A DNA stretch of 64,000 nt from Neptunicoccus cionae. GTDB taxonomy: Bacteria; Pseudomonadota; Alphaproteobacteria; Rhodobacterales; Rhodobacteraceae. The notes below the pieces were generated by a model. It saw only the letters and a program-made list of their open reading frames with translations, had not been told where the DNA came from and ran no database searches. Position 1 is the stretch's first letter, and each line of letters opens with the position of its first letter. Below are positions 1-64,000 of the stretch, piece after piece. A program made the translations under genes and the position numbers. The stretch spans positions 1-64,000 of the forward strand of contig NZ_BMKA01000007.1 in NCBI RefSeq assembly GCF_014643735.1, read 5' to 3'.

Positions 1-59
1 ACTGCCAAACCTAGTAAGTATTCGATAAAAAAATCTCTAAACGATATAAGAATCAACCT

Positions 60-86
60 AAAGCCGCCCAAAAGGGGCGGCTTTTG
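60..86 (+). terminator. Intrinsic terminator of an upstream unit
   Basis: A perfect 9-bp stem (AAGCCGCCC at 61-69, GGGCGGCTT at 75-83) closes a short A-rich loop and runs into Ts. No gene for it lies inside the window, so it probably ends a transcript entering from the left. The 93 bases between it and the first gene hold no recognisable site. Confidence 0.7.
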
Positions 87-179
87 ACGTTCTAAAAAGA
101 AAAAAAATATAACTATAAGACTTTTTTCTATGGTCCCCTTTGATCGCCTTTGACACATTGTCATGAGGGAGAGATTAAG

Positions 180-1412
180 ATGACTGTACTGATCGCTGGA
201 GCTGGAATCGGGGGGCTCACGCTCGCTCTCAGTTTGCATGAAAAGCAAATTCCTTTCCGCATTTTTGAAGCGGTAGAGGAGGTGGCGCCTTTGGGCGTAG
301 GGATAAACTTGCAACCCCATGCTGTGCGCGAACTGACCGAGATGGGGCTTGCTGATCCCTTGGATGCTATCGGCATTCGAACGAGGGAAGTTGCCTATTT
401 CTCCCAGCAAGGTGGTTATATCTGGGCCGAGCCCCGCGGCGAGTTTGCTGGGTATAACTGGCCTCAATACTCAGTTCATCGCGGCAAACTACAACTGATG
501 TTGTTGCAAGCGATAAAGGCCCGTGCTGGGAGCGATGTTGTCGAAACCGGACGCAGGGTAAAGCGCTCTGATGACCTCGACAACGCGGTCGAAGTGCTTT
601 TTACGGATGGTACGCGTGAAGTAGGGGAAGTTTGCATTGGGGCTGACGGTATCCACTCGGCCTTGCGTAAACAGAATGCTCCGCAGGAAGGGTCGCCCCA
701 CTGGGGCGGTACAATCATGTGGCGGGGGACCACGATCGCAGTGCCGTTTTTGAGTGGCGCCACGATGGCGATGGCAGGGCAAAAGAACCAGAAGTTTGTC
801 GTCTATCCGATTGAAACACTTCCAGATGGGCGGCAATTGGTGAACTGGATCGCTGATTTGACCAAGCCGCCGGAATATCTGTGGAACCGCGAGGATTGGA
901 ATCGGCGAGGCGATATCGTAGATTTCTTACCAATGTTTGAGGACTGGGCATTTGACTGGTTGGATATTCCGGCTTTGATCCGCGGTGCAGGCGCTGTGTT
1001 CGAATACCCGATGGTTGATCGAAACCCGCTGGATCAATGGGTGTTTGGGAGGACAGGCCTGCTTGGGGATGCCGCGCATGCGATGTATCCTATCGGGTCT
1101 AACGGGGCCAGTCAGGCCATTCTGGATGCAAGAGTGCTCACCCAATGTTTGGTGGAACGGGGGGAGTCTCAGGCTGCGTTGCAGCAGTACGAAAATATAC
1201 GGCGAGAAACCGTGAATCGAATCGTGCTCGCCAATAGAGGCGATGGTCCCGATAAAATTTTAGACGAGGTGGCAGAGCTCGCCCCTGAAGGATTTAACCA
1301 GATTAACGACGTCTTAAGCAACGAAGCGCTGGCCAAAGTAGCATCCCAATACAAAGCCATCGCCGGTTTTGACGTTGAAGGCCTAAACGCGCGACCCTCT
1401 TTGGTAGCTTAG
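180..1412 (+). CDS. FAD-dependent monooxygenase (flavin hydroxylase family)
   Basis: A 410-residue protein of the group A flavoprotein monooxygenases (salicylate/4-hydroxybenzoate hydroxylase type), which use FAD and NAD(P)H to hydroxylate aromatic or cyclic substrates in the cytoplasm. Seen: the N-terminal dinucleotide-binding motif GAGIGG within the first 15 residues, and the late FAD motif GDAAHAMYPIGSNG near residue 300. I chose the ATG at 180 because a good ribosome site (GAGGGAGAG) sits just before it; a longer in-frame start at 150 lacks one. It stands alone, just upstream of tRNA-fMet. The substrate cannot be read from the sequence. Family confidence is high. Confidence 0.85.
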   Translation: MTVLIAGAGIGGLTLALSLHEKQIPFRIFEAVEEVAPLGVGINLQPHAVRELTEMGLADPLDAIGIRTREVAYFSQQGGYIWAEPRGEFAGYNWPQYSVHRGKLQLMLLQAIKARAGSDVVETGRRVKRSDDLDNAVEVLFTDGTREVGEVCIGADGIHSALRKQNAPQEGSPHWGGTIMWRGTTIAVPFLSGATMAMAGQKNQKFVVYPIETLPDGRQLVNWIADLTKPPEYLWNREDWNRRGDIVDFLPMFEDWAFDWLDIPALIRGAGAVFEYPMVDRNPLDQWVFGRTGLLGDAAHAMYPIGSNGASQAILDARVLTQCLVERGESQAALQQYENIRRETVNRIVLANRGDGPDKILDEVAELAPEGFNQINDVLSNEALAKVASQYKAIAGFDVEGLNARPSLVA

Positions 1413-1495
1413 ATGAAAAATGTGAAGAAACTGTCAAGAAACCTTCATTTTCCCGTTGAACCCCACCGCTAAGACCGTTACATCACACCCATTGA

Positions 1496-1574
<79 letters not shown>

Positions 1575-1601
1575 ATTCTGATTTTAAATCAGATGCTTAA
1601 T

Positions 1602-1624
1602 AGCCACCTTCGGGTGGCTTTTTG
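1602..1624 (+). terminator. Terminator of tRNA-fMet (left copy)
   Basis: Stem AGCCACC (1602-1608) and GGTGGCT (1613-1619) around a TTCG tetraloop, followed by a T run. A near-copy stands in the same place after the right repeat (12670-12691), with loop CTCG instead of TTCG. Confidence 0.85.
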
Positions 1625-2050
1625 CGTTCGTGACGTGGTGTGTCCGCCTGGTGTCCGTCAGGAAAGGATGAATCAAACGGACTATTCCCAGCATGAAACT
1701 GGAAAGATCGAAGCGCAATCACACCCACTACACCATATTAATGAAGTTTCCGCCACTTTGATTGGAGCACTGTGGGCTCTTCACACTTAGAAAATTTTGA
1801 AAATTCAAGACGGTTCGTTTTGGTTTAGTTTTCATGGGTTTGATCGTTCCGATGCGTGCCGTTTCCTTTCGACTGGCAGTACCGACCTGCAACCGCGCTT
1901 CGCTCCTATAAGTATTCTAGTCTGGGTTCAGCATTTCAACGGCTGTAGGAACCAACGAATTTCGAACTTTTTCTGTTTATTCCTGAACTTGTGGGGCTAT
2001 TGTTCTAGGAAAAAATCAAGTTGGGTCGTTGCCTTGGAAGTTTATTAAGG
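1625..2050. other. Gene-free left end of the island
   Basis: Apart from the TGTCCG pair, this stretch holds only short open frames without ribosome sites or recognisable domains. It presumably contains the promoter of the large STAND gene starting at 2051. I could not pick out a convincing promoter. Confidence 0.5.
1641..1657. promoter_or_regulatory. Candidate integrase arm-type sites, left arm
   Basis: Two direct copies of TGTCCG at 1641-1646 and 1652-1657, exactly 11 bp apart, 67 bp inside the left core repeat. The same hexamer pair with the same 11-bp spacing occurs inside the right end (12458 and 12469). Helically phased repeats flanking the core on both sides fit arm-binding sites of a tyrosine integrase or its excisionase. 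This is inference from pattern only. Confidence 0.45.
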
Positions 2051-5000
2051 ATGAGTGGTGAATTGGAGTTTAGAGGGGCACGAGGTTCGAACACAGGTGA
2101 TGTCTATCATGAACTTTGGGCCGTTCGTTCGGCCCTGAAGCTGTTAGACAGCACGAGCAAACTAGAAGCGGTAACAGTGGAGGGTGTTCCATCCGCTGAC
2201 GGTTTCGGTCATCAGTGGGACGGCGTAGACTGCACGTTACTGTACGGTGGAACTAGCATTCAGACGGCAGACCGCGTGACGCTTCAACAGCTGAAGTATT
2301 CAGCGAGTGAACCGAATACATCATGGTCGCCTTCGAGGGCATGTTATGGGCCTTCATCCACCGACCCCTCATCGTCGCTTATGCGAGGATTGGGTAAGGC
2401 CTTCCGTGAGACAGTAAAGCTTAGAAAAGGTAGGCCACTCAGCGATATTTCAGTAGAACTGGTGACCAATCAGCCTGTTTCCGACCTCGTTGTAAGCGCA
2501 ATCAACAGAGCAAAAAGTGACGGTGTTCCAGGGTCTTTTAAGACCAAATGGCAGAGTGGCGGTGATAAACTGCACCGGTTAGTTCATGCCAGTGGGCTGT
2601 CTCCGAAGGAGTTTCAAGATTTCTCTAAGTGCTTGAAGTTCGTCAGCCAAACAAACTCTCGTTTCCTTTTGGAAGAGAAGATGTTGATGGAGGTTTCAGC
2701 TTGGACAGAGTCAGAGTTCGCTGAAGTGGCTCTAAGGCTGCGAAATTTCATTCGAAACGAAATGATGATGCCTGAAACGGCTGGGGAGATCATAAACAAA
2801 GAGTCGGTTCTATTGCAGTTCGGCGTCTCTGAGATACGAGCATTGTTCCCATGCCCAGCAAAGGTCAAGCCGGTCACTGATCTTGTATCGCGCGAGATTT
2901 CTAAAGAACTTTGCAACTGCATCATCGACAGTGATCAACGAATTTTGTTGCATGGATCAGGAGGTGTTGGAAAAAGTACAATTATTCAGGAGTTTCAGGG
3001 CCTTCTGCCTGAGGGTTCCGAAGTTATCGTATTCGATTGTTACGGTGCAGGGTCATATATGGATGCAAGCGCGATGCGCCATAGACCGCGCGATGCATTC
3101 GTGCAGCTGGCGAATGAACTTGCCAATCGCCTCAATATTCCCGCCTTCCTTGCGCCAAGATCGGGTTTGGACTTTGCGCGCGCATTTCACCGGAGACTGA
3201 TCTTAGCCTCCGAAACACTTTCCAAAGTCAGACCCGGAGCGAGGCTCGTGATAGTCGTAGACGCTGCCGATAACTCAATTAGTGCAGCGAATGCTCGTGT
3301 GCCGAAAGAGGAGAGTTTTGTAGCTGAACTGATCTCGTTTGAAGATCTACCGAAGAACGTTGCACTTGTCATAAGTGCACGGACCGGACGGCGAGACGAT
3401 TTGAAGCTACCAAGCTCTTTCAAACCTTTCGAGTTACCGCCCTTTAGTCGCCCAGAAACTGGTGAATTCGTTGCTCATTTCTGGGAGGCGCCAGAAGAGT
3501 GGGTAGACGATTTTCACAGACTCACCAATGGCACACCTAGGGTACAGAACTATGCCTTTGGAAAAACTTCTGGCAAACCGAGCGAGGCGTTGGATCCCCT
3601 TCGGCCAAATGGCAAAACCTTGGAAGCTATTTTCCACGAGCAATTTGACGAAGCCGTGAAGAAAGCTGGAGGGGCAACCAAAGTCGAAGAAACCTGTGCG
3701 GCGTTGGCAGTTCTACCGAGACCAATTCCAGTTGGGGAAATCGCGCATGCATTAAATTTGTCCGATGCACAAATTTTGGACATTTGCTCCGACTTAGAAC
3801 CTGGTATCCGGGTTTCAGAAAATACCATCAGCTTCGCAGACGAGGATTTTGAACATTTCGCACTTGTAAAAGGCCAAAAGTCGATACCTGAAATTCGCTC
3901 CAAAGTCGCCCGGCGGATGCTGGCTGACTACCGAAATTCTGAATACGCCGCATTGAACGTCGTTCCGCTACTATTGAAAGCCGAAATGGGAGCGGAACTG
4001 CTAGGCTTGGTAGAGAGCGAACCTGAACCCTCAACTAGCAACGTACGGGACCCCGTACTCAGGATGGAGATAAGAAATCAACGCCTGACTAATGCTATAA
4101 GTGTCTGTCGATCCGCTGGCAATTTAGAGCAAGCGGTTCGGTTTGTACTGATTGGGGCGGAAGCGCTTGAAACAGACGATGCCACACGCAAAATACTGAC
4201 AGATTTTCCAAATCTTACAGCCCGCTTTACAGGACCGACTGGCAGCAGACTAATTCTCAGCGACCCAGATCAAGTTGAACAGCAGGGCCCGCTTCTCTTG
4301 AGCATTCTTTCTAAGGAAGCAGAGCTCGGAAACTTGAGCCAGGTTCGCGAGGTTCGCAGGCGAATTTCAGCATGGTTCAAAGTGCGAGAAGACGCTTTAC
4401 GAGATCATGAGGAACAATTTGGTCATGCATCCGGGTGGAATATTGGTTCGGAAGATATGGCGAATGCACTTATTGCTAGGGCATTGGAAGAGGGTGCTCA
4501 GTCCGCGATCCAACTATTCCGCCACTGGCCTGTTGAGTTTGCGGCTAGCACTGCTCGCATCGCGATCAGAAGGTTGGTGGCAGATCAGCGCTTCAAAATC
4601 TTGCAAGACATTGGCAACGAACTCAGCCCACTGTTGGCACCATTCATATTGGTTCCGCTTCGACTGGCCGGGCAACCGGTTAATCTGAAAAAACTTGCAC
4701 AAGGACTTAGATTGCTATCTCGAAGGTATCCTATCTCTGCTAAAACTCTAGATGATCTCGGCAACAGTAGCTCTCTTAAACGAGCCATCTCAGAGGTACT
4801 GCTTAACGGCGCTGAGGTGCTCGCGGCTCATAATGCCGACCTAGAACTGGTCAAGGCGATCACAACGCCTCTGTCGGTCGCCTCGGCAAGACGCATTGAT
4901 AAGCTATATGACCATCAAACGAGGTTAATGGACGGCATACTGCGATCGTATTGCCTTCAGGAACTATTGGTCTCAGGCAGTATCGACCATAAGAACATGC

Positions 5001-8000
5001 TAGTTGAACCGCAGGAGGTAGCAACGGATAGAGGTGCCAAAACAAAGCGAACCGAATCCGATAGCGAAAGACGTATAAGAAGCGTTGTAGAGTATGTGGC
5101 ACCCTTCTACTCAAGAAGAGCTGAATATCTAATTCACCGAGCGAGCGACATTTCATCGGAAGAGTGCTTAGCTGAGCTTTTGAAATCGTTTTCACGAGAC
5201 GGTTGGAGGTTTGATCAAAACAATAGGACACTTAAACTAAGGTCAGTGATGGCGGAAGGCCTGGTTGTTTTGGTCGCAGCGAATATTCCGATCAAACCTC
5301 TTTCCAAGTTTAGTTTCGAAACCCTGAAGGGGTTTTGGCCACAAGGTGAAACCAGCGTTACAAATTTGTTTTCCTCTTTGACAGCGTTTGGTTCGCTGCA
5401 CGACGAACTACTCGACCGCACTACGGATGCTGTTAACAACCTCGCAAAGCAAAGAATGGGTGCGAGAGAAAAATCAGAAGCACTCGCAAATTTCGCCGAG
5501 TTGATTGCTCCCGTAAGTTCTGACGATGCCAATGTCATATTTCAGAAGGCAATTGCAGTCGCACACGAGTTGGACTCCGAGGCGATCGACCAAATCCGGT
5601 TCCTCCATACTCTCGTACTTAATCAAGAAATCTGCCCCTCATTTGACAAAAAACACTATGCTTCGGTGGCCGCCGAGTTCTTCGTTGATGCGGGAATCCG
5701 GCTAGAAAACGTTGAACACTTTCCTTGGAAAGAAACTATGGAAAGCATTGCGGCGCTGCACTTTCCTACTGCCCTAGCCTGTTCAGCAAGATGGGACGAC
5801 AGCAGTTATGTGAGCGCCCACGAAACATTCGAGCCTGCCTTGCACTTCGGAGTAGATCGCGGCGACTTGGACCCAGTTCAAGCTGCTGCGCTGTTGAAGC
5901 TGGTCGGGCGTCCTAGCGCACGTACAATCTCAGCGATTCTCAACAAAACAAACGGTCTAGAAGCTTCCATTAAACGAAAGCTTGTCGAAGAGTTTGCGCG
6001 TGACTTAGTCACGGAAGCGATAGACGTGTCCAATGAAACAGAGATTTTGCTCCTGTCTCAAAAGGGAGACGTCTGGCTTGATCGCCTACGACGCTTGAAC
6101 GACCTCAAAAACAGCATTGAGGACCCACCAGAAGAAAAATGCGTGAAGCAACGAAAACAAGCGCGACCAGAGTCTGTGCTAACTAAGAAGAGCTGGGACC
6201 AAGAAACACTATCCCAAGCCGAGATTCTGTACCCTGTCGCAGAGGCGTTGTTAAAAGAAACTCGGGTCAATAAAGAGTACATATCACTGTCGGGAGTGCT
6301 GCATCATGCGTCACTGCAGGTTCAGGTTGGGAATCGCACAAAATTCTTGAGCGCATTGGTTGAGATTATTGTGGAGTATGATGAACCGCAGCTCGTCGAA
6401 ACTCTGCTTGGTTCCATCAAGGCTTGGAAATTACAGCTCTCGGTTGAGGCATGGTGCGAAACCAGGTTGCCGCAATTCATCGGGGATGCGTTTCCCTATC
6501 TGGTGAGCCGCTATGCCGGCGACGCCGGAAGACTCGAAGAAGCACTAGTACTTGCCAAACTAACTGCAAAAGCCGCCGAAGAGATCATCCTAGAAGGGCT
6601 TGAAAGAAACGGTCTTTGGTTGAGTTCTCATCAGATTTTCGGGCTAGTACAACGGTTGGCCAAATTCCTTGACGACAGTGAAAGCTCGTCCCTCCTCTCA
6701 TGGTACTTAGATCGTTTGGTTGATCGGATTGCACCTGAAGACAAAGAGAATGTCGATCAACGTGGAGTTCCCGATACCATAACTAATGCGGTCGCATACT
6801 TCGTCGTTGCTTACCTGAGTGACGTCGATCTTCGTCTGAGATGGAAGGCCGCCCACGCAGGGCGTCGCCTTGCCCGACTTGGGCACGTTGAAGAACTCAA
6901 AGCGATTTTGGAACTCTACGAAAGAGCGGAAGACAACGTATTTCGGGCACCCGAGATGCCATATTATTGGCTGGCCGCTCGTCTATGGATGATGATTATG
7001 TTTGATCGCATATGTCTGGAGATGCCTTCGACCGTGGAACATGCTGGTAAACATCTCTATCAAATTGCCTTGGATTCATCTTTTCCCCACATCCTTATCA
7101 GAGATTTTGCGGCGGATGCGTGTCGCAAGCTGCGTGAAGCCGACGTGTTCCATTTGGACGATGGTCAACTGGCAGATTTGGTATCGATCAACTCCGGTAT
7201 GGCAACGACCGGCGCAGATACCGTGCCCACGGGTTCGTATGATTTCTTCAAGGTAGACCGAAACAACGAGAGATTTCATTTCGATACAATGGACACTCTT
7301 CGGTACTGGTACGCTCCTTGGTTGAGAGTATTTGAGGGAGCAACAACTGAAAACTTTCTGAACTCAGCGGAAAATTGGATCGTAGACGCATGGGGCGTGA
7401 TTGATGAAAAACCCTACGGGTTCCGAGAGCCTCGCGAAAATAGGTTCAGCGAGCGAGACAATTATCTTAGCAGCACAAGCCATGGTTCTCTTCCTACACT
7501 AGAGCGATATCGATCTCATCTTGAATGGAATGCAAAGTGGTGTGCGGCGGGCGAATTTCTTGCCCAGCGCCCTTTAAAAAAGTCGGAGTATAGCGACGCG
7601 GATGAATTCAGTGAGTTGGACTATCAAATATCGCACGGCAAACTCACCAAACCTCCGTTTTGGTTGGCAGATTTCGTGACGAACCGTCCGCTTGAAATCC
7701 ACCATTGGTCCAAAAGCTTCGCTGATGCCGCCGAATGGGTTGAAGAAATCGCTGAAGCTGAGTTTCTTCGCGAGTTGTTCCCAGAGTCAGAACCGGGTTG
7801 GATTGTCGTTGATCAATACACTGACACTCGATCAGAGCGCTGGGAATTGAACGCAAAAATCAGTACTGGACTAGTCTCACCAGGCACCGCGATATCACTC
7901 GTGCGAGCGCTGCAAACCTGCCCAAATGCCTTCGACTTCTATATTTATCCCGAAGGCCATGATCTCGAAATTGACGAGGGAAACTTCAAACTTGAAGGAT

Positions 8001-8494
8001 GGATACATCTAAATGAAGGTGATCGTAGGATTGAAGATAAGGACCCCCTACAACTTGGAACTGGGCAACTCAGCCACCTACCCGGCTCGAGCGCAGTAGA
8101 ATATTTTGGTCTACAAGAAGTTCTTGAGGATGGCCTCAAATGGATTGATCCATCTTCCGGTGACGCAATCTTTCGGTTGGAAATGTGGGGCGATAAAGGT
8201 GCTGATGAGCGAAATCGCTACTTGGGAGACAGTGTCGTAAGTTCCGGTCATCGGCTACTCATGTCGAAGAGCGCCTTGGAGAGGTTCTTAGACGATCAAG
8301 GGGCTGAACTCATTGCAGATATAGGACTAACAAAACGTGACAAAAGCCAAGGAAAACAGATCGATTTTGAAGAAAAAAAGGGGTCGGCAACCTACAACAG
8401 ATTACTTCTCCTCGAGCGATCCGGACAACTTAAGGGAGCCGAACAAAGTTTTGGCTCTTGGCGAGAAGATTGTAAGAGAGCTGGAACTGACTGA
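2051..8494 (+). CDS. Nuclease-STAND ATPase, Avs-like antiviral sensor (2147 aa)
   Basis: A very large three-part protein. (1) Residues about 1-110 look like a PD-(D/E)xK nuclease of the DUF4297/Cap4 kind: E44, D60 and the QLK motif at 80-82 are spaced as in that fold. (2) Residues about 290-500 form a STAND/NACHT-type NTPase: Walker A GSGGVGKST at 302-310, Walker B RLVIVVDAAD near 398, and the GTP(R) element typical of STAND proteins near 495. (3) The remaining 1600 residues are mostly helical and repeat-like, as in sensor arms. This architecture is that of Avs proteins, which recognise conserved phage proteins, oligomerise and cut DNA. The ATG at 2051 follows GGAAG at a good distance; a TTG at 2021 is the alternative. 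The Avs assignment, and especially the subtype, is inference. Confidence 0.75.
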   Translation: MSGELEFRGARGSNTGDVYHELWAVRSALKLLDSTSKLEAVTVEGVPSADGFGHQWDGVDCTLLYGGTSIQTADRVTLQQLKYSASEPNTSWSPSRACYGPSSTDPSSSLMRGLGKAFRETVKLRKGRPLSDISVELVTNQPVSDLVVSAINRAKSDGVPGSFKTKWQSGGDKLHRLVHASGLSPKEFQDFSKCLKFVSQTNSRFLLEEKMLMEVSAWTESEFAEVALRLRNFIRNEMMMPETAGEIINKESVLLQFGVSEIRALFPCPAKVKPVTDLVSREISKELCNCIIDSDQRILLHGSGGVGKSTIIQEFQGLLPEGSEVIVFDCYGAGSYMDASAMRHRPRDAFVQLANELANRLNIPAFLAPRSGLDFARAFHRRLILASETLSKVRPGARLVIVVDAADNSISAANARVPKEESFVAELISFEDLPKNVALVISARTGRRDDLKLPSSFKPFELPPFSRPETGEFVAHFWEAPEEWVDDFHRLTNGTPRVQNYAFGKTSGKPSEALDPLRPNGKTLEAIFHEQFDEAVKKAGGATKVEETCAALAVLPRPIPVGEIAHALNLSDAQILDICSDLEPGIRVSENTISFADEDFEHFALVKGQKSIPEIRSKVARRMLADYRNSEYAALNVVPLLLKAEMGAELLGLVESEPEPSTSNVRDPVLRMEIRNQRLTNAISVCRSAGNLEQAVRFVLIGAEALETDDATRKILTDFPNLTARFTGPTGSRLILSDPDQVEQQGPLLLSILSKEAELGNLSQVREVRRRISAWFKVREDALRDHEEQFGHASGWNIGSEDMANALIARALEEGAQSAIQLFRHWPVEFAASTARIAIRRLVADQRFKILQDIGNELSPLLAPFILVPLRLAGQPVNLKKLAQGLRLLSRRYPISAKTLDDLGNSSSLKRAISEVLLNGAEVLAAHNADLELVKAITTPLSVASARRIDKLYDHQTRLMDGILRSYCLQELLVSGSIDHKNMLVEPQEVATDRGAKTKRTESDSERRIRSVVEYVAPFYSRRAEYLIHRASDISSEECLAELLKSFSRDGWRFDQNNRTLKLRSVMAEGLVVLVAANIPIKPLSKFSFETLKGFWPQGETSVTNLFSSLTAFGSLHDELLDRTTDAVNNLAKQRMGAREKSEALANFAELIAPVSSDDANVIFQKAIAVAHELDSEAIDQIRFLHTLVLNQEICPSFDKKHYASVAAEFFVDAGIRLENVEHFPWKETMESIAALHFPTALACSARWDDSSYVSAHETFEPALHFGVDRGDLDPVQAAALLKLVGRPSARTISAILNKTNGLEASIKRKLVEEFARDLVTEAIDVSNETEILLLSQKGDVWLDRLRRLNDLKNSIEDPPEEKCVKQRKQARPESVLTKKSWDQETLSQAEILYPVAEALLKETRVNKEYISLSGVLHHASLQVQVGNRTKFLSALVEIIVEYDEPQLVETLLGSIKAWKLQLSVEAWCETRLPQFIGDAFPYLVSRYAGDAGRLEEALVLAKLTAKAAEEIILEGLERNGLWLSSHQIFGLVQRLAKFLDDSESSSLLSWYLDRLVDRIAPEDKENVDQRGVPDTITNAVAYFVVAYLSDVDLRLRWKAAHAGRRLARLGHVEELKAILELYERAEDNVFRAPEMPYYWLAARLWMMIMFDRICLEMPSTVEHAGKHLYQIALDSSFPHILIRDFAADACRKLREADVFHLDDGQLADLVSINSGMATTGADTVPTGSYDFFKVDRNNERFHFDTMDTLRYWYAPWLRVFEGATTENFLNSAENWIVDAWGVIDEKPYGFREPRENRFSERDNYLSSTSHGSLPTLERYRSHLEWNAKWCAAGEFLAQRPLKKSEYSDADEFSELDYQISHGKLTKPPFWLADFVTNRPLEIHHWSKSFADAAEWVEEIAEAEFLRELFPESEPGWIVVDQYTDTRSERWELNAKISTGLVSPGTAISLVRALQTCPNAFDFYIYPEGHDLEIDEGNFKLEGWIHLNEGDRRIEDKDPLQLGTGQLSHLPGSSAVEYFGLQEVLEDGLKWIDPSSGDAIFRLEMWGDKGADERNRYLGDSVVSSGHRLLMSKSALERFLDDQGAELIADIGLTKRDKSQGKQIDFEEKKGSATYNRLLLLERSGQLKGAEQSFGSWREDCKRAGTD

Positions 8495-9113
8495 TGGGGG
8501 GGATACCCTAGGAAAATGGATGGCACATCATCTTGCGTCTCTCATCGAAGACGCCGAAGGCTCGGATGGCGCGCAAACTGCAGCCAGACAAGAAGCCGTT
8601 GATTTGATAATCAGGCTCTGGGAGCACCGAGCTTCGATGTTGGGTACGGCCGACCCAATGTCAGCTTTGAACGGAGCAATTGGCGTTCTTGATCGCATCG
8701 GCCCTAACTCCTCTCCATTTTTTCGGGACAGTCAGAATATGCTTGAACGTGACCTAGCCTCGCTATTCGACGATTTGCGTAAGTTAGTCGCTCATGGGGT
8801 GATATTCGTTTCTAATCAAAAAGAGATCCCCAAATATACAGCTGACACCTTCGAACATCTTGCTGAAGAAGAACAACAATTCATAATGGCGTTAGGTGGT
8901 TGGCTGAGTTTTTTGGAGCAGCAAAAGCCAACGACTCCCGTCATCAATGTTGTCTTCGATAAAAACGAGCAGGAAAAAAAGAACGCTGAAGAAGAGCTGA
9001 AACTTGAAAGCTTAGAACCTGAAGAGCGCTCAAGTATATTATTGTCTCAATCTATCGACGATCTTATTAAAAATCTGCAAGAGTTCAAAATGAACATACT
9101 TTGCAGAGGCTAA
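8337..9113 (+). CDS. Companion of the STAND nuclease, unknown function (258 aa)
   Basis: Starts with GTG inside the preceding gene and overlaps it by 158 bp in the +1 frame. An AGGA ribosome site lies about ten bases upstream. The product is acidic at its C-terminus and mostly helical, with no transmembrane segment and no catalytic motif I recognise. A shorter start (ATG at 8520) would avoid the overlap. I prefer the long form because the overlapped part (basic KKKRGRQPT, then a regular helix) reads like normal protein and joins smoothly to the LGKWMAHHLASLI region. Small partner genes accompany some Avs operons, and coupling by overlap suggests joint function. Whether it is an Avs partner cannot be shown from sequence alone. 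Confidence 0.7.
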   Translation: MTKAKENRSILKKKRGRQPTTDYFSSSDPDNLREPNKVLALGEKIVRELELTDGGDTLGKWMAHHLASLIEDAEGSDGAQTAARQEAVDLIIRLWEHRASMLGTADPMSALNGAIGVLDRIGPNSSPFFRDSQNMLERDLASLFDDLRKLVAHGVIFVSNQKEIPKYTADTFEHLAEEEQQFIMALGGWLSFLEQQKPTTPVINVVFDKNEQEKKNAEEELKLESLEPEERSSILLSQSIDDLIKNLQEFKMNILCRG

Positions 9114-9722
9114 ACCAACAGCTGATCCATGTTCGGCAAGGCATGGCTTAAACAAGTGGTCACGAGTTCAAATTTCGCTGTTACAGCGAAGGACTTCTAT
9201 CACCTTATCATACACCATGATAAGTATACATTGAGATTGGCGGTGTCGACCATAGTTAACTTCAGATTCTCAAACTTCGATTCTGTGTGTGGGGGGGCAA
9301 GTCCAGTGTTATGCTTCTTTTTAGATCCTGCGTCAGCGTTCATGTGAGGCCGCCTGAGTGGGGAGGTCAGTTACCCCAGCAAGACCTAGGTGTGCTCGCT
9401 CAGGGGGCTGATTAGCCTCCTCAAGGGCTCTCCGAGGCTGGTGTTAGGAGATAGCTCAACATATTCGGCAAACATAGAAGGTAGGCATTGTTTAAAAACC
9501 ACGCAACTTGTTCGGTGTCGTGCCTCCATCCTCCAAACGTTACCAAGTTTTGCCAAATGCTCAGCTATTGTCTCTCACCTGAAAAACAGCGCCTAGCAGA
9601 TGACCTAGTTTGGAAAAGTAAGTGAAGACTTAGAACTCTGGACCTAAGTCTACATTAAGATAACGGGGGCGGCTCTTTCCTTGCTTATAGAACCTGTACA
9701 AACGATTCCATAGAAGGTTCAA
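9114..9722. other. Gene-free spacer between defence cargo and HNH-like gene
   Basis: No open frame here has a ribosome site or recognisable domain. Two neighbouring hairpins stand out: TTCGCTG-TTA-CAGCGAA at 9174-9190 and CTTATCA-(7 nt)-TGATAAG at 9204-9224. Neither is followed by a T run long enough for a clear terminator. Both flanking genes point towards this spacer, so it is a convergent region. Confidence 0.5.
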
Positions 9723-10343
9723 TCACTTAGTGGTGGCAGGGAGACAAAGGTGATCCTTTCCAATTTTCTTCAAGTATTCATCAATTAAAACGTGAGGGAC
9801 TTCGCCCAAGAAAGTAAGCTCAATGAGCGACTGCCAAGATGTGGGCGAGTGTTCCTCTAAGGCTGTTTCAACAAATTCTCCAACTTCTTGAAGCGTCCAA
9901 GGATCCTCTACAAACGCGGGCCCGTCTTGAACCTGTGATAGTTCCATGTCGCAGGTTTCTTGGGCGGCGAAACCTCCCGGTCGAATTGCCTTAGGCAGGT
10001 AATGAACAGGATTTACGCACATGGCTTCACCACAAGAACTTTCCAGTCTGTAAGGGTAATCGAGCTTCGTTGCAAAGTCGAACAGTAACCTGTTTACGGA
10101 ATGCCTTTTGCCACTAAAATTGACCACTGGCCTTGGACGGTCCATAATAATAGTAAGTTCTGGGATGTTGTCGTAGCCTCGTTTGTAACGCATACGGGGT
10201 CCGGACCTTCCGGTACTGGCCCCAGTCCAAATCATACAATTTTCCGGAAGATCATCTCGTCCTACTTCTCCTAAAATAAGTTTTTCGAGAATTGGTGATT
10301 TTGTTTTTTGTGCAACACGTTTAGCCAGGATTTCAATTTTCAT
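9723..10343 (-). CDS. HNH-like protein of mobile-element type (206 aa)
   Basis: The middle and C-terminal half recall phage HNH endonucleases: CMIWTGAS (their CWxWTG start), a VNRLLFDFATK helix in place of the usual H/NRxxY, and CGEAMCVNPVHYLPK matching the C-x-N-P-x-H-L ending. The His-containing segment between (normally V-D-H-x-C) reads LESSCGE here, so the first histidine of the HNH triad seems absent. It could be a degenerate, non-cutting DNA-binding relative. The start at 10343 has GGGAG about nine bases upstream. It is probably transcribed from the repeat-rich spacer to its right. Function is unproven. Confidence 0.55.
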   Translation of the reverse strand: MKIEILAKRVAQKTKSPILEKLILGEVGRDDLPENCMIWTGASTGRSGPRMRYKRGYDNIPELTIIMDRPRPVVNFSGKRHSVNRLLFDFATKLDYPYRLESSCGEAMCVNPVHYLPKAIRPGGFAAQETCDMELSQVQDGPAFVEDPWTLQEVGEFVETALEEHSPTSWQSLIELTFLGEVPHVLIDEYLKKIGKDHLCLPATTK

Positions 10344-10655
10344 TTAGAGTATCTCCCATCTGTTTTGGGTTCGCCTATTTTTGATTGTTTTCAAAACTGT
10401 TGGTAAGTTGAAAACATACTGTATTTGATGAATCTGTTTTGGCTTGGCCAAAAGGGAATTTCACTTTTGGAAAGTGTGACGGACCTTATCCTATCTCTCT
10501 TATCTTATTTATTATCTTCTTCTTGAAATTGAAGAATTGTTAGTAAAGAAAGTTGAGATAAGGTCCTTAACACTTATTGCGAAGTGGCGTGCCCAAATCG
10601 ACCAAAAACAAATTTAGTCAAAACTTGGTTCGATGATTTGAAGACACAATCCCGG
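10344..10655. promoter_or_regulatory. AT-rich spacer with several inverted repeats; possible operator or replication origin
   Basis: Four symmetric elements occur within 200 bp: GTTTTCAA/TTGAAAAC (10387-10394, 10408-10415); CACTTT-TGG-AAAGTG (10462-10476); GGACCTTATC/GATAAGGTCC (10481-10490, 10557-10566); and, almost concentric inside the last, TTCTTC/GAAGAA (10517-10522, 10531-10536). The interior also carries several TTATC steps and is very AT-rich. It must contain the HNH-like gene's promoter. The extent of the symmetry is more than a single operator needs, so an element replication origin is possible. Confidence 0.5.
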
Positions 10656-10886
10656 CTAGTCAAGTCGAACAAAACGTGGGTCCAGAAGGGGCTTGCAAGG
10701 GAGGCCACTTACAATCGTTCTGTCGTACTCGTAGCGTTCGATCAGGCCTGCTCGAAGTAAAGAGTGGACTGTGTTGTTTGTAGCAATAAGTGGCATTTTC
10801 ACATTTTTATGAATTTCCTCGGTTGTTTGCCAAGGATGTTGTGCAAGATGGGCGAGTAATTGCTGTTCATAGGTTACCGAGGGCAT
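10656..10886 (-). CDS. Small winged-helix-like DNA-binding protein (76 aa)
   Basis: A short protein whose core (TYEQQLLAHLAQHP, then TTEEIHKNVKMPLIATNNTVHSL, then AGLIERY) reads as the three helices and wing of a MarR/ArsR-like winged helix: a helix, a turn-helix with a threonine-rich recognition helix, and the LIERYEYD wing strand. The ATG at 10886 follows GGAGA at a proper distance. A start 15 codons earlier is possible but has no better site. It lies between the AlpA-type gene and the repeat-rich spacer, so it may control one of the inverted repeats there. The fold is inferred from pattern, and its targets are unknown. Confidence 0.6.
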   Translation of the reverse strand: MPSVTYEQQLLAHLAQHPWQTTEEIHKNVKMPLIATNNTVHSLLRAGLIERYEYDRTIVSGLPCKPLLDPRFVRLD

Positions 10887-10967
10887 CGGACATTCTCCAT
10901 GTGGTGTAGCTGGCACATTAAGTGCGAGCATATTTCGTTAAGTGTGCTAGTTGGGTGGGGTTATGGG

Positions 10968-10990
10968 CAAAAAAAAAACGCCTTGTTACC
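10968..10990 (-). terminator. Probable terminator of the AlpA-type gene
   Basis: On the minus strand a short GC stem (GCCT...AGGC) overlapping the stop codon of the gene at 10986 is followed by ten Ts. The stem is short, but the T run is unusually long. Confidence 0.5.
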
Positions 10991-11198
10991 ACGAGGCTTG
11001 GGCGAAAGTTTGAACCGGACGCATTTCGTTTTGTTCTAACCAAGATTCGACGGCTTCTTTACGGTAGAGTACGGTCCGACCTACTTTGCAGCGCGCTGGG
11101 CCGAGGCGGAGAGCATGCCAGCGACTGAGCGTACGTAATGAAACACCTAACAGGGAGGCTACTTCCAAAGGTTTCATGTATGCGTTTTGTGTATCCAT
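10986..11198 (-). CDS. AlpA-family HTH regulator / excisionase-like protein (70 aa)
   Basis: MerR-like helix-turn-helix of the excisionase (AlpA/Xis) family: KPLEVASLLGVSLRTLSRWHALRLGP is the classic element, followed by the wing GRTVLYRKEAVESWLEQ. Such proteins sit beside integrases and either activate the integrase gene or bend DNA for excision. The start is clear, with AGGAG seven bases before the ATG. It lies 121 bp downstream of the integrase gene on the same strand. The TGTCCG repeats at both island ends are plausible binding sites for it, although this is inference. There is no homologue elsewhere in the window. Confidence 0.85.
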   Translation of the reverse strand: MDTQNAYMKPLEVASLLGVSLRTLSRWHALRLGPARCKVGRTVLYRKEAVESWLEQNEMRPVQTFAQASW

Positions 11199-11319
11199 AA
11201 GTTTCTCCTTTTGTTGGACAAGAGGAGAAGTAGCGAGTTGTGCATATTTTTAAAGATGGCGTTTCTAGAAATTAGGCTTATTTATCAATGATTTCCCGAA
11301 ATTGAAATTCTCCGAGCAT

Positions 11320-12456
11320 TTATTTTCTGCCCGCAGCTGCGGAAAAAGAGTTTGCGGCTTTACGTAGTGGGTCATCCATTAAGTGAGCGTAGCGTAGGGT
11401 AGTTTGATATTGTGAGTGGCCTAGAAGTTTTCCGATGGCCTCAAGTGAGGCGCCGCCGGAGATAAGGACGGATGCAAAGGAATGGCGTAGGTCGTGAATG
11501 CGCAAATCTTGTAGGTTCGTTTCTTTTTTGAGCCATGTCCAAGGTCGGTTTAAATCTGACATGTGAGTGCCAGTCGCGGTCGGAAAGAGATAGTTACTGG
11601 TTGCGCCTTCCTTCATTGTCTTTAAAAGCAGGAGTGCTTCATCTGAGAGTGGGATGCGTTTTCGTTTCCTATCTTTGCTCTTGTGCGGCGGGCGATTTAA
11701 TAGGCCTTGCTCAAGATCCAAATCGCACCATTCCAAAGAGAGAATCTCTCCTCGGCGAGCACCTGTAAGGACTAAGAGCCTTATAGCGTTGGCTGCGCGT
11801 TGGTTTGGCATACGATCGAGAGCACTGAATACCCGTTCATATTCAGCCGGTGTCAAATACCGTTCGCGAGGTTGTTCTGTATTTCTGCGAAAGCCATCTG
11901 CTGGATTTTTTTCAATCCAGCCCCATCTAATTGCCAAATTGAGAGCTTTTCTAAGAACCTCTAGAACGCGGTTTGCGCGCGTCGGACCAGCTTCGCTCAC
12001 GCGAGCGTGCAAGCGGTCGATATGATTGCTGGTGAGTTCTCGAACTTGGATGAATTGGAGCTCTGGCAAGATGAATTTTGACCACATACTGCGTTGATCC
12101 GATTGGCTTCGTTTAGATAAAGTTGGCAGGTGGGCGCGTTCATACTCGGAGAAAAGGTCTGCAACATTTGGGGCCGCCTTGCGCTTGTTCCGGTCTTCGA
12201 GTGGGTCTTGACCTCGATCGATCAAACGCCGCAATCGCTTGGCTTCCTCGCGAGCTGCCGCCGCGCTCCAAGCTGGATGACTACCAATAGTCATTCTACG
12301 TTCGCGTCGGTTAATGTTGTAATTTAGAATGAAGGATTTGGTTCCTGCCTTAGTTATGCGAAGTCCAAAGCCTTTAATTGCAGCATCGTAATGGATTTTG
12401 TTGCCCTTCTCAGGAGCATCTGCCCTTTTCGTGAAGGTCTCGTTAATATTTGTCAT
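11320..12456 (-). CDS. Tyrosine-type site-specific integrase (378 aa)
   Basis: Phage-type integrase with an N-terminal arm-binding/DUF4102-like part (residues about 1-90), a core-binding domain (about 95-185) and a C-terminal catalytic domain. The catalytic set is complete: R234 in LTGARRGEI, H321-x-x-R324 in HDLRHSF, H347 in LGHSQ and the nucleophile Y356 in LRYAHL. I place the start at the ATG at 12456 (MTNINET), the usual beginning for this family; a GTG at 12498 would run across an inverted repeat. The gene ends about 1.1 kb from the island interior and starts 135 bp from the right core repeat, consistent with action on the tRNA-fMet 3' end. Confidence 0.95.
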   Translation of the reverse strand: MTNINETFTKRADAPEKGNKIHYDAAIKGFGLRITKAGTKSFILNYNINRRERRMTIGSHPAWSAAAAREEAKRLRRLIDRGQDPLEDRNKRKAAPNVADLFSEYERAHLPTLSKRSQSDQRSMWSKFILPELQFIQVRELTSNHIDRLHARVSEAGPTRANRVLEVLRKALNLAIRWGWIEKNPADGFRRNTEQPRERYLTPAEYERVFSALDRMPNQRAANAIRLLVLTGARRGEILSLEWCDLDLEQGLLNRPPHKSKDRKRKRIPLSDEALLLLKTMKEGATSNYLFPTATGTHMSDLNRPWTWLKKETNLQDLRIHDLRHSFASVLISGGASLEAIGKLLGHSQYQTTLRYAHLMDDPLRKAANSFSAAAGRK

Positions 12457-12457
12457 A

Positions 12458-12490
12458 TGTCCGCTCTGTGTCCGGCCTTTGTCGGACACA
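12458..12490. promoter_or_regulatory. TGTCCG repeats and inverted repeat before the integrase
   Basis: TGTCCG occurs at 12458-12463 and 12469-12474, 11 bp apart, and then inverted: TGTGTCCG (12467-12474) faces CGGACACA (12483-12490) across an 8-bp spacer. It lies between the integrase start and the right core repeat. It may be an arm-type binding site, an operator or both. Confidence 0.5.
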
Positions 12491-12591
12491 GTTGGCACTA
12501 AATGTCTTTTTGGGTCAATAAGCGTCTATCCAATTTCCAGAAATTGATTGAAAGTAAAGGTTTTTTTTGTGGAATTGGGCAGTTTGACACA

Positions 12592-12642
12592 CAGGCTCAT
12601 AACCTGAAGGTCGTAGGTTCAAATCCTACCCCCGCAACCAAT
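12592..12642 (+). repeat. attR core (51-bp direct repeat, tRNA fragment)
   Basis: Perfect copy of 1524-1574. It contains only the 3' part of tRNA-fMet from the anticodon stem to CCA, so it is not a functional gene. By the usual integration logic it is the host's original tRNA 3' end displaced by the island. Confidence 0.92.
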
Positions 12643-12669
12643 GTTCTGATGTAATATCAGTCGCTTAAA

Positions 12670-12691
12670 AGCCACCCTCGGGTGGCTTTTT
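12670..12691 (+). terminator. Displaced tRNA-fMet terminator (right copy)
   Basis: Stem AGCCACC (12670-12676), loop CTCG, GGTGGCT (12681-12687), then five Ts. It is homologous to the terminator at 1602-1624 and is probably the original host version. Confidence 0.8.
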
Positions 12692-13113
12692 GCGTTGATA
12701 GATTGCCCATGGAAGAGTTGTGGAAGGTTGCGGCGATGGAATCGGGTGCTGTAATCTTGCTACAGTTGGGGTGGTCACTTTATTGCTGACCGCTGACATG
12801 TAAATTTGACATAACGGCGGAAACCGGACTTTCGCTGCGGTTGCGAGCTGTCTCTCAACAGGGACAGAAAGCAGTCATTGACTGGACGTGGGCGTGGGAA
12901 GGACTGACGACTTAGAACGGAATACTCAAGATTTCTGATCATAAAACCAAGACCGCAAGTAAGCGTTGCATCTGGCCCCCAAAATTGGACCTTAAAGCTT
13001 GGGAAGACTGGCACTATATTGACGCTACGCGTCAATATGGGACATACCCACCGTTCGGAAATTTGCATTGGACGACCGCTTCCAGCGGCTGTTTCAAGTG
13101 GTCATTTGATGTT
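12692..13113. other. Gene-free flank with a strong palindrome; likely eroded repeat
   Basis: Contains the palindrome ATTGACGC-TAC-GCGTCAAT at 13018-13036. An open frame covering 12775-13068 on the minus strand has no ribosome site or known domain, and I do not regard it as a gene. The stretch has the look of a short interspersed intergenic repeat. Confidence 0.4.
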
Positions 13114-14115
13114 TTAGTCTCCTAGCTGAAAATCTAACAAATCGTCGCCTATCATTCCGCGAGCTTTTTTCGCGCCATCGGGCAACACTAAGATGAATTT
13201 TCGCGTACTGGCGGCGAGGCCGAGAAGCGCAGAAACCATTGGCCCACTATCCTTCTTCTTTTCCGTGCGCTCACCGATTATTACTTTTCCAACAATGCGT
13301 CCTCGGTACTCGACAGTGTAGGTGACACTCTTGGGCGGATTGGAAGTACTGGCCAATGCACTGACCACAGAGGCTTCGTTCTTCTGATAAGTCCCGATGG
13401 CAATAAAATTCTCACCTTCTAACCTGACATCCAATTCACAATTGGGGTCAATAATCGTTTTAGGAACGTCATGGCGCGCACGCTGCCAAAGGTGTTCTCC
13501 TACATGGCTTAAAAAGACACTCTTTGAACTCACCCCTTTCAACTTGTCTTTATGGGTTTTATCTTCCTCTTCTGGAATTTCTCTCAACCGTACAAGCGCC
13601 GACGCCACGTTGTCATGGTAGCTCGGATGCTTCTGGGCTTCTTTCAGTATCTCGTCAGCTTCAGATAAGAAACCAGAGCTCATGTGCTCGTATGCAAGGT
13701 TGCTCATCGCGAGTGTTTCAACTCTTCTCGCAGCCTTCCGGAAAGCATCAATTGATTTCCCGCGCAACGAGAAGTGCCGATAAACGACCCCTAAGTTGTT
13801 CCAGACTGTTCCATCCCTCTGGTTGGCAGGAATTTTTTCATAGTGAAACATGGCGAGAGCGTCACTGCTTGTTTGCGCATGAAGGTAGGCCAGCTGGAAG
13901 CGATTTGATATGTCAGACGGATTGATCGAGAGCTCCCTTTCTAACATCGCAGCCTTTAATACATCGTCTTGGTACCAATCAGAAAGATCCGAAAGTGTGG
14001 CCAACAGCAGGTCTTCCATTTCAGGCCCGTCTACAAGATCGCGCATTTCTGCGACAATTGCAGGAATGTCTTTGCTACTACCTTGGTCCTGAACGGCGCG
14101 CGCCAGCTCTCCCAA
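13114..14115 (-). CDS. TPR-type protein of unknown function (333 aa)
   Basis: Helical-repeat protein: the segment around residues 55-170 shows tetratricopeptide features (SNRFQLAYLH, then TVWNNLGVVYRHFSLRGKS, then AMSNLAYEHMSSGFLSEA). The C-terminal 130 residues look beta-rich (LDVRLEGENFIAIGTY, VTYTVEYRGRIVGKV) with no catalytic motif I know. No signal peptide is visible, so it is presumably cytoplasmic. The only start available before the frame closes is TTG at 14115, with a weak CAGG upstream. It begins 48 bp after the stop of the truncated HamA-like gene, so its promoter and perhaps its first codons may have been altered by the same deletion. It could be an ordinary orphan or a defence accessory. 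Confidence 0.6.
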   Translation of the reverse strand: MGELARAVQDQGSSKDIPAIVAEMRDLVDGPEMEDLLLATLSDLSDWYQDDVLKAAMLERELSINPSDISNRFQLAYLHAQTSSDALAMFHYEKIPANQRDGTVWNNLGVVYRHFSLRGKSIDAFRKAARRVETLAMSNLAYEHMSSGFLSEADEILKEAQKHPSYHDNVASALVRLREIPEEEDKTHKDKLKGVSSKSVFLSHVGEHLWQRARHDVPKTIIDPNCELDVRLEGENFIAIGTYQKNEASVVSALASTSNPPKSVTYTVEYRGRIVGKVIIGERTEKKKDSGPMVSALLGLAASTRKFILVLPDGAKKARGMIGDDLLDFQLGD

Positions 14116-14162
14116 AAAACCTGTCTGACGCCAGCACTTATGGGACCAAATAGGGCGAATTG

Positions 14163-14714
14163 CTAAGAGAGTGTTTGTTGCTCATCGAATTTGGCATGAA
14201 TACCGTCGGTTCCGTGCACTGGCATGTTATTGTTAGTTTTAGGGTACATTTTTGAGACAATTTGCGGTGCCTCAAGCAGCCATTCGACCAATATGAAAAG
14301 CAAGATTTCACCAGCTTCTCCTGACCTGTGACTTCCCTTTTTCGCCTTTATAAAGAGACTGCGAGCACGCTCATGCAATTGCGTCGAAACCTGATTGACC
14401 AAAACTGTATCATTGTCAGTAAGCGCTTGTTTCATCCTGTCGTGAGCAGACGTGATCTCAGACCGAGGTAAGCAGAACGAGACGATCTGGTGATACAGGA
14501 CCTCAAGAAACTCGTCGCATGTCTGTTTTCCATCTCTGAACGCAATGTAGCTACAGCGAACTTCAATGCGATCACCAAGTGAATCGGTATCATAATTCAA
14601 GTGGCGTATTCGGCTCGATAGGCTACTAAAATTGCCTAGGAAGGTTTCAAGTTGTTCTGCTAATAACATTACTGCCCACTGGAACTTGCCCGCAATGAGA
14701 TTTGCTCCGCTCAT
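14163..14714 (-). pseudogene. Truncated HamA-like (DUF1837, Hachiman) gene
   Basis: The 183-residue product carries two hallmarks of HamA/DUF1837 proteins: a glycine-containing amphipathic helix (SGEAGEILLFILVEWLLE) and, near its end, SKMYPKTNNNMPVHGTDGIH with the conserved Asp-Gly-x-His. In intact HamA this is followed at once by the GExK motif of the PD-(D/E)xK nuclease and a further hundred or so residues. Here a stop codon comes seven residues after DGIHAKF, so ExK and the C-terminal half are gone. No HamB helicase gene is near. I read it as a remnant of a Hachiman-type locus cut by a deletion that now abuts the TPR gene. A reassigned short gene is less likely. Confidence 0.6.
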
Positions 14715-14916
14715 GGTTGAATTTCATGTCAACGCTTCAACAGTTTCTCTTAGTAATCAAGAGAATAAGCCCAAACAGCTAACCATATAGAAATATTTGG
14801 ACGGGCCTGCTGAGATGGAGGCACGAAGTGACACCCATACGGCACCCAAGTTTATGAATGCGATAATCAAACCACAGCCTTGATCTGCAATGTTACTTTA
14901 ATAACAGATAGTTAAA

Positions 14917-14991
14917 TGGTGCCCGGGGGCGGAATCGAACCACCGACACGAGGATTTTCAATCCACTGCTCTACCCCTGAGCTACCCGGGC
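14917..14991 (-). tRNA. tRNA-Phe (GAA)
   Basis: A 75-nt cloverleaf on the minus strand: acceptor GCCCGGG/CCCGGGC, anticodon loop with GAA (TTGAAAA), T-arm GGTTCGATTCC, discriminator A and encoded CCA. No duplicate of its 3' end was found in the window, so it is not visibly used as an integration site here. Confidence 0.95.
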
Positions 14992-15075
14992 ACGGGTTTC
15001 GAAGGGCGCTTGGCCTTTCGTGGGTCGGGGCGTTTTAGGATAGGCTGGCTGGGGTGGCAAGCGCTTTCTTGCGCC

Positions 15076-15261
15076 TCAGTGAATTTTTGGTTCATTTGGC
15101 GCTGTGTCTGACGAAAAACCGTCTTCCTCGTCCGTGTTTCCCCCCGGAATGGCGTAGCTTCCGTTAAGCCATTTGCCAAGATCCACATCCGCGCAGCGTT
15201 TGGAGCAGAAGGGGCGGTATTTCGGGTTGGTTTCCTTGTCACAGATCGGGCAGCTACTCAT
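15076..15261 (-). CDS. yacG: DNA gyrase inhibitor / zinc protein YacG
   Basis: A 61-residue zinc-ribbon protein with the YacG pattern: CPIC at residues 4-7, FCSKRC about 12 residues later, then [14 protein letters not shown]. In E. coli YacG binds GyrB and inhibits gyrase. The four cysteines are complete. Its ATG overlaps the stop codon of the RNase E/G gene by one base (TGATG), so the two are translationally coupled. It closes the operon infA-maf-rng-yacG, an arrangement common in Rhodobacterales. Identification is firm; the gyrase link is from the family. Confidence 0.9.
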
Positions 15262-16310
15262 CAGGACAGCACCTCTTTCAGGGGCAGGCGTTCACGTTTG
15301 CGTTGCAGTTCGAAATGGCCGAGTCCGGTCCAGCCGACCAGCGCGGTTTCAATGCCGTCGGCGCGAAATCCAGCGCGCAGGGCTTGTTCGACCTGTCGCT
15401 GGTCCTTGCGGGGCATCGGGGCGAAATCCACTACGATCTGTCCGCCAAGGCCGCGCAGGCGCAACTGGCGGGGCAGGTCTTTTGCGGCGGCCAGATTGGC
15501 CTTTAGGCCGGCGGCAAAGGAGGTGTCGGCGCCGGTGTTCACATCTACTGCAACAAGGGCGCTGGTCGGCTCTATCGCCATCCACGCGCCGCCTGAAAGC
15601 CTTGCGGGTGGGGCGAGAAGATCATCCACAGCATCGCGAAAGCCTAGCAGTTCAAGCCCGCCGTGTTCCTGCATTACCTCGTCTGGGTCAGGGTCAACCC
15701 ATTCACGCCAAGCGACCTGATGCGCTGCCTCGGCCGGTTGGATCAGGGCAGGCGCGCCGTCGGCCTGTTCCAGGACGGCGCGGGCAGCATCGCGCATGGC
15801 GCTGATGTCGTCAAAAATTGCATCGTCCGAGACGCCTTCAGCCACGGAACGGACAATCAGACCGAAGCTTTCATCTGCATCATCCAGCGCGTCATGGGCG
15901 ATTTCGAGCAGGCGGTCCCGCTCGTCCTCGTCACGTATTTTGCGGGCGATGTTCAGGCCGGGCGCATCCGGTGTGACGATGCAATACCTACTTTTAAACA
16001 GCAGCTTAGGTGATACGGGCGCCGCTTTATTGCCCTCGGCATGGGTAGAGATCTGCACGAGCATAGTCTGCCCGGGAGGAATGCCCTTGGCCTGCCGCAG
16101 ATAGCCGGTCTGGCCATTGCTAAGATCAAGCATCATGCCGCTTTGCCCCTTCATCGGGCGCTGGGTCACGGCACGGTAGATTGCGCCGGGGCGGGGGGAT
16201 GTATCCTCTGCCGGATCTACCAGCAAATCGGTCAACACACCATTGTCGATCAGGGCGGCGCAGGTGCGGCCCTCAATCTCGTCCAGAATAACCAGCCGGC
16301 CTTTTCTCAT
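15261..16310 (-). CDS. Ribonuclease E/G family protein (short form, 349 aa)
   Basis: Endoribonuclease of the RNase E/G family acting in RNA maturation and turnover. Both metal-binding aspartates of the DNase-I-like domain are recognisable, in [11 protein letters not shown] and IVVDFAPM about 40 residues apart. The protein is much shorter than RNase G (about 490 residues). It lacks the C-terminal zinc-link CPxC and small domain, and its S1-like N-terminal part ([11 protein letters not shown]...) is only loosely conserved. It is coupled to maf upstream by a 4-bp overlap and to yacG downstream. Full-length RNase E is expected elsewhere in the genome, so this is probably the compact paralogue typical of the group. 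Confidence 0.85.
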
Positions 16311-16867
16311 CGTATTCCAAATCCTGATAGCATTGCGGCGGTTTCCGCCAGAGGCAGGCCAACCACGTTAGAATAAGAGCCGTTGATGGCTGGGATCAGA
16401 GCAGCAGCGCGGCCCTGAATGCCATAGCCGCCAGCCTTGCCCTGCCATTCGTCGCTGTCGAGATACGCTGTCATTTCGCTCTCAGAGATGCGCTTGAAAG
16501 AAACGCGGGTCATCACGGCGCGGTGGATCTGCCGGTCATTTGAGCGGACCGCCACACCTGTTATTACCTGGTGACGGCGACCTGACAGGAGGGAAAGGAA
16601 CTTTTCAGCCTCGGCGCGGTCCCGGGGTTTTTCCATGATCCGGCGGCCAAGCGCGACGGTGGTATCCGCGCAAAGCACCACTTCGCCATCCTGAAGCGTG
16701 ATGGCTTCGGCTTTGGCCACAGCAAGGCGGCGGACGTAGGCGCGGGGGGCCTCATCCTTGAGCGGTGTTTCGTCAATGTCGGCAGGGCGCACTTCTGCGG
16801 GCGCGATGGATATCTGCGCCAGCAGGTCCAGCCGACGCGGGCTGGCAGATCCGAGTATCAGCCTCAT
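16307..16867 (-). CDS. maf: Maf-family nucleoside triphosphate pyrophosphatase
   Basis: A 186-residue house-cleaning enzyme that hydrolyses modified or canonical NTPs (dTTP/UTP or m7GTP) to monophosphates. The start LILGSASPRRLDLL is the Maf signature, followed by the IDE triad, AVAKAE and the catalytic CADTTV segment. KPRDRAEAEKFLSLLSGR and GGYGIQGRAA are the other conserved blocks. Length is standard. It overlaps the RNase E/G gene by 4 bp and follows infA by 20 bp. The subfamily (YhdE or YceF type) cannot be settled by eye. Confidence 0.9.
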   Translation of the reverse strand: MRLILGSASPRRLDLLAQISIAPAEVRPADIDETPLKDEAPRAYVRRLAVAKAEAITLQDGEVVLCADTTVALGRRIMEKPRDRAEAEKFLSLLSGRRHQVITGVAVRSNDRQIHRAVMTRVSFKRISESEMTAYLDSDEWQGKAGGYGIQGRAAALIPAINGSYSNVVGLPLAETAAMLSGFGIR

Positions 16868-16887
16868 GCGGTCAAACGCATGGCGGA

Positions 16888-17106
16888 TTACTTGTAGCGA
16901 TAGTTGATACGCCCTTTGGTCAGGTCATAAGGGGTCATTTCCACCTGAACCTTATCCCCTGCCAGCACGCGAATGCGGTTCTTCCGCATTTTGCCAGCAG
17001 TATGAGCAATAATTTCATGGCCGTTTTCCAGCTCTACCCGAAATGTCGCATTCGGCAGAAGCTCGACAACGACACCATCGAATTCGAGAAGTTCTTCTTT
17101 AGCCAT
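16888..17106 (-). CDS. infA: Translation initiation factor IF-1
   Basis: A 72-residue OB-fold protein of near-universal sequence, from [11 protein letters not shown] through [20 protein letters not shown] to KGRINYRYK. It binds the ribosomal A site during initiation. The ATG at 17106 is the correct start; a 13-codon upstream extension in frame is not conserved. It leads the infA-maf-rng-yacG group. The 255 bp upstream (17107-17361) contain no gene, only a hairpin at 17327-17351. Confidence 0.97.
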
Positions 17107-17326
17107 GTTTTCTCCAGTATTGGCGTCCAGTAGCGTAGCCGCCATTCATGCGGGGCTACATGATCCTAAAGCGGCAAAATATCAAGCGAAAAGGCCCGCT
17201 CGGGGCGAAGACTTCGCACTGCGGTGCCATAAAGCGCACAGTTACAAAGGTTTTTCGGAAAATGGGCGGGAATTTTTCTTCGATTGTGCGGCGCGCCGTA
17301 CTTGGGACCGGCGAATCTACCCGAGG

Positions 17327-17351
17327 TGCGGAGGGCTCTACACCCTCCGCA
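17327..17351. terminator. Hairpin after the DJ-1/PfpI gene
   Basis: Perfect 9-bp stem TGCGGAGGG/CCCTCCGCA around a 7-nt loop, ten bases beyond the stop codon of the gene at 17362-18039. There is no T run, so termination may be partial. Confidence 0.5.
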
Positions 17352-17361
17352 TCTGGTTAAT

Positions 17362-18039
17362 TTAAGACAGCAGGGACAGCAGACGTTCAGCCGCTTCTTC
17401 CGAAGAAGCGGGGTTCTGTCCTGTGACCAGCTTGCCGTCGGTCACCACGAAGGACGCCCAGTCGTCGCCTTTGTGGTACTCTCCGCCGTTGGATTTGAGC
17501 ATGTCTTCCACAAGGAACGGCACCACGTCGGTCAGGCCAACGCCTTCTTCTTCGGTGTTGGTGAAGCCTGTCACTTTGCGGCCCGAAACCAGCGGATTTC
17601 CATCGACGCCTTTGGTGTGCTTGAACACGGCAGGGGCGTGGCAGACGGCACCAACCGGACGGTCGCTGCTGGCGAAAGTTTCGATCAGACGGGCGCTGTC
17701 GGCGTCTTCGGCCAGATCCCACAAAGGGCCGTGCCCACCGGGGTAGAAGATAGCGTCGAATCCGTCAGCCGAGATATCCCCGAGAACTTTGGTGTTAGCG
17801 AGATGGTCCTGTGCCGCGTCGTCGCCCTTGAACCGTTTGGTCGCTTCGGTTTGGGCATCATCCGTGTTGCTGGACGGATCAAGCGGCGGTTGCCCCCCTT
17901 TGGGAGAGGCGAGCGTGATCTCGGCGCCTGCGTCTTTGAAGACGTAATAAGGGGCTGCGAATTCTTCCAGCCAGAAGCCGGTTTTGTTGCCCGTGTCGCC
18001 AAGTTCGTCGTGAGAGGTGAGTACCATTAGGATTTTCAT
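17362..18039 (-). CDS. DJ-1/PfpI family protein (Hsp31-like glyoxalase type)
   Basis: A 225-residue class I glutamine-amidotransferase-like protein. The nucleophile elbow AVCHAPA has the catalytic Cys near residue 134; the N-terminal GFWLEEFAAPY supplies the acidic residue found next to that Cys in Hsp31/DJ-1 proteins; and FYPGGHGPLWDL is the oxyanion-hole segment. Members of this branch are glutathione-independent glyoxalases (methylglyoxal to lactate), deglycases or stress chaperones in the cytoplasm. It is transcribed alone. I cannot choose between these roles from sequence. Confidence 0.85.
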   Translation of the reverse strand: MKILMVLTSHDELGDTGNKTGFWLEEFAAPYYVFKDAGAEITLASPKGGQPPLDPSSNTDDAQTEATKRFKGDDAAQDHLANTKVLGDISADGFDAIFYPGGHGPLWDLAEDADSARLIETFASSDRPVGAVCHAPAVFKHTKGVDGNPLVSGRKVTGFTNTEEEGVGLTDVVPFLVEDMLKSNGGEYHKGDDWASFVVTDGKLVTGQNPASSEEAAERLLSLLS

Positions 18040-18202
18040 AAGATATAGCCCTTGTGTGTGTATTTTCGAAAGGTTTGCAGGACGACAAGGACGCCGTCGT
18101 TAACACCATACCTAGGGCAACTTATGGGGAAGGAAAGGGTTCCGCATCGGGGCTTCAGTTGCCGATAATACTCGGCCCTGAAGTCCGGAAATGTCCGGTA
18201 AT

Positions 18203-18232
18203 CGGCAAGCCGCAAGGTTCTGCGGCTTGCCG
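18203..18232. terminator. Hairpin after gyrB
   Basis: Perfect 12-bp stem (CGGCAAGCCGCA and its complement) with a 6-nt loop, just beyond the gyrB stop codon. No T run follows on the minus strand. It is a strong RNA hairpin, possibly a Rho-assisted terminator or a 3'-end stabiliser. Confidence 0.6.
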
Positions 18233-18242
18233 TCGTGATGGA

Positions 18243-20717
<2,475 letters not shown>

Positions 20718-20848
20718 TCAAAGACACAATATTTTGTGGTGGAAAGCCGCTTGCAGCGGGCATGGCCTGGAGGACCATAAAAAGGGGTGCGGGCAGGCTC
20801 CATTTTCTTTAAATATCCAATAGAAATCTTGCAGTCCATCGCGCCGGT

Positions 20849-21472
20849 TCAGGTCAGCGCGATCAGCACCCCGACCCCGATCAAAGCTGCGCCGGAAACC
20901 TGATTTAGCCTTCGCACCGCTTGGGGAGAGGACAGAAACCGCCGCATCCGGTCCACCATCAGCGCAAGCATCAAGTTCCCCAAAAGCGGCACCACCAGAG
21001 AGATCATGCAGATCGCCGCAATGTCGAGTGCGGTAATCGTGCGAAAGTCAAAGAAACCGGGTAGCACGCCCATGTAAAACAGGATCGCTTTGGGGTTAGA
21101 CAGGATGACCAGCACTCCAGCAATGAAACCGGCCCACATGCCCGGGCGCGTCAGACGGGAATTGCCGTCCTCAAGCGTTTGCATCGGTTTGCGAAGCAGG
21201 CTGACGCCCATGATCAGAAACAACGCAGCGCCAATGTATTTTAGCACGATCATGAAGTCTGCATAGACCGACACAAGATAGCTGACCCCGAACACTGCCA
21301 CCAGCGGCCAGAGCACATCGCCCACCACCACGCCAAGCGCCAGTGGCCATGCGCTGTGAAAGCCACCACTCACCGCGCGGGCGATAAGGGCCACCCAGAC
21401 AGGACCGGGTGTTAGAAACAGCAGGAATATGGCTCCGGCGTAAAGCAGCAGGTCGACGGGGGAAATGCTCAT
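20849..21472 (-). CDS. LysE/RhtB family exporter
   Basis: A 207-residue inner-membrane protein with about six hydrophobic segments and the family's N-terminal FLLFLTPGPVWVALIARAVSGG (short pieces conserved: TPGP and SGG). The middle motif NPKAILFYMGVLPGF is also typical. Family members export amino acids or small metabolites by proton exchange. The ATG at 21472 overlaps the end of the VOC gene by 4 bp, so the two are co-transcribed. The substrate is not predictable. A second, distinct LysE protein is encoded at 52683-53306. Confidence 0.88.
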   Translation of the reverse strand: MSISPVDLLLYAGAIFLLFLTPGPVWVALIARAVSGGFHSAWPLALGVVVGDVLWPLVAVFGVSYLVSVYADFMIVLKYIGAALFLIMGVSLLRKPMQTLEDGNSRLTRPGMWAGFIAGVLVILSNPKAILFYMGVLPGFFDFRTITALDIAAICMISLVVPLLGNLMLALMVDRMRRFLSSPQAVRRLNQVSGAALIGVGVLIALT

Positions 21473-21897
21473 GCGTTGCCCGTCAGGTACCCGTCATCGT
21501 CAAAGGACCAGAAAGGATTATGTGCATATTCCCACAAATGTCCGTCCGGATCGGCAATCATACCGGAATACCCGCCCCAATCCGTTTTCGCCGGCTTCGT
21601 GACATCTATGGCACCTGCCTTAAGTGCTGTGTCATAGGCGGCATCCACGGCGTCGGGGCTTTCATAGTTCGTCGCCAGTGTGATCGCGCCGGTTGTGCGT
21701 GTGGCGATTGGCATGCCGATATCGCTGGTCAGCGCGTCGCGGCTGTAAAGGGACAGGTACAGCCCGCGCAGTTTAAAGAACGCGATCTTGTCATTGCCGC
21801 CCTTAGCCTCCTGCCACCCCAGTTTGAGATAAAATTCGCGCGATACCGCGATGTTCAGGACCGATAGGGTAATCATCGTGACGCGCTGGGGTGTCAT
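21469..21897 (-). CDS. VOC (glyoxalase/bleomycin-resistance) family protein
   Basis: A 142-residue single-domain vicinal-oxygen-chelate protein: TLSVLNIAVSREFYLKLGW opens the first beta-alpha-beta module and GYSGMIADPDGHLWEYAHNPFW closes the second, with the Glu of LWEYA in the usual metal position. Members act as glyoxalases, dioxygenases or binding proteins. Start chosen at 21897 (MTPQRVTM) after AAAGGCAG; 14 extra codons upstream are unlikely. It is coupled to the LysE exporter and lies 60 bp from recF, perhaps in the same transcript. The biochemical role is unknown. Confidence 0.82.
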   Translation of the reverse strand: MTPQRVTMITLSVLNIAVSREFYLKLGWQEAKGGNDKIAFFKLRGLYLSLYSRDALTSDIGMPIATRTTGAITLATNYESPDAVDAAYDTALKAGAIDVTKPAKTDWGGYSGMIADPDGHLWEYAHNPFWSFDDDGYLTGNA

Positions 21898-21957
21898 GGA
21901 GCTGCCTTTCTGACGAGTGCCGGGACTTATGGAAACCACCGAAGTCTCAAAACTCCA

Positions 21958-23073
21958 TTAATGTGGATCAACCACAGAAAGCCCGTTTTCTTCACGCACT
22001 GCAAGACGCATTGCGCGGGGACCGAAATCGGTGAACAACTCCGGTCCAGTGCCGGTCATCCATGCCTGCGCGCCAAGGGCGCAGATTTCGTCGAAAAGTG
22101 CGGCGCGGCGGCTGGCATCCAGATGCGCTGCGACTTCGTCCAGCAGCAGGATCGGCGGTGCGCCAAACTCCTGCGCCAGCGCGCGGCTGTTGGCCAGAAT
22201 GAGCGAGATCAGCAGGGCTTTTTGCTCTCCGGTGGAACAATTGCGTGCCGCGATTCCCTTAGCCACATAAACCGCTTCCAGATCGGCGCGGTGAGGTCCG
22301 ATCAGGGTGCGTCCAGCCGAAAGATCGCGGTTCCGGTTGCTCGCAAATGCGGCTGCGAGGTCTTCGTCAGTTTCGGGCAGGGCAATTCCGTCGGCGTGGA
22401 TCAGGGTGCAGTGGGCTGCGGGAAAGGCCGTGTCCGCTTTGTCTTGCGCGGCCTGCAACAGAGACAGCGCCTCTGTGCGGTTGGCGTGGATTTGTGCACC
22501 GGCACGCGCCATTTGCGATTCCACCGCGCTGTACCAAGCAGGATCGCGCACCTGATCCTTAAGCATCCGGTTGCGTTCGCGCATGGCCTTTTCGTAAGTC
22601 AGGCTTGCATCTGCATGCCCTGGATGAAAGCTGAGCGCGAGCCGGTCGAGAAACCGCCGCCGCCCTTCAGCCCCTTCGACCCACAGTCGGTCCATCACTG
22701 GCACCAGCCAGACCACCCGACCGACACGCCCCAAGGCAGCCTGCGATGTGGTTTTTTCATCAATCCGCACCACCCGCGACCCGCTGCCCGCAAAGGTGGT
22801 TTCGATTTCGTGGATCTGGTTCAGGCTTTGCAACACGCCCGAGATTTTCCAGCCCACTGATTCCGGCGCACGGGCCAGTTCGTCCACCTTGGCAGCCCGC
22901 AGCCCGCGACCGGGCGACAGCAGGGAAATCGCTTCAAGGATATTGGTCTTGCCCGCCCCGTTTGCCCCGTAGATCGCAATCGGACGCCCGTCTGTTTCCA
23001 GACGGGTCATCTTGTGGGATCGGAAATGGGAAAGCGTCAGGCTTTGCAGCGCGAGTGTCGGGGCTGCGGGCAA
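21958..23073 (-). CDS. recF: DNA replication and repair protein RecF
   Basis: A 371-residue SMC-like ATPase that loads RecA at gaps. Walker A GANGAGKTN at residues 36-44, ABC-type signature STGEQKALL near 280 and Walker B PPILLLDEVAAHLD near 305 are all present. The start ATG at 23073 lies 2 bp after the stop of dnaN, confirming a dnaN-recF transcription unit. Length fits the family. There is no anomaly. Confidence 0.96.
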   Translation of the reverse strand: MPAAPTLALQSLTLSHFRSHKMTRLETDGRPIAIYGANGAGKTNILEAISLLSPGRGLRAAKVDELARAPESVGWKISGVLQSLNQIHEIETTFAGSGSRVVRIDEKTTSQAALGRVGRVVWLVPVMDRLWVEGAEGRRRFLDRLALSFHPGHADASLTYEKAMRERNRMLKDQVRDPAWYSAVESQMARAGAQIHANRTEALSLLQAAQDKADTAFPAAHCTLIHADGIALPETDEDLAAAFASNRNRDLSAGRTLIGPHRADLEAVYVAKGIAARNCSTGEQKALLISLILANSRALAQEFGAPPILLLDEVAAHLDASRRAALFDEICALGAQAWMTGTGPELFTDFGPRAMRLAVREENGLSVVDPH

Positions 23074-23074
23074 C

Positions 23075-24193
23075 TTACACCCGCATCGGCATCACGACAT
23101 AGACCGCGGTTTCATCGTTGCCTTCCCGCATCAGGGTTGGATCGCCGGAGGAGTTGAACATGAACACAGCGTTTTCGCGGTCCACCTGTCCGGCAATCTC
23201 CAGCAGATACTTTGCGTTAAAGCCGATTTCCAAACGCTCGTCGCCATAAGCAACGGCCAGCTCTTCCTCGGCAGCGCCACTGTCGGGCGCATTAACGGAC
23301 AGGATCAGACGGTCTTCGTCCAGTGCCAGCTTCACCGCGCGGGAGCGTTCGCTTGATACGGTTGAGACACGGTCCACAGCCTTGGCGAACTCCGCAGCGT
23401 CTACTTCCAGACGGCGTGTATTGCCTTGGGGAATCACCCGCGTGTAGTCGGGGAAGGATCCGTCGATGACTTTGGATGTCAGCGTGATTTCCGGCGTGGC
23501 GAAGCGTACTTTGGTTTCGGACACAGACACGGCAATATCCGCGTCGTCATCTTCCAGCAGCTTACGCAACTCGCCCACGGTTTTGCGCGGGACAATCACA
23601 CCGGGCAGGCTTTCCGCGTTTTCGGGCAGAGGCGCATCAATGCGCGCAAGGCGGTGACCGTCCGTTGCCACGCAGCGCAGAACTTTCTCGCCGTCCCGAT
23701 CTGACGCGTGCATATACACACCGTTCAGATAGTAACGGGTTTCTTCGGTTGAGATAGCAAATTTCGATTTGTCGAACAGGCGCCGCAGCACAGCCGCATT
23801 GGCGGTGAAGTTGCATTCATAATCAGACGAGGCCATCACAGGAAAATCTTCTTTCGGCAGCGTCGCCAGAGAGAAGTTTGAGCGACCCGCGCTGACCTCA
23901 AGGCGACCAGATGCGCCGTCGTCCGTCAGATCAACCATCGCACCATCAGGCAGTTTGCGCACAATTTCGTGCAGGGTATGGGCGCCAACCGTTGTGGAGC
24001 CGGCCCGTTCAACCATCGCAGGTGTCTTGTCCACGACCTCTATGTCCAGATCCGTAGCGCGGAAGCTGGCGGTGTTGCCTTCGGCTTCGATCAGCACATT
24101 GGCCAGAATAGGGATCGTATTGCGACGCTCCACTACGGATTGCGCCTGTGACATCGCTTTAAGCAAAGCGCTGCGTTCAATACTGACCTTCAT
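23075..24193 (-). CDS. dnaN: DNA polymerase III beta subunit (sliding clamp)
   Basis: A 372-residue processivity clamp: opening MKVSIERSALLKAMSQAQ, the IPILANVLIEA block, FPDYTRVIP of domain 2-3 and the C-terminal YVVMPMRV carrying the hydrophobic-pocket Met. The correct start is 24193, with GAGGAGCGGGAC before it; the ten-codon upstream extension is not conserved. Unusually for this region, the gene is separated from dnaA by an oppositely oriented lipoprotein gene, so it must have its own promoter in 24194-24502. Confidence 0.97.
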   Translation of the reverse strand: MKVSIERSALLKAMSQAQSVVERRNTIPILANVLIEAEGNTASFRATDLDIEVVDKTPAMVERAGSTTVGAHTLHEIVRKLPDGAMVDLTDDGASGRLEVSAGRSNFSLATLPKEDFPVMASSDYECNFTANAAVLRRLFDKSKFAISTEETRYYLNGVYMHASDRDGEKVLRCVATDGHRLARIDAPLPENAESLPGVIVPRKTVGELRKLLEDDDADIAVSVSETKVRFATPEITLTSKVIDGSFPDYTRVIPQGNTRRLEVDAAEFAKAVDRVSTVSSERSRAVKLALDEDRLILSVNAPDSGAAEEELAVAYGDERLEIGFNAKYLLEIAGQVDRENAVFMFNSSGDPTLMREGNDETAVYVVMPMRV

Positions 24194-24502
24194 GTCCCGC
24201 TCCTCAGATTGCGTGGGTCGCAAACTCTACGCCAAATGGCTTCGATTTCAAGCTCTGTTTCACAAAGCACGGGATAACGCGAAGGGTCAAGCGGAAGGCG
24301 AATCGAAGAGGCAAAAAACCCTGCAATCATACGGGGATGCCACAGAACGGCCCTTGGCCTGCCCCTGTCCAGTGCGTTTTGCCTTTGTTGGCTTTGCTAT
24401 TTCCTTTTCAACGTCACAAAATCTGCACATGTTTTTCGTTAAATTCTTCCCGAACGCTCCGGCGTGGATATTAATTTAAGAACCAACGGAGTTGATCGCC
24501 TG
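24194..24502. other. Divergent intergenic region dnaN / SGNH lipoprotein
   Basis: A 309-bp spacer that must hold divergent promoters. I see no consensus DnaA box, no repeat and no strong hairpin in it. The part near the lipoprotein gene is AT-rich. Confidence 0.4.
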
Positions 24503-25198
24503 ATGAAATTTTCTACCACCTGTTTCGCTGTGCTGTCCTTGTTGCTGTCGGGCTGCACCGAATCTGTGTCACGGGATTCCTCGGCGCGGATTCTAACTAT
24601 GGGTGATTCTATGCTGGCGTCCCACGGCATGAGCGGGAATGCCGTGTCCGATGTGCTGGAGCAGGCGCTGGGCCTGCCGGTCATTGATCGATCCGTCATG
24701 GGGGCACGTATCATCTATCACCTCCCGATTTCAGGCAGTGCCGGTTTGAATATTGGCAAACAGTATCGTGCGGGGGATTGGGATTGGGTCGTGCTGAACG
24801 GGGGCGGGAACGACCTGTGGCTCGGCTGTGGCTGCGTGGTGTGTAAGAACAAACTGGACAAACTGGCGCGCAAGGACGGGAAGGGCGGGAAAATCCCTTC
24901 CTTGATCACCGATATTCGTAAAACTGGCGCTAAGGTTGTCTATGTCGGCTATCTGCGCAGTCCGGGGCGTGGCTCTCCGATTGAACATTGCCGCGATGAA
25001 GGGGACGAATTGGAAAGCAGGATCGCCAAATTCGCAGCCTATGATGAAGGCGTTCACATGGTTTCGCTAAAGGATATGGTTCCCTACGGAGATCGCAGCT
25101 TTCACAGCGGTGATATGATCCACCCGTCCCGCAAAGGCAGCGCTGCGATTGCTGCCCGCGTTGCCAAGGTAATAGGCGAGTCCGGCAAAACGCCCTAA
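24503..25198 (+). CDS. SGNH/GDSL-type hydrolase lipoprotein
   Basis: A 231-residue predicted lipoprotein. The signal peptide ends in the lipobox LLSGC (Cys18). The mature part has the SGNH set: Ser36 in GDSM, a Gly-Asn block in LNGGGNDLW, and Asp/His in DMIHPS near the C-terminus. A cysteine cluster, LGCGCVVC, follows the GGND block and is unusual. Such enzymes are esterases acting on acylated lipids or sugars in the periplasm. The start at 24503 (MKFSTTC) gives a proper signal peptide; the longer frame does not. It lies between dnaN and dnaA on the opposite strand, which looks like an insertion into the usual order. Its substrate is unknown. Confidence 0.82.
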   Translation: MKFSTTCFAVLSLLLSGCTESVSRDSSARILTMGDSMLASHGMSGNAVSDVLEQALGLPVIDRSVMGARIIYHLPISGSAGLNIGKQYRAGDWDWVVLNGGGNDLWLGCGCVVCKNKLDKLARKDGKGGKIPSLITDIRKTGAKVVYVGYLRSPGRGSPIEHCRDEGDELESRIAKFAAYDEGVHMVSLKDMVPYGDRSFHSGDMIHPSRKGSAAIAARVAKVIGESGKTP

Positions 25199-25217
25199 GT
25201 GCCTATCAAGTCGGCAC

Positions 25218-25246
25218 AAAAAAACGGGCAGTCGCTGGACCGCCCG
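25218..25246 (-). terminator. Intrinsic terminator of dnaA
   Basis: Stem of 9 bp (25225-25233 with 25238-25246, one G-U pair in the minus-strand RNA) with loop CAGC, followed by seven Us on the minus strand. It lies 30 bases past the dnaA stop and between convergent genes. Confidence 0.85.
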
Positions 25247-25276
25247 CTTAAAACTGTTTGCCGTATCAGCAGTTTA

Positions 25277-26650
25277 TCAAGCTTCCAGCATCCGGCGCAG
25301 CATTTCCACGTCCTCTGCGATCTGGCTGTCCACTGAGCGCAGCTCTTCGATTTTCTTCACCGCATGAATCACCGTTGTATGATCCCGCCCACCAAACCTG
25401 CGGCCGATTTCGGGCAGGGATTTAGACGTCAGCGTTTTTGCAAGGAACATGCCAACCTGACGGGGACGGGCCACAGCGCGGGCGCGTTTCGGGCTGAGGA
25501 TATCTGTCATGCGGATGTTGTAATGGTCCGCAACCTTGCGGATGATTTCATCAATCGTAACCTTGCGATCGGTTGCGCGCAGAATATCCGCGAGACATTC
25601 CTGCGCCACATCCAGCGTTACTTCGCGACCAACTAACGAGGCAAAGGCGTAAAGCCGTGTCAGCGCCCCTTCAAGCACCCGCACGTTGGTGGAAATCCGG
25701 TGGGCCAGAAACTCCAGAACGCCGGAGGCGATGCTGACTTCGGGATAGTGCTGGGCTTGGGATTCCGCCTTGGTTTGCAGGATGCCCAACCGCAGTTCAT
25801 AGTCCGTCGGGTGCAGGTCAACCACCAGCCCCCATTGCAGGCGGGACTTGATGCGTTCTTCCAGCCCGTCAATTTCACCGGGCGCACGGTCCGCAGAAAT
25901 CACGATCTGTTTATTCTGATCCACAAGCGCGTTGAATGTGTGGAAGAATTCGTCCTGCGTGCTGTCCTTACCGGCGATGAACTGCACGTCATCTACCATC
26001 AAGATATCAACAGAGCGGAACAGTTCCTTAAAGCTCATCGTGTCCTTAAAGCGCAGTGCCTGAACGAAGCGGTACATGAACTGTTCTGCCGAAAGATACA
26101 GAACACGCGCGTCAGGATTACGGCGGCGGGCTTCCCAAGCGATGGCGTGCATCAGGTGGGTTTTACCAAGACCAACGCCGCCATAAAGGAACAGCGGATT
26201 GAACGTGACGGGACCGCCCTCGGCCACACGACGGGCTGCGGCATGGGCCAGCTCGTTCGGTTTGCCGACGACAAAGGCGTCAAAGGTAAAGCGTGCATCC
26301 AAAGGCGCACCGGGCAGTTCCGGTGAACCGGTTGCACGGGACTGGGCCACAGGTTCCGCAACCTTTGGCGCCTTCCCAGCACTGCCATTCGCGGCCACGG
26401 CTTTCTTTGCAACACTGGTCGCAAATTCAACGCGCGCCACATCGGCACCATGCTCCGAAAAGAGCATTTGTATTTTGTCGGAATAGTTCCGCGATACCCA
26501 ATTACCCAGAAATCCGGTGGGCGCTTTGAAACGTGCGACATTTGCTTCAAAACCTTCAAAAACCAGTGGTTCTATCCAGTTCTTATAAGCATCTGCCCCT
26601 AAATCATCGCGCAGCCGGTCCTGTACTGAGCCCCAAACATCAGTCTTCAT
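25277..26650 (-). CDS. dnaA: Chromosomal replication initiator protein DnaA
   Basis: A 457-residue AAA+ initiator. Domain I (DVWGSVQDRL...KNWIEPL) at 1-80, a short variable linker at 85-115, the AAA+ core with Walker A GGVGLGKTH at 157-165 and Walker B MVDDVQF at 218-224, and domain IV ending in GRDHTTVIHA near 421-430, which reads DnaA boxes. Length and motif order are normal. It is transcribed towards dnaN, with the lipoprotein gene inserted between. A rhodanese gene starts its transcript 18 bp upstream and may share a promoter with it. Confidence 0.98.
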   Translation of the reverse strand: MKTDVWGSVQDRLRDDLGADAYKNWIEPLVFEGFEANVARFKAPTGFLGNWVSRNYSDKIQMLFSEHGADVARVEFATSVAKKAVAANGSAGKAPKVAEPVAQSRATGSPELPGAPLDARFTFDAFVVGKPNELAHAAARRVAEGGPVTFNPLFLYGGVGLGKTHLMHAIAWEARRRNPDARVLYLSAEQFMYRFVQALRFKDTMSFKELFRSVDILMVDDVQFIAGKDSTQDEFFHTFNALVDQNKQIVISADRAPGEIDGLEERIKSRLQWGLVVDLHPTDYELRLGILQTKAESQAQHYPEVSIASGVLEFLAHRISTNVRVLEGALTRLYAFASLVGREVTLDVAQECLADILRATDRKVTIDEIIRKVADHYNIRMTDILSPKRARAVARPRQVGMFLAKTLTSKSLPEIGRRFGGRDHTTVIHAVKKIEELRSVDSQIAEDVEMLRRMLEA

Positions 26651-26668
26651 TCTGTCCCCAAAAAGTAT

Positions 26669-27106
26669 TCAAGATTGCCGCCAGGCCAATCCTCTTGCTT
26701 TCCAGCCATTCGAAGCCCCGCGGTGTCGGTTCTCGTTCAAATCCCCTTCAAACCCTTCGGCAATATTCACGCATTCCACTGTTTTGCCTTGCGCAGCAAA
26801 GGCCTCAGCGGTGAGTGATGCAGCAGCCATAGAACGGGCACCTGATCGGCAGAGAAAGAAGATACGGGACGGCGCAGCACCGTCCAGCTGGTTTACGAGC
26901 CCGTCCAGAAAGTCCGGGTTCGGTTGCATTGCGGGCAAGGTCATCCATTGGATTAGCAGCGGTTGTTTGCCCAGTTCAGAAAGATCGGGGAGACCCACAA
27001 AAGACCATTCGGCCTGCGTACGCACGTCCACCAATACGGAATCTTCGTGATCGCGCAGCATTTCCCAAGCCAGCATAGGTTCAACTTCTGAAACCTTGTT
27101 TGTCAT
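26669..27106 (-). CDS. Rhodanese-like sulfurtransferase
   Basis: A 145-residue single rhodanese domain with the active-site loop FFLCRSGARSMAAA (Cys then RSGAR) and the CDC25-like start LAWEMLRDHEDSVLVDVRTQAEW. It would move sulfane sulfur from a persulfide donor to an acceptor, in the cytoplasm. Start placed at 27106 (MTNKVSEVEP); the longer frame adds 41 low-quality residues. It sits 18 bp upstream of dnaA on the same strand, possibly in one transcript. A second rhodanese is at 38725-39123. Confidence 0.88.
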   Translation of the reverse strand: MTNKVSEVEPMLAWEMLRDHEDSVLVDVRTQAEWSFVGLPDLSELGKQPLLIQWMTLPAMQPNPDFLDGLVNQLDGAAPSRIFFLCRSGARSMAAASLTAEAFAAQGKTVECVNIAEGFEGDLNENRHRGASNGWKARGLAWRQS

Positions 27107-27566
27107 GATGTGTCTGCCCCGATTCAAAGAGTATTCTGTTCTACGATTCCCCGCTTGGCGGTGAATCACTCGTCGTTGATAGCAACTGCGAGGCGCAGCG
27201 GACAATGACTCTTCTCTGTTGACTCGCAAATTGGTTTCCGAATCTGTACTTATTTAACATCTTGGAAATGCTGGATAAATTTTGGATGCGCATGCAAAAT
27301 TTCACCACTGTTAAGTGGTGTTTTACATATTTTCCCATCTTAGAAATGCCCCGGGTGCAAGGTCCGCAGCTGTCCGGTCAATCTAGTAAACGCCACCGAT
27401 TCCGGCAACGGGACTAAAAGCGGAACATCCGCGATAACGCAGGAAGGGTGGCAGGTGTGTCCGAAATACACAGCAGGGTTTCTACAGTGCAATCTTTGGC
27501 GTTCAGACACAAAAAAACAGGGCCCATAAGCCCTGCATCTTTTGTGTACGCCGATGGCAGCCTGGT
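27107..27566. other. Intergenic region before dnaA group; weak oriC candidate
   Basis: A 460-bp gene-free stretch. The part 27230-27340 is much richer in A+T than its surroundings and holds the inverted repeat CACCACT-GTTA-AGTGGTG (27303-27320). On the minus strand there are only imperfect DnaA-box matches (for example TTATCCAGC, 7 of 9). It has the position expected of an origin in this group, but the boxes are not convincing. Confidence 0.3.
27513..27537 (-). terminator. Intrinsic terminator of rpsT
   Basis: Minus-strand stem CAGGGC/GCCCTG with a short loop followed by seven Us, about 30 bases after the rpsT stop codon. Confidence 0.8.
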
Positions 27567-27833
27567 TTAGGCGGCCATTGCTTTCACGCGTGCGGACAGG
27601 CGCGAGATTTTACGGCTGGCTGTGTTCTTGTGCAGAACACCCTTAGAGACACCGCGCATTACTTCTGGCTGAACAGCCTTCAGTGCATCAGCGGCAGCAG
27701 CCTGGTCACCACCAGTGATCGCTTCTTCTACTTTACGCAGAAAAGTGCGGATCCGCGAGCGGCGGGCTTTGTTTACTTCAGTGCGGCGTTCGATTTGGCG
27801 CGCGCGTTTTTTCGCTTGTGGCGAGTTAGCCAT
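27567..27833 (-). CDS. rpsT: Small ribosomal subunit protein S20 (bS20)
   Basis: An 88-residue, strongly basic helical protein starting [13 protein letters not shown] and containing the family block [15 protein letters not shown]. It binds 16S rRNA near the base of the small subunit. It is a single gene with its own terminator, located before dnaA as in many Rhodobacterales. There is nothing unusual. Confidence 0.98.
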
Positions 27834-27929
27834 TATAAATATCCTGATCTTACGGAGTCGAAAGATGAAACGCGCTTCTAGGACCAGTTTGCCAATAAGT
27901 CAACGGTCTGAAGCGCGAAAGTTTGCGGG

Positions 27930-28706
27930 TTATTTGCCTCGGAATTTCGCAGAGCGTTTTTCCATGAAGGCGGACATGCCCTCGGATTGGTCTTCCGTGG
28001 CAAAAAGTGAATGAAATAAACGGCGTTCGAACAAAATGCCCTCGCGCAGAGTGGTTTCATAGGAGCGGTCGACAGCTTCTTTTACTGCCATTGTGGCCAA
28101 GGTGGATTTCTCCGCAATCTTGGCCGCAGTGGCCATCGCGTCTTCCATAAGCTTCTTGGCGGGGACGATTCGGCTGACCAAACCGGAGCGTTCTGCCTCT
28201 TCTGCGTCCATAAACCGGCCTGTCAGGTGCATTTCCATAGATTTGGATTTGCCGACAAAGCGGGTGAGACGCTGGGAGCCACCGATTCCGGCAATTACGC
28301 CGAGATTGATTTCGGGCTGGCCGAATTTCGCGGTGTCCGAGCAGATGATGAAGTCACACATCATTGCCAGTTCGCAACCACCGCCAAGCGCATAGCCTGA
28401 TACGGCTGCGATGATCGGTTTGCGACAGCGCAGGATCGCTTCGGTTTCGGCAGTGAAATAATCTGACGAGAACATATCAACGAAGGATTGTTCGGACATC
28501 TCTGTAATGTCCGCACCGGCGGCGAAGGCTTTTTCGCTTCCTGCCAGAACGATGCAGCGCACTTTCTCGTTCTCTTGCATAACGCCAAGGGCGGCAGCCA
28601 GCTCTTTGAGCAGTTGCTGGTTCAGGGCGTTCAGAGCATCCGGCCGGTTCAGGGTGATCACACCCACGTGGTCGTCGATGTCTACAATCAGGGTTTCATA
28701 GCCCAT
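27930..28706 (-). CDS. Enoyl-CoA hydratase/isomerase (crotonase family)
   Basis: A 258-residue crotonase. Oxyanion-hole segments EKAFAAGADITEM and SGYALGGGCELAMMCD, and the catalytic Glu positions in GQPEINLGVIAGIGGSQRL, match short-chain enoyl-CoA hydratases that hydrate trans-2-enoyl-CoA in fatty-acid beta-oxidation. Both catalytic glutamates appear present. I take the ATG at 28706 (MGYETLIV), where homologues begin; a GTG four codons earlier is possible. It is next to mutM on the same strand, as commonly found near dnaA in this order. Confidence 0.92.
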   Translation of the reverse strand: MGYETLIVDIDDHVGVITLNRPDALNALNQQLLKELAAALGVMQENEKVRCIVLAGSEKAFAAGADITEMSEQSFVDMFSSDYFTAETEAILRCRKPIIAAVSGYALGGGCELAMMCDFIICSDTAKFGQPEINLGVIAGIGGSQRLTRFVGKSKSMEMHLTGRFMDAEEAERSGLVSRIVPAKKLMEDAMATAAKIAEKSTLATMAVKEAVDRSYETTLREGILFERRLFHSLFATEDQSEGMSAFMEKRSAKFRGK

Positions 28707-28780
28707 GTGTGCACTCACTTGCTGTTTCTCAAGCGTTTAGCCTTACCACGCCCAGCACCGGTTTCAAGTCTGCCGCAAAA

Positions 28781-29653
28781 TCACCGCTGGCAGGTGTTAC
28801 AAAAGAAGCTCGACCGTCCCGATTGCACCACACGTTTGATATTGCCCGCGCAATCTGGCGTCTTGCAGGCTTCGCCTTCGCGCCCGTAAACCGCAAAGCT
28901 GTGTTGGAAATAACCCAGTTCACCGTCGGTTTGCCGGTAATCCTTCAAAGAGGAACCACCTGATTCGATAGCTTCTGCCAAAACCTGACGGATCGCTGGC
29001 ACCAGAGACGCGATGCGTTTGCCGCTGATGCCGCCGGCTTTGCACAGGGGGGATATGCCGGTGCGCCACAAGGCTTCACAGACATAAATATTGCCCAGAC
29101 CTGACACGATCCGCTGGTCGAGCAGGGCAGATTTGATCGGGGTGTTCTTTCCTTTCAGCGCCGCTTTGAAATAGGCTTCGTCAAACCCGTTGCCCAAAGG
29201 CTCCGGCCCGAGCACTGCTAATAATTTATGCGTCTCGCCCAGTTCGGTGGCGAAAAGGTCCATCGCCCCGAAGCGGCGCGCATCATTAAAGGTGATCCGT
29301 GTGCCGTCTTCCATATCCAGTACAACGTGATCGTGTTTTTCGGGGGCAGGGTGAAGGTGATGAAACTGCCCCAGCATATCGCGCCCGTTTTCTGCATTTG
29401 GCGGAGCAATCAGCATCCGGCCCGACATGCCAAGATGGATCAGAAGCGTTTCGCCGGTATCCAGATCGCAAAGAATATACTTGCTGCGGCGGCGCAGCCG
29501 TTCAATGCGTGCGCCAGTCAGGCGGTCGGCCATGCCATCGGGAAACGGCCAGCGCAAGTTGGGGCGGCGCACGTCTGCCAAGGCGATGCGTTTGCCCACC
29601 ATTGCAGGTTCCAGCCCGCGCCGTACTGTTTCGACCTCTGGAAGTTCAGGCAT
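28781..29653 (-). CDS. mutM: Formamidopyrimidine-DNA glycosylase
   Basis: A 290-residue base-excision repair glycosylase/AP lyase removing 8-oxoguanine and ring-opened purines. The N-terminal catalytic [13 protein letters not shown] (Pro1-Glu2 after Met removal) is intact. HLGMSGRM, the conserved Lys-containing loop and the helix-two-turn-helix [18 protein letters not shown] are present, and the C-terminal zinc finger CKTPDC...CNTCQR has all four cysteines. The start at 29653 is fixed by the Pro-Glu requirement. It is divergent from ubiE across a 106-bp promoter region. Confidence 0.97.
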
Positions 29654-29759
29654 ACGCCCCTCCATTTATGGGGTTAAACTGCGACAAACAACCATGCCGC
29701 ATTTCCTCTGTTTCAATCACCCTATATATAGTCCGAACACAAGACCCGAGGGCCAGACC

Positions 29760-30509
29760 ATGACCGAATCGCAAAAGACCACCCATTTCGGGTTTCAGAC
29801 CGTGGATGAAGACGCCAAAGCCGGCATGGTGCATGGGGTGTTTTCCAATGTGGCGTCGAAATACGATATAATGAACGACGCTATGTCTATGGGCATTCAC
29901 CGGATCTGGAAGGATGCGATGATGGACTGGTTAGCGCCGCGCGGTCCACAAAAGCTGTTGGATGTTGCAGGCGGCACTGGCGATATTTCCTTCCGCTTCC
30001 TGAAGCGCGCCCCCGAGGCCCATGCAACCGTGTTTGATATGACGCAAGGCATGCTTGATGCGGGGCGTCTGCGGGCCGAGGCCGAGGATATGGCCGATCA
30101 TCTGGATTGGGTTTGCGGCGATGCGATGGCGCTGCCCTTTGCGGATAACACATTTGACGTTTACACGATTTCCTTTGGCATCCGGAATGTCACCCGCCCG
30201 CAGGAAGCACTGAACGAAGCCTACCGCGTGTTGCGCCCGGGTGGTCGTCTGATGGTTCTGGAGTTCTCGCAAATTCCGAACCCCGCTCTGCAATGGGCCT
30301 ACGACCGCTACTCTTTCAATGTGATTCCGCCGATGGGTAAGATAATCGCCAACGACGCGGACAGCTATCAGTATCTGGTGGAATCGATCCGCAAGTTTCC
30401 AGACCAAGACACGTTTTTGCAGATGGTGAAGGACGCCGGGTTTGAAAACGCCAAGTACCGCAATCTGACGCTGGGCATTGCCGCACTGCACAGCGGGTGG
30501 AAAATCTAA
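29760..30509 (+). CDS. ubiE: Ubiquinone/menaquinone C-methyltransferase UbiE
   Basis: A 249-residue SAM-dependent methyltransferase placing the ring C-methyl in ubiquinone biosynthesis. SAM motif [16 protein letters not shown] near residue 65, signature [17 protein letters not shown] near 40 and [20 protein letters not shown] near 150 identify it. The ATG at 29760 is correct; the open frame extends far upstream only because it overlaps mutM on the other strand. It is followed by ubiB after a single base, so the two form an operon. Confidence 0.97.
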
Positions 30510-30510
30510 T

Positions 30511-32034
30511 ATGCGCGGACCTCATAATATCTGGCGGTTGATCCGCACAGGCGCCACGTTTGAACGCTCCGGTGCCATGAAAATGGCGCTAGAGGCCGTG
30601 GACGCCCCTGCACCAGTCCGCTTTGCTGCGCGTATTCTCGGCTGGCCGTTTGCATGGCTTGGCCTGAAGGGCGATCCGACACAGCCCCCGATGCTGCGGG
30701 CGATTACAGCGCTCGGTCCGGCTTACATCAAGTTCGGTCAGCTGATGTCCACCCGCCCCGATGTGGTTGGTGCTGATATGGCACGGGAATTGCAGGTCTT
30801 GCAGGACAAGATCGCACCGTTCCCGATGGAAGAGGCCCGCGCCGAAATCGAACATTCGCTTGGCGCACCGGTCGAGCAGATTTTTTCAGAGTTTTCCGAA
30901 CCCGTTGCGGCAGCTTCGATTGCGCAGGTACACCACGCGCGTTTGAAGGATACAGGGCAGGACGTTGCCGTCAAAATCCTGCGTCCCGGTATTGAGCGGG
31001 CATTTCGCAAAGATGTCGACGCTTTTCATTTTGCCGCGCAGATGATCGAACTTCTGTCCCCCTCTAGTCGGCGTTTGCATCCGACCGAGGTGATCAACCA
31101 CTTTGAATCCGTCGTCAAAGGGGAGCTGGATCTGCGAATGGAGGCGAGTGCCGCCGACCAGTTCCACGCCAATACCGAAGGGGACGAAGGCTTTCGCGTA
31201 CCCCGTATGGTCTGGCAACACTCCGCCCGCGCTGTGATGACGCTGGAATGGGTCGATGGCATCGGATTAAGCAATGTAGATGCGCTGCGCGAAGCGGGAT
31301 ATGACCTGCCTGCGCTGGGTGCACGGATTGTGCAGGTTTTCCTTAGCCATGCGCTGCGGGACGGTTTCTTCCATGCAGATATGCATCAGGGGAACCTGAA
31401 AGCCGGACCCGGGGGGGAGCTGGTCGCGCTTGATTTCGGGATCATGGGGCAGATCGACGAATACACCCGCCGCGTTTATGCAGAGATTTTGATCGGTTTC
31501 ATACGCAAGGATTACCGCCGTGTCGCCGAAGTGCATTTTGAGGCAGGCTACGTCCCCGCCCATCAGGACGTCGAGGCGTTCGCTCTTGCCCTGCGCGCTG
31601 TTGGGGAGCCTATTTTCGGGCAGGATGCCACCAAGATTTCGATGGCGCGGTTGCTTGGGCATTTGTTTGATGTGACCGAGCGCTTTGGTATGGAGACCCG
31701 CACCGAACTGATCCTGCTGCAACGCACGATGGTTGTGGTCGAAGGGGTTGGCCGCTCGCTCGATCCGTCGCTGAACATCTGGGAAGTGGCAAAGCCGGTA
31801 GTTGAAACTTACATCACTGACAATCTGGGACCAAAGGCGATTGTGCGGGATCTTGGGCGCACCGTGCGCACCCTGTCCCGGTTTGGCCCGCAACTGCCCC
31901 AACTGGTGGAAAACGCCTTGCTGCGCACGGCCGCGGCGCCTGAAACCCGCCGCCCTGTGTCGCGCTGGCGTCAGATGGCGTGGTTTGTTCTGGGTGGGGC
32001 TTTTGTGGCAATCCTTGTGGCGGCGCTGGATTAA
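30511..32034 (+). CDS. ubiB: Ubiquinone biosynthesis atypical kinase UbiB
   Basis: A 507-residue UbiB/ADCK protein needed for ubiquinone biosynthesis. Protein-kinase-like motifs are modified as expected: KxGQ motif IKFGQLMSTRPD near residue 75, the A-rich loop AAASIAQVHHA, the lysine in VAVKILRPG, HADMHQGN as catalytic loop and LDFG as metal site. A hydrophobic segment at the C-terminus (WFVLGGAFVAILVAAL) anchors it in the inner membrane. The start is one base after the ubiE stop. It lacks any anomaly. Confidence 0.96.
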   Translation: MRGPHNIWRLIRTGATFERSGAMKMALEAVDAPAPVRFAARILGWPFAWLGLKGDPTQPPMLRAITALGPAYIKFGQLMSTRPDVVGADMARELQVLQDKIAPFPMEEARAEIEHSLGAPVEQIFSEFSEPVAAASIAQVHHARLKDTGQDVAVKILRPGIERAFRKDVDAFHFAAQMIELLSPSSRRLHPTEVINHFESVVKGELDLRMEASAADQFHANTEGDEGFRVPRMVWQHSARAVMTLEWVDGIGLSNVDALREAGYDLPALGARIVQVFLSHALRDGFFHADMHQGNLKAGPGGELVALDFGIMGQIDEYTRRVYAEILIGFIRKDYRRVAEVHFEAGYVPAHQDVEAFALALRAVGEPIFGQDATKISMARLLGHLFDVTERFGMETRTELILLQRTMVVVEGVGRSLDPSLNIWEVAKPVVETYITDNLGPKAIVRDLGRTVRTLSRFGPQLPQLVENALLRTAAAPETRRPVSRWRQMAWFVLGGAFVAILVAALD

Positions 32035-32112
32035 ACCGGATTTGCATTTGCGAAGATTGCGCCCCTTGTGCAACACTCGCGGGGAGACACCCCGAATTGT
32101 GGAGAGATGCAA

Positions 32113-32994
32113 ATGGCCTATCCGGTAAATATGGACGTCAAACCCGAGGTTTCGGCCCATTTTGACGAAGCCTCCAACACTGTCAGCTACATCGTCAAAG
32201 ATCCAAACAGCGATCATTGTGCGATTATCGACAGTGTTATGGACATTGATTACGCCGCAGGACGGATCACCTATGACCACGCCGATGCGTTGATCGCCGA
32301 AATCACCCGCCGCGGGCTGACGCTCGACTGGATTATAGAAACCCACGTTCATGCGGACCACCTGAGCGCCGCACCTTATATACAGGAAAGGCTCGGCGGG
32401 AAGGTCGGCGTTGGTGAAAAGATCATGGAGGTGCAGGAAACCTTCGGGAAGATCTTCAACGAAGGCACTGCTTTCCAGCGGGACGGGTCGCAGTTTGATG
32501 CGCTGTTTCAGGACGGTGATACCTACCAGATCGGCACGATGGAGGCTTTCGCTATCTATACCCCCGGTCACACCCCTGCCTGTATGGTCCATGTGATCGG
32601 TGATGCGACCTTTACCGGCGATACGCTGTTCATGCCGGACGGAGGCTCTGCGCGGGCGGATTTTCCAGGCGGGGATGCGGGGCAGCTTTATGATAGTATC
32701 CAGAAGGTTCTCGCGTTGCCCGACGATATGCGCCTGTTCATCTGTCATGATTACGGCCCGAATGGTCGGGACATCAAATGGGAAACCACCGTGGGCGAGG
32801 AGAAGGTCCACAACATCCACGTAGGCAGCGGGAAAACGCGCGAGGAGTTTATCAAATTCCGCACCGAACGGGATGCGCAACTGGCGATGCCCAAGCTGAT
32901 TATTCCGTCCTTACAAGTGAACATGCGCGCCGGCGTGATGCCAACCGATGACGACGGTAACCCGATGCTAAAGGTTCCCGTGAACGGGTTGTAA
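32113..32994 (+). CDS. MBL-fold hydrolase, persulfide-dioxygenase-like
   Basis: A 293-residue metallo-beta-lactamase-fold protein. Metal motif THVHADHLSAA, then YTPGHTPACMVH, TGDTLF(M)PD and CHDYG supply the histidines and aspartate of the glyoxalase II/ETHE1 branch. The pattern VDGGSARADFPGG-like (here DGGSARADFPGGDAGQLYDSI) is typical of persulfide dioxygenases (Blh), which oxidise glutathione persulfide to sulfite. I use the second ATG (32113) because GGAGAG is well spaced for it. No BigR regulator or sulfide-quinone reductase gene is adjacent, so the role in sulfide detoxification is by family only. Confidence 0.8.
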   Translation: MAYPVNMDVKPEVSAHFDEASNTVSYIVKDPNSDHCAIIDSVMDIDYAAGRITYDHADALIAEITRRGLTLDWIIETHVHADHLSAAPYIQERLGGKVGVGEKIMEVQETFGKIFNEGTAFQRDGSQFDALFQDGDTYQIGTMEAFAIYTPGHTPACMVHVIGDATFTGDTLFMPDGGSARADFPGGDAGQLYDSIQKVLALPDDMRLFICHDYGPNGRDIKWETTVGEEKVHNIHVGSGKTREEFIKFRTERDAQLAMPKLIIPSLQVNMRAGVMPTDDDGNPMLKVPVNGL

Positions 32995-33128
32995 GTTATT
33001 GTCTTGAAATTCTTTTATGGGCCTTAGGCGAATGTTCGCCCTTTAAGCAGAGTGCCTTAATTTCAGCCGTTTAATTAAAACAAACACGTTGACTCGGGGC
33101 GGACAGTTGACGCTAAGGTAGGTGGTGG

Positions 33129-33149
33129 ATGGCCCAAAAATGGGGCCAT
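33129..33149 (+). promoter_or_regulatory. Hairpin before the polyamine transport operon
   Basis: ATGGCCC (33129-33135) pairs with GGGCCAT (33143-33149) over a 7-nt A-rich loop, 38 bp before potA. No T run follows, so it may act on mRNA stability or as an operator rather than as a terminator. Confidence 0.35.
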
Positions 33150-33187
33150 TCGGACTGACACCGCTCAAGCCATTTAATAGAGGCACA

Positions 33188-34258
33188 ATGATTGAAATCT
33201 CCGGTCTGTCGAAAACCTTCGGGTCAGGCGCCAATGCTTTCACCGCCCTTGACGACATCAATGTAGAGATACGTCAAAACGAATTTTTCACCCTTCTTGG
33301 CCCCTCTGGCTGTGGCAAAACCACTTTGTTGCGTTCTATCGCGGGGTTTGTGGATCCGACCAAGGGGTCTCTGACGATCGAAGGGCAGGATGTGCTGCCG
33401 CTGCCGCCCTATGCGCGGCCTGTGAACACGGTGTTTCAGAACTACGCGCTGTTTCCCCATATGACTGTGGCCCAGAATATCGGGTTTGGTCTGGAAATGC
33501 AGGACCGTCCCAAGGCAGAGATCAAACAGACCGTTGGCGAGATGCTGGAGCTGGTGCAGATGACGGCAATGGCCGACCGGATGACCAGCCAGATTTCCGG
33601 CGGCCAACAGCAACGGGTCGCGCTGGCCCGTGCGCTCGCCCCGCGCCCGAAAGTCCTGCTGCTCGACGAACCCTTGTCGGCGCTCGATTTCAAACTGCGC
33701 AAGGAAATGCAGATCGAACTGAAGCGCCTGCAATCGGAAACTGGCATTACCTTTGTCTTTGTGACACATGATCAGGAAGAAGCCCTGACCATGTCCGACC
33801 GGATCGCAGTGATGAGCGCGGGACGTATTTTGCAGATCGGCGGGCCGAAAGACATCTACGACCATCCCGCCGAACGGTTTGTAGCCGATTTCATCGGGGA
33901 TACGAATTTTCTGGACGCCACGCTTCAATCCGTTGACGGAGACGTCGCCACCGTGACCCTGCCGTCTGGCAAATCTGTTGCGGCGCGGGCAGTGCAGGGC
34001 GGTAGCCAGTCCGGTGCGGTCACACTGGCGGTGCGCCCCGAACACGCGACACTGACCAAAGAGAGCGGCCTGCTCGACGGGGTTTTGCAAAACATCGTCT
34101 ATTTTGGCACTGACACACATTACCACGTGACGCTTGATGCGGGTTCGGCCTTTGTGGTGCGCGAACAGAACCAACCAAACGCTGGTGAGCTCTGTGAAGT
34201 GGGCGATACCGTTGGCATCAGCTTTGAGGCCGGCGTCGGTCAGGTGCTGAGGGACTGA
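33188..34258 (+). CDS. potA: Spermidine/putrescine ABC transporter, ATP-binding protein
   Basis: A 356-residue ATPase of a polyamine importer. Walker [10 protein letters not shown] near residue 40, Q-loop, signature [16 protein letters not shown], Walker [12 protein letters not shown] and H-loop THDQEEA are complete. The C-terminal 110 residues form a TOBE/MOP-like regulatory domain (AVRPEHATL). The start at 33188 (MIEISGLSK) is preferred over the upstream frame. The stop codon overlaps the potB start (ATGA), giving a tight potABCD operon. The polyamine specificity is inferred mainly from the PotD-type binding protein. Confidence 0.92.
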
Positions 34259-35160
34259 TGGCACAGGCATCCGACACTCAAGCCACCCGCCGCCGCTGGC
34301 TCTTGCTTTCGCCAGCGCTGTTGATCCTTCTGTTCGCAGCCTCTGGTCCCTTGCTGATCGTGGTGATCTATTCCTTCCTGACCCCCGGTGATTACGGCGG
34401 GGTGGTCTGGAAATTCTCCACCGACGCTTGGTTCAATGTGGTCGTGGAGCGGGACTTTTTCGACGACACTTTGTCCTTTTCGGATGCCCATCTGTCGATT
34501 TTCTGGCGGTCTGTGAAACTGTCGCTGATGACGACACTGGTGGCCTTTATCGTCGGCTTCCCAACCGCCTATTTCATTGCAACACGCCCCAAGGACAAGC
34601 GGGACATTTGGATGTTGCTGATCATGATCCCGTTCTGGACGAACCTGCTGATCCGCACATTCGCGGTGATGGAGATTATCCGCAACGAGGGGGTGGTCAA
34701 TTCGCTGCTGATCGGGCTGGGGATTATCGACCAGCCGATCCAGATGCTGTTCACCGAATTTGCGATCACCTTGGGCATGTTCTACGTCTATCTGCCGCTT
34801 ATGGTGCTGCCGATTTATGCCGCGATGGAGCGGTTTGACTTCTCATTGGTTGAGGCAGCCTATGACCTCTACGCCTCGCGGTGGCGGGTGCTGCGGCGGG
34901 TGATTTTCCCGATTGTGAAACCCGGTGTGATTGCAGGGTCAATCCTTGTCTTTGTGCCCTCCCTTGGGGCCTATGTCACGCCGCGTGTGCTGGGCGGTGG
35001 CAAACAGTTGATGCTTGGCAATCTGATAGAATTGCAGTTCGGGCAGGGCCGGAACTGGCCCCTTGGTGCGGCGCTGTCGATTACTTTGCTGGCCATCGTG
35101 ATGGTCGCGCTGATTGTCTATGTGCGCGCCGCTGGCCGCGAGGAGATGTCCCATGGCTAA
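34258..35160 (+). CDS. potB: Polyamine ABC transporter permease PotB
   Basis: A 300-residue inner-membrane permease of the BPD_transp_1 type with about six transmembrane segments, starting with a cytoplasmic arginine-rich tail (TRRRWLLLSPALLILLF). The EAA loop VEAAYDLYASRWRVLRRVIFPIVKPG, which docks on the ATPase, lies near residue 200-225. The start shares bases with the potA stop and the end overlaps potC by 8 bp. It forms the transmembrane channel with PotC. Confidence 0.92.
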   Translation: MAQASDTQATRRRWLLLSPALLILLFAASGPLLIVVIYSFLTPGDYGGVVWKFSTDAWFNVVVERDFFDDTLSFSDAHLSIFWRSVKLSLMTTLVAFIVGFPTAYFIATRPKDKRDIWMLLIMIPFWTNLLIRTFAVMEIIRNEGVVNSLLIGLGIIDQPIQMLFTEFAITLGMFYVYLPLMVLPIYAAMERFDFSLVEAAYDLYASRWRVLRRVIFPIVKPGVIAGSILVFVPSLGAYVTPRVLGGGKQLMLGNLIELQFGQGRNWPLGAALSITLLAIVMVALIVYVRAAGREEMSHG

Positions 35161-35974
35161 ATCGCGCGCTTTTGATGTCCGCCGCCAGACCGGTTTTGTC
35201 CCGCTTGCGCTGCTGTGTTTTGCGGTGCTGTACCTGCCGATCATCCTTCTGGTGGTCTATTCTTTTAATGCGGGTCAAAGCATTGCGATCTGGGAAGGCT
35301 TTTCGTGGCAGTGGTACGTGAAGGCATGGCAGAATGAAAAGGTGCAGGACGCAACGATCCTGTCGCTTATCATCGCTGCCAGTGCGTCGGTGATTGCCAC
35401 CAGTGCGGCGGTTATGGCAGCGCTGGCCACAACCCGCACGAGAGGGTTTCGCGGCTATACCTTTGTGTTTGCCCTGATCAACCAGCCCCTGATGATCCCC
35501 GAAATTGTTACGGCGGTGGCGCTGCTGATCTTCTTTGCGATGATCAAAGTGGCGACGGGCTACACCGGATTGATGTATCTTATCATCGCGCACTCTGCCT
35601 TTTGTATTCCGTTTGCCTATATGCCGATCCGTGCGCGGCTTCAGGGTATGGACCTGAACCTAGAACAAGCAGGGGCAGATCTTTACGGCACGCCGTGGCG
35701 GGTGTTTCGCCGTGTGACGCTGCCCCAGTTGTGGCCGGGTGTGCTGGCGGGCAGTATGCTGGCCTTTGTGATATCGCTGGACGATGTGGTGATTACCGAA
35801 TTTGTGAAATCCGCGGGGCAGGATACGCTGCCGACCTATATGCTCGGGCAGATGCGCCGCGTGGTCACACCGGAAGTCAACGCCATATCGACAGCTTTGC
35901 TCGCGATCTCAGTCGCTCTTGTGATCGCGTTCTATCTACTTTCCAAGAGCGGAACACAAACGAACAGGGAGTAA
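35153..35974 (+). CDS. potC: Polyamine ABC transporter permease PotC
   Basis: A 273-residue permease with six predicted membrane segments. The first is [24 protein letters not shown], and the EAA-type loop [26 protein letters not shown] is near residue 175-200. DDVVITEF is a typical PotC segment. The ATG at 35153 sits inside the end of potB behind GAGGAG, showing translational coupling. It pairs with PotB and receives substrate from PotD. Confidence 0.92.
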
Positions 35975-35979
35975 CTGAC

Positions 35980-37005
35980 ATGAAAACGTTGGTAACTGCG
36001 ATCGGGATTGCGGCTGCGCTGGGCGTGCCTGCTTTTGCAGATGGCGAGCTGAACATCTATAACTGGGGCAACTACACAAACCCCGATCTGATCAGCAAAT
36101 TCGAAGAAGAAACCGGCATCAAGGTGACTGTGACGGATTACGACAGCAACGATACGGCGCTGGCAAAGATCAAGGCGGGCGGTCACGGGTTTGACATTGT
36201 TGTTCCATCCGGCACCTATGTTCCAATCTGGATCAACGAAGGGCTGCTAATGGAAGTGAAGCCCAACGAAATGGACAACTTCAAAAACATGGACCCGCAG
36301 TGGGTAGACGTCGCCTTTGATCCGGGCCGCAATTATACTGTGCCGTGGCAATGGGGAACCGTGGGCGTGACGGTGAACACCGCTGTTTATGGCGGCGACC
36401 CGAACACCTCGTCTATCATCCTTGATCCACCGGAGGAGCTGAAGGGCAAGATCAACGTGGTTCCCGAAATGAACGACGTGATGGGCATGGCGATCAAATA
36501 CGTGGGCGGGGACCAATGCACCGCTGACAAAGACGTGCTCAAGAAAGTGCGCGACACTTTGATGGCGGCGAAACCGCACTGGCTGTCGATTGATTACGGC
36601 GCGATTGAGAAATACGCCAAGGGCGACCTGTCCGCTGGTGTAAACTGGAACGGCGCATCCTTCCGCGCCCGTCTTCAAAATGAGGACATCGTATTCGGGT
36701 ACCCGCAAGAAGGCTATCCGGTGTGGATGGACAACGTAGCGGTTCTGGCTGATGCGAAGAATCCCGATAACGCCAAGACGTTCATGAACTTTATCATGGC
36801 ACCGGAAAATGCGGCGCTGATCTCTGAATTTGCACGTTATGCAAACGGGATCGCAGGTTCTGCGGAGTTCATGCCAGCAGATATGGCAGATGCCCCTGAG
36901 GTGAATATCCCTGCGGACCTGAAAGAAGCGGCCTATATCGCCGAAGTTTGCCCGCCAGAGGCCACCAAGATTTATACAAAAATCTGGACCGAACTGCAAA
37001 AGTAA
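35980..37005 (+). CDS. potD: Polyamine-binding periplasmic protein PotD
   Basis: A 341-residue solute-binding protein with a signal peptide ([20 protein letters not shown], cleavage before DGELN). The mature start [23 protein letters not shown] is the PotD/PotF opening, and [21 protein letters not shown] and the C-terminal [10 protein letters not shown] are typical. It would deliver spermidine or putrescine to PotBC. It follows potC by 5 bp and has CAGGGAG upstream. It is followed by a good terminator that closes the operon. Confidence 0.92.
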
Positions 37006-37014
37006 TACCCATTT

Positions 37015-37047
37015 CGGCGCATCCGGTGAACGGGTGCGCCGTTTTTT
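37015..37047 (+). terminator. Terminator of the potABCD operon
   Basis: Stem CGGCGCATCC/GGGTGCGCCG (one G-U pair) with a 6-7 nt loop, then six Ts. It lies 10 bases after the potD stop. Confidence 0.88.
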
Positions 37048-37065
37048 ATTTAAAGGACCGAAATT

Positions 37066-38709
37066 ATGGATCTGGTAATCCTGAATGGCCGCGTCATCAC
37101 CTTTGACGGGCCGGACGCCGAGGCATTGGCAATTAAGGACGGCATCATCGCAGCCGTTGGCAGTGCCGCTGAAATCAAAGAGATTGCAGGTACGGCCAAA
37201 GTGATCGACGCCGAAGGCGGCACCGTGCTCCCCGGCTTTATCGACAGCCATGTGCATCTGTTTCAAGGCGCAGCAGAACTGGATTACCTGAATCTTTATG
37301 GCGCAGAAGGCGTTGATGAAATCGCGGCGGCTGTGCGTCCTTATGCAAACTCCCGTCCTGATGATCCGCTGCTGTTTGCAAGCGCCATCGACTATCACGC
37401 GATGGGCGACCGCCCGATCACCCGTCAGGATCTGGATGCGGCAATGCCGGACCGTCCCTTTGCTGCAATGGCCTCGGATCATCACACGGTCTGGGCCAAT
37501 ACCAAAGCGCTGGAAATGGCTGGGCTGTTGCACGGCGCCGTGGTGGATGAAGGTTCAGAAGTTGTCATGGCCGGAGATGGCACCGCAGTTGGCGAACTGC
37601 GGGAGCCGGGGGCCTATAAGGCGGTTCTGGATTGTACCGCGCTGGGCGGGCGGGAGATGCTGGGTCTGATGACTGGCGCCAATCCCGAACCTCCTGTAAC
37701 CGCCAAAGAACGGGCTGTGGACAAAGCTGTGATGCTGCGCGGACTGGAGCATTGCGCCTCTCACGGGATCACCGGCCTGCATAACATGGACGGTAACTTC
37801 TATCAGCTTGAACTGCTGACCGCGCTAGAAGAAGACGGCGATCTGCTGTGCCGAACCGAAGTGCCGATGCATCTGAAACACACAGATCCGCTCGACCGGA
37901 TCGAAGAAGCCGCAGAAATGCGTGCGGCCTATAGCGGCGATATGGTTTGGTCTTCGCGGGTCAAGATGTTCATGGACGGGGTGATCGACAGCCGCACCGC
38001 TTATATGTTGCAGCCTTATCCGGGCACCGACAGTTGCAGCGCGCCGTTGTTTTCCCCCGACCACTTTGACGAGGCCTGCACCCGCGCCGATAGCATGGGA
38101 TTGCAAATCGCGGTTCATGCCATAGGGGACGCCGCCGTGCGCCAGACGCTCGATGGTTACGAAGCCGCGCGCAGGGCCAACGGTCCACGAGACAGTCGCC
38201 ACCGCATCGAACATATCGAAACGGTGCATCCCGACGATATTCCGCGCTTTGCAGAGCTTGGGGTCGTGGCGTCAATCCAGCCATTACATTCGCCCCTTGG
38301 CGGGTTTTTCCCGCCCTACGAAAAGGGCTACCTTCTGCATGACTTTCAATATGAACACGCCTTCGCATGGCAGACCATCCGGAACGCAGGCGCCAAGGTG
38401 ATCTTCTCAACCGACTGGCCGGTGGTGCCTGTCGATGTGATGCCCACGATCCAAGGGGCCGTGGTAGGTGTTGAATTGCCGGAACATTGGCCCGACCAAC
38501 GCCAAGACCTGCGCGAGACGCTGGCGTCTTATACCCGCGACAATGCTTGGGTGGAGTTCAACGAGACCCGCAAAGGCAAATTACGGGCCGGTATGATGGC
38601 AGATGTGGTGGTGATGGACACTGATCTGGAAGGGATCGAGCCGGACCAACTGGGTAAGGCCCGACCCGTAGCGACCATCTGCGGCGGGCGCATTACTTAC
38701 CGTGCCTGA
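37066..38709 (+). CDS. Amidohydrolase, YtcJ-like
   Basis: A 547-residue metal-dependent hydrolase of the amidohydrolase superfamily. VLPGFIDSHVHLFQG (HxH metal ligands) is near residue 58, a lysine-free middle part resembles the YtcJ/NfdA branch, AVHAIGDAAV carries the strand-6 His and STDWPVVP the strand-8 Asp. The small beta domain is built from both ends (VILNGRVITFDG and DVVVMDTDLEG). Members hydrolyse N-formyl or N-acyl amines. It follows potD across a terminator, so co-regulation with polyamine uptake is only suggestive. The substrate is unknown. Confidence 0.85.
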   Translation: MDLVILNGRVITFDGPDAEALAIKDGIIAAVGSAAEIKEIAGTAKVIDAEGGTVLPGFIDSHVHLFQGAAELDYLNLYGAEGVDEIAAAVRPYANSRPDDPLLFASAIDYHAMGDRPITRQDLDAAMPDRPFAAMASDHHTVWANTKALEMAGLLHGAVVDEGSEVVMAGDGTAVGELREPGAYKAVLDCTALGGREMLGLMTGANPEPPVTAKERAVDKAVMLRGLEHCASHGITGLHNMDGNFYQLELLTALEEDGDLLCRTEVPMHLKHTDPLDRIEEAAEMRAAYSGDMVWSSRVKMFMDGVIDSRTAYMLQPYPGTDSCSAPLFSPDHFDEACTRADSMGLQIAVHAIGDAAVRQTLDGYEAARRANGPRDSRHRIEHIETVHPDDIPRFAELGVVASIQPLHSPLGGFFPPYEKGYLLHDFQYEHAFAWQTIRNAGAKVIFSTDWPVVPVDVMPTIQGAVVGVELPEHWPDQRQDLRETLASYTRDNAWVEFNETRKGKLRAGMMADVVVMDTDLEGIEPDQLGKARPVATICGGRITYRA

Positions 38710-38724
38710 CCGAAGGGGCTGGCG

Positions 38725-39123
38725 TTACTCGATGGTTTCTACTGGACCGCCGGCTTTCACCCACGCCCCGAAACCGCCTTCGATATGGGCGACAGGTTTT
38801 AGCCCCATCTCTTGTGCGACCAGCGCGCTTAATGCGGACCGCCATGCGCTGGCGCAATAAAACACATAGGTTTTATCCTGATTAAACACGTCCTTATGGT
38901 AGGGGCTGTCCGGATCGATCCAGAATTCCAGCATCCCGCGCGGGCAGGAAAACGCACCCGGTATTTTGCCGCCTCGCTTTAGTTCGCGAAAATCCCGCAG
39001 GTCGATCAGCACGTGATCAGGGCTGTCCACCAGATCAAACGCTTCTGTTGTGGGGATTGTCGTGACGCGGGTGTTCGCCTCTGCGACCATGTCTTTGACG
39101 TGTTTTGTAATGGTTTGCGGCAT
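38725..39123 (-). CDS. Rhodanese-like sulfurtransferase
   Basis: A 132-residue single rhodanese domain. The active-site loop is YCASAWRSALSALVAQEMG with the nucleophile Cys, and DHVLIDLRDFRELKRGGKIPGA is the N-terminal CDC25-like stretch. FWIDPDSPYHKDVF is the insertion often seen in bacterial YgaP-like rhodaneses. No signal peptide is seen. It is convergent with the amidohydrolase gene, with 15 bp between stops. The physiological acceptor is unknown. Confidence 0.87.
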   Translation of the reverse strand: MPQTITKHVKDMVAEANTRVTTIPTTEAFDLVDSPDHVLIDLRDFRELKRGGKIPGAFSCPRGMLEFWIDPDSPYHKDVFNQDKTYVFYCASAWRSALSALVAQEMGLKPVAHIEGGFGAWVKAGGPVETIE

Positions 39124-39163
39124 TTTAATTTCTTTCTATTGCAGGATCATCTGCCCCGTGTGT

Positions 39164-40117
39164 TTAACGTAGGTTAACCGGAGGCATGTCGCTTGCAAGC
39201 CCTGCTTTCACAGCTGTTTCCCGTTGCTTTGTCGTACGCTCTGCTGCGCGCTTAACTTTACGCTCGCGCCACATGGTGAAAACGCCCGATCCGAAGATAA
39301 TGGCCATGCCAAGGATTGACCAGCCGTCAGGAATGTCCCCGAACAGCAGCCAGCCAAGCGCGATTGCCCACAAAAGGATGGAGTAGCGAAACGGCGTCAC
39401 AACCGCCACTTCGCCCACGCGCATGGTCGCAACAGAGCAGTAATAACCCACAAACAGGAAACAGGCCGCGAGCGCGAGAATCCCTAGCTCCGTCGGGTCC
39501 ACGGGCGTCCAACTTTGGCTGACGAATACGCCAACAGCCCCCGCCAGCGTGATGACACAAGCCGCTACAAAAGCGACAAAAAGACTGGAGACCTTCACGC
39601 TCAGCTGGCGGGCGGACAGATCGCGCAGGGTGACAAAGCCCACGGCCAGAAGTCCAAGCAGCGCATAGGCGTTAAAGTCAGATGTGCCGGGACGGATGAT
39701 GATCAAAACTCCCAGAAAGCCGGCAAGAATTGCTAAAATGCGTTTCCCGCCAATCGGTTCGCCAAGAAACACCACAGCGGCGAGCGTGATCGTTAGGGGA
39801 AGAACCTGCAAAATTGCCGTGACATTCGCGAGCGGCATGTGGAAAAGCGCGGTCAAAAAGCACAGCGTTGCCCCGATCTCTGCGAGGGATCGAATCGAGA
39901 TCCAGCGCAGATCTCGCTTTGCTGGCAAGGCCGATAGCGCGCCACGCATAAAAGCAAAGCCGCCGATCAGCAGAACGGCAAATATCCCGCGGATGAAAAT
40001 AGCCTGAAACAGCCCCATGTCGCTGCCGCCGAATTTCAACGCAGCATCATTCAGCGCAAACCCCGCCATAGAGGCCGTCATCAAAGCCGCGCCTTGCATG
40101 TTATCCGAGAGTTTCAT
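39164..40117 (-). CDS. EamA/DMT-family transporter
   Basis: A 317-residue inner-membrane protein with about ten transmembrane segments arranged as two EamA repeats (first at about 10-140, second at about 155-285). The basic tail RERKVKRAAERTTKQRE follows the last segment and lies in the cytoplasm. Members export amino acids, purines or other metabolites. The ATG at 40117 (MKLSDNMQG) is taken as start because the first helix then begins normally; 24 extra upstream codons are not membrane-like. The substrate cannot be inferred. Confidence 0.85.
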   Translation of the reverse strand: MKLSDNMQGAALMTASMAGFALNDAALKFGGSDMGLFQAIFIRGIFAVLLIGGFAFMRGALSALPAKRDLRWISIRSLAEIGATLCFLTALFHMPLANVTAILQVLPLTITLAAVVFLGEPIGGKRILAILAGFLGVLIIIRPGTSDFNAYALLGLLAVGFVTLRDLSARQLSVKVSSLFVAFVAACVITLAGAVGVFVSQSWTPVDPTELGILALAACFLFVGYYCSVATMRVGEVAVVTPFRYSILLWAIALGWLLFGDIPDGWSILGMAIIFGSGVFTMWRERKVKRAAERTTKQRETAVKAGLASDMPPVNLR

Positions 40118-40337
40118 CGCAGGGGCCTGTGGTGGGAAAGGGCTTGGGGTGTATCGGGCCGACCTTACTGGTAAATTACATACTTTCAAGCGGCGAAACG
40201 TGCTAGTCTGGAAGACGCAGGTTTTGTCAGGTCATGCGTGCCAGGTTCAAGCGCAGCTGCCAAAGTTGTCGCCCCTTGACGCACAGGTTTCTGTTTTCGC
40301 GCAGTTCGATTTTAATCAAACCCGACTGGAGGATAAT

Positions 40338-40646
40338 ATGCCCAATTTTCTTTTTGTATTTCATGGCGGAAAGATGCCTGACACCCCCGAAGAAGGCGCA
40401 CGGGAAATGGAGGCCTGGCAAAAATGGTACGGGGACATGGGCGATGCTGTCGTAGACGGTGGTGCGCCTGTCGGCAAAAGCAAAACTGTTAACGCAGTCG
40501 GTGTTGCCGACGACGGGGGCTCTAATCCCGCATCCGGTTATGCCATCGTATCAGCAGACACGATCGACCATGCCGTGGAGCTGGCAAAAGGGTGTCCTAT
40601 CCTGAAAAGTGGCAGCGTTGAGGTCGCCGGGTGCATCGATATGTGA
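40338..40646 (+). CDS. YCII-related (DGPF domain) small protein
   Basis: A 102-residue ferredoxin-like alpha-beta protein. The core runs FLFVFHGGKMP, then EMEAWQKWYGDMGDAVVDGGAPVG, then GYAIVSADTIDHAVELAKGCPIL, which is the YciI/DGPF layout. The likely catalytic His and Asp of YciI-type proteins correspond to H9 and D33, but I could not align them with certainty. It has a strong ribosome site (GGAGG) at 40328-40332. The start at 40338 is clear, and the longer frame upstream is a shadow. It is monocistronic and its function is unknown. Confidence 0.75.
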   Translation: MPNFLFVFHGGKMPDTPEEGAREMEAWQKWYGDMGDAVVDGGAPVGKSKTVNAVGVADDGGSNPASGYAIVSADTIDHAVELAKGCPILKSGSVEVAGCIDM

Positions 40647-40665
40647 CCCGCTTTTACCCCCGTCC

Positions 40666-41655
40666 TTAAGCAACGCCGAGTGAGAGAAGCTGGATCAGAG
40701 TGACAACGCCAACCGGCTTGCCGTTTTCGATAACGAAAGCCGCAGAGATTTTATTGCTTTGCAGAACATGCAGAGCCCGCGCGCAGGATCGCTGCGGCTC
40801 CAGATGGACAGATCCGGGCGTCATAAGGGAAGCCGCCAGTTTCTCCCACATGGCTTCCTTCATTGAGCCTGCGGAATTTGCTTCAAGATAGCGGCGGATG
40901 TCCCCGTCCGTTATCACACCTTTTAAGACGCCGGTATCGTCAAGCACGCCGACGATGCCGAGAGTTTTGCGGGAAATCTCCCCCAGAACCTCTATGATGG
41001 GCGCGTCTTCTCGTACCGTCGGCAGGTTCGCTTCCTTAAACATAATGTCCTGCACCGGCGTCAAAGCCGCACCAAGCTTGCCGCCCGGATGGAAATCACG
41101 GAAGCTCTCTTCCGAGAAGCCTTTCATCTTAAGCACGGTTACAGCCAGCGCATCACCAATTGCCAGTTGCAGTAACGTCGATGTGGTCGGGGCCAGGTTG
41201 TGCGGGCAGGCTTCAGGCGCTTTGGGCAGAACCAGCGCTGCATCAGCAGAACGGGCCAATGTGCTGTTTGCGCTTCCGGTGATGGCGATCACTGGAACAC
41301 CAAAGCGGCGGGTGTAGGCCAGCAAGTCCGAAAGCTCCCGCGTCTCGCCGGACCAGCTCAGCAACATCACCACATCGTCGGACTGGATCATCCCCAAATC
41401 ACCGTGGCTGGCCTCTACCGGGTGGACGAAATAGGCTGGCGTTCCTGTGGAAGAAAAAGTCGCTGCAAGCTTTCGTCCGATCAACCCGCTTTTCCCGACA
41501 CCGGCAACAATAAGGCGGCCTTTCATTGCAAAAAGCAAGTCCAGCGCAGTATCCAAAGCTGCGGATAGTTCGGAAGATTCAAGTTGCTCTTCCAGCGCGC
41601 GTAGCCCCACTAGGTTGGTCTGAATCGCGTCCTTAATTGATACCGATTTGTCCAT
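40666..41655 (-). CDS. kdsD: Arabinose-5-phosphate isomerase (KdsD/KpsF type)
   Basis: A 329-residue sugar isomerase giving D-arabinose 5-phosphate, the first precursor of Kdo. The SIS domain (residues about 40-175) contains GVGKSGLIGRKLAATFSSTGTPAYFVHPVEASHGD and SWSGETRELSDLL. Two CBS domains (about 205-329) follow, including GVITDGDIRRYLE and VVTLIQLLSLGVA. The start at 41655 (MDKSVSI) is preferred; the 57-codon extension is not conserved. It is placed with waaA and a GT29-like enzyme, which fits LPS inner-core synthesis. Confidence 0.93.
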   Translation of the reverse strand: MDKSVSIKDAIQTNLVGLRALEEQLESSELSAALDTALDLLFAMKGRLIVAGVGKSGLIGRKLAATFSSTGTPAYFVHPVEASHGDLGMIQSDDVVMLLSWSGETRELSDLLAYTRRFGVPVIAITGSANSTLARSADAALVLPKAPEACPHNLAPTTSTLLQLAIGDALAVTVLKMKGFSEESFRDFHPGGKLGAALTPVQDIMFKEANLPTVREDAPIIEVLGEISRKTLGIVGVLDDTGVLKGVITDGDIRRYLEANSAGSMKEAMWEKLAASLMTPGSVHLEPQRSCARALHVLQSNKISAAFVIENGKPVGVVTLIQLLSLGVA

Positions 41656-41692
41656 TGGTCCACCTGATCTGTCTTTGGGACTGTGGTTAGTG

Positions 41693-42316
41693 TTAATCAG
41701 TGTGGTGTACAACCCTATGATCCCGCGCGACCAAAGACTGGGTGAACAGTTTTTCCGCCGCAAAGTCGTGGGGCACCTGCGCTGCTGTGCGGCGCCCCGA
41801 CAGCGACAGGCTGGTGAAGAAGTCAAAGCCGAACAGGTGTATCTCTGCCGCCGCTGACCGTGCGACCAAATCTATCAGCATGACGCCCGTGGTTGGAGGG
41901 GCTGCCAGTTCGGTCGCCATACGGTCCCATTCGTTTTTGGGATGAAGATAAAATCCTTTCGCTTTTGCAAACCGTGCCCGCAGGCGTTTGCGTTTCTTTG
42001 CCATCCACAACAGGCGAACGGGGGCCCGCGCGTCAATAATTTCCTGAGACACTGGCATTCCCAATGCCAACCAGGTCGTGCGCGTGCCGTGGCTTTCCAC
42101 CTGCGGCAGAGGAGCCGCATGCATGCGGATGACCACATCATATTGGTCGATCGTCTTACCGAAGGATTGCTTGCTCAGGCTGCGGGCATTCCCGACAATT
42201 GCTACGGTCTTCCCTGCTAAGTCTTCATGCAAAGTGTTAAGACTACATGAATGCTGTGCCAGAAAATCCTCACCAAACAAGATACGTTTTAATGTAAATG
42301 CTATCTGTGAGATCAT
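41693..42316 (-). CDS. GT29-like (sialyltransferase-type) glycosyltransferase
   Basis: A 207-residue protein whose N-terminal half carries the sialylmotif-L-like segment VAIVGNARSLSKQSFGKTIDQYDVVIRMH, the start of GT29 enzymes. A second block, PTTGVMLIDLV, resembles sialylmotif S, and FGFDFF follows. It is shorter than eukaryotic GT29 enzymes because it lacks the stem and membrane anchor. The ATG overlaps the waaA stop by 4 bp, so it is translated with the Kdo transferase. By context it probably adds a sugar (Kdo or a nonulosonate) to the LPS core. Donor and acceptor are inference. Confidence 0.7.
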   Translation of the reverse strand: MISQIAFTLKRILFGEDFLAQHSCSLNTLHEDLAGKTVAIVGNARSLSKQSFGKTIDQYDVVIRMHAAPLPQVESHGTRTTWLALGMPVSQEIIDARAPVRLLWMAKKRKRLRARFAKAKGFYLHPKNEWDRMATELAAPPTTGVMLIDLVARSAAAEIHLFGFDFFTSLSLSGRRTAAQVPHDFAAEKLFTQSLVARDHRVVHHTD

Positions 42317-43548
42317 GAAAGCCCGACCTTCCGCGCAATATCGTTGAAAAGCACCGTCGGATCAGCGGCCGAAGGGTAAACTTTTTGGGCCCTTGCAGCC
42401 AATTCGTCGGCAAGGGAGAAAGCGGTGCTCAGTGCGTCCGCAAGTTCGCCTGACTTAGATAGTATGCAAGCGTCCGCTTGCGTCAGTGTTTCGTATTCTT
42501 GCTTAAAATTTGAATGGAATGGGCCGCTTACAATAGCACTGGCGGCTCGAAGCGGCTCGTAGGGCGTGTGTCCCCCGATGTCAGGCACAAGGGAGCCACC
42601 GACGAGCGTCACCTGCGCAAGCGGGTAGATGCGCTGCAAGCTACCCAGGGAATCTACTACAGTGACTTGTTCCGGCTCGCTTTTTTCACCGTAGATCCCC
42701 ACTTCCAGTTTCCTGTCTTGCGCGAATTTCATCACTTCGGGTACGCGATTTGGATGTCTTGGCACCAGTATTAATCTTAAATTAGGATTTTGCTCGGATA
42801 ATGATTGGAACGCGTCCAAAATCAACGGCTCCTCACCCTCATGGGTTGATGCGGCTAATAAGGTATTACAACGATCATACCGCGCCTGCATGCGGACATC
42901 CGGAGGAGGAAGTGAAACCAATGACTTGAAATTCGGAATGGTCCGGACGCAGTCTTGCGGTATGCCGAGTGTTGAAAAGTGATCCGCTGAACACGCGTCC
43001 TGCGCATAGATCTGGTTGAAATGTACCAGACCCAGTGCGCTTGCGCCGAGTTTAGACAACTTCTTGGCAGAGCGATCCGACAGGCGAGCATTCAACATAA
43101 TGGAAGGAACCTGTTTTTTAGCCAGCGATATGAACCGGTTCGGCCAGATTTCGCCTTCGATGTTAACAAAACCTGCAGGGGACCAGTAAGCGAGAAATCG
43201 GTTGACCACAAACGGGATGTCCAGCGGAGCGGTTTGTAAAATCATCGGAAGATCGGCCCAACCCCGTGCCGCTTTCAATGCCGCAGGATTATTCGTGGTT
43301 ATCAGCAATAAATGATCAGGGAAATTACGCGCGAGGTAGAGCAAAAACGGCTTGATCGAAGTCAGTTCCCCCAGTGACGCCGCGTGCAGCCAGATCACCG
43401 GCTTTTCAGGGGGACGATCCGTTGCAATACCAAGGCGGTTTTTTGCAGTATCCAAGCTGCTCTGCCGGAGCACGACTTGAAGTGTCACCCAGATCAGCAA
43501 CGGAATAGTTGCCAGAAAGGTTAGGAGTTTGATCACAACGTGCGGCAC
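42313..43548 (-). CDS. waaA: 3-deoxy-D-manno-octulosonic acid transferase (Kdo transferase)
   Basis: A 411-residue GT30 enzyme adding Kdo from CMP-Kdo to lipid IVA at the inner membrane. A hydrophobic N-terminal anchor (LLTFLATIPLLIWVTLQVVL) is followed by VIWLHAASLGEL (catalytic Glu of the family), GFVNIEGEIWPNRF, the C-terminal CMP-binding ASTHEGEEPLIL, PRHPNR and GGSLVPDIGGHTPYEPL. The start is uncertain: I take GTG at 43548 with GGAAG before it; a GTG four codons later is possible, and an ATG-led longer frame would overlap the acyltransferase by 53 bp. It lies between the acyltransferase and the GT29-like gene. Confidence 0.92.
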   Translation of the reverse strand: MPHVVIKLLTFLATIPLLIWVTLQVVLRQSSLDTAKNRLGIATDRPPEKPVIWLHAASLGELTSIKPFLLYLARNFPDHLLLITTNNPAALKAARGWADLPMILQTAPLDIPFVVNRFLAYWSPAGFVNIEGEIWPNRFISLAKKQVPSIMLNARLSDRSAKKLSKLGASALGLVHFNQIYAQDACSADHFSTLGIPQDCVRTIPNFKSLVSLPPPDVRMQARYDRCNTLLAASTHEGEEPLILDAFQSLSEQNPNLRLILVPRHPNRVPEVMKFAQDRKLEVGIYGEKSEPEQVTVVDSLGSLQRIYPLAQVTLVGGSLVPDIGGHTPYEPLRAASAIVSGPFHSNFKQEYETLTQADACILSKSGELADALSTAFSLADELAARAQKVYPSAADPTVLFNDIARKVGLS

Positions 43549-43600
43549 CGGTTTCTTCCAAGGCAGTTTTGGCCAGATAATACGGGCAATTGTGGAGGTG

Positions 43601-44476
43601 TTACAGGTTTTTCCAGCGGCGATGCAACCAGTACCACTGACCGGGGTTGGCATGTATCCGCGCAGCGATCCGCTCGTTAAATTCTGTCATCATAGTTGTC
43701 GCATCTGTATGGGCGATCGGTTCTTCGAATGTAATATGAATGGTCCGGCCATCAGAATCGCGCAACCCGAAGGCGGGAACCAGAGGCAGATTGTACTTGA
43801 GTGCCAATTCAGCCGGGGAAGTAGTCGTGGAGGTGATATGCCCGAGAAACGGGATTTTCTCGGCCCACTGCACGTATTGGTCTGCCAGAATTGCAAAGAA
43901 ACCGCCCTTGCGGATATGGCGCACCATCTGGAGCGTGCCGGAGTTGCTGCGTGGCACAATTGGCGCGCCGCCATCGCGAATACCCCTAAGAAAGTGGGGT
44001 TCATACCAAGGGTTGGAATTGGGCCTGTAAACCGCTCCAGTTTCAAGCCCCTCTGCCTTTAGGTAGTGACGAATTGCCTCCCACTGACCGAAATGGCCCG
44101 AGACGATCAGCGCGCCTTTACCTTCTGCGCGGGCCTTATGCAACGCAGCCAACCCCGGGCCTGTTGCGACAAAACGGTCGGTTTTGGTGGCAAATTCGGA
44201 GTTGAACAAAATCTCGGTCAGGGTCCGCCCCATGTTTCGCCCAACAGCCGTTGCGATACGATTTCTGTCCGCCCGTGTCATTTCAGGATAAACGCGGCAT
44301 AACCCTTCTTCGATCCGCTTGCGGAAGGGGGGAAGCCAGCGCACCGCAAAGCTGACGACGGCACCAGACAGAGTCCCGCGCGCATCAAAGGGCAGTAGTT
44401 TTGAGACTGCCAGCAACATCGCAACGGGTAGGTATTGCAGGAAGTATAACAGGGATTTCGGTTTTTCTGACGCCAT
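43601..44476 (-). CDS. Lipid A biosynthesis acyltransferase (LpxL/HtrB family)
   Basis: A 291-residue inner-membrane lysophospholipid/lipid A acyltransferase adding a late acyl chain to lipid A. An N-terminal hydrophobic segment (LLYFLQYLPVAMLLAVSKLLP) anchors it, and the catalytic HX4E is SGHFGQWEA near residue 130. NRPNSNPW-like (YRPNSNPWYEP) and ILADQY follow, then FFGxxT-like PFLGHITSTTTSPAELAL. It heads the minus-strand envelope group with waaA. Whether it is LpxL or LpxM cannot be decided by eye. Confidence 0.88.
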   Translation of the reverse strand: MASEKPKSLLYFLQYLPVAMLLAVSKLLPFDARGTLSGAVVSFAVRWLPPFRKRIEEGLCRVYPEMTRADRNRIATAVGRNMGRTLTEILFNSEFATKTDRFVATGPGLAALHKARAEGKGALIVSGHFGQWEAIRHYLKAEGLETGAVYRPNSNPWYEPHFLRGIRDGGAPIVPRSNSGTLQMVRHIRKGGFFAILADQYVQWAEKIPFLGHITSTTTSPAELALKYNLPLVPAFGLRDSDGRTIHITFEEPIAHTDATTMMTEFNERIAARIHANPGQWYWLHRRWKNL

Positions 44477-44600
44477 GATACCGCGCCTTCTAATAGATGA
44501 AGTTGCCCTTGGGAATGGGGATTCCTTCGGTTGGTTGCGGGTTGTTAAGCGTTTATCAACCTGTCAAAACTATAAGTGAACGAGCAGACGAAAAACAAAC

Positions 44601-46667
44601 ATGTTAGACCGACAGGCGAAAGCCCAGGATTTACTGGCAGAAATATTCGGGTTCACCGCATTCCGCGATGGCCAGAAGGAAGTGGTGGACGCGGTCCTTG
44701 CCGGTGAAAATGTATTGGCGATTATGCCGACAGGTGGCGGGAAATCCTTGTGCTTTCAACTGCCAGCGCTCTGTTTGGATGGGGTGACTGTTGTGATCTC
44801 GCCCTTGATTGCGTTGATGCGTGATCAGGTTCGCGCGCTGAATGCCGTGGGTGTCGGGGCTGGATCGCTGACCTCTGGGAATAGCGAGGAGGAAACGGAA
44901 GAGGTATTTCAAGCGCTGGAGGATGGCGCGCTCAAACTGCTCTATATTGCGCCGGAACGGTTGGCCAATCCGGGCACGGTGATGCTGCTGCGCAAGATAA
45001 ATACGCGATTGATCGCTGTTGATGAGGCCCACTGTGTAAGTCAGTGGGGGCATGATTTCCGCCCTGATTATTTGCGGATCGGGGCGCTGCGTAAAGAGTT
45101 GAACGTTCCTCTGGCGGCTTTTACTGCGACTGCTGATGCTCAGTCGCGGGATGAAATTGTGACCCGCCTTTTTGATGGCGCGTTACCTTCGACCTTTCTG
45201 CGGGGGTTCGACCGACCGAATATAAACCTTGCGTTTCAACCCAAAAACAGCCCGCGCCGGCAGTTGCTTGAGTTTATAGCTGCGCGGAAGGGGCAATCCG
45301 GGATCGTGTATTGTTCGTCGCGGAACAAGTGTGAAACCCTCGCGACTGCCTTAAGGGCGGAAGGTCACTCAGCGCTGCATTATCACGCAGGAATGGAGCG
45401 GGATGACAGGCGGCTGGCGGAAACCCGTTTCCAGCGGGAGGACGGGTTGATCGTCGTCGCAACGGTGGCCTTTGGTATGGGGATCGACAAACCTGATATC
45501 CGCTGGGTGGCCCACGCGGATTTACCCAAGTCGATGGAGTCCTATTATCAGGAGATCGGTCGCGCAGGACGGGATGGGGCGCCTGCGGATACTTTGACGC
45601 TCTATGGTGCGGATGATGTCCGTTTGCGCCGCGCCCAGATTGATGAGGGGCTTGCCCCGCCTGAGCGTAAAGAGGCAGATCACGGGCGTTTGAACGCGCT
45701 GCTTGGGCTGGCTGAGGCGCGGCGTTGCCGGCGCCGTGTGTTGCTGCGCTATTTCGGGGACGAAATCGACGGATGCGGAAACTGTGATCTCTGCGCCAGT
45801 CCGCCAGAGGTTTTCGACGGGACTGATGCTGTGCGCAAAGCCTTGTCCGCTGTGCTGCGCACCGGAGAAACTTTTGGTGCGGGACATTTGATCGACATTC
45901 TGCGCGGGGTCACAACAGACAAAATCCGCCAGCGTGGGCACGAATCTTTGCCGACATTCGGGGTTGGTGCAGAATACGATAAAGGGCAGTGGCAGGCGAT
46001 TTTCCGGCAAATGATGGGGTATGACCTGATCCGCCCGGATATGGAACGGCACGGAGCTTTTCGCATGACACAACGGGCTCGGCCGATCCTGAAGGGCGAG
46101 GAAAGCATAGAGCTGCGCCGAGACACGATCCAGCGGCAGAACCGCAAAACCAGCAAAGCGCGGGCGATGGTTTCTGAAGAGGATGAGCCACTGCTTTCCG
46201 CGTTGAAGGCGAAAAGGCGCGCTTTGGCAGAAGCCATTCAGGCACCAGCTTATGTTGTTTTTCCCGATGCCACCCTGATCAGCATGGTCGAGGCGCGGCC
46301 CGGTTCTCTGGATGAATTCTCACGGATTGCAGGTGTCGGTGCGGTGAAACTGGAACGCTACGGCGCGGCTTTTCTTGAGGTGATCAACGGAGAGTCCGAA
46401 CAGGTCCATCCCGCCAGACGCAAACTGGCAGGCCGCGAGGCAGGCGATCTGTTCGACCGCTTGCAAGAGGCGCAGTTGCGGCTGGCGCGGGGCGAGAGCG
46501 GCATGGATACTTATCTCAATTGCAGCAATTCGACCTTGTCGAAAATTGCAAAATCCCGTCCCGCGGATCTTGACGCGCTGTCACGGATCTCGGGTGTTGG
46601 TGAGGTTAAGGCCGAGCGGTTTGGCGCGGCGTTTCTGGATGAAATTCATTCCGACAAAGCCGCTTAA
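44601..46667 (+). CDS. recQ: ATP-dependent DNA helicase RecQ
   Basis: A 688-residue SF2 helicase. Walker A MPTGGGKSLCFQLPA near residue 42, DEAH box VDEAHCVSQWGHDFRPDY near 140, motif VI QEIGRAGRDGAPAD near 320, and an RQC domain with zinc-binding cysteines (RRCRRR...CGNCDLC). Two HRDC-like domains follow in tandem (about 530-600 and 620-685), each with a helix-hairpin ending (SRIAGVGAVKLERYGAAFL and SRISGVGEVKAERFGAAFL). E. coli RecQ has one HRDC. It is divergent from the acyltransferase gene across 124 bp. Confidence 0.96.
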   Translation: MLDRQAKAQDLLAEIFGFTAFRDGQKEVVDAVLAGENVLAIMPTGGGKSLCFQLPALCLDGVTVVISPLIALMRDQVRALNAVGVGAGSLTSGNSEEETEEVFQALEDGALKLLYIAPERLANPGTVMLLRKINTRLIAVDEAHCVSQWGHDFRPDYLRIGALRKELNVPLAAFTATADAQSRDEIVTRLFDGALPSTFLRGFDRPNINLAFQPKNSPRRQLLEFIAARKGQSGIVYCSSRNKCETLATALRAEGHSALHYHAGMERDDRRLAETRFQREDGLIVVATVAFGMGIDKPDIRWVAHADLPKSMESYYQEIGRAGRDGAPADTLTLYGADDVRLRRAQIDEGLAPPERKEADHGRLNALLGLAEARRCRRRVLLRYFGDEIDGCGNCDLCASPPEVFDGTDAVRKALSAVLRTGETFGAGHLIDILRGVTTDKIRQRGHESLPTFGVGAEYDKGQWQAIFRQMMGYDLIRPDMERHGAFRMTQRARPILKGEESIELRRDTIQRQNRKTSKARAMVSEEDEPLLSALKAKRRALAEAIQAPAYVVFPDATLISMVEARPGSLDEFSRIAGVGAVKLERYGAAFLEVINGESEQVHPARRKLAGREAGDLFDRLQEAQLRLARGESGMDTYLNCSNSTLSKIAKSRPADLDALSRISGVGEVKAERFGAAFLDEIHSDKAA

Positions 46668-46797
46668 TCAGGCAAAGTGATTTAATTTGCACGATCGTGA
46701 ACGGCTTAGCCGTAGATGACGGCCCGTTGGCTATTCGGGGTTGGTCTTCCGGCTGATCTTCATGTAATAGCGGCCCATAAAAATTTGGAGACCCGAT

Positions 46798-47562
46798 ATG
46801 TTGGCCGTGCTTTCGCCTGCAAAAAAGCTCAACTTTGACCGGCCTGCGAAGCCGATGCCGGAAACCTATCCGGCGTTTCAGGAGGACGCAAACCGGCTGG
46901 CAACGATTGCGCAAAAGCTGAGCGTGGGCGATTTGCGCAGCCTGATGCACATCAGTGAAGACCTTGCCAAGCTGAACAAAGCGCGGTTCGACGGGTTCTC
47001 TGCGCAATCCTCGGTGGATAACGCGAAACAGGCGATGTTTGCCTTTGCGGGCGATACCTATACCGGTCTCGAAGCGACGGGTTTTGATGAATCTGATTGC
47101 AGTTATGCCCAAGATCATTTGCGGATCCTAAGCGGCCTTTACGGTCTGCTGCGCCCGATGGATATGATCCAGCCTTATCGGCTGGAAATGGGCAGCAAGT
47201 TAAAAAATGACGAGGGTGCAACGCTTTATGCTTATTGGGGCGAAAAACTTTGCGGTGCGCTCGACGCGGCTTCTAGTGGTGCGCCTGTGGTCAATCTCGC
47301 CAGTAACGAATATTTCAAGGCGGCCAGAGAAAAGAAAATGGTTTCGCCCGTTATCACCCCGTCTTTCAAAGAAGACCGCAACGGTGAATTGAAAATGATC
47401 GGGTTCTTTGCCAAGCGCGCGCGCGGGGCGATGGCCCGTTATATCATTAAAAACCGCGTGCAAACGGTAGAAGGCCTGAAGGATTTTGATCTGGACGGAT
47501 ATAAGTTCCAACCGGGTTTATCCGATGAAAAGACCCTGACGTTTACCCGCAGTGCTGGCTGA
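46798..47562 (+). CDS. yaaA: Peroxide stress protein YaaA
   Basis: A 254-residue YaaA/DUF328 protein, which in E. coli limits free iron and DNA damage during peroxide stress and binds DNA. The family start MLAVLSPAKKLNFDRP and the blocks GDTYTGLEA, LSGLYGLLRPMDMIQPYRLEMG, NLASNEYFKA and KRARGAMARYIIKN are all present. The length is standard. It is preceded by a separate 130-bp promoter region after recQ, and GGAGACC lies just before the ATG. There is no OxyR gene nearby. Confidence 0.95.
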   Translation: MLAVLSPAKKLNFDRPAKPMPETYPAFQEDANRLATIAQKLSVGDLRSLMHISEDLAKLNKARFDGFSAQSSVDNAKQAMFAFAGDTYTGLEATGFDESDCSYAQDHLRILSGLYGLLRPMDMIQPYRLEMGSKLKNDEGATLYAYWGEKLCGALDAASSGAPVVNLASNEYFKAAREKKMVSPVITPSFKEDRNGELKMIGFFAKRARGAMARYIIKNRVQTVEGLKDFDLDGYKFQPGLSDEKTLTFTRSAG

Positions 47563-47810
47563 TGCGGGACGCCTTCAGGCTGCGACGCTCTGAAATGGCA
47601 GGATAGAAGTAGATTTGTCGGGTTTCTGTGTCGGCTCGGAATGCTAATGATTCTACCATAACGGGCGCCGGTGGCTGGAGGGTTCGTTCGCAGTGCCGTA
47701 CCTGCCAGCAGAAGCGCCTTGTTCATTTTTTCGCAACAGACGCGACCTACCGGCGTCCCTTCTACTTGTGGTAGTTGACTTTGAAGCTGAAAGGCAGGAC
47801 AGAGTAGCCC

Positions 47811-49043
47811 ATGTCTTTGTTGTATTCTAATCGGAATTACCGGCTGCTTTTTTCAGCTTCTGCTATTTCGAATCTGGGGGATGGGGTTTCCGCATTGGCC
47901 TTTCCCTGGTTGGCGACCCTGATCACGCGGGATCCGGTTTTAATCGGCTATGTCGCTTTTGCGACCCGCCTGCCGTGGTTGCTGTTTTCTCTGCCGGCCG
48001 GTGTCATCACCGATCGGGGTGACCGGCAGCGGTTGATGGTGATGGCCGATCTGCTGCGGCTTTTGTTGACGTCCGGTGTGATTGCCCTGATTACCTTTCT
48101 GCCGGACCTGCCGCCCGACGATAGGGTGAACTTTTACATTTTGGCGCTCTGCGGCTTGGCCTTTTTGCTCGGCTCTGCCGAAGTGGTGCGGGACAATGCG
48201 GCGCAGACTGCGCTGCCCTCTGTGGTCGCGCCCGGAGATCTGGAACGGGCAAATGGCCAGATCTGGAGCATCGAGCAGATTATGGGCAGCTTCATCGGTC
48301 CGCCTCTGGCCGGTGTGCTGATTGCCTATGCGGTGCCTGCGCCGTTTGCGCTGGATGCTGTGACATTCGCGGTTGCGGCTTGGGTCGTCTGGCTGATTGT
48401 GGTGCCGCCTCGCGCCATGCCAGCCAAGCGCAGCATGGGCGCGGAGGTTCTTGAGGGCTTCAGGTGGCTGATGCAACACCCCAAACTGATGCGCCTTGCG
48501 CTTATGTTGGGTGTGTCCAATATGCTTGCGGTTATGGCGCTGACGGTGCTGGTGTTGTTCTCTCAGGAAATCCTCGGACTAAGCGGCGTGGGCCACGGGT
48601 TTCTGCTGACTGCGGGGGCTGCGGGTGGTGTCGTCGGGGGGATTGTCTGCCCCGGTATTGCGGCGCGCTTAGGGGCAGAGCGCAGCTTGCAGGTGGTGTT
48701 GTGCCTGTTTCCTGTGATGTTCATTCTCATCTATGTGACCTCCAATCCCTGGCTGGTTGCCCTTGCGTTGTTCATCGAGATGTTCGCTGCTTTGTTGTGG
48801 AATGTCGTGACGGTATCTTATCGCCAACGCTTGATTCCAGACGGGTTGTTGGGGCGCGTGAACAGCATTTACCGGTTTTTCGGCTGGGGGATGATGCCAT
48901 TGGGCGCGCTGCTGGCCGGTTGGGTGGTTTCTGTGGCCGAGCCCCAGATCGGGCGGGAGCTTGCCCTGCGGATGCCCTATGCTGTGGCCAGTTGCATTGC
49001 CATTGCGCTGGCGGTTTACGGATTGCTGCGGCTGCGGCTGTGA
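47811..49043 (+). CDS. MFS transporter (EntS/enterobactin-exporter-like class)
   Basis: A 410-residue major-facilitator protein with twelve predicted membrane segments. It opens with YRLLFSASAISNLGDGVSALAFPWLA, has the motif-A loop PAGVITDRGDRQRL between helices 2 and 3, and a central loop near residue 205-215 (RAMPAKRSMGAEVLEGFRWL). The sequence type (NLGDGVSALAFPWLATLITRDP, then WSIEQIMGSFIGPPLAG) matches MFS_3/EntS-type exporters. No siderophore gene is near. It is convergent with the ImuB-like gene (12 bp between stops). The substrate is unknown. Confidence 0.87.
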   Translation: MSLLYSNRNYRLLFSASAISNLGDGVSALAFPWLATLITRDPVLIGYVAFATRLPWLLFSLPAGVITDRGDRQRLMVMADLLRLLLTSGVIALITFLPDLPPDDRVNFYILALCGLAFLLGSAEVVRDNAAQTALPSVVAPGDLERANGQIWSIEQIMGSFIGPPLAGVLIAYAVPAPFALDAVTFAVAAWVVWLIVVPPRAMPAKRSMGAEVLEGFRWLMQHPKLMRLALMLGVSNMLAVMALTVLVLFSQEILGLSGVGHGFLLTAGAAGGVVGGIVCPGIAARLGAERSLQVVLCLFPVMFILIYVTSNPWLVALALFIEMFAALLWNVVTVSYRQRLIPDGLLGRVNSIYRFFGWGMMPLGALLAGWVVSVAEPQIGRELALRMPYAVASCIAIALAVYGLLRLRL

Positions 49044-49055
49044 CCGGGGGGCGGC

Positions 49056-50759
49056 CTAGCCGAAATCCCCCTGACAAAACCAGTCCCCTGACCGCGTGCG
49101 TGTTTTTGTTTCAAACAGCCAGAGCCGTTCCCCCGTGCGGGTTTCCACCTGCCAGTAGTCTCGTGTGCCGCTGCGCCAGTTGGGGTCGTCCAGCCACCAT
49201 TCAGGGGAAATCCGTTCAGGGCCGCTGGCATTGCGGGTGTAAAATTCCCGCCGCCGCCAGCGAAAGCACGGGGGCGGAGGCATCGGACCAGAGGCAGGCG
49301 GAGTTGTGGCGGTAGAAGACGGCGTGGCCTGATCCGTAACGGGGGTGACAATTTCCGGCGGGAAAAGCGTCACAGGCCGGTGCAGGTAAGTTTCGGGCCA
49401 GTGTTTTGCCGGTGCGCAATAAGCTGCAGCCATACGGGTGGCGGTCTTTTCCGGAATATGGCTGTCGGCGGGATGCAAGCGTGTCAGGCTGTCCAACCCG
49501 ACACGCGCACCAAGCCGCCCCAAAAGATCGCTCATAGCGTCGGTATTGTCGCGGCGTTCGCGGGCGGCGGCCACGGCATCTGCGTGACCTTTGTGCTGGA
49601 TGTTGGACAAAGGTTCTGTGAGGAACGCCTCCAGCCGCAAGGTGTCGATGCCAAAACCGGCCTCTATATCGGGCAGGCGCAGCAACAGTAGCGGGCGGAT
49701 GCGGTCGGGATCGTGGTTCGGGCGGGCCAGTCCGATTTCGATGATCTGGACCGTATGATCGGTGCGAAAACACCACAGCCGCAACTGGCGTGCGCCGCGC
49801 CCTGCCTTGCGCAGTTTCTCGCAAAGCGGGGGCAGCAGGCGATCCACTCCGGCGCTTATGTCATCTTCCAGACCAATCGGGTCAGGCAGGGACAGGCGGG
49901 TGGCAAAATGATGGGTCCGTTTCGCCGGAGAAACCGGTTCGGGATCCACCCCGAGCGCCTGATCCAGCCGCATCACCACATCGCGCCCGAAGCGGCGCAC
50001 AAGGGCGGCACGGGGCAGGCCGATCAGGTCCGCGACGATCCGCACTCCCAACCGGTTGAGATTGACGCAATCCTGTTGTGACAACCGCAGGGCGGCCACC
50101 GGCAGGCGGGAAATGGCGGCGCGGGTTTCGCCCGGTGATGCAATGCTCGGAGCGTCGGGGTTGGCGGCAATCCGGCTTGGTGCGGCGCCTCCCTTTTCCC
50201 AATTGCGCCGTTTGAAGGCACGGGAGCGGGTGGCGCGGGCTTCCTGATCAATGGCATCACCGGAGCGATGCGCGCCAGCAGAGTGTCCGGCATAGCGGGC
50301 CAGTGCCCAAGCAGCCCCCGGCGTATCGGCAATCCCGAAACGCCCGGTCAGCCGCAGATCGGTCAGATCCTGCGTGATGCTTTCGGCCATGCCGCTTTCC
50401 CCGTCAAACAGATGGGCGCAGCCGGTGATGTCCAGCAATAGCGAGGCCGGAGCCTCGCTCGCGACCCAAGGGGTATATTTCCCCGCCCAGCGACGCAAAC
50501 TGGCCAGAAAAGCGGCTTCTTGCAGCGGGTTTTCCGGCGCGGTCAGCAGTTCGGGGCAAAACGCCCGCGCATCCGAAAGGGACTGTCCCACCTGCAATCC
50601 TTCGGCAGCAGCCTCGGGCGAGAGACAGGCCAGTGATAGCGCGTTGCCTTGCTGGGCCACAATCGCAAACGGGTGCAGCAAAGCCCCGTGATGGTTGCGC
50701 AGCACCCGTTCGGCAGCAAGATGGGGAAACCAGATGGACAGGATTCGGCGGATCGGCAT
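49056..50759 (-). CDS. imuB: ImuB-like Y-family DNA polymerase homologue
   Basis: A 567-residue protein related to Y-family (DinB/UmuC) polymerases. The start MPIRRILSIWFPHLAAERVLR replaces the catalytic DMDxFFASVE motif, so the acidic active-site residues are absent, as in ImuB, the non-catalytic clamp-binding partner of DnaE2 in SOS mutagenesis. SLLLDITGCAHLFDGE and GIADTPGAAWALARYAGH are also ImuB-like. The long tail (residues about 380-567) includes a proline-rich linker. No imuA lies upstream and no dnaE2 downstream; both neighbours are unrelated genes. ATG chosen at 50759. No LexA box was recognised before it. Confidence 0.82.
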   Translation of the reverse strand: MPIRRILSIWFPHLAAERVLRNHHGALLHPFAIVAQQGNALSLACLSPEAAAEGLQVGQSLSDARAFCPELLTAPENPLQEAAFLASLRRWAGKYTPWVASEAPASLLLDITGCAHLFDGESGMAESITQDLTDLRLTGRFGIADTPGAAWALARYAGHSAGAHRSGDAIDQEARATRSRAFKRRNWEKGGAAPSRIAANPDAPSIASPGETRAAISRLPVAALRLSQQDCVNLNRLGVRIVADLIGLPRAALVRRFGRDVVMRLDQALGVDPEPVSPAKRTHHFATRLSLPDPIGLEDDISAGVDRLLPPLCEKLRKAGRGARQLRLWCFRTDHTVQIIEIGLARPNHDPDRIRPLLLLRLPDIEAGFGIDTLRLEAFLTEPLSNIQHKGHADAVAAARERRDNTDAMSDLLGRLGARVGLDSLTRLHPADSHIPEKTATRMAAAYCAPAKHWPETYLHRPVTLFPPEIVTPVTDQATPSSTATTPPASGPMPPPPCFRWRRREFYTRNASGPERISPEWWLDDPNWRSGTRDYWQVETRTGERLWLFETKTRTRSGDWFCQGDFG

Positions 50760-50848
50760 AAAACTAACAGAGTTGTGTTCCTGTTTTGTTCTTATCAAGA
50801 TTCGCAGTGCGGAGTCGAGATGATTCCCGCAGATAACCGAACAGACAG

Positions 50849-51544
50849 TTAGGGCGCAGCCGCTTCTACGTATTCGCGCAGCTTTGTTACGCTGGGGATA
50901 TGCAGGCTGCGTTTGACCCGCAACAATACGCCAGCGTTGCGCATCCGGCCCATTTCGCGGGCAACGCTTTCGCGCGAAGAGAACACCACAGCGGCCAGTT
51001 CGGATTGGGTCGGCGGGCGGTCGATCAACACGGAATCGCCGTTGCCTGCGCGTTTTTCCACCAAATCAAGGATCGCATCGCGAAGCCTTTCATCAGCGGA
51101 TTTCGCATTGAAATCAATCACCCGCTTGGAGAGCCGCCGCAAATGCCCCACCAGCAGCATCAACAAGGTATAGCTGAGGTCGGGATTCTTGCGCACCAGT
51201 ACCCTGAACTGTTCAGGTGTGATGCGCGCGACGATACTGTCCCGCTCGGCTATGGCGTCACTGGAGCGGGGGGCTTCGTCGAGCGCCGAGAACTCTCCGA
51301 TGCAGTCGCCGTTGGAAAAAGTCAGCAAAGACACTTCTCGTCCGGCATCGGTGTAGACCGTCGCACGGATAGAACCGTCGATGACGAAATAAACGTCCAT
51401 ACTGTCCTTGTCGTCTGCCGAAATCAGGAAATGACGGGCACGGTACGTTTTTACCGTCCACAGGGACGACAACTCGTTCCATGACTCATCACTTAAGCGG
51501 CCCAAGAAAGACGTGCTTGGAAATGTCAGCTCGTTTCGCTGCAT
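50849..51544 (-). CDS. Crp/Fnr-family transcriptional regulator
   Basis: A 231-residue regulator with an N-terminal cyclic-nucleotide-binding-like beta roll (residues about 20-130, with DVYFVIDGSIRATVYTDAGREVSLLTFSNGDCIGEFSALDEAPRS), a dimer helix, and a C-terminal Crp-type HTH (PPTQSELAAVVFSSRESVAREMGRMRNAG). The SRES-V-ARE recognition pattern is typical. It has no cysteine cluster for an FeS centre, so it is CRP-like rather than FNR-like; GEFSALDEAPRS lies in the phosphate-binding cassette. It is transcribed alone. Start at 51544 (MQRNELTF). Its target genes are unknown. Confidence 0.88.
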   Translation of the reverse strand: MQRNELTFPSTSFLGRLSDESWNELSSLWTVKTYRARHFLISADDKDSMDVYFVIDGSIRATVYTDAGREVSLLTFSNGDCIGEFSALDEAPRSSDAIAERDSIVARITPEQFRVLVRKNPDLSYTLLMLLVGHLRRLSKRVIDFNAKSADERLRDAILDLVEKRAGNGDSVLIDRPPTQSELAAVVFSSRESVAREMGRMRNAGVLLRVKRSLHIPSVTKLREYVEAAAP

Positions 51545-51655
51545 GGTTCTCCCCAGTATTCCCGACACTATGGCGCGGGTATGGATTCAAGAATAGCACC
51601 CAAATGGTCAAAAACGGCTGAAAATCCTGATTTTGTCGCATTTAGGCTTGCGGAT

Positions 51656-51692
51656 ATGAAAAATGTGGTGAAATTTTCATGTATAATTTCAT
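51656..51692 (+). promoter_or_regulatory. Promoter and candidate operator of the XRE-cupin gene
   Basis: A consensus -10 box TATAAT lies at 51682-51687, 18 bp before the start codon of the XRE-cupin gene. Overlapping and just upstream is an inverted repeat ATGAAAA (51656-51662) / TTTTCAT (51674-51680), and a further TTTCAT follows at 51687-51692. The location suggests autoregulation. No convincing -35 box is seen. Confidence 0.45.
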
Positions 51693-51704
51693 GCACGGGG
51701 AATC

Positions 51705-52277
51705 ATGCCGGATACGTCGCACCACCTTTCTGCATCTCTCGGGGCTGATCTGCGGGCCTTGCGCAAGCTGCGCAATGTGACCCTGACCGCATTGGCGGAG
51801 GCTTCGGGGAAATCTGTTGGCTGGCTCAGTCAGGTGGAGCGGGATATTTCCCATCCCTCGATTGAGGAGCTTAAGACCCTCGCGCAAGCACTGGATGTAT
51901 CCGTATCACTGTTTTTCGGGCAAGCCCCCGCAATTGCGGGGGAAGAGGGCTACGTTGTGCGCAAAGGCGCGCGGCGTCAGATCGGGACCACCAACGATGG
52001 GTTGGTCGAAGAACTGCTGTCGCCCGATCTGACCGATGACTTTGAGATGTTCCATTCAACATTTGAGTCCGGTGCGCAGATGGACCATTTTGAAAGCCGC
52101 CCGACGCAGGAAGTCGGCTATCTGATTTCAGGGCGGCTGCGGCTGTGGGTTGGGGCGCATCAGTTCGACTTACAACCGGGCGATAGTTTTCGCATTCGCG
52201 GCGAACCTTACCGCTGGGCCAATCCGTGGGATCAGGACGCGGTGGCGGTCTGGGCCATCGCGCCACCAGTGTACTGA
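51705..52277 (+). CDS. XRE-family regulator with cupin sensor domain
   Basis: A 190-residue regulator: N-terminal HTH (LGADLRALRKLRNVTLTALAEASGKSVGWLSQVERD, residues about 10-60) and a C-terminal cupin domain (about 105-185) with HFESRPTQEVGYLISGRLRL and LQPGDSFRIRG, the usual small-ligand sensing fold. It starts a group of co-oriented genes for N-methylated amine breakdown (52300-59546) and is the obvious local regulator, 22 bp upstream of the GFA gene. The ligand is not known. Such XRE-cupin proteins commonly control polyamine, betaine or amino-acid catabolism. Confidence 0.88.
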   Translation: MPDTSHHLSASLGADLRALRKLRNVTLTALAEASGKSVGWLSQVERDISHPSIEELKTLAQALDVSVSLFFGQAPAIAGEEGYVVRKGARRQIGTTNDGLVEELLSPDLTDDFEMFHSTFESGAQMDHFESRPTQEVGYLISGRLRLWVGAHQFDLQPGDSFRIRGEPYRWANPWDQDAVAVWAIAPPVY

Positions 52278-52299
52278 TGCAGCTTTAAGGGAGAGACTG

Positions 52300-52683
52300 A
52301 TGAAAACCGGATCGTGCCTGTGCGGCGCTGTTACCTTTGAGGTTAGCGGGGAAATGCGTCCCTCGGTTGCCTGTCATTGCACCCAATGCCGCAAGACCAG
52401 CGGCCATTACTGGAGCGCGACACAGGTGCCAAGCGATAGGTTGACCCTGACTAGAAGTGACGGTCTGCAATGGTATCAATCCTCGCCCACCGCACGGCGC
52501 GGGTTTTGTTCGGTCTGCGGATCATCGCTGTTCTGGGAAATGGAAAGCGAGGCGGCAACGTCGATTGGCACCGGCACCATTGACGGGGACACGGGCCTGC
52601 ACACAGAGAAACATATCTTTGTTGCGGATAAAGGCGATTATTACGAGATTGCCGACAGACTGCCCCAGAAGGAACAAACCTGA
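52300..52683 (+). CDS. GFA-family (glutathione-dependent formaldehyde-activating-like) protein
   Basis: A 127-residue zinc protein of the GFA/CENP-V family: CLCGAVTFEV, CHCTQCRKTSGHYW and RGFCSVCGSSLFWE contain the cysteines of two zinc sites. Founding members were proposed to speed the addition of glutathione to formaldehyde. That would suit an operon whose dehydrogenases release formaldehyde or methylene-THF. Translation is coupled to the LysE gene (ATGTGA-type overlap, one base). The strong ribosome site AAGGGAGAG fixes the start at 52300. Function in this context is inference. Confidence 0.83.
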   Translation: MKTGSCLCGAVTFEVSGEMRPSVACHCTQCRKTSGHYWSATQVPSDRLTLTRSDGLQWYQSSPTARRGFCSVCGSSLFWEMESEAATSIGTGTIDGDTGLHTEKHIFVADKGDYYEIADRLPQKEQT

Positions 52684-53306
52684 TGTGGGATGTTCTGACC
52701 GGATTTGACCCTGCGGTGATGATGGCCTTTATCGGGGCTGGCCTTTTGCTGAACCTGACACCGGGCGCTGATTTCGTCTTTGTCTCGGCCTCGGGCATGT
52801 CGGGCGGTCCGCGCATCGGCATGGCGGCTGCTGTGGGCGTCAACTGCGGGATCGCTGTGCATATCCTGATGGCGGCGGCGGGGCTGTCTGCCTTGCTGCT
52901 GGCCCACCCTGCCGCCTATAGCGCGATCCGTTATGCGGGGGCGGCCTATCTACTGGTTTTGGCAGTTCAGGCTTGGCGGGCGGATAGCGATGTGGCGCGG
53001 GGCCGTGCCGCCCAAAGCGGTACAGCCGCGATCCGGCGCGGGTTTGTGACCAATGTTCTGAACCCGAAAACCGCCCTGTTCATCTTTGCCTTCATTCCGC
53101 AATTCACCGATCCCATGATCGGCCCGATCTGGATGCAGATCCTTGTGCTTGGCGCAGTGTTCCAGTTCTTCGGCTTACTTTTCTGTCTCTGCCTTGGCGC
53201 AGCGGCAGGTGCTTTTTCGGCGGCTCTGCGCAAGCGGGTCGCAATCCTCAACAAGATAACAGCAATCCTGTTTGGCGGTCTCGCTGCCAGACTGGTGATC
53301 GACTAA
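52683..53306 (+). CDS. LysE/RhtB family exporter
   Basis: A 207-residue membrane protein with about six hydrophobic segments: LLLNLTPGADFVFVSASGMSGGPRIGMAAAVG is the family's N-terminal TPG segment, and NPKTALFIFAFIPQF is the central motif. It exports amino acids or related zwitterions. The start overlaps the GFA stop by one base and the gene ends 10 bp before the first dehydrogenase. Within this operon it may expel surplus glycine, sarcosine or a methylated analogue. The substrate is unproven. It is distinct from the LysE at 20849-21472. Confidence 0.87.
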   Translation: MWDVLTGFDPAVMMAFIGAGLLLNLTPGADFVFVSASGMSGGPRIGMAAAVGVNCGIAVHILMAAAGLSALLLAHPAAYSAIRYAGAAYLLVLAVQAWRADSDVARGRAAQSGTAAIRRGFVTNVLNPKTALFIFAFIPQFTDPMIGPIWMQILVLGAVFQFFGLLFCLCLGAAAGAFSAALRKRVAILNKITAILFGGLAARLVID

Positions 53307-53316
53307 GGAGTTCAAC

Positions 53317-55758
53317 ATGGCTGATTTTCCAACGACTGCACGCGTGGTCATCATCGGCGGCGGCGCTGTCGGGGCGTCCGCGCTTTACCATCTGGCTAAG
53401 GCGGGCTGGTCTGATTGTGTCCTGCTGGAAAAGAACGAACTGACCGCCGGGTCCACGTGGCACGCGGCAGGGAATATCCCGACGTTTTCCACCAGCTGGT
53501 CGATCATGAACATGCAGCGCTATTCCACCGAGCTGTATCGCCGTCTGGGCGAAGAAGTGGATTACCCGATGAACTACAACGTCACCGGTTCGATCCGGCT
53601 GGCCCATTCCAAGGAACGGATGCAAGAGTTCGAACGGGCCGCAGGGATGGGGCGCTATCAGGGGATGGATATTACCATCGAAACCCCGAAAGAAGCGCAG
53701 GAGCGGTATCCTTTCCTTGAAGTCCACGATCTCGAAGGGACGCTTTACGATCCTTATGACGGCGATATGGACCCGTCGCAGCTGACGCAAGCGCTGGCCA
53801 AGGGCGCGCGGGATATGGGGGCGCAGATTTTGCGGTTCACCCCTGCAACCGGCGTGCGGCGCGAAGGCGATGAGTGGATTGTGGAGACTGAAAAGGGCGA
53901 AATCCGCTGCGAATTTGTGGTGAATGCTGCGGGCTATTACGCACAGCGTGTGGGGGAATGGTTCAAGCCCTATGGCGGGCGCACTGTGCCAATGATGGTG
54001 ATGAGCCACCAGTATATGCTGACCGAAGAAATCCCCGAGATAGAGGCTTATACCAAGGAACACGGCAAGCTGCCTTTGCTGCGAGATGTGGATTCCTCTT
54101 ACTATCTGCGGCAGGAAAAGACCGGCCTGAACCTTGGCCCGTATGAACGCAACTGCAAGGCCCATTGGGTGACACCAGAAGACCCGATGCCCGAGGATTT
54201 CAGCTTTCAACTGTACCCCGATGATCTGGAACGACTGGAATGGTATATGGAAGACGCAATGGCCCGTGTGCCGTTGCTGGGGCAAAGCGGCATTAACAAG
54301 GTGATCAACGGCCCGATCCCCTATGCCCCTGACGGCTTGCCGTTGCTTGGCCCTATGCCTGGTGTGAAAAACGCGTTTGAGGCGTGTGTCTTTACCTTTG
54401 GCATCGCGCAGGCCGGTGGCGCTGGCAAGGTGCTGGCGGAATGGATCACCGAGGGCGAGACCGAGTGGGATATGTGGGCGGTCGATCCGCGCCGCTATAC
54501 CGATTACACAGACGAAGATTACTGCGTTCAGAAAGGGATGGAGGTCTACGGCCACGAATACGCCATGCACTTCCCCCACCACGAATGGCCTGCGGGACGG
54601 GACAAGAAACTGTCCCCGAACCACGATAAGGTTGTCGAACTGGGCGGCGTCATGGGGGCCTATAACGGCTGGGAGCGGGCCAACTGGTTTGCCAAGGACG
54701 GTGATGACACCTCGGAGGACTCCACCCACACGTGGAACCGACAGGGGCCGTGGACCCAGCGCGTGAAAGAGGAATGCGAAGCGGTGCGCGACCATTGCGG
54801 TGTGCTCGACTTGCCGGGGTTTTCGCGGTTCTGGATACAGGGCGAAGGCGCTGATGACTGGCTGCGCGGATTTTGTACCGGCGGCATCCCCAAGGCAGGG
54901 CGGATGAACCTAATCTATGTATCGGACAGCCGTGGACGGATCTTAACAGAAATGTCCTGCATTCGTCTGGAAGAGAACAGTTTCGTCCTGATCACCGCCG
55001 CCACAGCGCAGTGGCACGACGGAGAGCTGATCCGCAATTCCGTGCCCGAAGGCGTGACGGTCCGCGAAACCACCACCGAACGGGACACGCTGATCGTGAC
55101 CGGCCCGAAATCCCGCGCGGTTCTGTCGGGCATTACAGATGCCGATCTGGAACAGGGCTGGCTGACCCACCAGTGGGCGACAGTGGCAGGGAAAAAGGCG
55201 TTTCTGATCCGTGTTTCCTTTGCGGGGGAGCTCGGCTGGGAAATCCACGCCGAAAACGCCGATATGCCGCCGATCTATCAGGCGGTGCTGGATGCGGGGG
55301 CCAAGCCCTTTGGCATGTATGCGCTCAATTCCCTGCGGATCGAAAAAGGCTACCGCGCGTGGAAGGGCGATCTGTCTACGGATTACACCCTGCTGGAGGG
55401 CGGTCTGGAGCGTTTCGTCAAGCTGGACAAGCCGTTTGAGTTTACAGGCAAGGCTGCGATCCAGAACGAAAAGCAGCAGGGCCGCAAGAAGGCGTTTGTT
55501 ACGCTGCTGGTGGACGCTGGAGAATCCGATGCGCCATATATGTCAACGCTTTGGCATGACGGGCAGGTCGTGGGTGAAACCACTTCGGGGGATTGGGGCT
55601 ACCGCGTGAATGCCTCGGTTGCGCTGGGCATGGTGCGGGCTGATCTGGCGGAAGCCGGAACCGAATTGGAAGTGGAAATCTACGGCAAGCGGTTCAAAGC
55701 CGTGGTGCAGGAAGATGCGCCGCTTTGGGACCCGCAGAACGAACGTTTGCGCGCCTGA
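53317..55758 (+). CDS. FAD-dependent dimethylglycine/sarcosine dehydrogenase-like protein 1
   Basis: An 813-residue fusion. The N-terminal DAO-type FAD domain (about 1-370) starts VVIIGGGAVGASALYHLAKAG and contains GSTWHAAG, whose His is the covalent FAD site in dimethylglycine and sarcosine dehydrogenases. The C-terminal half (about 430-813) is a GcvT-like tetrahydrofolate-binding part with GELGWEIHAE, followed by the barrel GQVVGETTSGDWGYRVNASVALGM. Such enzymes demethylate dimethylglycine or sarcosine and pass the carbon to THF. It is followed 16 bp later by the homocysteine methyltransferase. The exact substrate is not decided by sequence; the AGNIPTFST segment differs from the second copy (AGLIAQLRA). 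Confidence 0.88.
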   Translation: MADFPTTARVVIIGGGAVGASALYHLAKAGWSDCVLLEKNELTAGSTWHAAGNIPTFSTSWSIMNMQRYSTELYRRLGEEVDYPMNYNVTGSIRLAHSKERMQEFERAAGMGRYQGMDITIETPKEAQERYPFLEVHDLEGTLYDPYDGDMDPSQLTQALAKGARDMGAQILRFTPATGVRREGDEWIVETEKGEIRCEFVVNAAGYYAQRVGEWFKPYGGRTVPMMVMSHQYMLTEEIPEIEAYTKEHGKLPLLRDVDSSYYLRQEKTGLNLGPYERNCKAHWVTPEDPMPEDFSFQLYPDDLERLEWYMEDAMARVPLLGQSGINKVINGPIPYAPDGLPLLGPMPGVKNAFEACVFTFGIAQAGGAGKVLAEWITEGETEWDMWAVDPRRYTDYTDEDYCVQKGMEVYGHEYAMHFPHHEWPAGRDKKLSPNHDKVVELGGVMGAYNGWERANWFAKDGDDTSEDSTHTWNRQGPWTQRVKEECEAVRDHCGVLDLPGFSRFWIQGEGADDWLRGFCTGGIPKAGRMNLIYVSDSRGRILTEMSCIRLEENSFVLITAATAQWHDGELIRNSVPEGVTVRETTTERDTLIVTGPKSRAVLSGITDADLEQGWLTHQWATVAGKKAFLIRVSFAGELGWEIHAENADMPPIYQAVLDAGAKPFGMYALNSLRIEKGYRAWKGDLSTDYTLLEGGLERFVKLDKPFEFTGKAAIQNEKQQGRKKAFVTLLVDAGESDAPYMSTLWHDGQVVGETTSGDWGYRVNASVALGMVRADLAEAGTELEVEIYGKRFKAVVQEDAPLWDPQNERLRA

Positions 55759-55774
55759 TAGAAGGGAGATTACG

Positions 55775-56647
55775 ATGACGATTACAATTCTTGACGGTGG
55801 CATGGGGCAGGAACTGCTGCGCCGATCGGCCCATCCGGCCCACCCTATGTGGTCTGCTAAGGTGCTGATGGATGAACCGGAAATTGTGCAAGGCCTGCAC
55901 GAGGATTTCATCAGGTCCGGTGCGCAGGTGATCACGCTCAACAGCTATTCCGCTACACCGGAACGGTTGACGCGGGACGGCAAGCCGGACTGGTTCGAGC
56001 CGCTGCAAAAACGGGCGATTGCGCTGGCCAAGGCGGCGCGGGACGGGATTGATCCTTCGGTGAAGATCGCAGGGTGTCTGCCGCCGTTGCGGGCATCCTA
56101 TCGTCCTGACCTGTCGCCGGATTTTGAAGACAATTTGCGCCGTTACCAAGAAATCGTGGCGGTACAAAAGGATCATGTGGATCTGATCCAATGCGAAACC
56201 ATGTCCTCCATCGCCGAGGCAACGGCGGCCTGTACCGCAGCCGTGGAAACCGGTCTTCCGGTCTGGCTGGGCCTATCGGTGGCTGATGATGCCAGCAACA
56301 CGTTGCGGTCAGGCGAGCCACTGGAACAGGCGCTCGACGCGGTAGAGGGGCTGGGGGCGGCGGCGATCCTGCTGAACTGCTCCATCCCCGAAGCGATCAG
56401 CGCTGCCCTGCCACTGGTGGCACAACGGGGCGTTCGGTTCGGCGCATACGCCAACGGGTTCACGTCAATTTCGGCCTTACAGCCCGGCGGAACAGTGGAT
56501 GGATTGCAAGCACGCACCGATCTGGGGCCAGCGGCATACGCCGATTTTGCGGCGGAATGGGTCAGCCTTGGCGCAACCATAATCGGTGGCTGTTGCGAGG
56601 TCGGACCAGACCATATTGCCGAACTCAGCCGGAGGTTTGCAGGATGA
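55775..56647 (+). CDS. Homocysteine S-methyltransferase (BHMT/MmuM-like)
   Basis: A 290-residue zinc methyltransferase: ILDGGMGQELLRR opens the barrel, ITLNSYSATPERL is the substrate-loop region, LLNCSIPEAI carries the first Cys and GGCCEVGPDHI the paired zinc cysteines. Family members move a methyl group from betaine, S-methylmethionine or a similar donor to homocysteine. Located between two dimethylglycine-type dehydrogenases, a betaine-like donor would give dimethylglycine as the next substrate. AAGGGAG precedes the ATG at 55775. The stop overlaps the next gene by 4 bp. The donor is inferred. Confidence 0.87.
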   Translation: MTITILDGGMGQELLRRSAHPAHPMWSAKVLMDEPEIVQGLHEDFIRSGAQVITLNSYSATPERLTRDGKPDWFEPLQKRAIALAKAARDGIDPSVKIAGCLPPLRASYRPDLSPDFEDNLRRYQEIVAVQKDHVDLIQCETMSSIAEATAACTAAVETGLPVWLGLSVADDASNTLRSGEPLEQALDAVEGLGAAAILLNCSIPEAISAALPLVAQRGVRFGAYANGFTSISALQPGGTVDGLQARTDLGPAAYADFAAEWVSLGATIIGGCCEVGPDHIAELSRRFAG

Positions 56648-57102
56648 AACTGCCCAAATCAGCGATTGAAACCATCGAAATGTGGCGCCTTGGTTTCGTG
56701 GCCACGGTCACAGCAGGGGGGCGACCCAATGTTTCACCCAAAGGCACGTTCGTGGTGCTGGACGAACAAACCATTGCCTTTGGTGAAATCCGTTCGCCGC
56801 AGACCATAACCAATCTGACCAACATGCCCGAACTGGAAGTGAACTTCGTGGATCAATTCACCCGCAAAGGTGTGCGGGTGCGCGGCGAAGCGCAGATGGT
56901 GCGGCGTGGGACGGAGGAATTTGATACGCTGATCGGCCATTGGGAAACCCTGTGGGGTGATCTGGCAGCGCGGATCAATGTGATCGTGAAAATTCCTGTG
57001 TCAGAGGCAAAACCCCTGAGCACACCACCCTATGATGACGGCGCAACCGAAGCTGAAATGATCGCCACCTACAAGACCAAATTTGCGGAGTTCTACCCAT
57101 GA
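56644..57102 (+). CDS. Pyridoxamine-5'-phosphate-oxidase-fold flavin protein
   Basis: A 152-residue split-barrel FMN protein: LGFVATVTAGGRPNVSPKGTFVVLDEQTIAFGEI is the family opening, followed by NLTNMPELEVNFVDQFTRKGVRVRGEAQM. It lacks the C-terminal residues of true PdxH, so it is more likely a flavin-dependent reductase or a general PNPOx-like protein. It is joined to its neighbours by 4-bp overlaps on both sides (ATGA), so it is made with the methyltransferase and the second dehydrogenase. The role in the operon is unknown. Confidence 0.8.
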   Translation: MKLPKSAIETIEMWRLGFVATVTAGGRPNVSPKGTFVVLDEQTIAFGEIRSPQTITNLTNMPELEVNFVDQFTRKGVRVRGEAQMVRRGTEEFDTLIGHWETLWGDLAARINVIVKIPVSEAKPLSTPPYDDGATEAEMIATYKTKFAEFYP

Positions 57103-59546
57103 GCAATGTACCGGATCAGGCCCGCGTGGTCATTGTCGGCGGCGGTGTGATCGGCTGTTCCGTGGCCTATCACCTGACCAAACTGGGCTGGAAGGATGTG
57201 GTTCTGCTGGAGCGCAAGCAGTTGACCAGCGGCACCACATGGCACGCGGCAGGGCTGATTGCGCAGCTTCGCGCAACGGCAAATATGACCAAACTGGCGA
57301 AATACTCGCAGGAATTGTACGGCAATCTGGAAGCGGAAACAGGCGTGGCCACAGGCTTTAAGCGCTGCGGTTCGATCACCGTTGCCCTGACCGATGAACG
57401 GCGCGAGGAAATCTTTCGTCAAGCCAGCATGGCGCGGGCCTTCGGGGTTGAGGTTGAAGAAATCTCGCCCGCCGAGGTGAAAGCCAAATACGAACACCTC
57501 AACATTGACGACGTAAAGGCGGGTGTCTGGCTGCCGCTGGACGGGCAGGGCGATCCGGCCAATATCGCACTGGCGCTGGCCAAAGGTGCGCGCAATCGCG
57601 GTGCCCGCGTGATTGAACGCACCAAAGTCACGGGAATGAGCAAACAGGGCCGGAAAATCACTGGCGTGGACTGGGTGGCAGAGGATGGCGAGAGCGGCCA
57701 TATCAAGGCGGATATGGTGGTGAATTGCGGTGGCATGTGGGGGCATGAACTGGGCCGTATGGCAGGGGTGAACGTGCCGCTCCATGCTTGCGAACACTTC
57801 TATATCGTCACCGAAGCGATCCCCGGTCTGACCCAGATGCCCGTGCTGCGGGTGCCCGACGAATGCGCCTATTACAAGGAAGATGCAGGCAAATATCTGT
57901 TGGGCGCGTTTGAACCGAATTCCAAACCTTGGGGCATGAACGGCATCCCCGACAATTTCGAGTTTGACCAACTGCCCGAGGATTTCGACCACTTCGAGCC
58001 GATCCTAGAAGCCGCCTGCGAACGTATACCGATGCTGGCTGAGGCAGGAATTCACACATTCTTTAACGGTCCGGAAAGCTTTACCCCCGATGATGCCTAT
58101 CATCTGGGGTTGGCACCAGAGATGGACAATGTCTGGGTCGCGGCGGGCTTTAATTCCATCGGTATCCAGTCGGCAGGTGGCGCGGGCATGGCGCTGGCGC
58201 AATGGATGGATGAAGGGCAGAAACCCTTTGATCTCGGGGATGTAGACATCAGCAGGATGCAGCCGTTTCAGGGCAACAAACACTATCTGTTTGAACGCTC
58301 CAAGGAAACGCTGGGGCTGCTCTATGCGGATCACTTCCCCTATCGCCAGAAGGCTACGGCGCGTGGGGTGCGGCGCACGCCGTTCCATCATCACCTGTTG
58401 GAACAGGGCGCTGTGATGGGCGAAATCGCCGGATGGGAGCGGGCCAACTGGTTTGCAAATGAAGGGCAGAAGGCGGAATACGAATATTCGTGGAAGCGGC
58501 AGAACTGGTTTGAAAATTCCGCTGCCGAACACCGCGCCATTCGTGAAAACGTGGGGATGTATGATATGTCCTCCTTCGGGAAAATCCGTGTGGAAGGGCC
58601 GGATGCCGAGGTGTTCCTGAACTATGTCGGGGGCGGGGATTATTCGGTGCCTGTGGGCAAGATCGTCTACACGCAGTTCCTGAACAGTCGTGCGGGGATT
58701 GAGGCAGATGTGACCGTCACTCGACTGTCCGAAACCGCCTATCTGGTGGTGACACCCGCAGCGACACGACTGGCGGATCAGACATGGATGGAACGCCACA
58801 CTGGCGATTTCCGCGTGGTGATTACTGATGTGACAGCAGGTGAAGGTGTGCTGGCGGTGATGGGACCGAACAGCCGTGCACTTCTGGAAAGGGTCTCTCC
58901 CAACGACTTTTCTAATGCTGTTAACCCTTTCGGCACGGCGCAAGAGATCGAACTCGGCATGGGGCTGGCACGGGTGCATCGCGTGACCTATGTGGGGGAG
59001 CTCGGCTGGGAGATTTACGTGTCTTCCGATATGGCGGGTCACGCGTTTGACACGTTGCACGCGGCGGGGCAGGATATGGGGCTAAAGCTGTGCGGGATGC
59101 ATATGATGGACAGTTGCCGCCTGGAAAAAGGCTTTCGCCACTTTGGTCATGACATCACCTGCGAAGATCACGTGCTTGAGGCTGGACTGGGGTTTGCGGT
59201 GAAAACCTCCAAACCCGATTTCATCGGCCGCGATGCGGTGCTGGCCAAGAAAGAGGCGGGCTTGAACGCGCGCATGGTGCAGTTCCGCCTGAAAGACCCT
59301 GAACCGTTGCTCTATCATAACGAACCTATTGTTCGGGACGGCGAAATTGTCGGGTATCTGTCGTCAGGCAGTTACGGGCACACGCTCGGCGCGGCGATCG
59401 GGATGGGTTATGTGCCGTGTAAGGGCGAAACGCTGGACCAGCTTCTCGGGTCCAGTTTTGAGATCGAAGTCGCCGGTGTGCGCTTTGCGGCCGAGGCCCA
59501 AACCCGCCCTTGGTATGACCCGAAAGGCGAGCGGGCCAAAGCGTAA
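57099..59546 (+). CDS. FAD-dependent dimethylglycine/sarcosine dehydrogenase-like protein 2
   Basis: An 815-residue paralogue of the protein at 53317-55758, with the same order: FAD domain beginning VVIVGGGVIGCSVAYHLTKLG, GTTWHAAG with the predicted covalent-FAD His, and a C-terminal GcvT region with GELGWEIYVS and SSGSYGHTLGAAIGMGYV. The two share the WERANWFA segment at the domain junction. The AGLIAQLRATANM sequence is nearer to classical sarcosine/dimethylglycine dehydrogenases. Two copies in one operon could act on successive methyl groups. It overlaps the PNPOx-like gene by 4 bp and is followed by a hairpin. Confidence 0.9.
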   Translation: MSNVPDQARVVIVGGGVIGCSVAYHLTKLGWKDVVLLERKQLTSGTTWHAAGLIAQLRATANMTKLAKYSQELYGNLEAETGVATGFKRCGSITVALTDERREEIFRQASMARAFGVEVEEISPAEVKAKYEHLNIDDVKAGVWLPLDGQGDPANIALALAKGARNRGARVIERTKVTGMSKQGRKITGVDWVAEDGESGHIKADMVVNCGGMWGHELGRMAGVNVPLHACEHFYIVTEAIPGLTQMPVLRVPDECAYYKEDAGKYLLGAFEPNSKPWGMNGIPDNFEFDQLPEDFDHFEPILEAACERIPMLAEAGIHTFFNGPESFTPDDAYHLGLAPEMDNVWVAAGFNSIGIQSAGGAGMALAQWMDEGQKPFDLGDVDISRMQPFQGNKHYLFERSKETLGLLYADHFPYRQKATARGVRRTPFHHHLLEQGAVMGEIAGWERANWFANEGQKAEYEYSWKRQNWFENSAAEHRAIRENVGMYDMSSFGKIRVEGPDAEVFLNYVGGGDYSVPVGKIVYTQFLNSRAGIEADVTVTRLSETAYLVVTPAATRLADQTWMERHTGDFRVVITDVTAGEGVLAVMGPNSRALLERVSPNDFSNAVNPFGTAQEIELGMGLARVHRVTYVGELGWEIYVSSDMAGHAFDTLHAAGQDMGLKLCGMHMMDSCRLEKGFRHFGHDITCEDHVLEAGLGFAVKTSKPDFIGRDAVLAKKEAGLNARMVQFRLKDPEPLLYHNEPIVRDGEIVGYLSSGSYGHTLGAAIGMGYVPCKGETLDQLLGSSFEIEVAGVRFAAEAQTRPWYDPKGERAKA

Positions 59547-59557
59547 CCCGATCACAT

Positions 59558-59583
59558 CAGGCATCCCGCAAACGGGGTGCCTG
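59558..59583. terminator. Hairpin between convergent dehydrogenase 2 and serralysin genes
   Basis: Perfect 11-bp inverted repeat CAGGCATCCCG (59558-59568) and CGGGGTGCCTG (59573-59583), one base from perfect pairing as DNA but fully pairing with one G-U in RNA, around loop CAAA. No strong T run follows. It may serve both convergent transcripts. Confidence 0.6.
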
Positions 59584-59591
59584 CGCGCGGT

Positions 59592-61067
59592 TTATACGAT
59601 CAGGTCATCAGCCAGCGCTTCGAGCGTGGTGTCGCGAACCGTCAGCACGGTGCGGGCGGGGAATTTGATCACTACGTCATCGCCGTTCTGATTTGCACGG
59701 GTCAGAGCCTCTTCGACTGTATCAAAACCGAAACCGGTCAGGTCGATGGTGTCTTTGTCGTCCTCAAAATCCAGAATGACATCCTTGCCAAAACCCGGCG
59801 CAAAGACAAAGATATCCGCGCCACTGCCGCCTTCCAACTTGTCCTTGCCGCGGTCACCGGACATCCGGTCTTTGCCAGCGCCGCCAATCAGTTTGTCATG
59901 GCCTGCACCCCCAAAAAGACGATCCGCACCATTGCCCCCGTCAAGCAGGTCACGTCCGCCAAGACCGAACAGTTTGTCGTTGCCGCCGTTCCCCTTGAGC
60001 GTGTTCTTACCCTCGGTGCCGGTCAGTTTATCCTTGCCCTTGTCAGAGCCTTCCAGCTTTTCAAAGCCGGTAACGCTGTCGCCTTTGGCACCGCGCCCCG
60101 TAGCGCCGGTGGCCAGATTAACCATCACGCCCCGCGCGGTTTCGTAGGACAGGGTGTCTACCCCGTCACCGCCGTCAAAGCTGTCCTTGCCAGCGCCTGC
60201 GAAAACGAAATCCTTGCCGGCACCTGCATCTACCGTGTCATTGCCAAAACCGTCATAAATGCGGTCGTTGCCTTCCTTCGTGCGGATCACATCATTACCG
60301 CCTTTGGCAATCACAATATCATTGATGTCCCGCCCCAAAAGCCACTCGCCGCTGTTCGTGCCGGACTGTTCAACCGCTTTGTATTTGCCAACCCATCGGG
60401 CCTGCAAATCGGCGGTGCCATAAACCAGTTGGGTCGCTTCGATATCCAAAGTGCCGAGTGTGGTGGTGGAGCGGGAGCGGTCATAGGACATCACGGTGTA
60501 AATGCCGCTGTCATAGGCGTCATCAATCACGGGTTCGCGTTCGAACGGGTGTTTCAGACCGATGGCATGGCCGATTTCGTGGATCAGGATCGAATACCCG
60601 CGAATGCCCGGGGCCATAGAATTGGCATCTGCCTGATAGAAATTGGCGTTCATGAAAATATCGCCGCCCATATTGTGGTGGGTGTTCTCTAGTAGCCATT
60701 CGCCGTCCACGAACTCTGCGTACCTGTATTGCGGGTAATACCCCCAACCGGAGACCTGATTGCCGACAGAATTCAGGTTTCCTGTCATGTCAAACATGGC
60801 CATCTGGATGTCACCACCGATCTTTTCCGGCACGCGCACGAAATCAATCCCCGAAGCATCGCCCCAAGTGGTCAGCGCCTGTTCGATATGGGCGATGTGG
60901 CTTTCCGTGAAGCCGGCGAAACCGGGCCGCTCGTCGGTGTCATAGGCGTTTTGTTCTGCGGGAAAGCTGTAAGTGACAACCACAGAAGTGCCAAGCGGAG
61001 CTTCGATGTTCCAGCGGCGGTCTATGTCAGTGCCAAGAAGCGAGAGAACTTCGTTTGAAATTTCCAT
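59592..61067 (-). CDS. Serralysin-type metalloprotease with RTX repeats
   Basis: A 491-residue secreted zinc protease of the M10 family. The catalytic site HEIGHAIGLKH has H163, E164, H167 and H173, and the Met-turn TVMSYD is near 191. Residues about 280-450 carry a block of glycine- and aspartate-rich nonapeptides (GGNGADRLFGGAG-type), which bind calcium. A C-terminal signal for type I secretion is expected, since no N-terminal signal peptide is seen. No ABC exporter/HlyD pair is adjacent. It is convergent with the dehydrogenase operon. It is probably an exoprotease for nutrient release. Confidence 0.92.
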   Translation of the reverse strand: MEISNEVLSLLGTDIDRRWNIEAPLGTSVVVTYSFPAEQNAYDTDERPGFAGFTESHIAHIEQALTTWGDASGIDFVRVPEKIGGDIQMAMFDMTGNLNSVGNQVSGWGYYPQYRYAEFVDGEWLLENTHHNMGGDIFMNANFYQADANSMAPGIRGYSILIHEIGHAIGLKHPFEREPVIDDAYDSGIYTVMSYDRSRSTTTLGTLDIEATQLVYGTADLQARWVGKYKAVEQSGTNSGEWLLGRDINDIVIAKGGNDVIRTKEGNDRIYDGFGNDTVDAGAGKDFVFAGAGKDSFDGGDGVDTLSYETARGVMVNLATGATGRGAKGDSVTGFEKLEGSDKGKDKLTGTEGKNTLKGNGGNDKLFGLGGRDLLDGGNGADRLFGGAGHDKLIGGAGKDRMSGDRGKDKLEGGSGADIFVFAPGFGKDVILDFEDDKDTIDLTGFGFDTVEEALTRANQNGDDVVIKFPARTVLTVRDTTLEALADDLIV

Positions 61068-61177
61068 AATAATACCTGAATTTTATTTAGGGCGGTGCGC
61101 GATATGCACCGCCGTCCCAAGATCTATAGGGCAGGAATGGTCCGCGTGTCACCTGCCAGTTGTTCGGCTGGCGAAAC

Positions 61178-61588
61178 TCAGCTCAGCGCGTTGCGGAACT
61201 CCAGAAAGCGGGCGTCTGTCTGGACCCGAGCCATCATCGCGTCCTTCAGCGCACCGATGGATTTATAGGGGCGCATCACGACTTCAAAGTTGATGATCTT
61301 CCCCTCGTCATCCAGCGTCAGCAGGTCCACGCCAACAGCGTCGAGCTCCCCGATCTTGCACTGGAACTCCAGCGCCCAATCTTTGCCTTCGCCCATTACG
61401 CGGCGGTATTTGAAATCTTCAAACACTTGCCCCACATGGCCCAACACAGCAGCCACAGGTTCCTTGCCGGTCCAAGTGGCGAAGTAGGTGGGGGGGCGGA
61501 ATTCGACCTGATCGGCCAGTATGGTCAGCATTCCGGCTTCGTCGCCTTTGCTGGCAACTTCCGTGAATTTTTCTATGGTCGGGTGCAT
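61178..61588 (-). CDS. NTF2-like/SnoaL-type small protein
   Basis: A 136-residue alpha-beta cone-fold protein: HPTIEKFTEVASKGDEAGMLTILADQVEFRPP, then WTGKEPVAAVLGHVGQVFEDFKYRR, then DLLTLDDEGKIINFEVVMRPYKSIGALKDAMM, matching the SnoaL/NTF2-like layout of isomerases, dehydratases and binding proteins. The ATG at 61588 follows AGGAGG. The longer frame upstream (41 residues) is not conserved. It is transcribed alone between the protease and the pseudouridine synthase. Catalytic residues are not evident, and its role is unknown. Confidence 0.78.
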   Translation of the reverse strand: MHPTIEKFTEVASKGDEAGMLTILADQVEFRPPTYFATWTGKEPVAAVLGHVGQVFEDFKYRRVMGEGKDWALEFQCKIGELDAVGVDLLTLDDEGKIINFEVVMRPYKSIGALKDAMMARVQTDARFLEFRNALS

Positions 61589-61693
61589 GGGTGTCCTCCT
61601 TTGTTGCAGACAGCTTAGGAGGGTGATCTGTTTTCGGGCAAGCCTGACCTTGCGCAACTTTCCCTTTTGCAGCGTTGGGTATATGGCGGGGCG

Positions 61694-62368
61694 ATGAAAC
61701 CGCCGTTCCAATATATGCCCCCGACTGATCCGGTGCAGGTGCTTTACCGTGACGATGATCTGTTGTTTGTGGACAAACCTGCGGGCCTGCTATCTGTGCC
61801 GGGACGTTTGCCCGAACATAAAGACAGCCTGTTAAACCGGTTGCAGGCCGAAGATCCGCAGGTGCGGTTGGTGCATCGGCTGGATATGGACACATCCGGC
61901 GTGATGGTTTTTGCCCGCACAGCGGCGGCGCAGCGGGCGTTGAACTGGCAGTTTGAAACCCGAAGCGCGGCGAAAACCTACATCGCGGAAATTTCGGGGC
62001 ATCCGCGAGCGGAAAGCGGTACAATTGATGCGCCAGTGATGAAGGACTGGCCGAACCGTCCGTTGCAAAAAATTGATCCCGAAGGCAAACCTTCGCGCAC
62101 GGACTGGCGGGTGATGCGGCGGCTGGCGCAGACGACATTGGTAGAACTGATCCCGCTGACAGGGCGCAGCCACCAGTTGCGTCTGCATATGGCCCATATC
62201 GGCCACGCGATTGTGGGGGACAGGTTCTACGCAACGCCTGATGTGGCCGAAAGCAGCCCTCGCCTGCATCTCCATGCCTATCAACTGACCTGTGAGCTGC
62301 CAACAAGTGGGGCGGCTTATACCGCAGCGGCCCCTTGCGCCTTTGCACGGGAATTTACGAACCCCTGA
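61694..62368 (+). CDS. RluA-family pseudouridine synthase
   Basis: A 224-residue tRNA/rRNA pseudouridine synthase. The catalytic [17 protein letters not shown] has the Asp nucleophile, [20 protein letters not shown] opens the domain, and [28 protein letters not shown] is the C-terminal RluA motif. There is no S4 domain, so it is of the RluA/TruC rather than RluC/D size. Start at 61694 (MKPPFQYM). The target uridine cannot be predicted. It ends 52 bp before dapE on the same strand. Confidence 0.92.
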
Positions 62369-62420
62369 CTTGATGCCGCGCCGTGGCGGGGGTAGGTCTG
62401 TGCGCAAAGGAGAATACCCT

Positions 62421-63572
62421 ATGACCCATCAACCGATTGATCCCGTTAAACTGACTGCTGACCTTGTGAAGTGCGCCTCTGTCACCCCTGTTGAAGGCGG
62501 CGCGCTGGTGCTGCTGGATAAGCTGCTGTCCGGTGCGGGGTTCACCTGCACGCGGGTGGATCGGGGCGGCGTTTCCAACCTGTTTGCCCGCTGGGGGCAG
62601 GGGGCGAATGGGCGAACCTTCGGATTTAACGGCCATACGGATGTGGTGCCTGTGGGGGATGCGGATGCCTGGACGGTTGATCCTTTCGGTGCGGAAATCA
62701 AGGACGGTATTCTATACGGGCGCGGGTCTACGGATATGAAATCCGGCGTGGCCGCCTTTGCCGCCGCTGCGATTGATTTTGTGCGCAACAGTCCGCCGGA
62801 TGGGTCTGTCGTGTTGGCCATCACGGGCGACGAAGAAGGCGATGCGCTGGACGGAACAACCGCGCTGCTGGACTGGATGGACGCACAAGGGGAGCGGATT
62901 GATCATTGCCTTGTGGGGGAACCCACCTGCCCGAATGAAATGGGCGATATGATGAAAATCGGGCGGCGCGGGTCGATGACGGCATTTTTCACTGCAACTG
63001 GTGTGCAGGGCCATTCCGCCTATCCACACCGCGCCAAGAACCCGCTGCCAGCAATGGCGCAACTGATGGCGACACTCGCCGCCCATACGCTGGACGAGGG
63101 GACGGAGCATTTCGATCCGACCACCCTTGCCGTGACCACCATCGACACCGGCAATCCGGCCAACAATGTTATTCCGGCCCAGTGTAAGGCCACTGTGAAC
63201 ATCCGGTTCAATGACACGTGGACTTCGACCGCGCTGACCAACTGGCTGAAGCGCGAAATGGACGGGGTGGCGAGCCTGTTCGACATCTCGTTTGACATGC
63301 GGACCAAAGTTTCGGGCGAGAGCTTTTTCACTCCGCCGGGGGAGTTGTCCACGCTGATCGCCAAGTCGGTGAAGGCGGAGACAGGGGTGGAGCCTGTGAT
63401 GTCCACATCGGGGGGCACCTCGGACGCGCGGTTTGTCAAAAGCCATTGTCCGGTGGTGGAATTCGGGCTGGTGGGCAAGACCATGCACCAAGTGGATGAA
63501 CACGTCGAAGTCGCCCAGATCGAACAGTTGAAGTCCATCTACAGTCGCATTCTGACGGATTACTTCGCCTGA
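62421..63572 (+). CDS. dapE: Succinyl-diaminopimelate desuccinylase
   Basis: A 383-residue dinuclear zinc M20 peptidase of the lysine/meso-diaminopimelate pathway, giving LL-DAP and succinate. [13 protein letters not shown] supplies the first His and Asp, [13 protein letters not shown] the catalytic Glu pair, LVGEPTC another ligand, [11 protein letters not shown] and the C-terminal [14 protein letters not shown] the last His. All expected positions are present. The start at 62421 follows AGGAGA. It overlaps the GNAT gene by one base (TGATG), so they are co-translated. Confidence 0.96.
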
Positions 63573-63988
63573 TGTTGCGGGTTGAGGTTACGGACGATCT
63601 GGACAGTTGCTTTGCCCTGCGCCGCAAGGTGTTCATTGAGGAACAAGGCGTCACAGAGGCCGAGGAAATTGACGGCAAGGACGGCGAGGCGACTCATGTG
63701 ATCGCCCGATATAACGGCGATCCGGTGGGCTGCGCACGGGTTCTGTCCTATGGCACCACGGCCAAAATTGGGCGGGTCTGTGTATTGCCGGAGCATCGGG
63801 GCAAGGCGGTCGGGATTGCTCTGATCGAAACCTGCCATGATGCGGCCCGCACGACTGGGGCCACGCGGGCGATCCTCGGGGCGCAAACGCGTGCTTTGTC
63901 GTTTTACGAAAGGCTCGGCTATGCCAGCTACGGGGATGTGTTTGACGATGCTGGTATTCCCCATCTGATGATGGAACGGGGCCTGTGA
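63572..63988 (+). CDS. GNAT-family N-acetyltransferase
   Basis: A 138-residue acetyltransferase of the ElaA/GNAT type: CFALRRKVFIEEQGV is the N-terminal ElaA-like start, PVGCARVL and the acetyl-CoA loop RVCVLPEHRGKAVGIAL (motif A, R/Q-x-x-G-x-A/G) follow, and TRALSFYERLGYAS is motif B. The start ATG shares a base with the dapE stop. The acetylation target is unknown. It ends 12 bases before the end of the window, and what follows cannot be seen. Confidence 0.88.
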   Translation: MLRVEVTDDLDSCFALRRKVFIEEQGVTEAEEIDGKDGEATHVIARYNGDPVGCARVLSYGTTAKIGRVCVLPEHRGKAVGIALIETCHDAARTTGATRAILGAQTRALSFYERLGYASYGDVFDDAGIPHLMMERGL

Positions 63989-64000
63989 CGCCACAGCTTT

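Follow-up and report, generated by a model that had tools for sequence, protein, structure and literature searches.

Locus and mobile element

The window, a 64,000-nucleotide stretch of Neptunicoccus cionae contig NZ_BMKA01000007.1, carries an element of ~11 kb that is integrated at a tRNA-Met gene and bears two overlapping genes, avs3a and avs3b, as cargo. The features are as follows.

1496..1572, + strand: tRNA-Met (CAT), the integration target (ARAGORN)
1524..1628, unstranded: left attachment-site repeat, 105 nt, direct repeat of 12592–12696 (92%)
2051..8494, + strand: avs3a, ATG start, 2,147 aa; predicted nuclease, STAND NTPase and C-terminal sensor arm
8337..8494, + strand: avs3a/avs3b overlap, probably dual-coding (shared frame, deficit of synonymous change)
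8337..9113, + strand: avs3b, 258 aa (PADLOC PDLC02168, NCBIfam NF041817)
9723..10343, − strand: 206-aa ORF, possible endonuclease, HNH-like by reading (PHROG 1872 'endonuclease', E 7.8e-5)
10656..10931, − strand: 91-aa ORF resembling a winged-helix regulator (weak TrmB/MarR below curated cut-offs; PHROG 1687, E 7e-4)
10986..11198, − strand: 70-aa ORF, putative AlpA/excisionase-type helix-turn-helix, labelled from a reading of the sequence
11320..12498, − strand: tyrosine integrase (Pfam Phage_integrase 2.5e-29, Arm-DNA-bind_3 2.9e-18; PHROG 1)
12592..12696, unstranded: right attachment-site repeat, direct repeat of 1524–1628 (92%)

The left repeat begins inside tRNA-Met, covering the tRNA 3′ end and a following stretch that looks hairpin-like by eye. 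The repeat and the tyrosine integrase bear out the view of the first-pass annotation that the large gene and its partner are cargo of an integrated island. GC content is 0.42–0.51 within the island, against 0.55–0.61 at 15 to 22 kb. Searching for an empty site with the tRNA flank matched 245 of 295 genomes, nearly all through the tRNA itself among the matches listed, and a DNA search of plasmids gave tRNA-sized hits (1–2% of the query among the matches listed). Pfam returns nothing for the 206-aa ORF at E up to 1.

A divergent member of AVAST type 3

The large protein aligns with the PADLOC Avs3a profile (PDLC02167) almost end to end, residues 11–2127 covering profile positions 8–2087 of 2,090 (E 1.1e-208), and Avs3a is the only PADLOC family it matches at E up to 1. 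With no profile match to AVAST types 1, 2, 4 or 5 at that threshold, an assignment to Avs1, 2, 4 or 5 was rejected. A search of the PDB aligned SeAvs3 from Salmonella enterica (8dgc) over residues 11–2125 of 2,147 (E 3.1e-131), and this was the only PDB entry matched at E up to 1e-5 by a profile of 22 sequences, the window protein among them. The two proteins thus have the nuclease, the STAND module and the sensor arm in common over their full length. The first-pass annotation had proposed an Avs-type system; the Avs3a profile, together with that for Avs3b (below), narrows this to type 3. It had also suggested that the combination might be undescribed, which does not hold: by these full-length and partner matches the pair is already catalogued, avs3a and avs3b being named together in PADLOC and NCBIfam, and hence is a known type on sequence grounds.

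Motifs are placed largely where they had first been read. The predicted nuclease residues E44, D60 and Q80-L-K82 are as described, E44, D60, Q80 and K82 each being conserved in 76 of 77 full-length proteins (window included). Walker A spans G302-S-G-G-V-G-K308-S309, within the 302–310 given earlier. Walker B is present, but its aspartate is D404 (VIVVDAADN), slightly beyond the position near 398 first proposed; K308, D404 and D407 are conserved in 77/77. The 'GTP' STAND element expected near residue 495 is found as N493-G-T-P-R497, with P496 and R497 conserved in 76/77, but its threonine is variable (T in 2/77, N in 45/77). Conservation across the 77 proteins indicates that these motifs are not chance. 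A longer avs3a beginning at TTG 2021 is possible.

Pfam finds no nuclease family at the N terminus. Nevertheless, the alignment with SeAvs3 starts at SeAvs3 residue 8, in its Cap4/DUF4297-like end, and the catalytic residues are kept, in line with the nuclease suspected at first reading; we take the Avs3a N terminus to be a predicted Cap4-type nuclease. The long C-terminal sensor arm, described as helical at first reading, is assigned by full-length homology to 8dgc. That the protein is instead a transcription regulator of the STAND class, or some other NTPase with no part in defence, is extremely unlikely: Pfam gives weak general AAA/NACHT matches, but the best and only PADLOC family is one of defence, matched over the full length, the nuclease residues are conserved and Pfam finds no DNA-binding output domain. 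The regulator reading was rejected accordingly.

The window protein scores 761.7 bits with the NCBIfam Avs3a model (NF041816), below its equivalog naming cut-off of 2,800, although the model is matched by all 22 proteins sampled, that of the window among them; it is by sequence a divergent type 3 member, not an equivalog by the NCBI cut-off. Identity to a Klebsiella Avs3a (L004), from an NCBI-annotated pair that is accompanied by avs3b as in the window, is 23–24%. SeAvs3, likewise of low identity, falls on a separate branch, with L004 as its assumed stand-in in a tree from which SeAvs3 itself is absent. Avs3-type immunity would thus extend to a branch that is remote from its enterobacterial representatives and that the NCBI naming cut-off misses.

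Relatives and distribution

Relatives were fetched as the best 80 of 428, and the tree (FastTree, midpoint root) was flagged for its long branches and for uneven composition. The nearest full-length relative in it is from Acidovorax sp. A1169 (L018; 39% identity over 2,055 columns), a pair with an overlap and frame identical to those of the window, although its host is of another class and no window-like integrase was detected in its fetched flank. Much closer are two fragments. That of Yoonia maritima (L016) is 93% identical over residues 1–977 and, unlike the window, has an internal deletion running from avs3a into avs3b; that of a Pararhodobacter MAG (L017) is 91% identical over residues 1–825, its contig stopping just past the match.

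Homologues are sporadic, some on plasmids or viral contigs and some beside an integrase, which answers the earlier concern that they might sit mainly in core genomes. Of 385 Alphaproteobacteria genomes, 4 have Avs3a, a number that includes the centre genome, itself selected for its copy; a scan of those 385 with PDLC02168 was blank, controls included, and so carries no weight. Relatives were found on plasmids (18 of 72,556 records) and on three viral contigs; a viral-contig scan with a single protein as query confirmed none, and phage records gave no match. Among 94 other loci, 11 have a window-like integrase in the flank that was fetched.

The partner and its overlapping frame

Avs3b is the only PADLOC family matched by the small protein at E up to 1 (PDLC02168, E 1.7e-20, residues 37–134 only), and all 67 aligned Avs3b proteins, window included, match the same profile. 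The NCBIfam model (NF041817) gives 75.4 bits, below its cut-off of 200. Conservation is concentrated at about residues 37–134, with a variable C-terminal part; a profile scan with the small partner did not find a conserved stretch. The 67 members have a scatter of weak Pfam hits, the best at E 0.0028, and the Avs3b profile reaches no better than E 0.15 against the PDB. With no Avs3b homologue in the PDB by sequence search, the SeAvs3 structure seems to have been solved without Avs3b. The literature searched gives no role for the protein, and the excerpts of PMC12799240, PMC10884400 and PMC13236601 contain nothing on it.

The overlapping downstream partner noted at first reading is confirmed: counted from GTG 8337, avs3b shares up to 158 nt with the large gene, in the +1 frame. 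Other start candidates are TTG 8367 and TTG 8451, the last less likely as the sole start because PKDVLALG-like residues just upstream of it recur in relatives past the last conserved part of Avs3a. Among 71 pairs (in which three frames scored as avs3b are shorter than 150 aa: L026, L064 and L083), avs3b is in the +1 frame in 70, and in 70 it has a start codon before avs3a terminates, which the truncated L064 does not. Fusion of both proteins by programmed −1 frameshifting at an A-rich run near 8372–8384 was rejected, since by sequence reading the +1 frame of avs3b is out of reach of −1 slippage.

Synonymous change in close pairs is lower in the overlap (52/458) than just upstream (589/2,653), these counts being summed over 17 pairs that share sequences and hence are not independent; one of them, L004/L064, contributed no overlap codons. 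For L010/L011, a pair without avs3b and outside the sum, the values are 0.68 in the last 37 codons and 0.59 elsewhere. Within avs3a genes, the chance that a +1 frame stays open for 42 codons is 0.184. Taken on these patterns, the overlap is probably dual-coding. With avs3b made from an overlapping frame, its translation would probably be coupled to that of Avs3a.

An adjoining avs3b is present in 69 of 74 testable loci, a count that leaves out 17 of 94 loci with broken, cut or short avs3a and 3 of the 77 full-length loci with <700 nt downstream, and that uses a profile built in part from the very pairs counted. This sharpens the question of Avs3b: it is retained at almost every locus, and its overlapping frame is the same in several phyla. 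It could be an antitoxin-like inhibitor that restrains the nuclease until infection; the overlap, the probable coupling and the near-constant pairing fit, as does the persistence of avs3b where avs3a is not detected (a Qipengyuania plasmid) or is truncated (Fibrella). We nonetheless consider restraint rather unlikely, given that 5 of the 74 full-length avs3a genes lack an adjoining avs3b while keeping their nuclease residues intact, so that Avs3b is not universally required, and that SeAvs3 was seemingly solved without it.

Proposed mechanism

We favour, at a probability of about 0.82, a divergent-branch AVAST type 3 (Avs3) anti-phage system, cargo of the 11-kb tRNA-Met element, that acts by terminase-triggered abortive infection. 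By homology, the C-terminal arm of Avs3a would sense a protein of the phage, with the large terminase as the likeliest candidate; the STAND NTPase domain would then assemble four Avs3a copies, the N-terminal Cap4-type nuclease domains would come together in pairs and cut the DNA of both phage and host, and the infected cell would die before releasing progeny. Terminase recognition, a tetramer and DNA cutting are reported for Avs3 or for Avs1–4 in excerpts of three papers (PMC11291478, PMC12931631, PMC10952240). SeAvs3 is described as tetramerizing upon phage detection, juxtaposing its nuclease domains (PMC10952240, in part), and the Cap4 domains of Avs3 (SeAvs3, to judge by the legend) as forming a tetramer from two nuclease dimers, with cutting done by the dimer that faces inward (PMC11291478, in part). 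The same text superimposes the N-terminal DUF4297 dimer of DUF4297-HerA on the Avs3 Cap4 tetramer (PMC11291478). There a separate HerA hexamer drives the nuclease, whereas in the window protein nuclease and STAND NTPase are parts of one polypeptide; no HerA ATPase partner was found among the island ORFs searched, a set above the smallest ORFs.

Low identity to a named Avs3a and the shortfall in bits mean that the trigger could differ from that of SeAvs3. The same architecture responding to a portal or another phage protein is possible, if doubtful: the window protein sits on its own branch, recognition of the portal or of further proteins is described for other Avs types, a single one of which may respond to several triggers (PMC12931631, in part), and the last ~250 residues of the sensor look exchangeable in some relatives. 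The entire sensor arm, however, aligns with SeAvs3 with no domain missing.

As for Avs3b within the terminase-triggered system, we speculate that its most likely binding partner is Avs3a, with the contact perhaps lying close to the C terminus of the sensor, and that it modulates or licenses Avs3a but is not itself the enzyme that kills.

The 3′ end of the operon

In two groups of relatives the end of the sensor seems to have been exchanged or to have diverged to an unusual degree; in one of the two, avs3b goes with it. This bears on the idea that Avs3b, working with the sensor's C terminus, provides a second specificity or a licensing function, which we hold as a tentative possibility. In an enterobacterial quartet avs3b and the final ~270 codons of avs3a group alike, unlike the middle of the gene, and the flanks outside those operons share short matches only, except L004 with L094. 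Adjacent DNA, however, is exchanged jointly without any functional link, and in a roseobacter quartet there is an excess at the avs3a end that most of avs3b does not follow.

A stronger version, improbable on our estimate, would make the 3′ part of the operon an exchangeable specificity cassette, consisting of the last ~250 residues of the sensor and an overprinted Avs3b that serves as co-sensor or licensing factor, not inhibitor. In Rhodobacterales carrying a gene transfer agent (GTA), such a cassette could help Avs3 to ignore the GTA terminase of its own host. Most Rhodobacterales may carry a GTA anyway, so the co-occurrence of the GTA marker PF13547 is only a lead: among 12 genomes searched it was matched in all 8 with a Rhodobacterales-type Avs3 (7 over the cut-off) and in 0 of the remaining 4. 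The near-constant pairing, the shared overlap frame and, in one group, the apparent exchange of avs3b along with the sensor's end yield predictions on binding and on the effects of swaps.

A divergent AVAST type 3 pair

The large gene, avs3a (window 2051–8494, forward strand), translates to 2147 residues, and the overlapping avs3b (8337–9113, forward strand) to 258. PADLOC profile searches match large-protein residues 11–2127 to Avs3a (E 1.1e-208) and small-protein residues 37–134 to Avs3b (E 1.7e-20), with no further PADLOC family at E up to 1 for either. Salmonella enterica Avs3 (SeAvs3, PDB 8dgc) aligns with residues 11–2125 of the large protein (E 3.1e-131) and is the sole solved relative found by sequence; a 22-sequence profile including the window protein also matches only 8dgc in the PDB (E up to 1e-5). 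No solved relatives of Avs3b were found by sequence. Pfam alone returns weak AAA/NACHT matches to the large protein, under curated cut-offs, and no nuclease family. The first-pass annotation had reported island cargo made up of a large nuclease-STAND protein and a small overlapping partner. This arrangement is present, with small corrections, and the accompanying proposal of an Avs-type system was right in kind, as the PADLOC matches show.

The window protein scores 761.7 bits, against the 2800 that NCBI sets for the name Avs3a, and is therefore a divergent member. In a FastTree phylogeny of 77 proteins it groups with an Acidovorax protein (39% identity; support 100) within a 47-row set, the NCBI-named Klebsiella Avs3a lying in the 30-row set across the midpoint. 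Since 22 of 22 proteins sampled across the two sets hit one and the same NCBI family, the window protein does not represent a new one. The pair belongs, as a divergent representative, to an already named system (AVAST type 3), which makes it only modestly novel. What draws attention is the unexplained Avs3b, whose gene overlaps avs3a and is nearly always there.

Conserved active sites and a predicted mechanism

Conservation was assessed over 77 full-length proteins (>1900 residues stop to stop, window included). E44, D60, Q80 and K82 are each conserved in 76 of these, as are P496 and R497, and K308, D404 and D407 in all 77. A Walker B motif had been proposed and is present, its aspartate (D404) falling slightly later than first placed; of the proposed 'GTP' element, the proline and arginine are conserved and the threonine is not.

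In published accounts of relatives, SeAvs3 tetramerises upon phage detection, joining its nuclease domains (PMC10952240); the Cap4 domains of Avs3 assemble as two dimers into a tetramer in which the inward-facing dimer does the cutting, the assignment to Avs3 coming from a figure legend (PMC11291478); and Avs1–4 nucleases cut phage and host DNA once a large terminase, portal or other phage protein is recognised (PMC12931631). With every tested catalytic and NTPase residue retained and the sensor arm alignable along its full length, this scheme is the most likely explanation for the window Avs3a as well. By analogy with its relatives, recognition of a phage protein by the sensor arm would be the trigger, tetramerisation would join the nuclease domains, and phage and host DNA would then be cut.

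No account of Avs3b function was found in the open literature searched, the original Avs papers lying outside its reach. The favoured, tentative reading is that Avs3b binds Avs3a and modulates its activity; roles as an inhibitor or a co-sensor are rival readings.

Pairing and overlap of avs3a and avs3b

Among 77 full-length avs3a genes, 74 are followed by at least 700 nt, and an avs3b match adjoins 69 of these, the five without one being L005, L010, L011, L015 and L060. avs3b lies in the +1 frame relative to avs3a in 70 of 71 pairs, and in 70 of 71 a start codon (ATG in 63) precedes the avs3a stop; both exceptions are L064, where avs3b is truncated. The avs3b frames of L026 and L083 are also under 150 aa. 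Within avs3a genes a +1 frame stays open over 42 codons with a chance of 0.184, and a lone open frame would therefore carry little weight. More telling is that frame and position stay constant, although shared ancestry contributes to this.

Synonymous change was counted at codons keeping their amino acid in 17 close, non-independent pairs (16 with overlap codons). It affects 52 of 458 codons in the last 37 of avs3a, 589 of 2653 in the preceding 200 and 6557 of 27315 elsewhere in the gene. L010/L011, the pair lacking avs3b and kept out of these sums, shows no depletion at the end (0.68 versus 0.59 in the rest), and L062/L083 shows little (0.45 versus 0.53); several close pairs have a low rate just upstream of the overlap too. 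These data are compatible with dual coding, short of proof.

A Qipengyuania plasmid carries avs3b (L001, 11962–12708) with no avs3a detected. In Fibrella (L002, 11980–12669) avs3b adjoins a truncated avs3a, and an IS3 element lies upstream.

Possible exchange at the sensor end

In the enterobacterial quartet (L013, L080, L092 and L094), informative sites are mixed across the first 1500 nt, then favour grouping L013–L094 with L080–L092 between about nt 1500 and 5100 (13 versus 2 at nt 2101–2400, for instance). From about nt 5400 through the end of avs3b they switch to L013–L080 (30 to 1 at nt 5701–6000; 21, 1 and 1 at nt 6301–6600). The flanks of these operons share short matches only, except L004 (the Klebsiella pair) with L094. 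In the roseobacter quartet (L051, L055, L070 and L089), L051–L055 group throughout the second half of avs3a; supporting sites rise to 55 and then 72 in the two 300-nt bins of nt 5701–6300, and drop to 22 across the avs3a/avs3b junction and to 11 over the following 300 nt of avs3b. From these patterns, the sensor end is exchanged or unusually divergent in both quartets, and avs3b clearly moves with it in the enterobacterial one only. Physical adjacency alone could explain that joint movement, and the 3' pattern can be read as recombination or as allele classes.

For the window's own branch there is a hint of 3' exchange in the uneven DNA identity of a Yoonia maritima copy (93.4% over window 1958–4982; 83.7% over 8755–9061, inside avs3b). 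This near copy of the operon (L016, 1077–4403) carries an internal deletion: the pieces matching those two stretches join directly, with loss of the latter half of avs3a and the beginning of avs3b. The same genome holds a second, partial Avs3a match elsewhere.

Mobile context and distribution

The operon lies in an element delimited by the following features:

1496–1572, tRNA-Met
1524–1628 and 12592–12696, direct repeat (105 nt, 92%) starting within tRNA-Met
between the repeats, minus strand, tyrosine integrase

The repeat copies enclose 11.07 kb, start to start. Besides the integrase, the enclosed stretch holds avs3a, avs3b and endonuclease-like, winged-helix-like and AlpA-like ORFs, the last labelled from reading the sequence. 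GC is 0.42–0.51 inside the element, 0.51–0.54 just left of tRNA-Met and 0.55–0.61 at 15 to 22 kb. It is low too over 12697–14916, outside the repeat and up to tRNA-Phe (14917–14991). Beside this tRNA, a minus-strand ORF (14163–14714) matches Pfam HamA (Hachiman) over positions 1–98 of 230. A TPR-like ORF comes next (13114–14115, minus strand), its match to PHROG 31809 confined to positions 269–509 of 538. The two may be what is left of a further defence insertion immediately beyond the att repeat.

A genome scan gave 428 relatives, the best 79 of which were kept as loci. Avs3a occurs in 4 of 385 sampled Alphaproteobacteria genomes, one being the centre genome, picked for its decayed Yoonia copy, which leaves 3 of 384 others. 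Matches also come from 18 plasmid records among 72,556 (2 covering at least 80% of the query) and from three viral contigs, and from no phage record. When the Klebsiella pair served as query, matches came from 4 of 5,426 E. coli genomes, 2 of them over at least 80%. Of 94 other loci, 11 have an integrase like the window's in the flanking sequence retrieved. Given these low counts and integrase flanks, the distribution of Avs3a is sporadic and accessory.

On an Aliarcobacter plasmid (L114, 4230–6278), a TIR domain (Pfam TIR_2, 1.6e-16) precedes an Avs3-type STAND domain (PADLOC Avs3a across residues 245–677). Further Avs3a-like match is divided among later ORFs, and the record is absent from the avs3b matches.

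A terminase sensor may need to ignore its host's own terminase. The gene transfer agent marker PF13547 was sought in 12 genomes: it gave no match in four and matched in all eight Avs3 genomes of Rhodobacterales type (those behind L016, L017, L039, L051, L055, L070, L086 and L089), seven over cut-off and L039 weakly. In a control set it matched 1 of 14, a Caulobacter.
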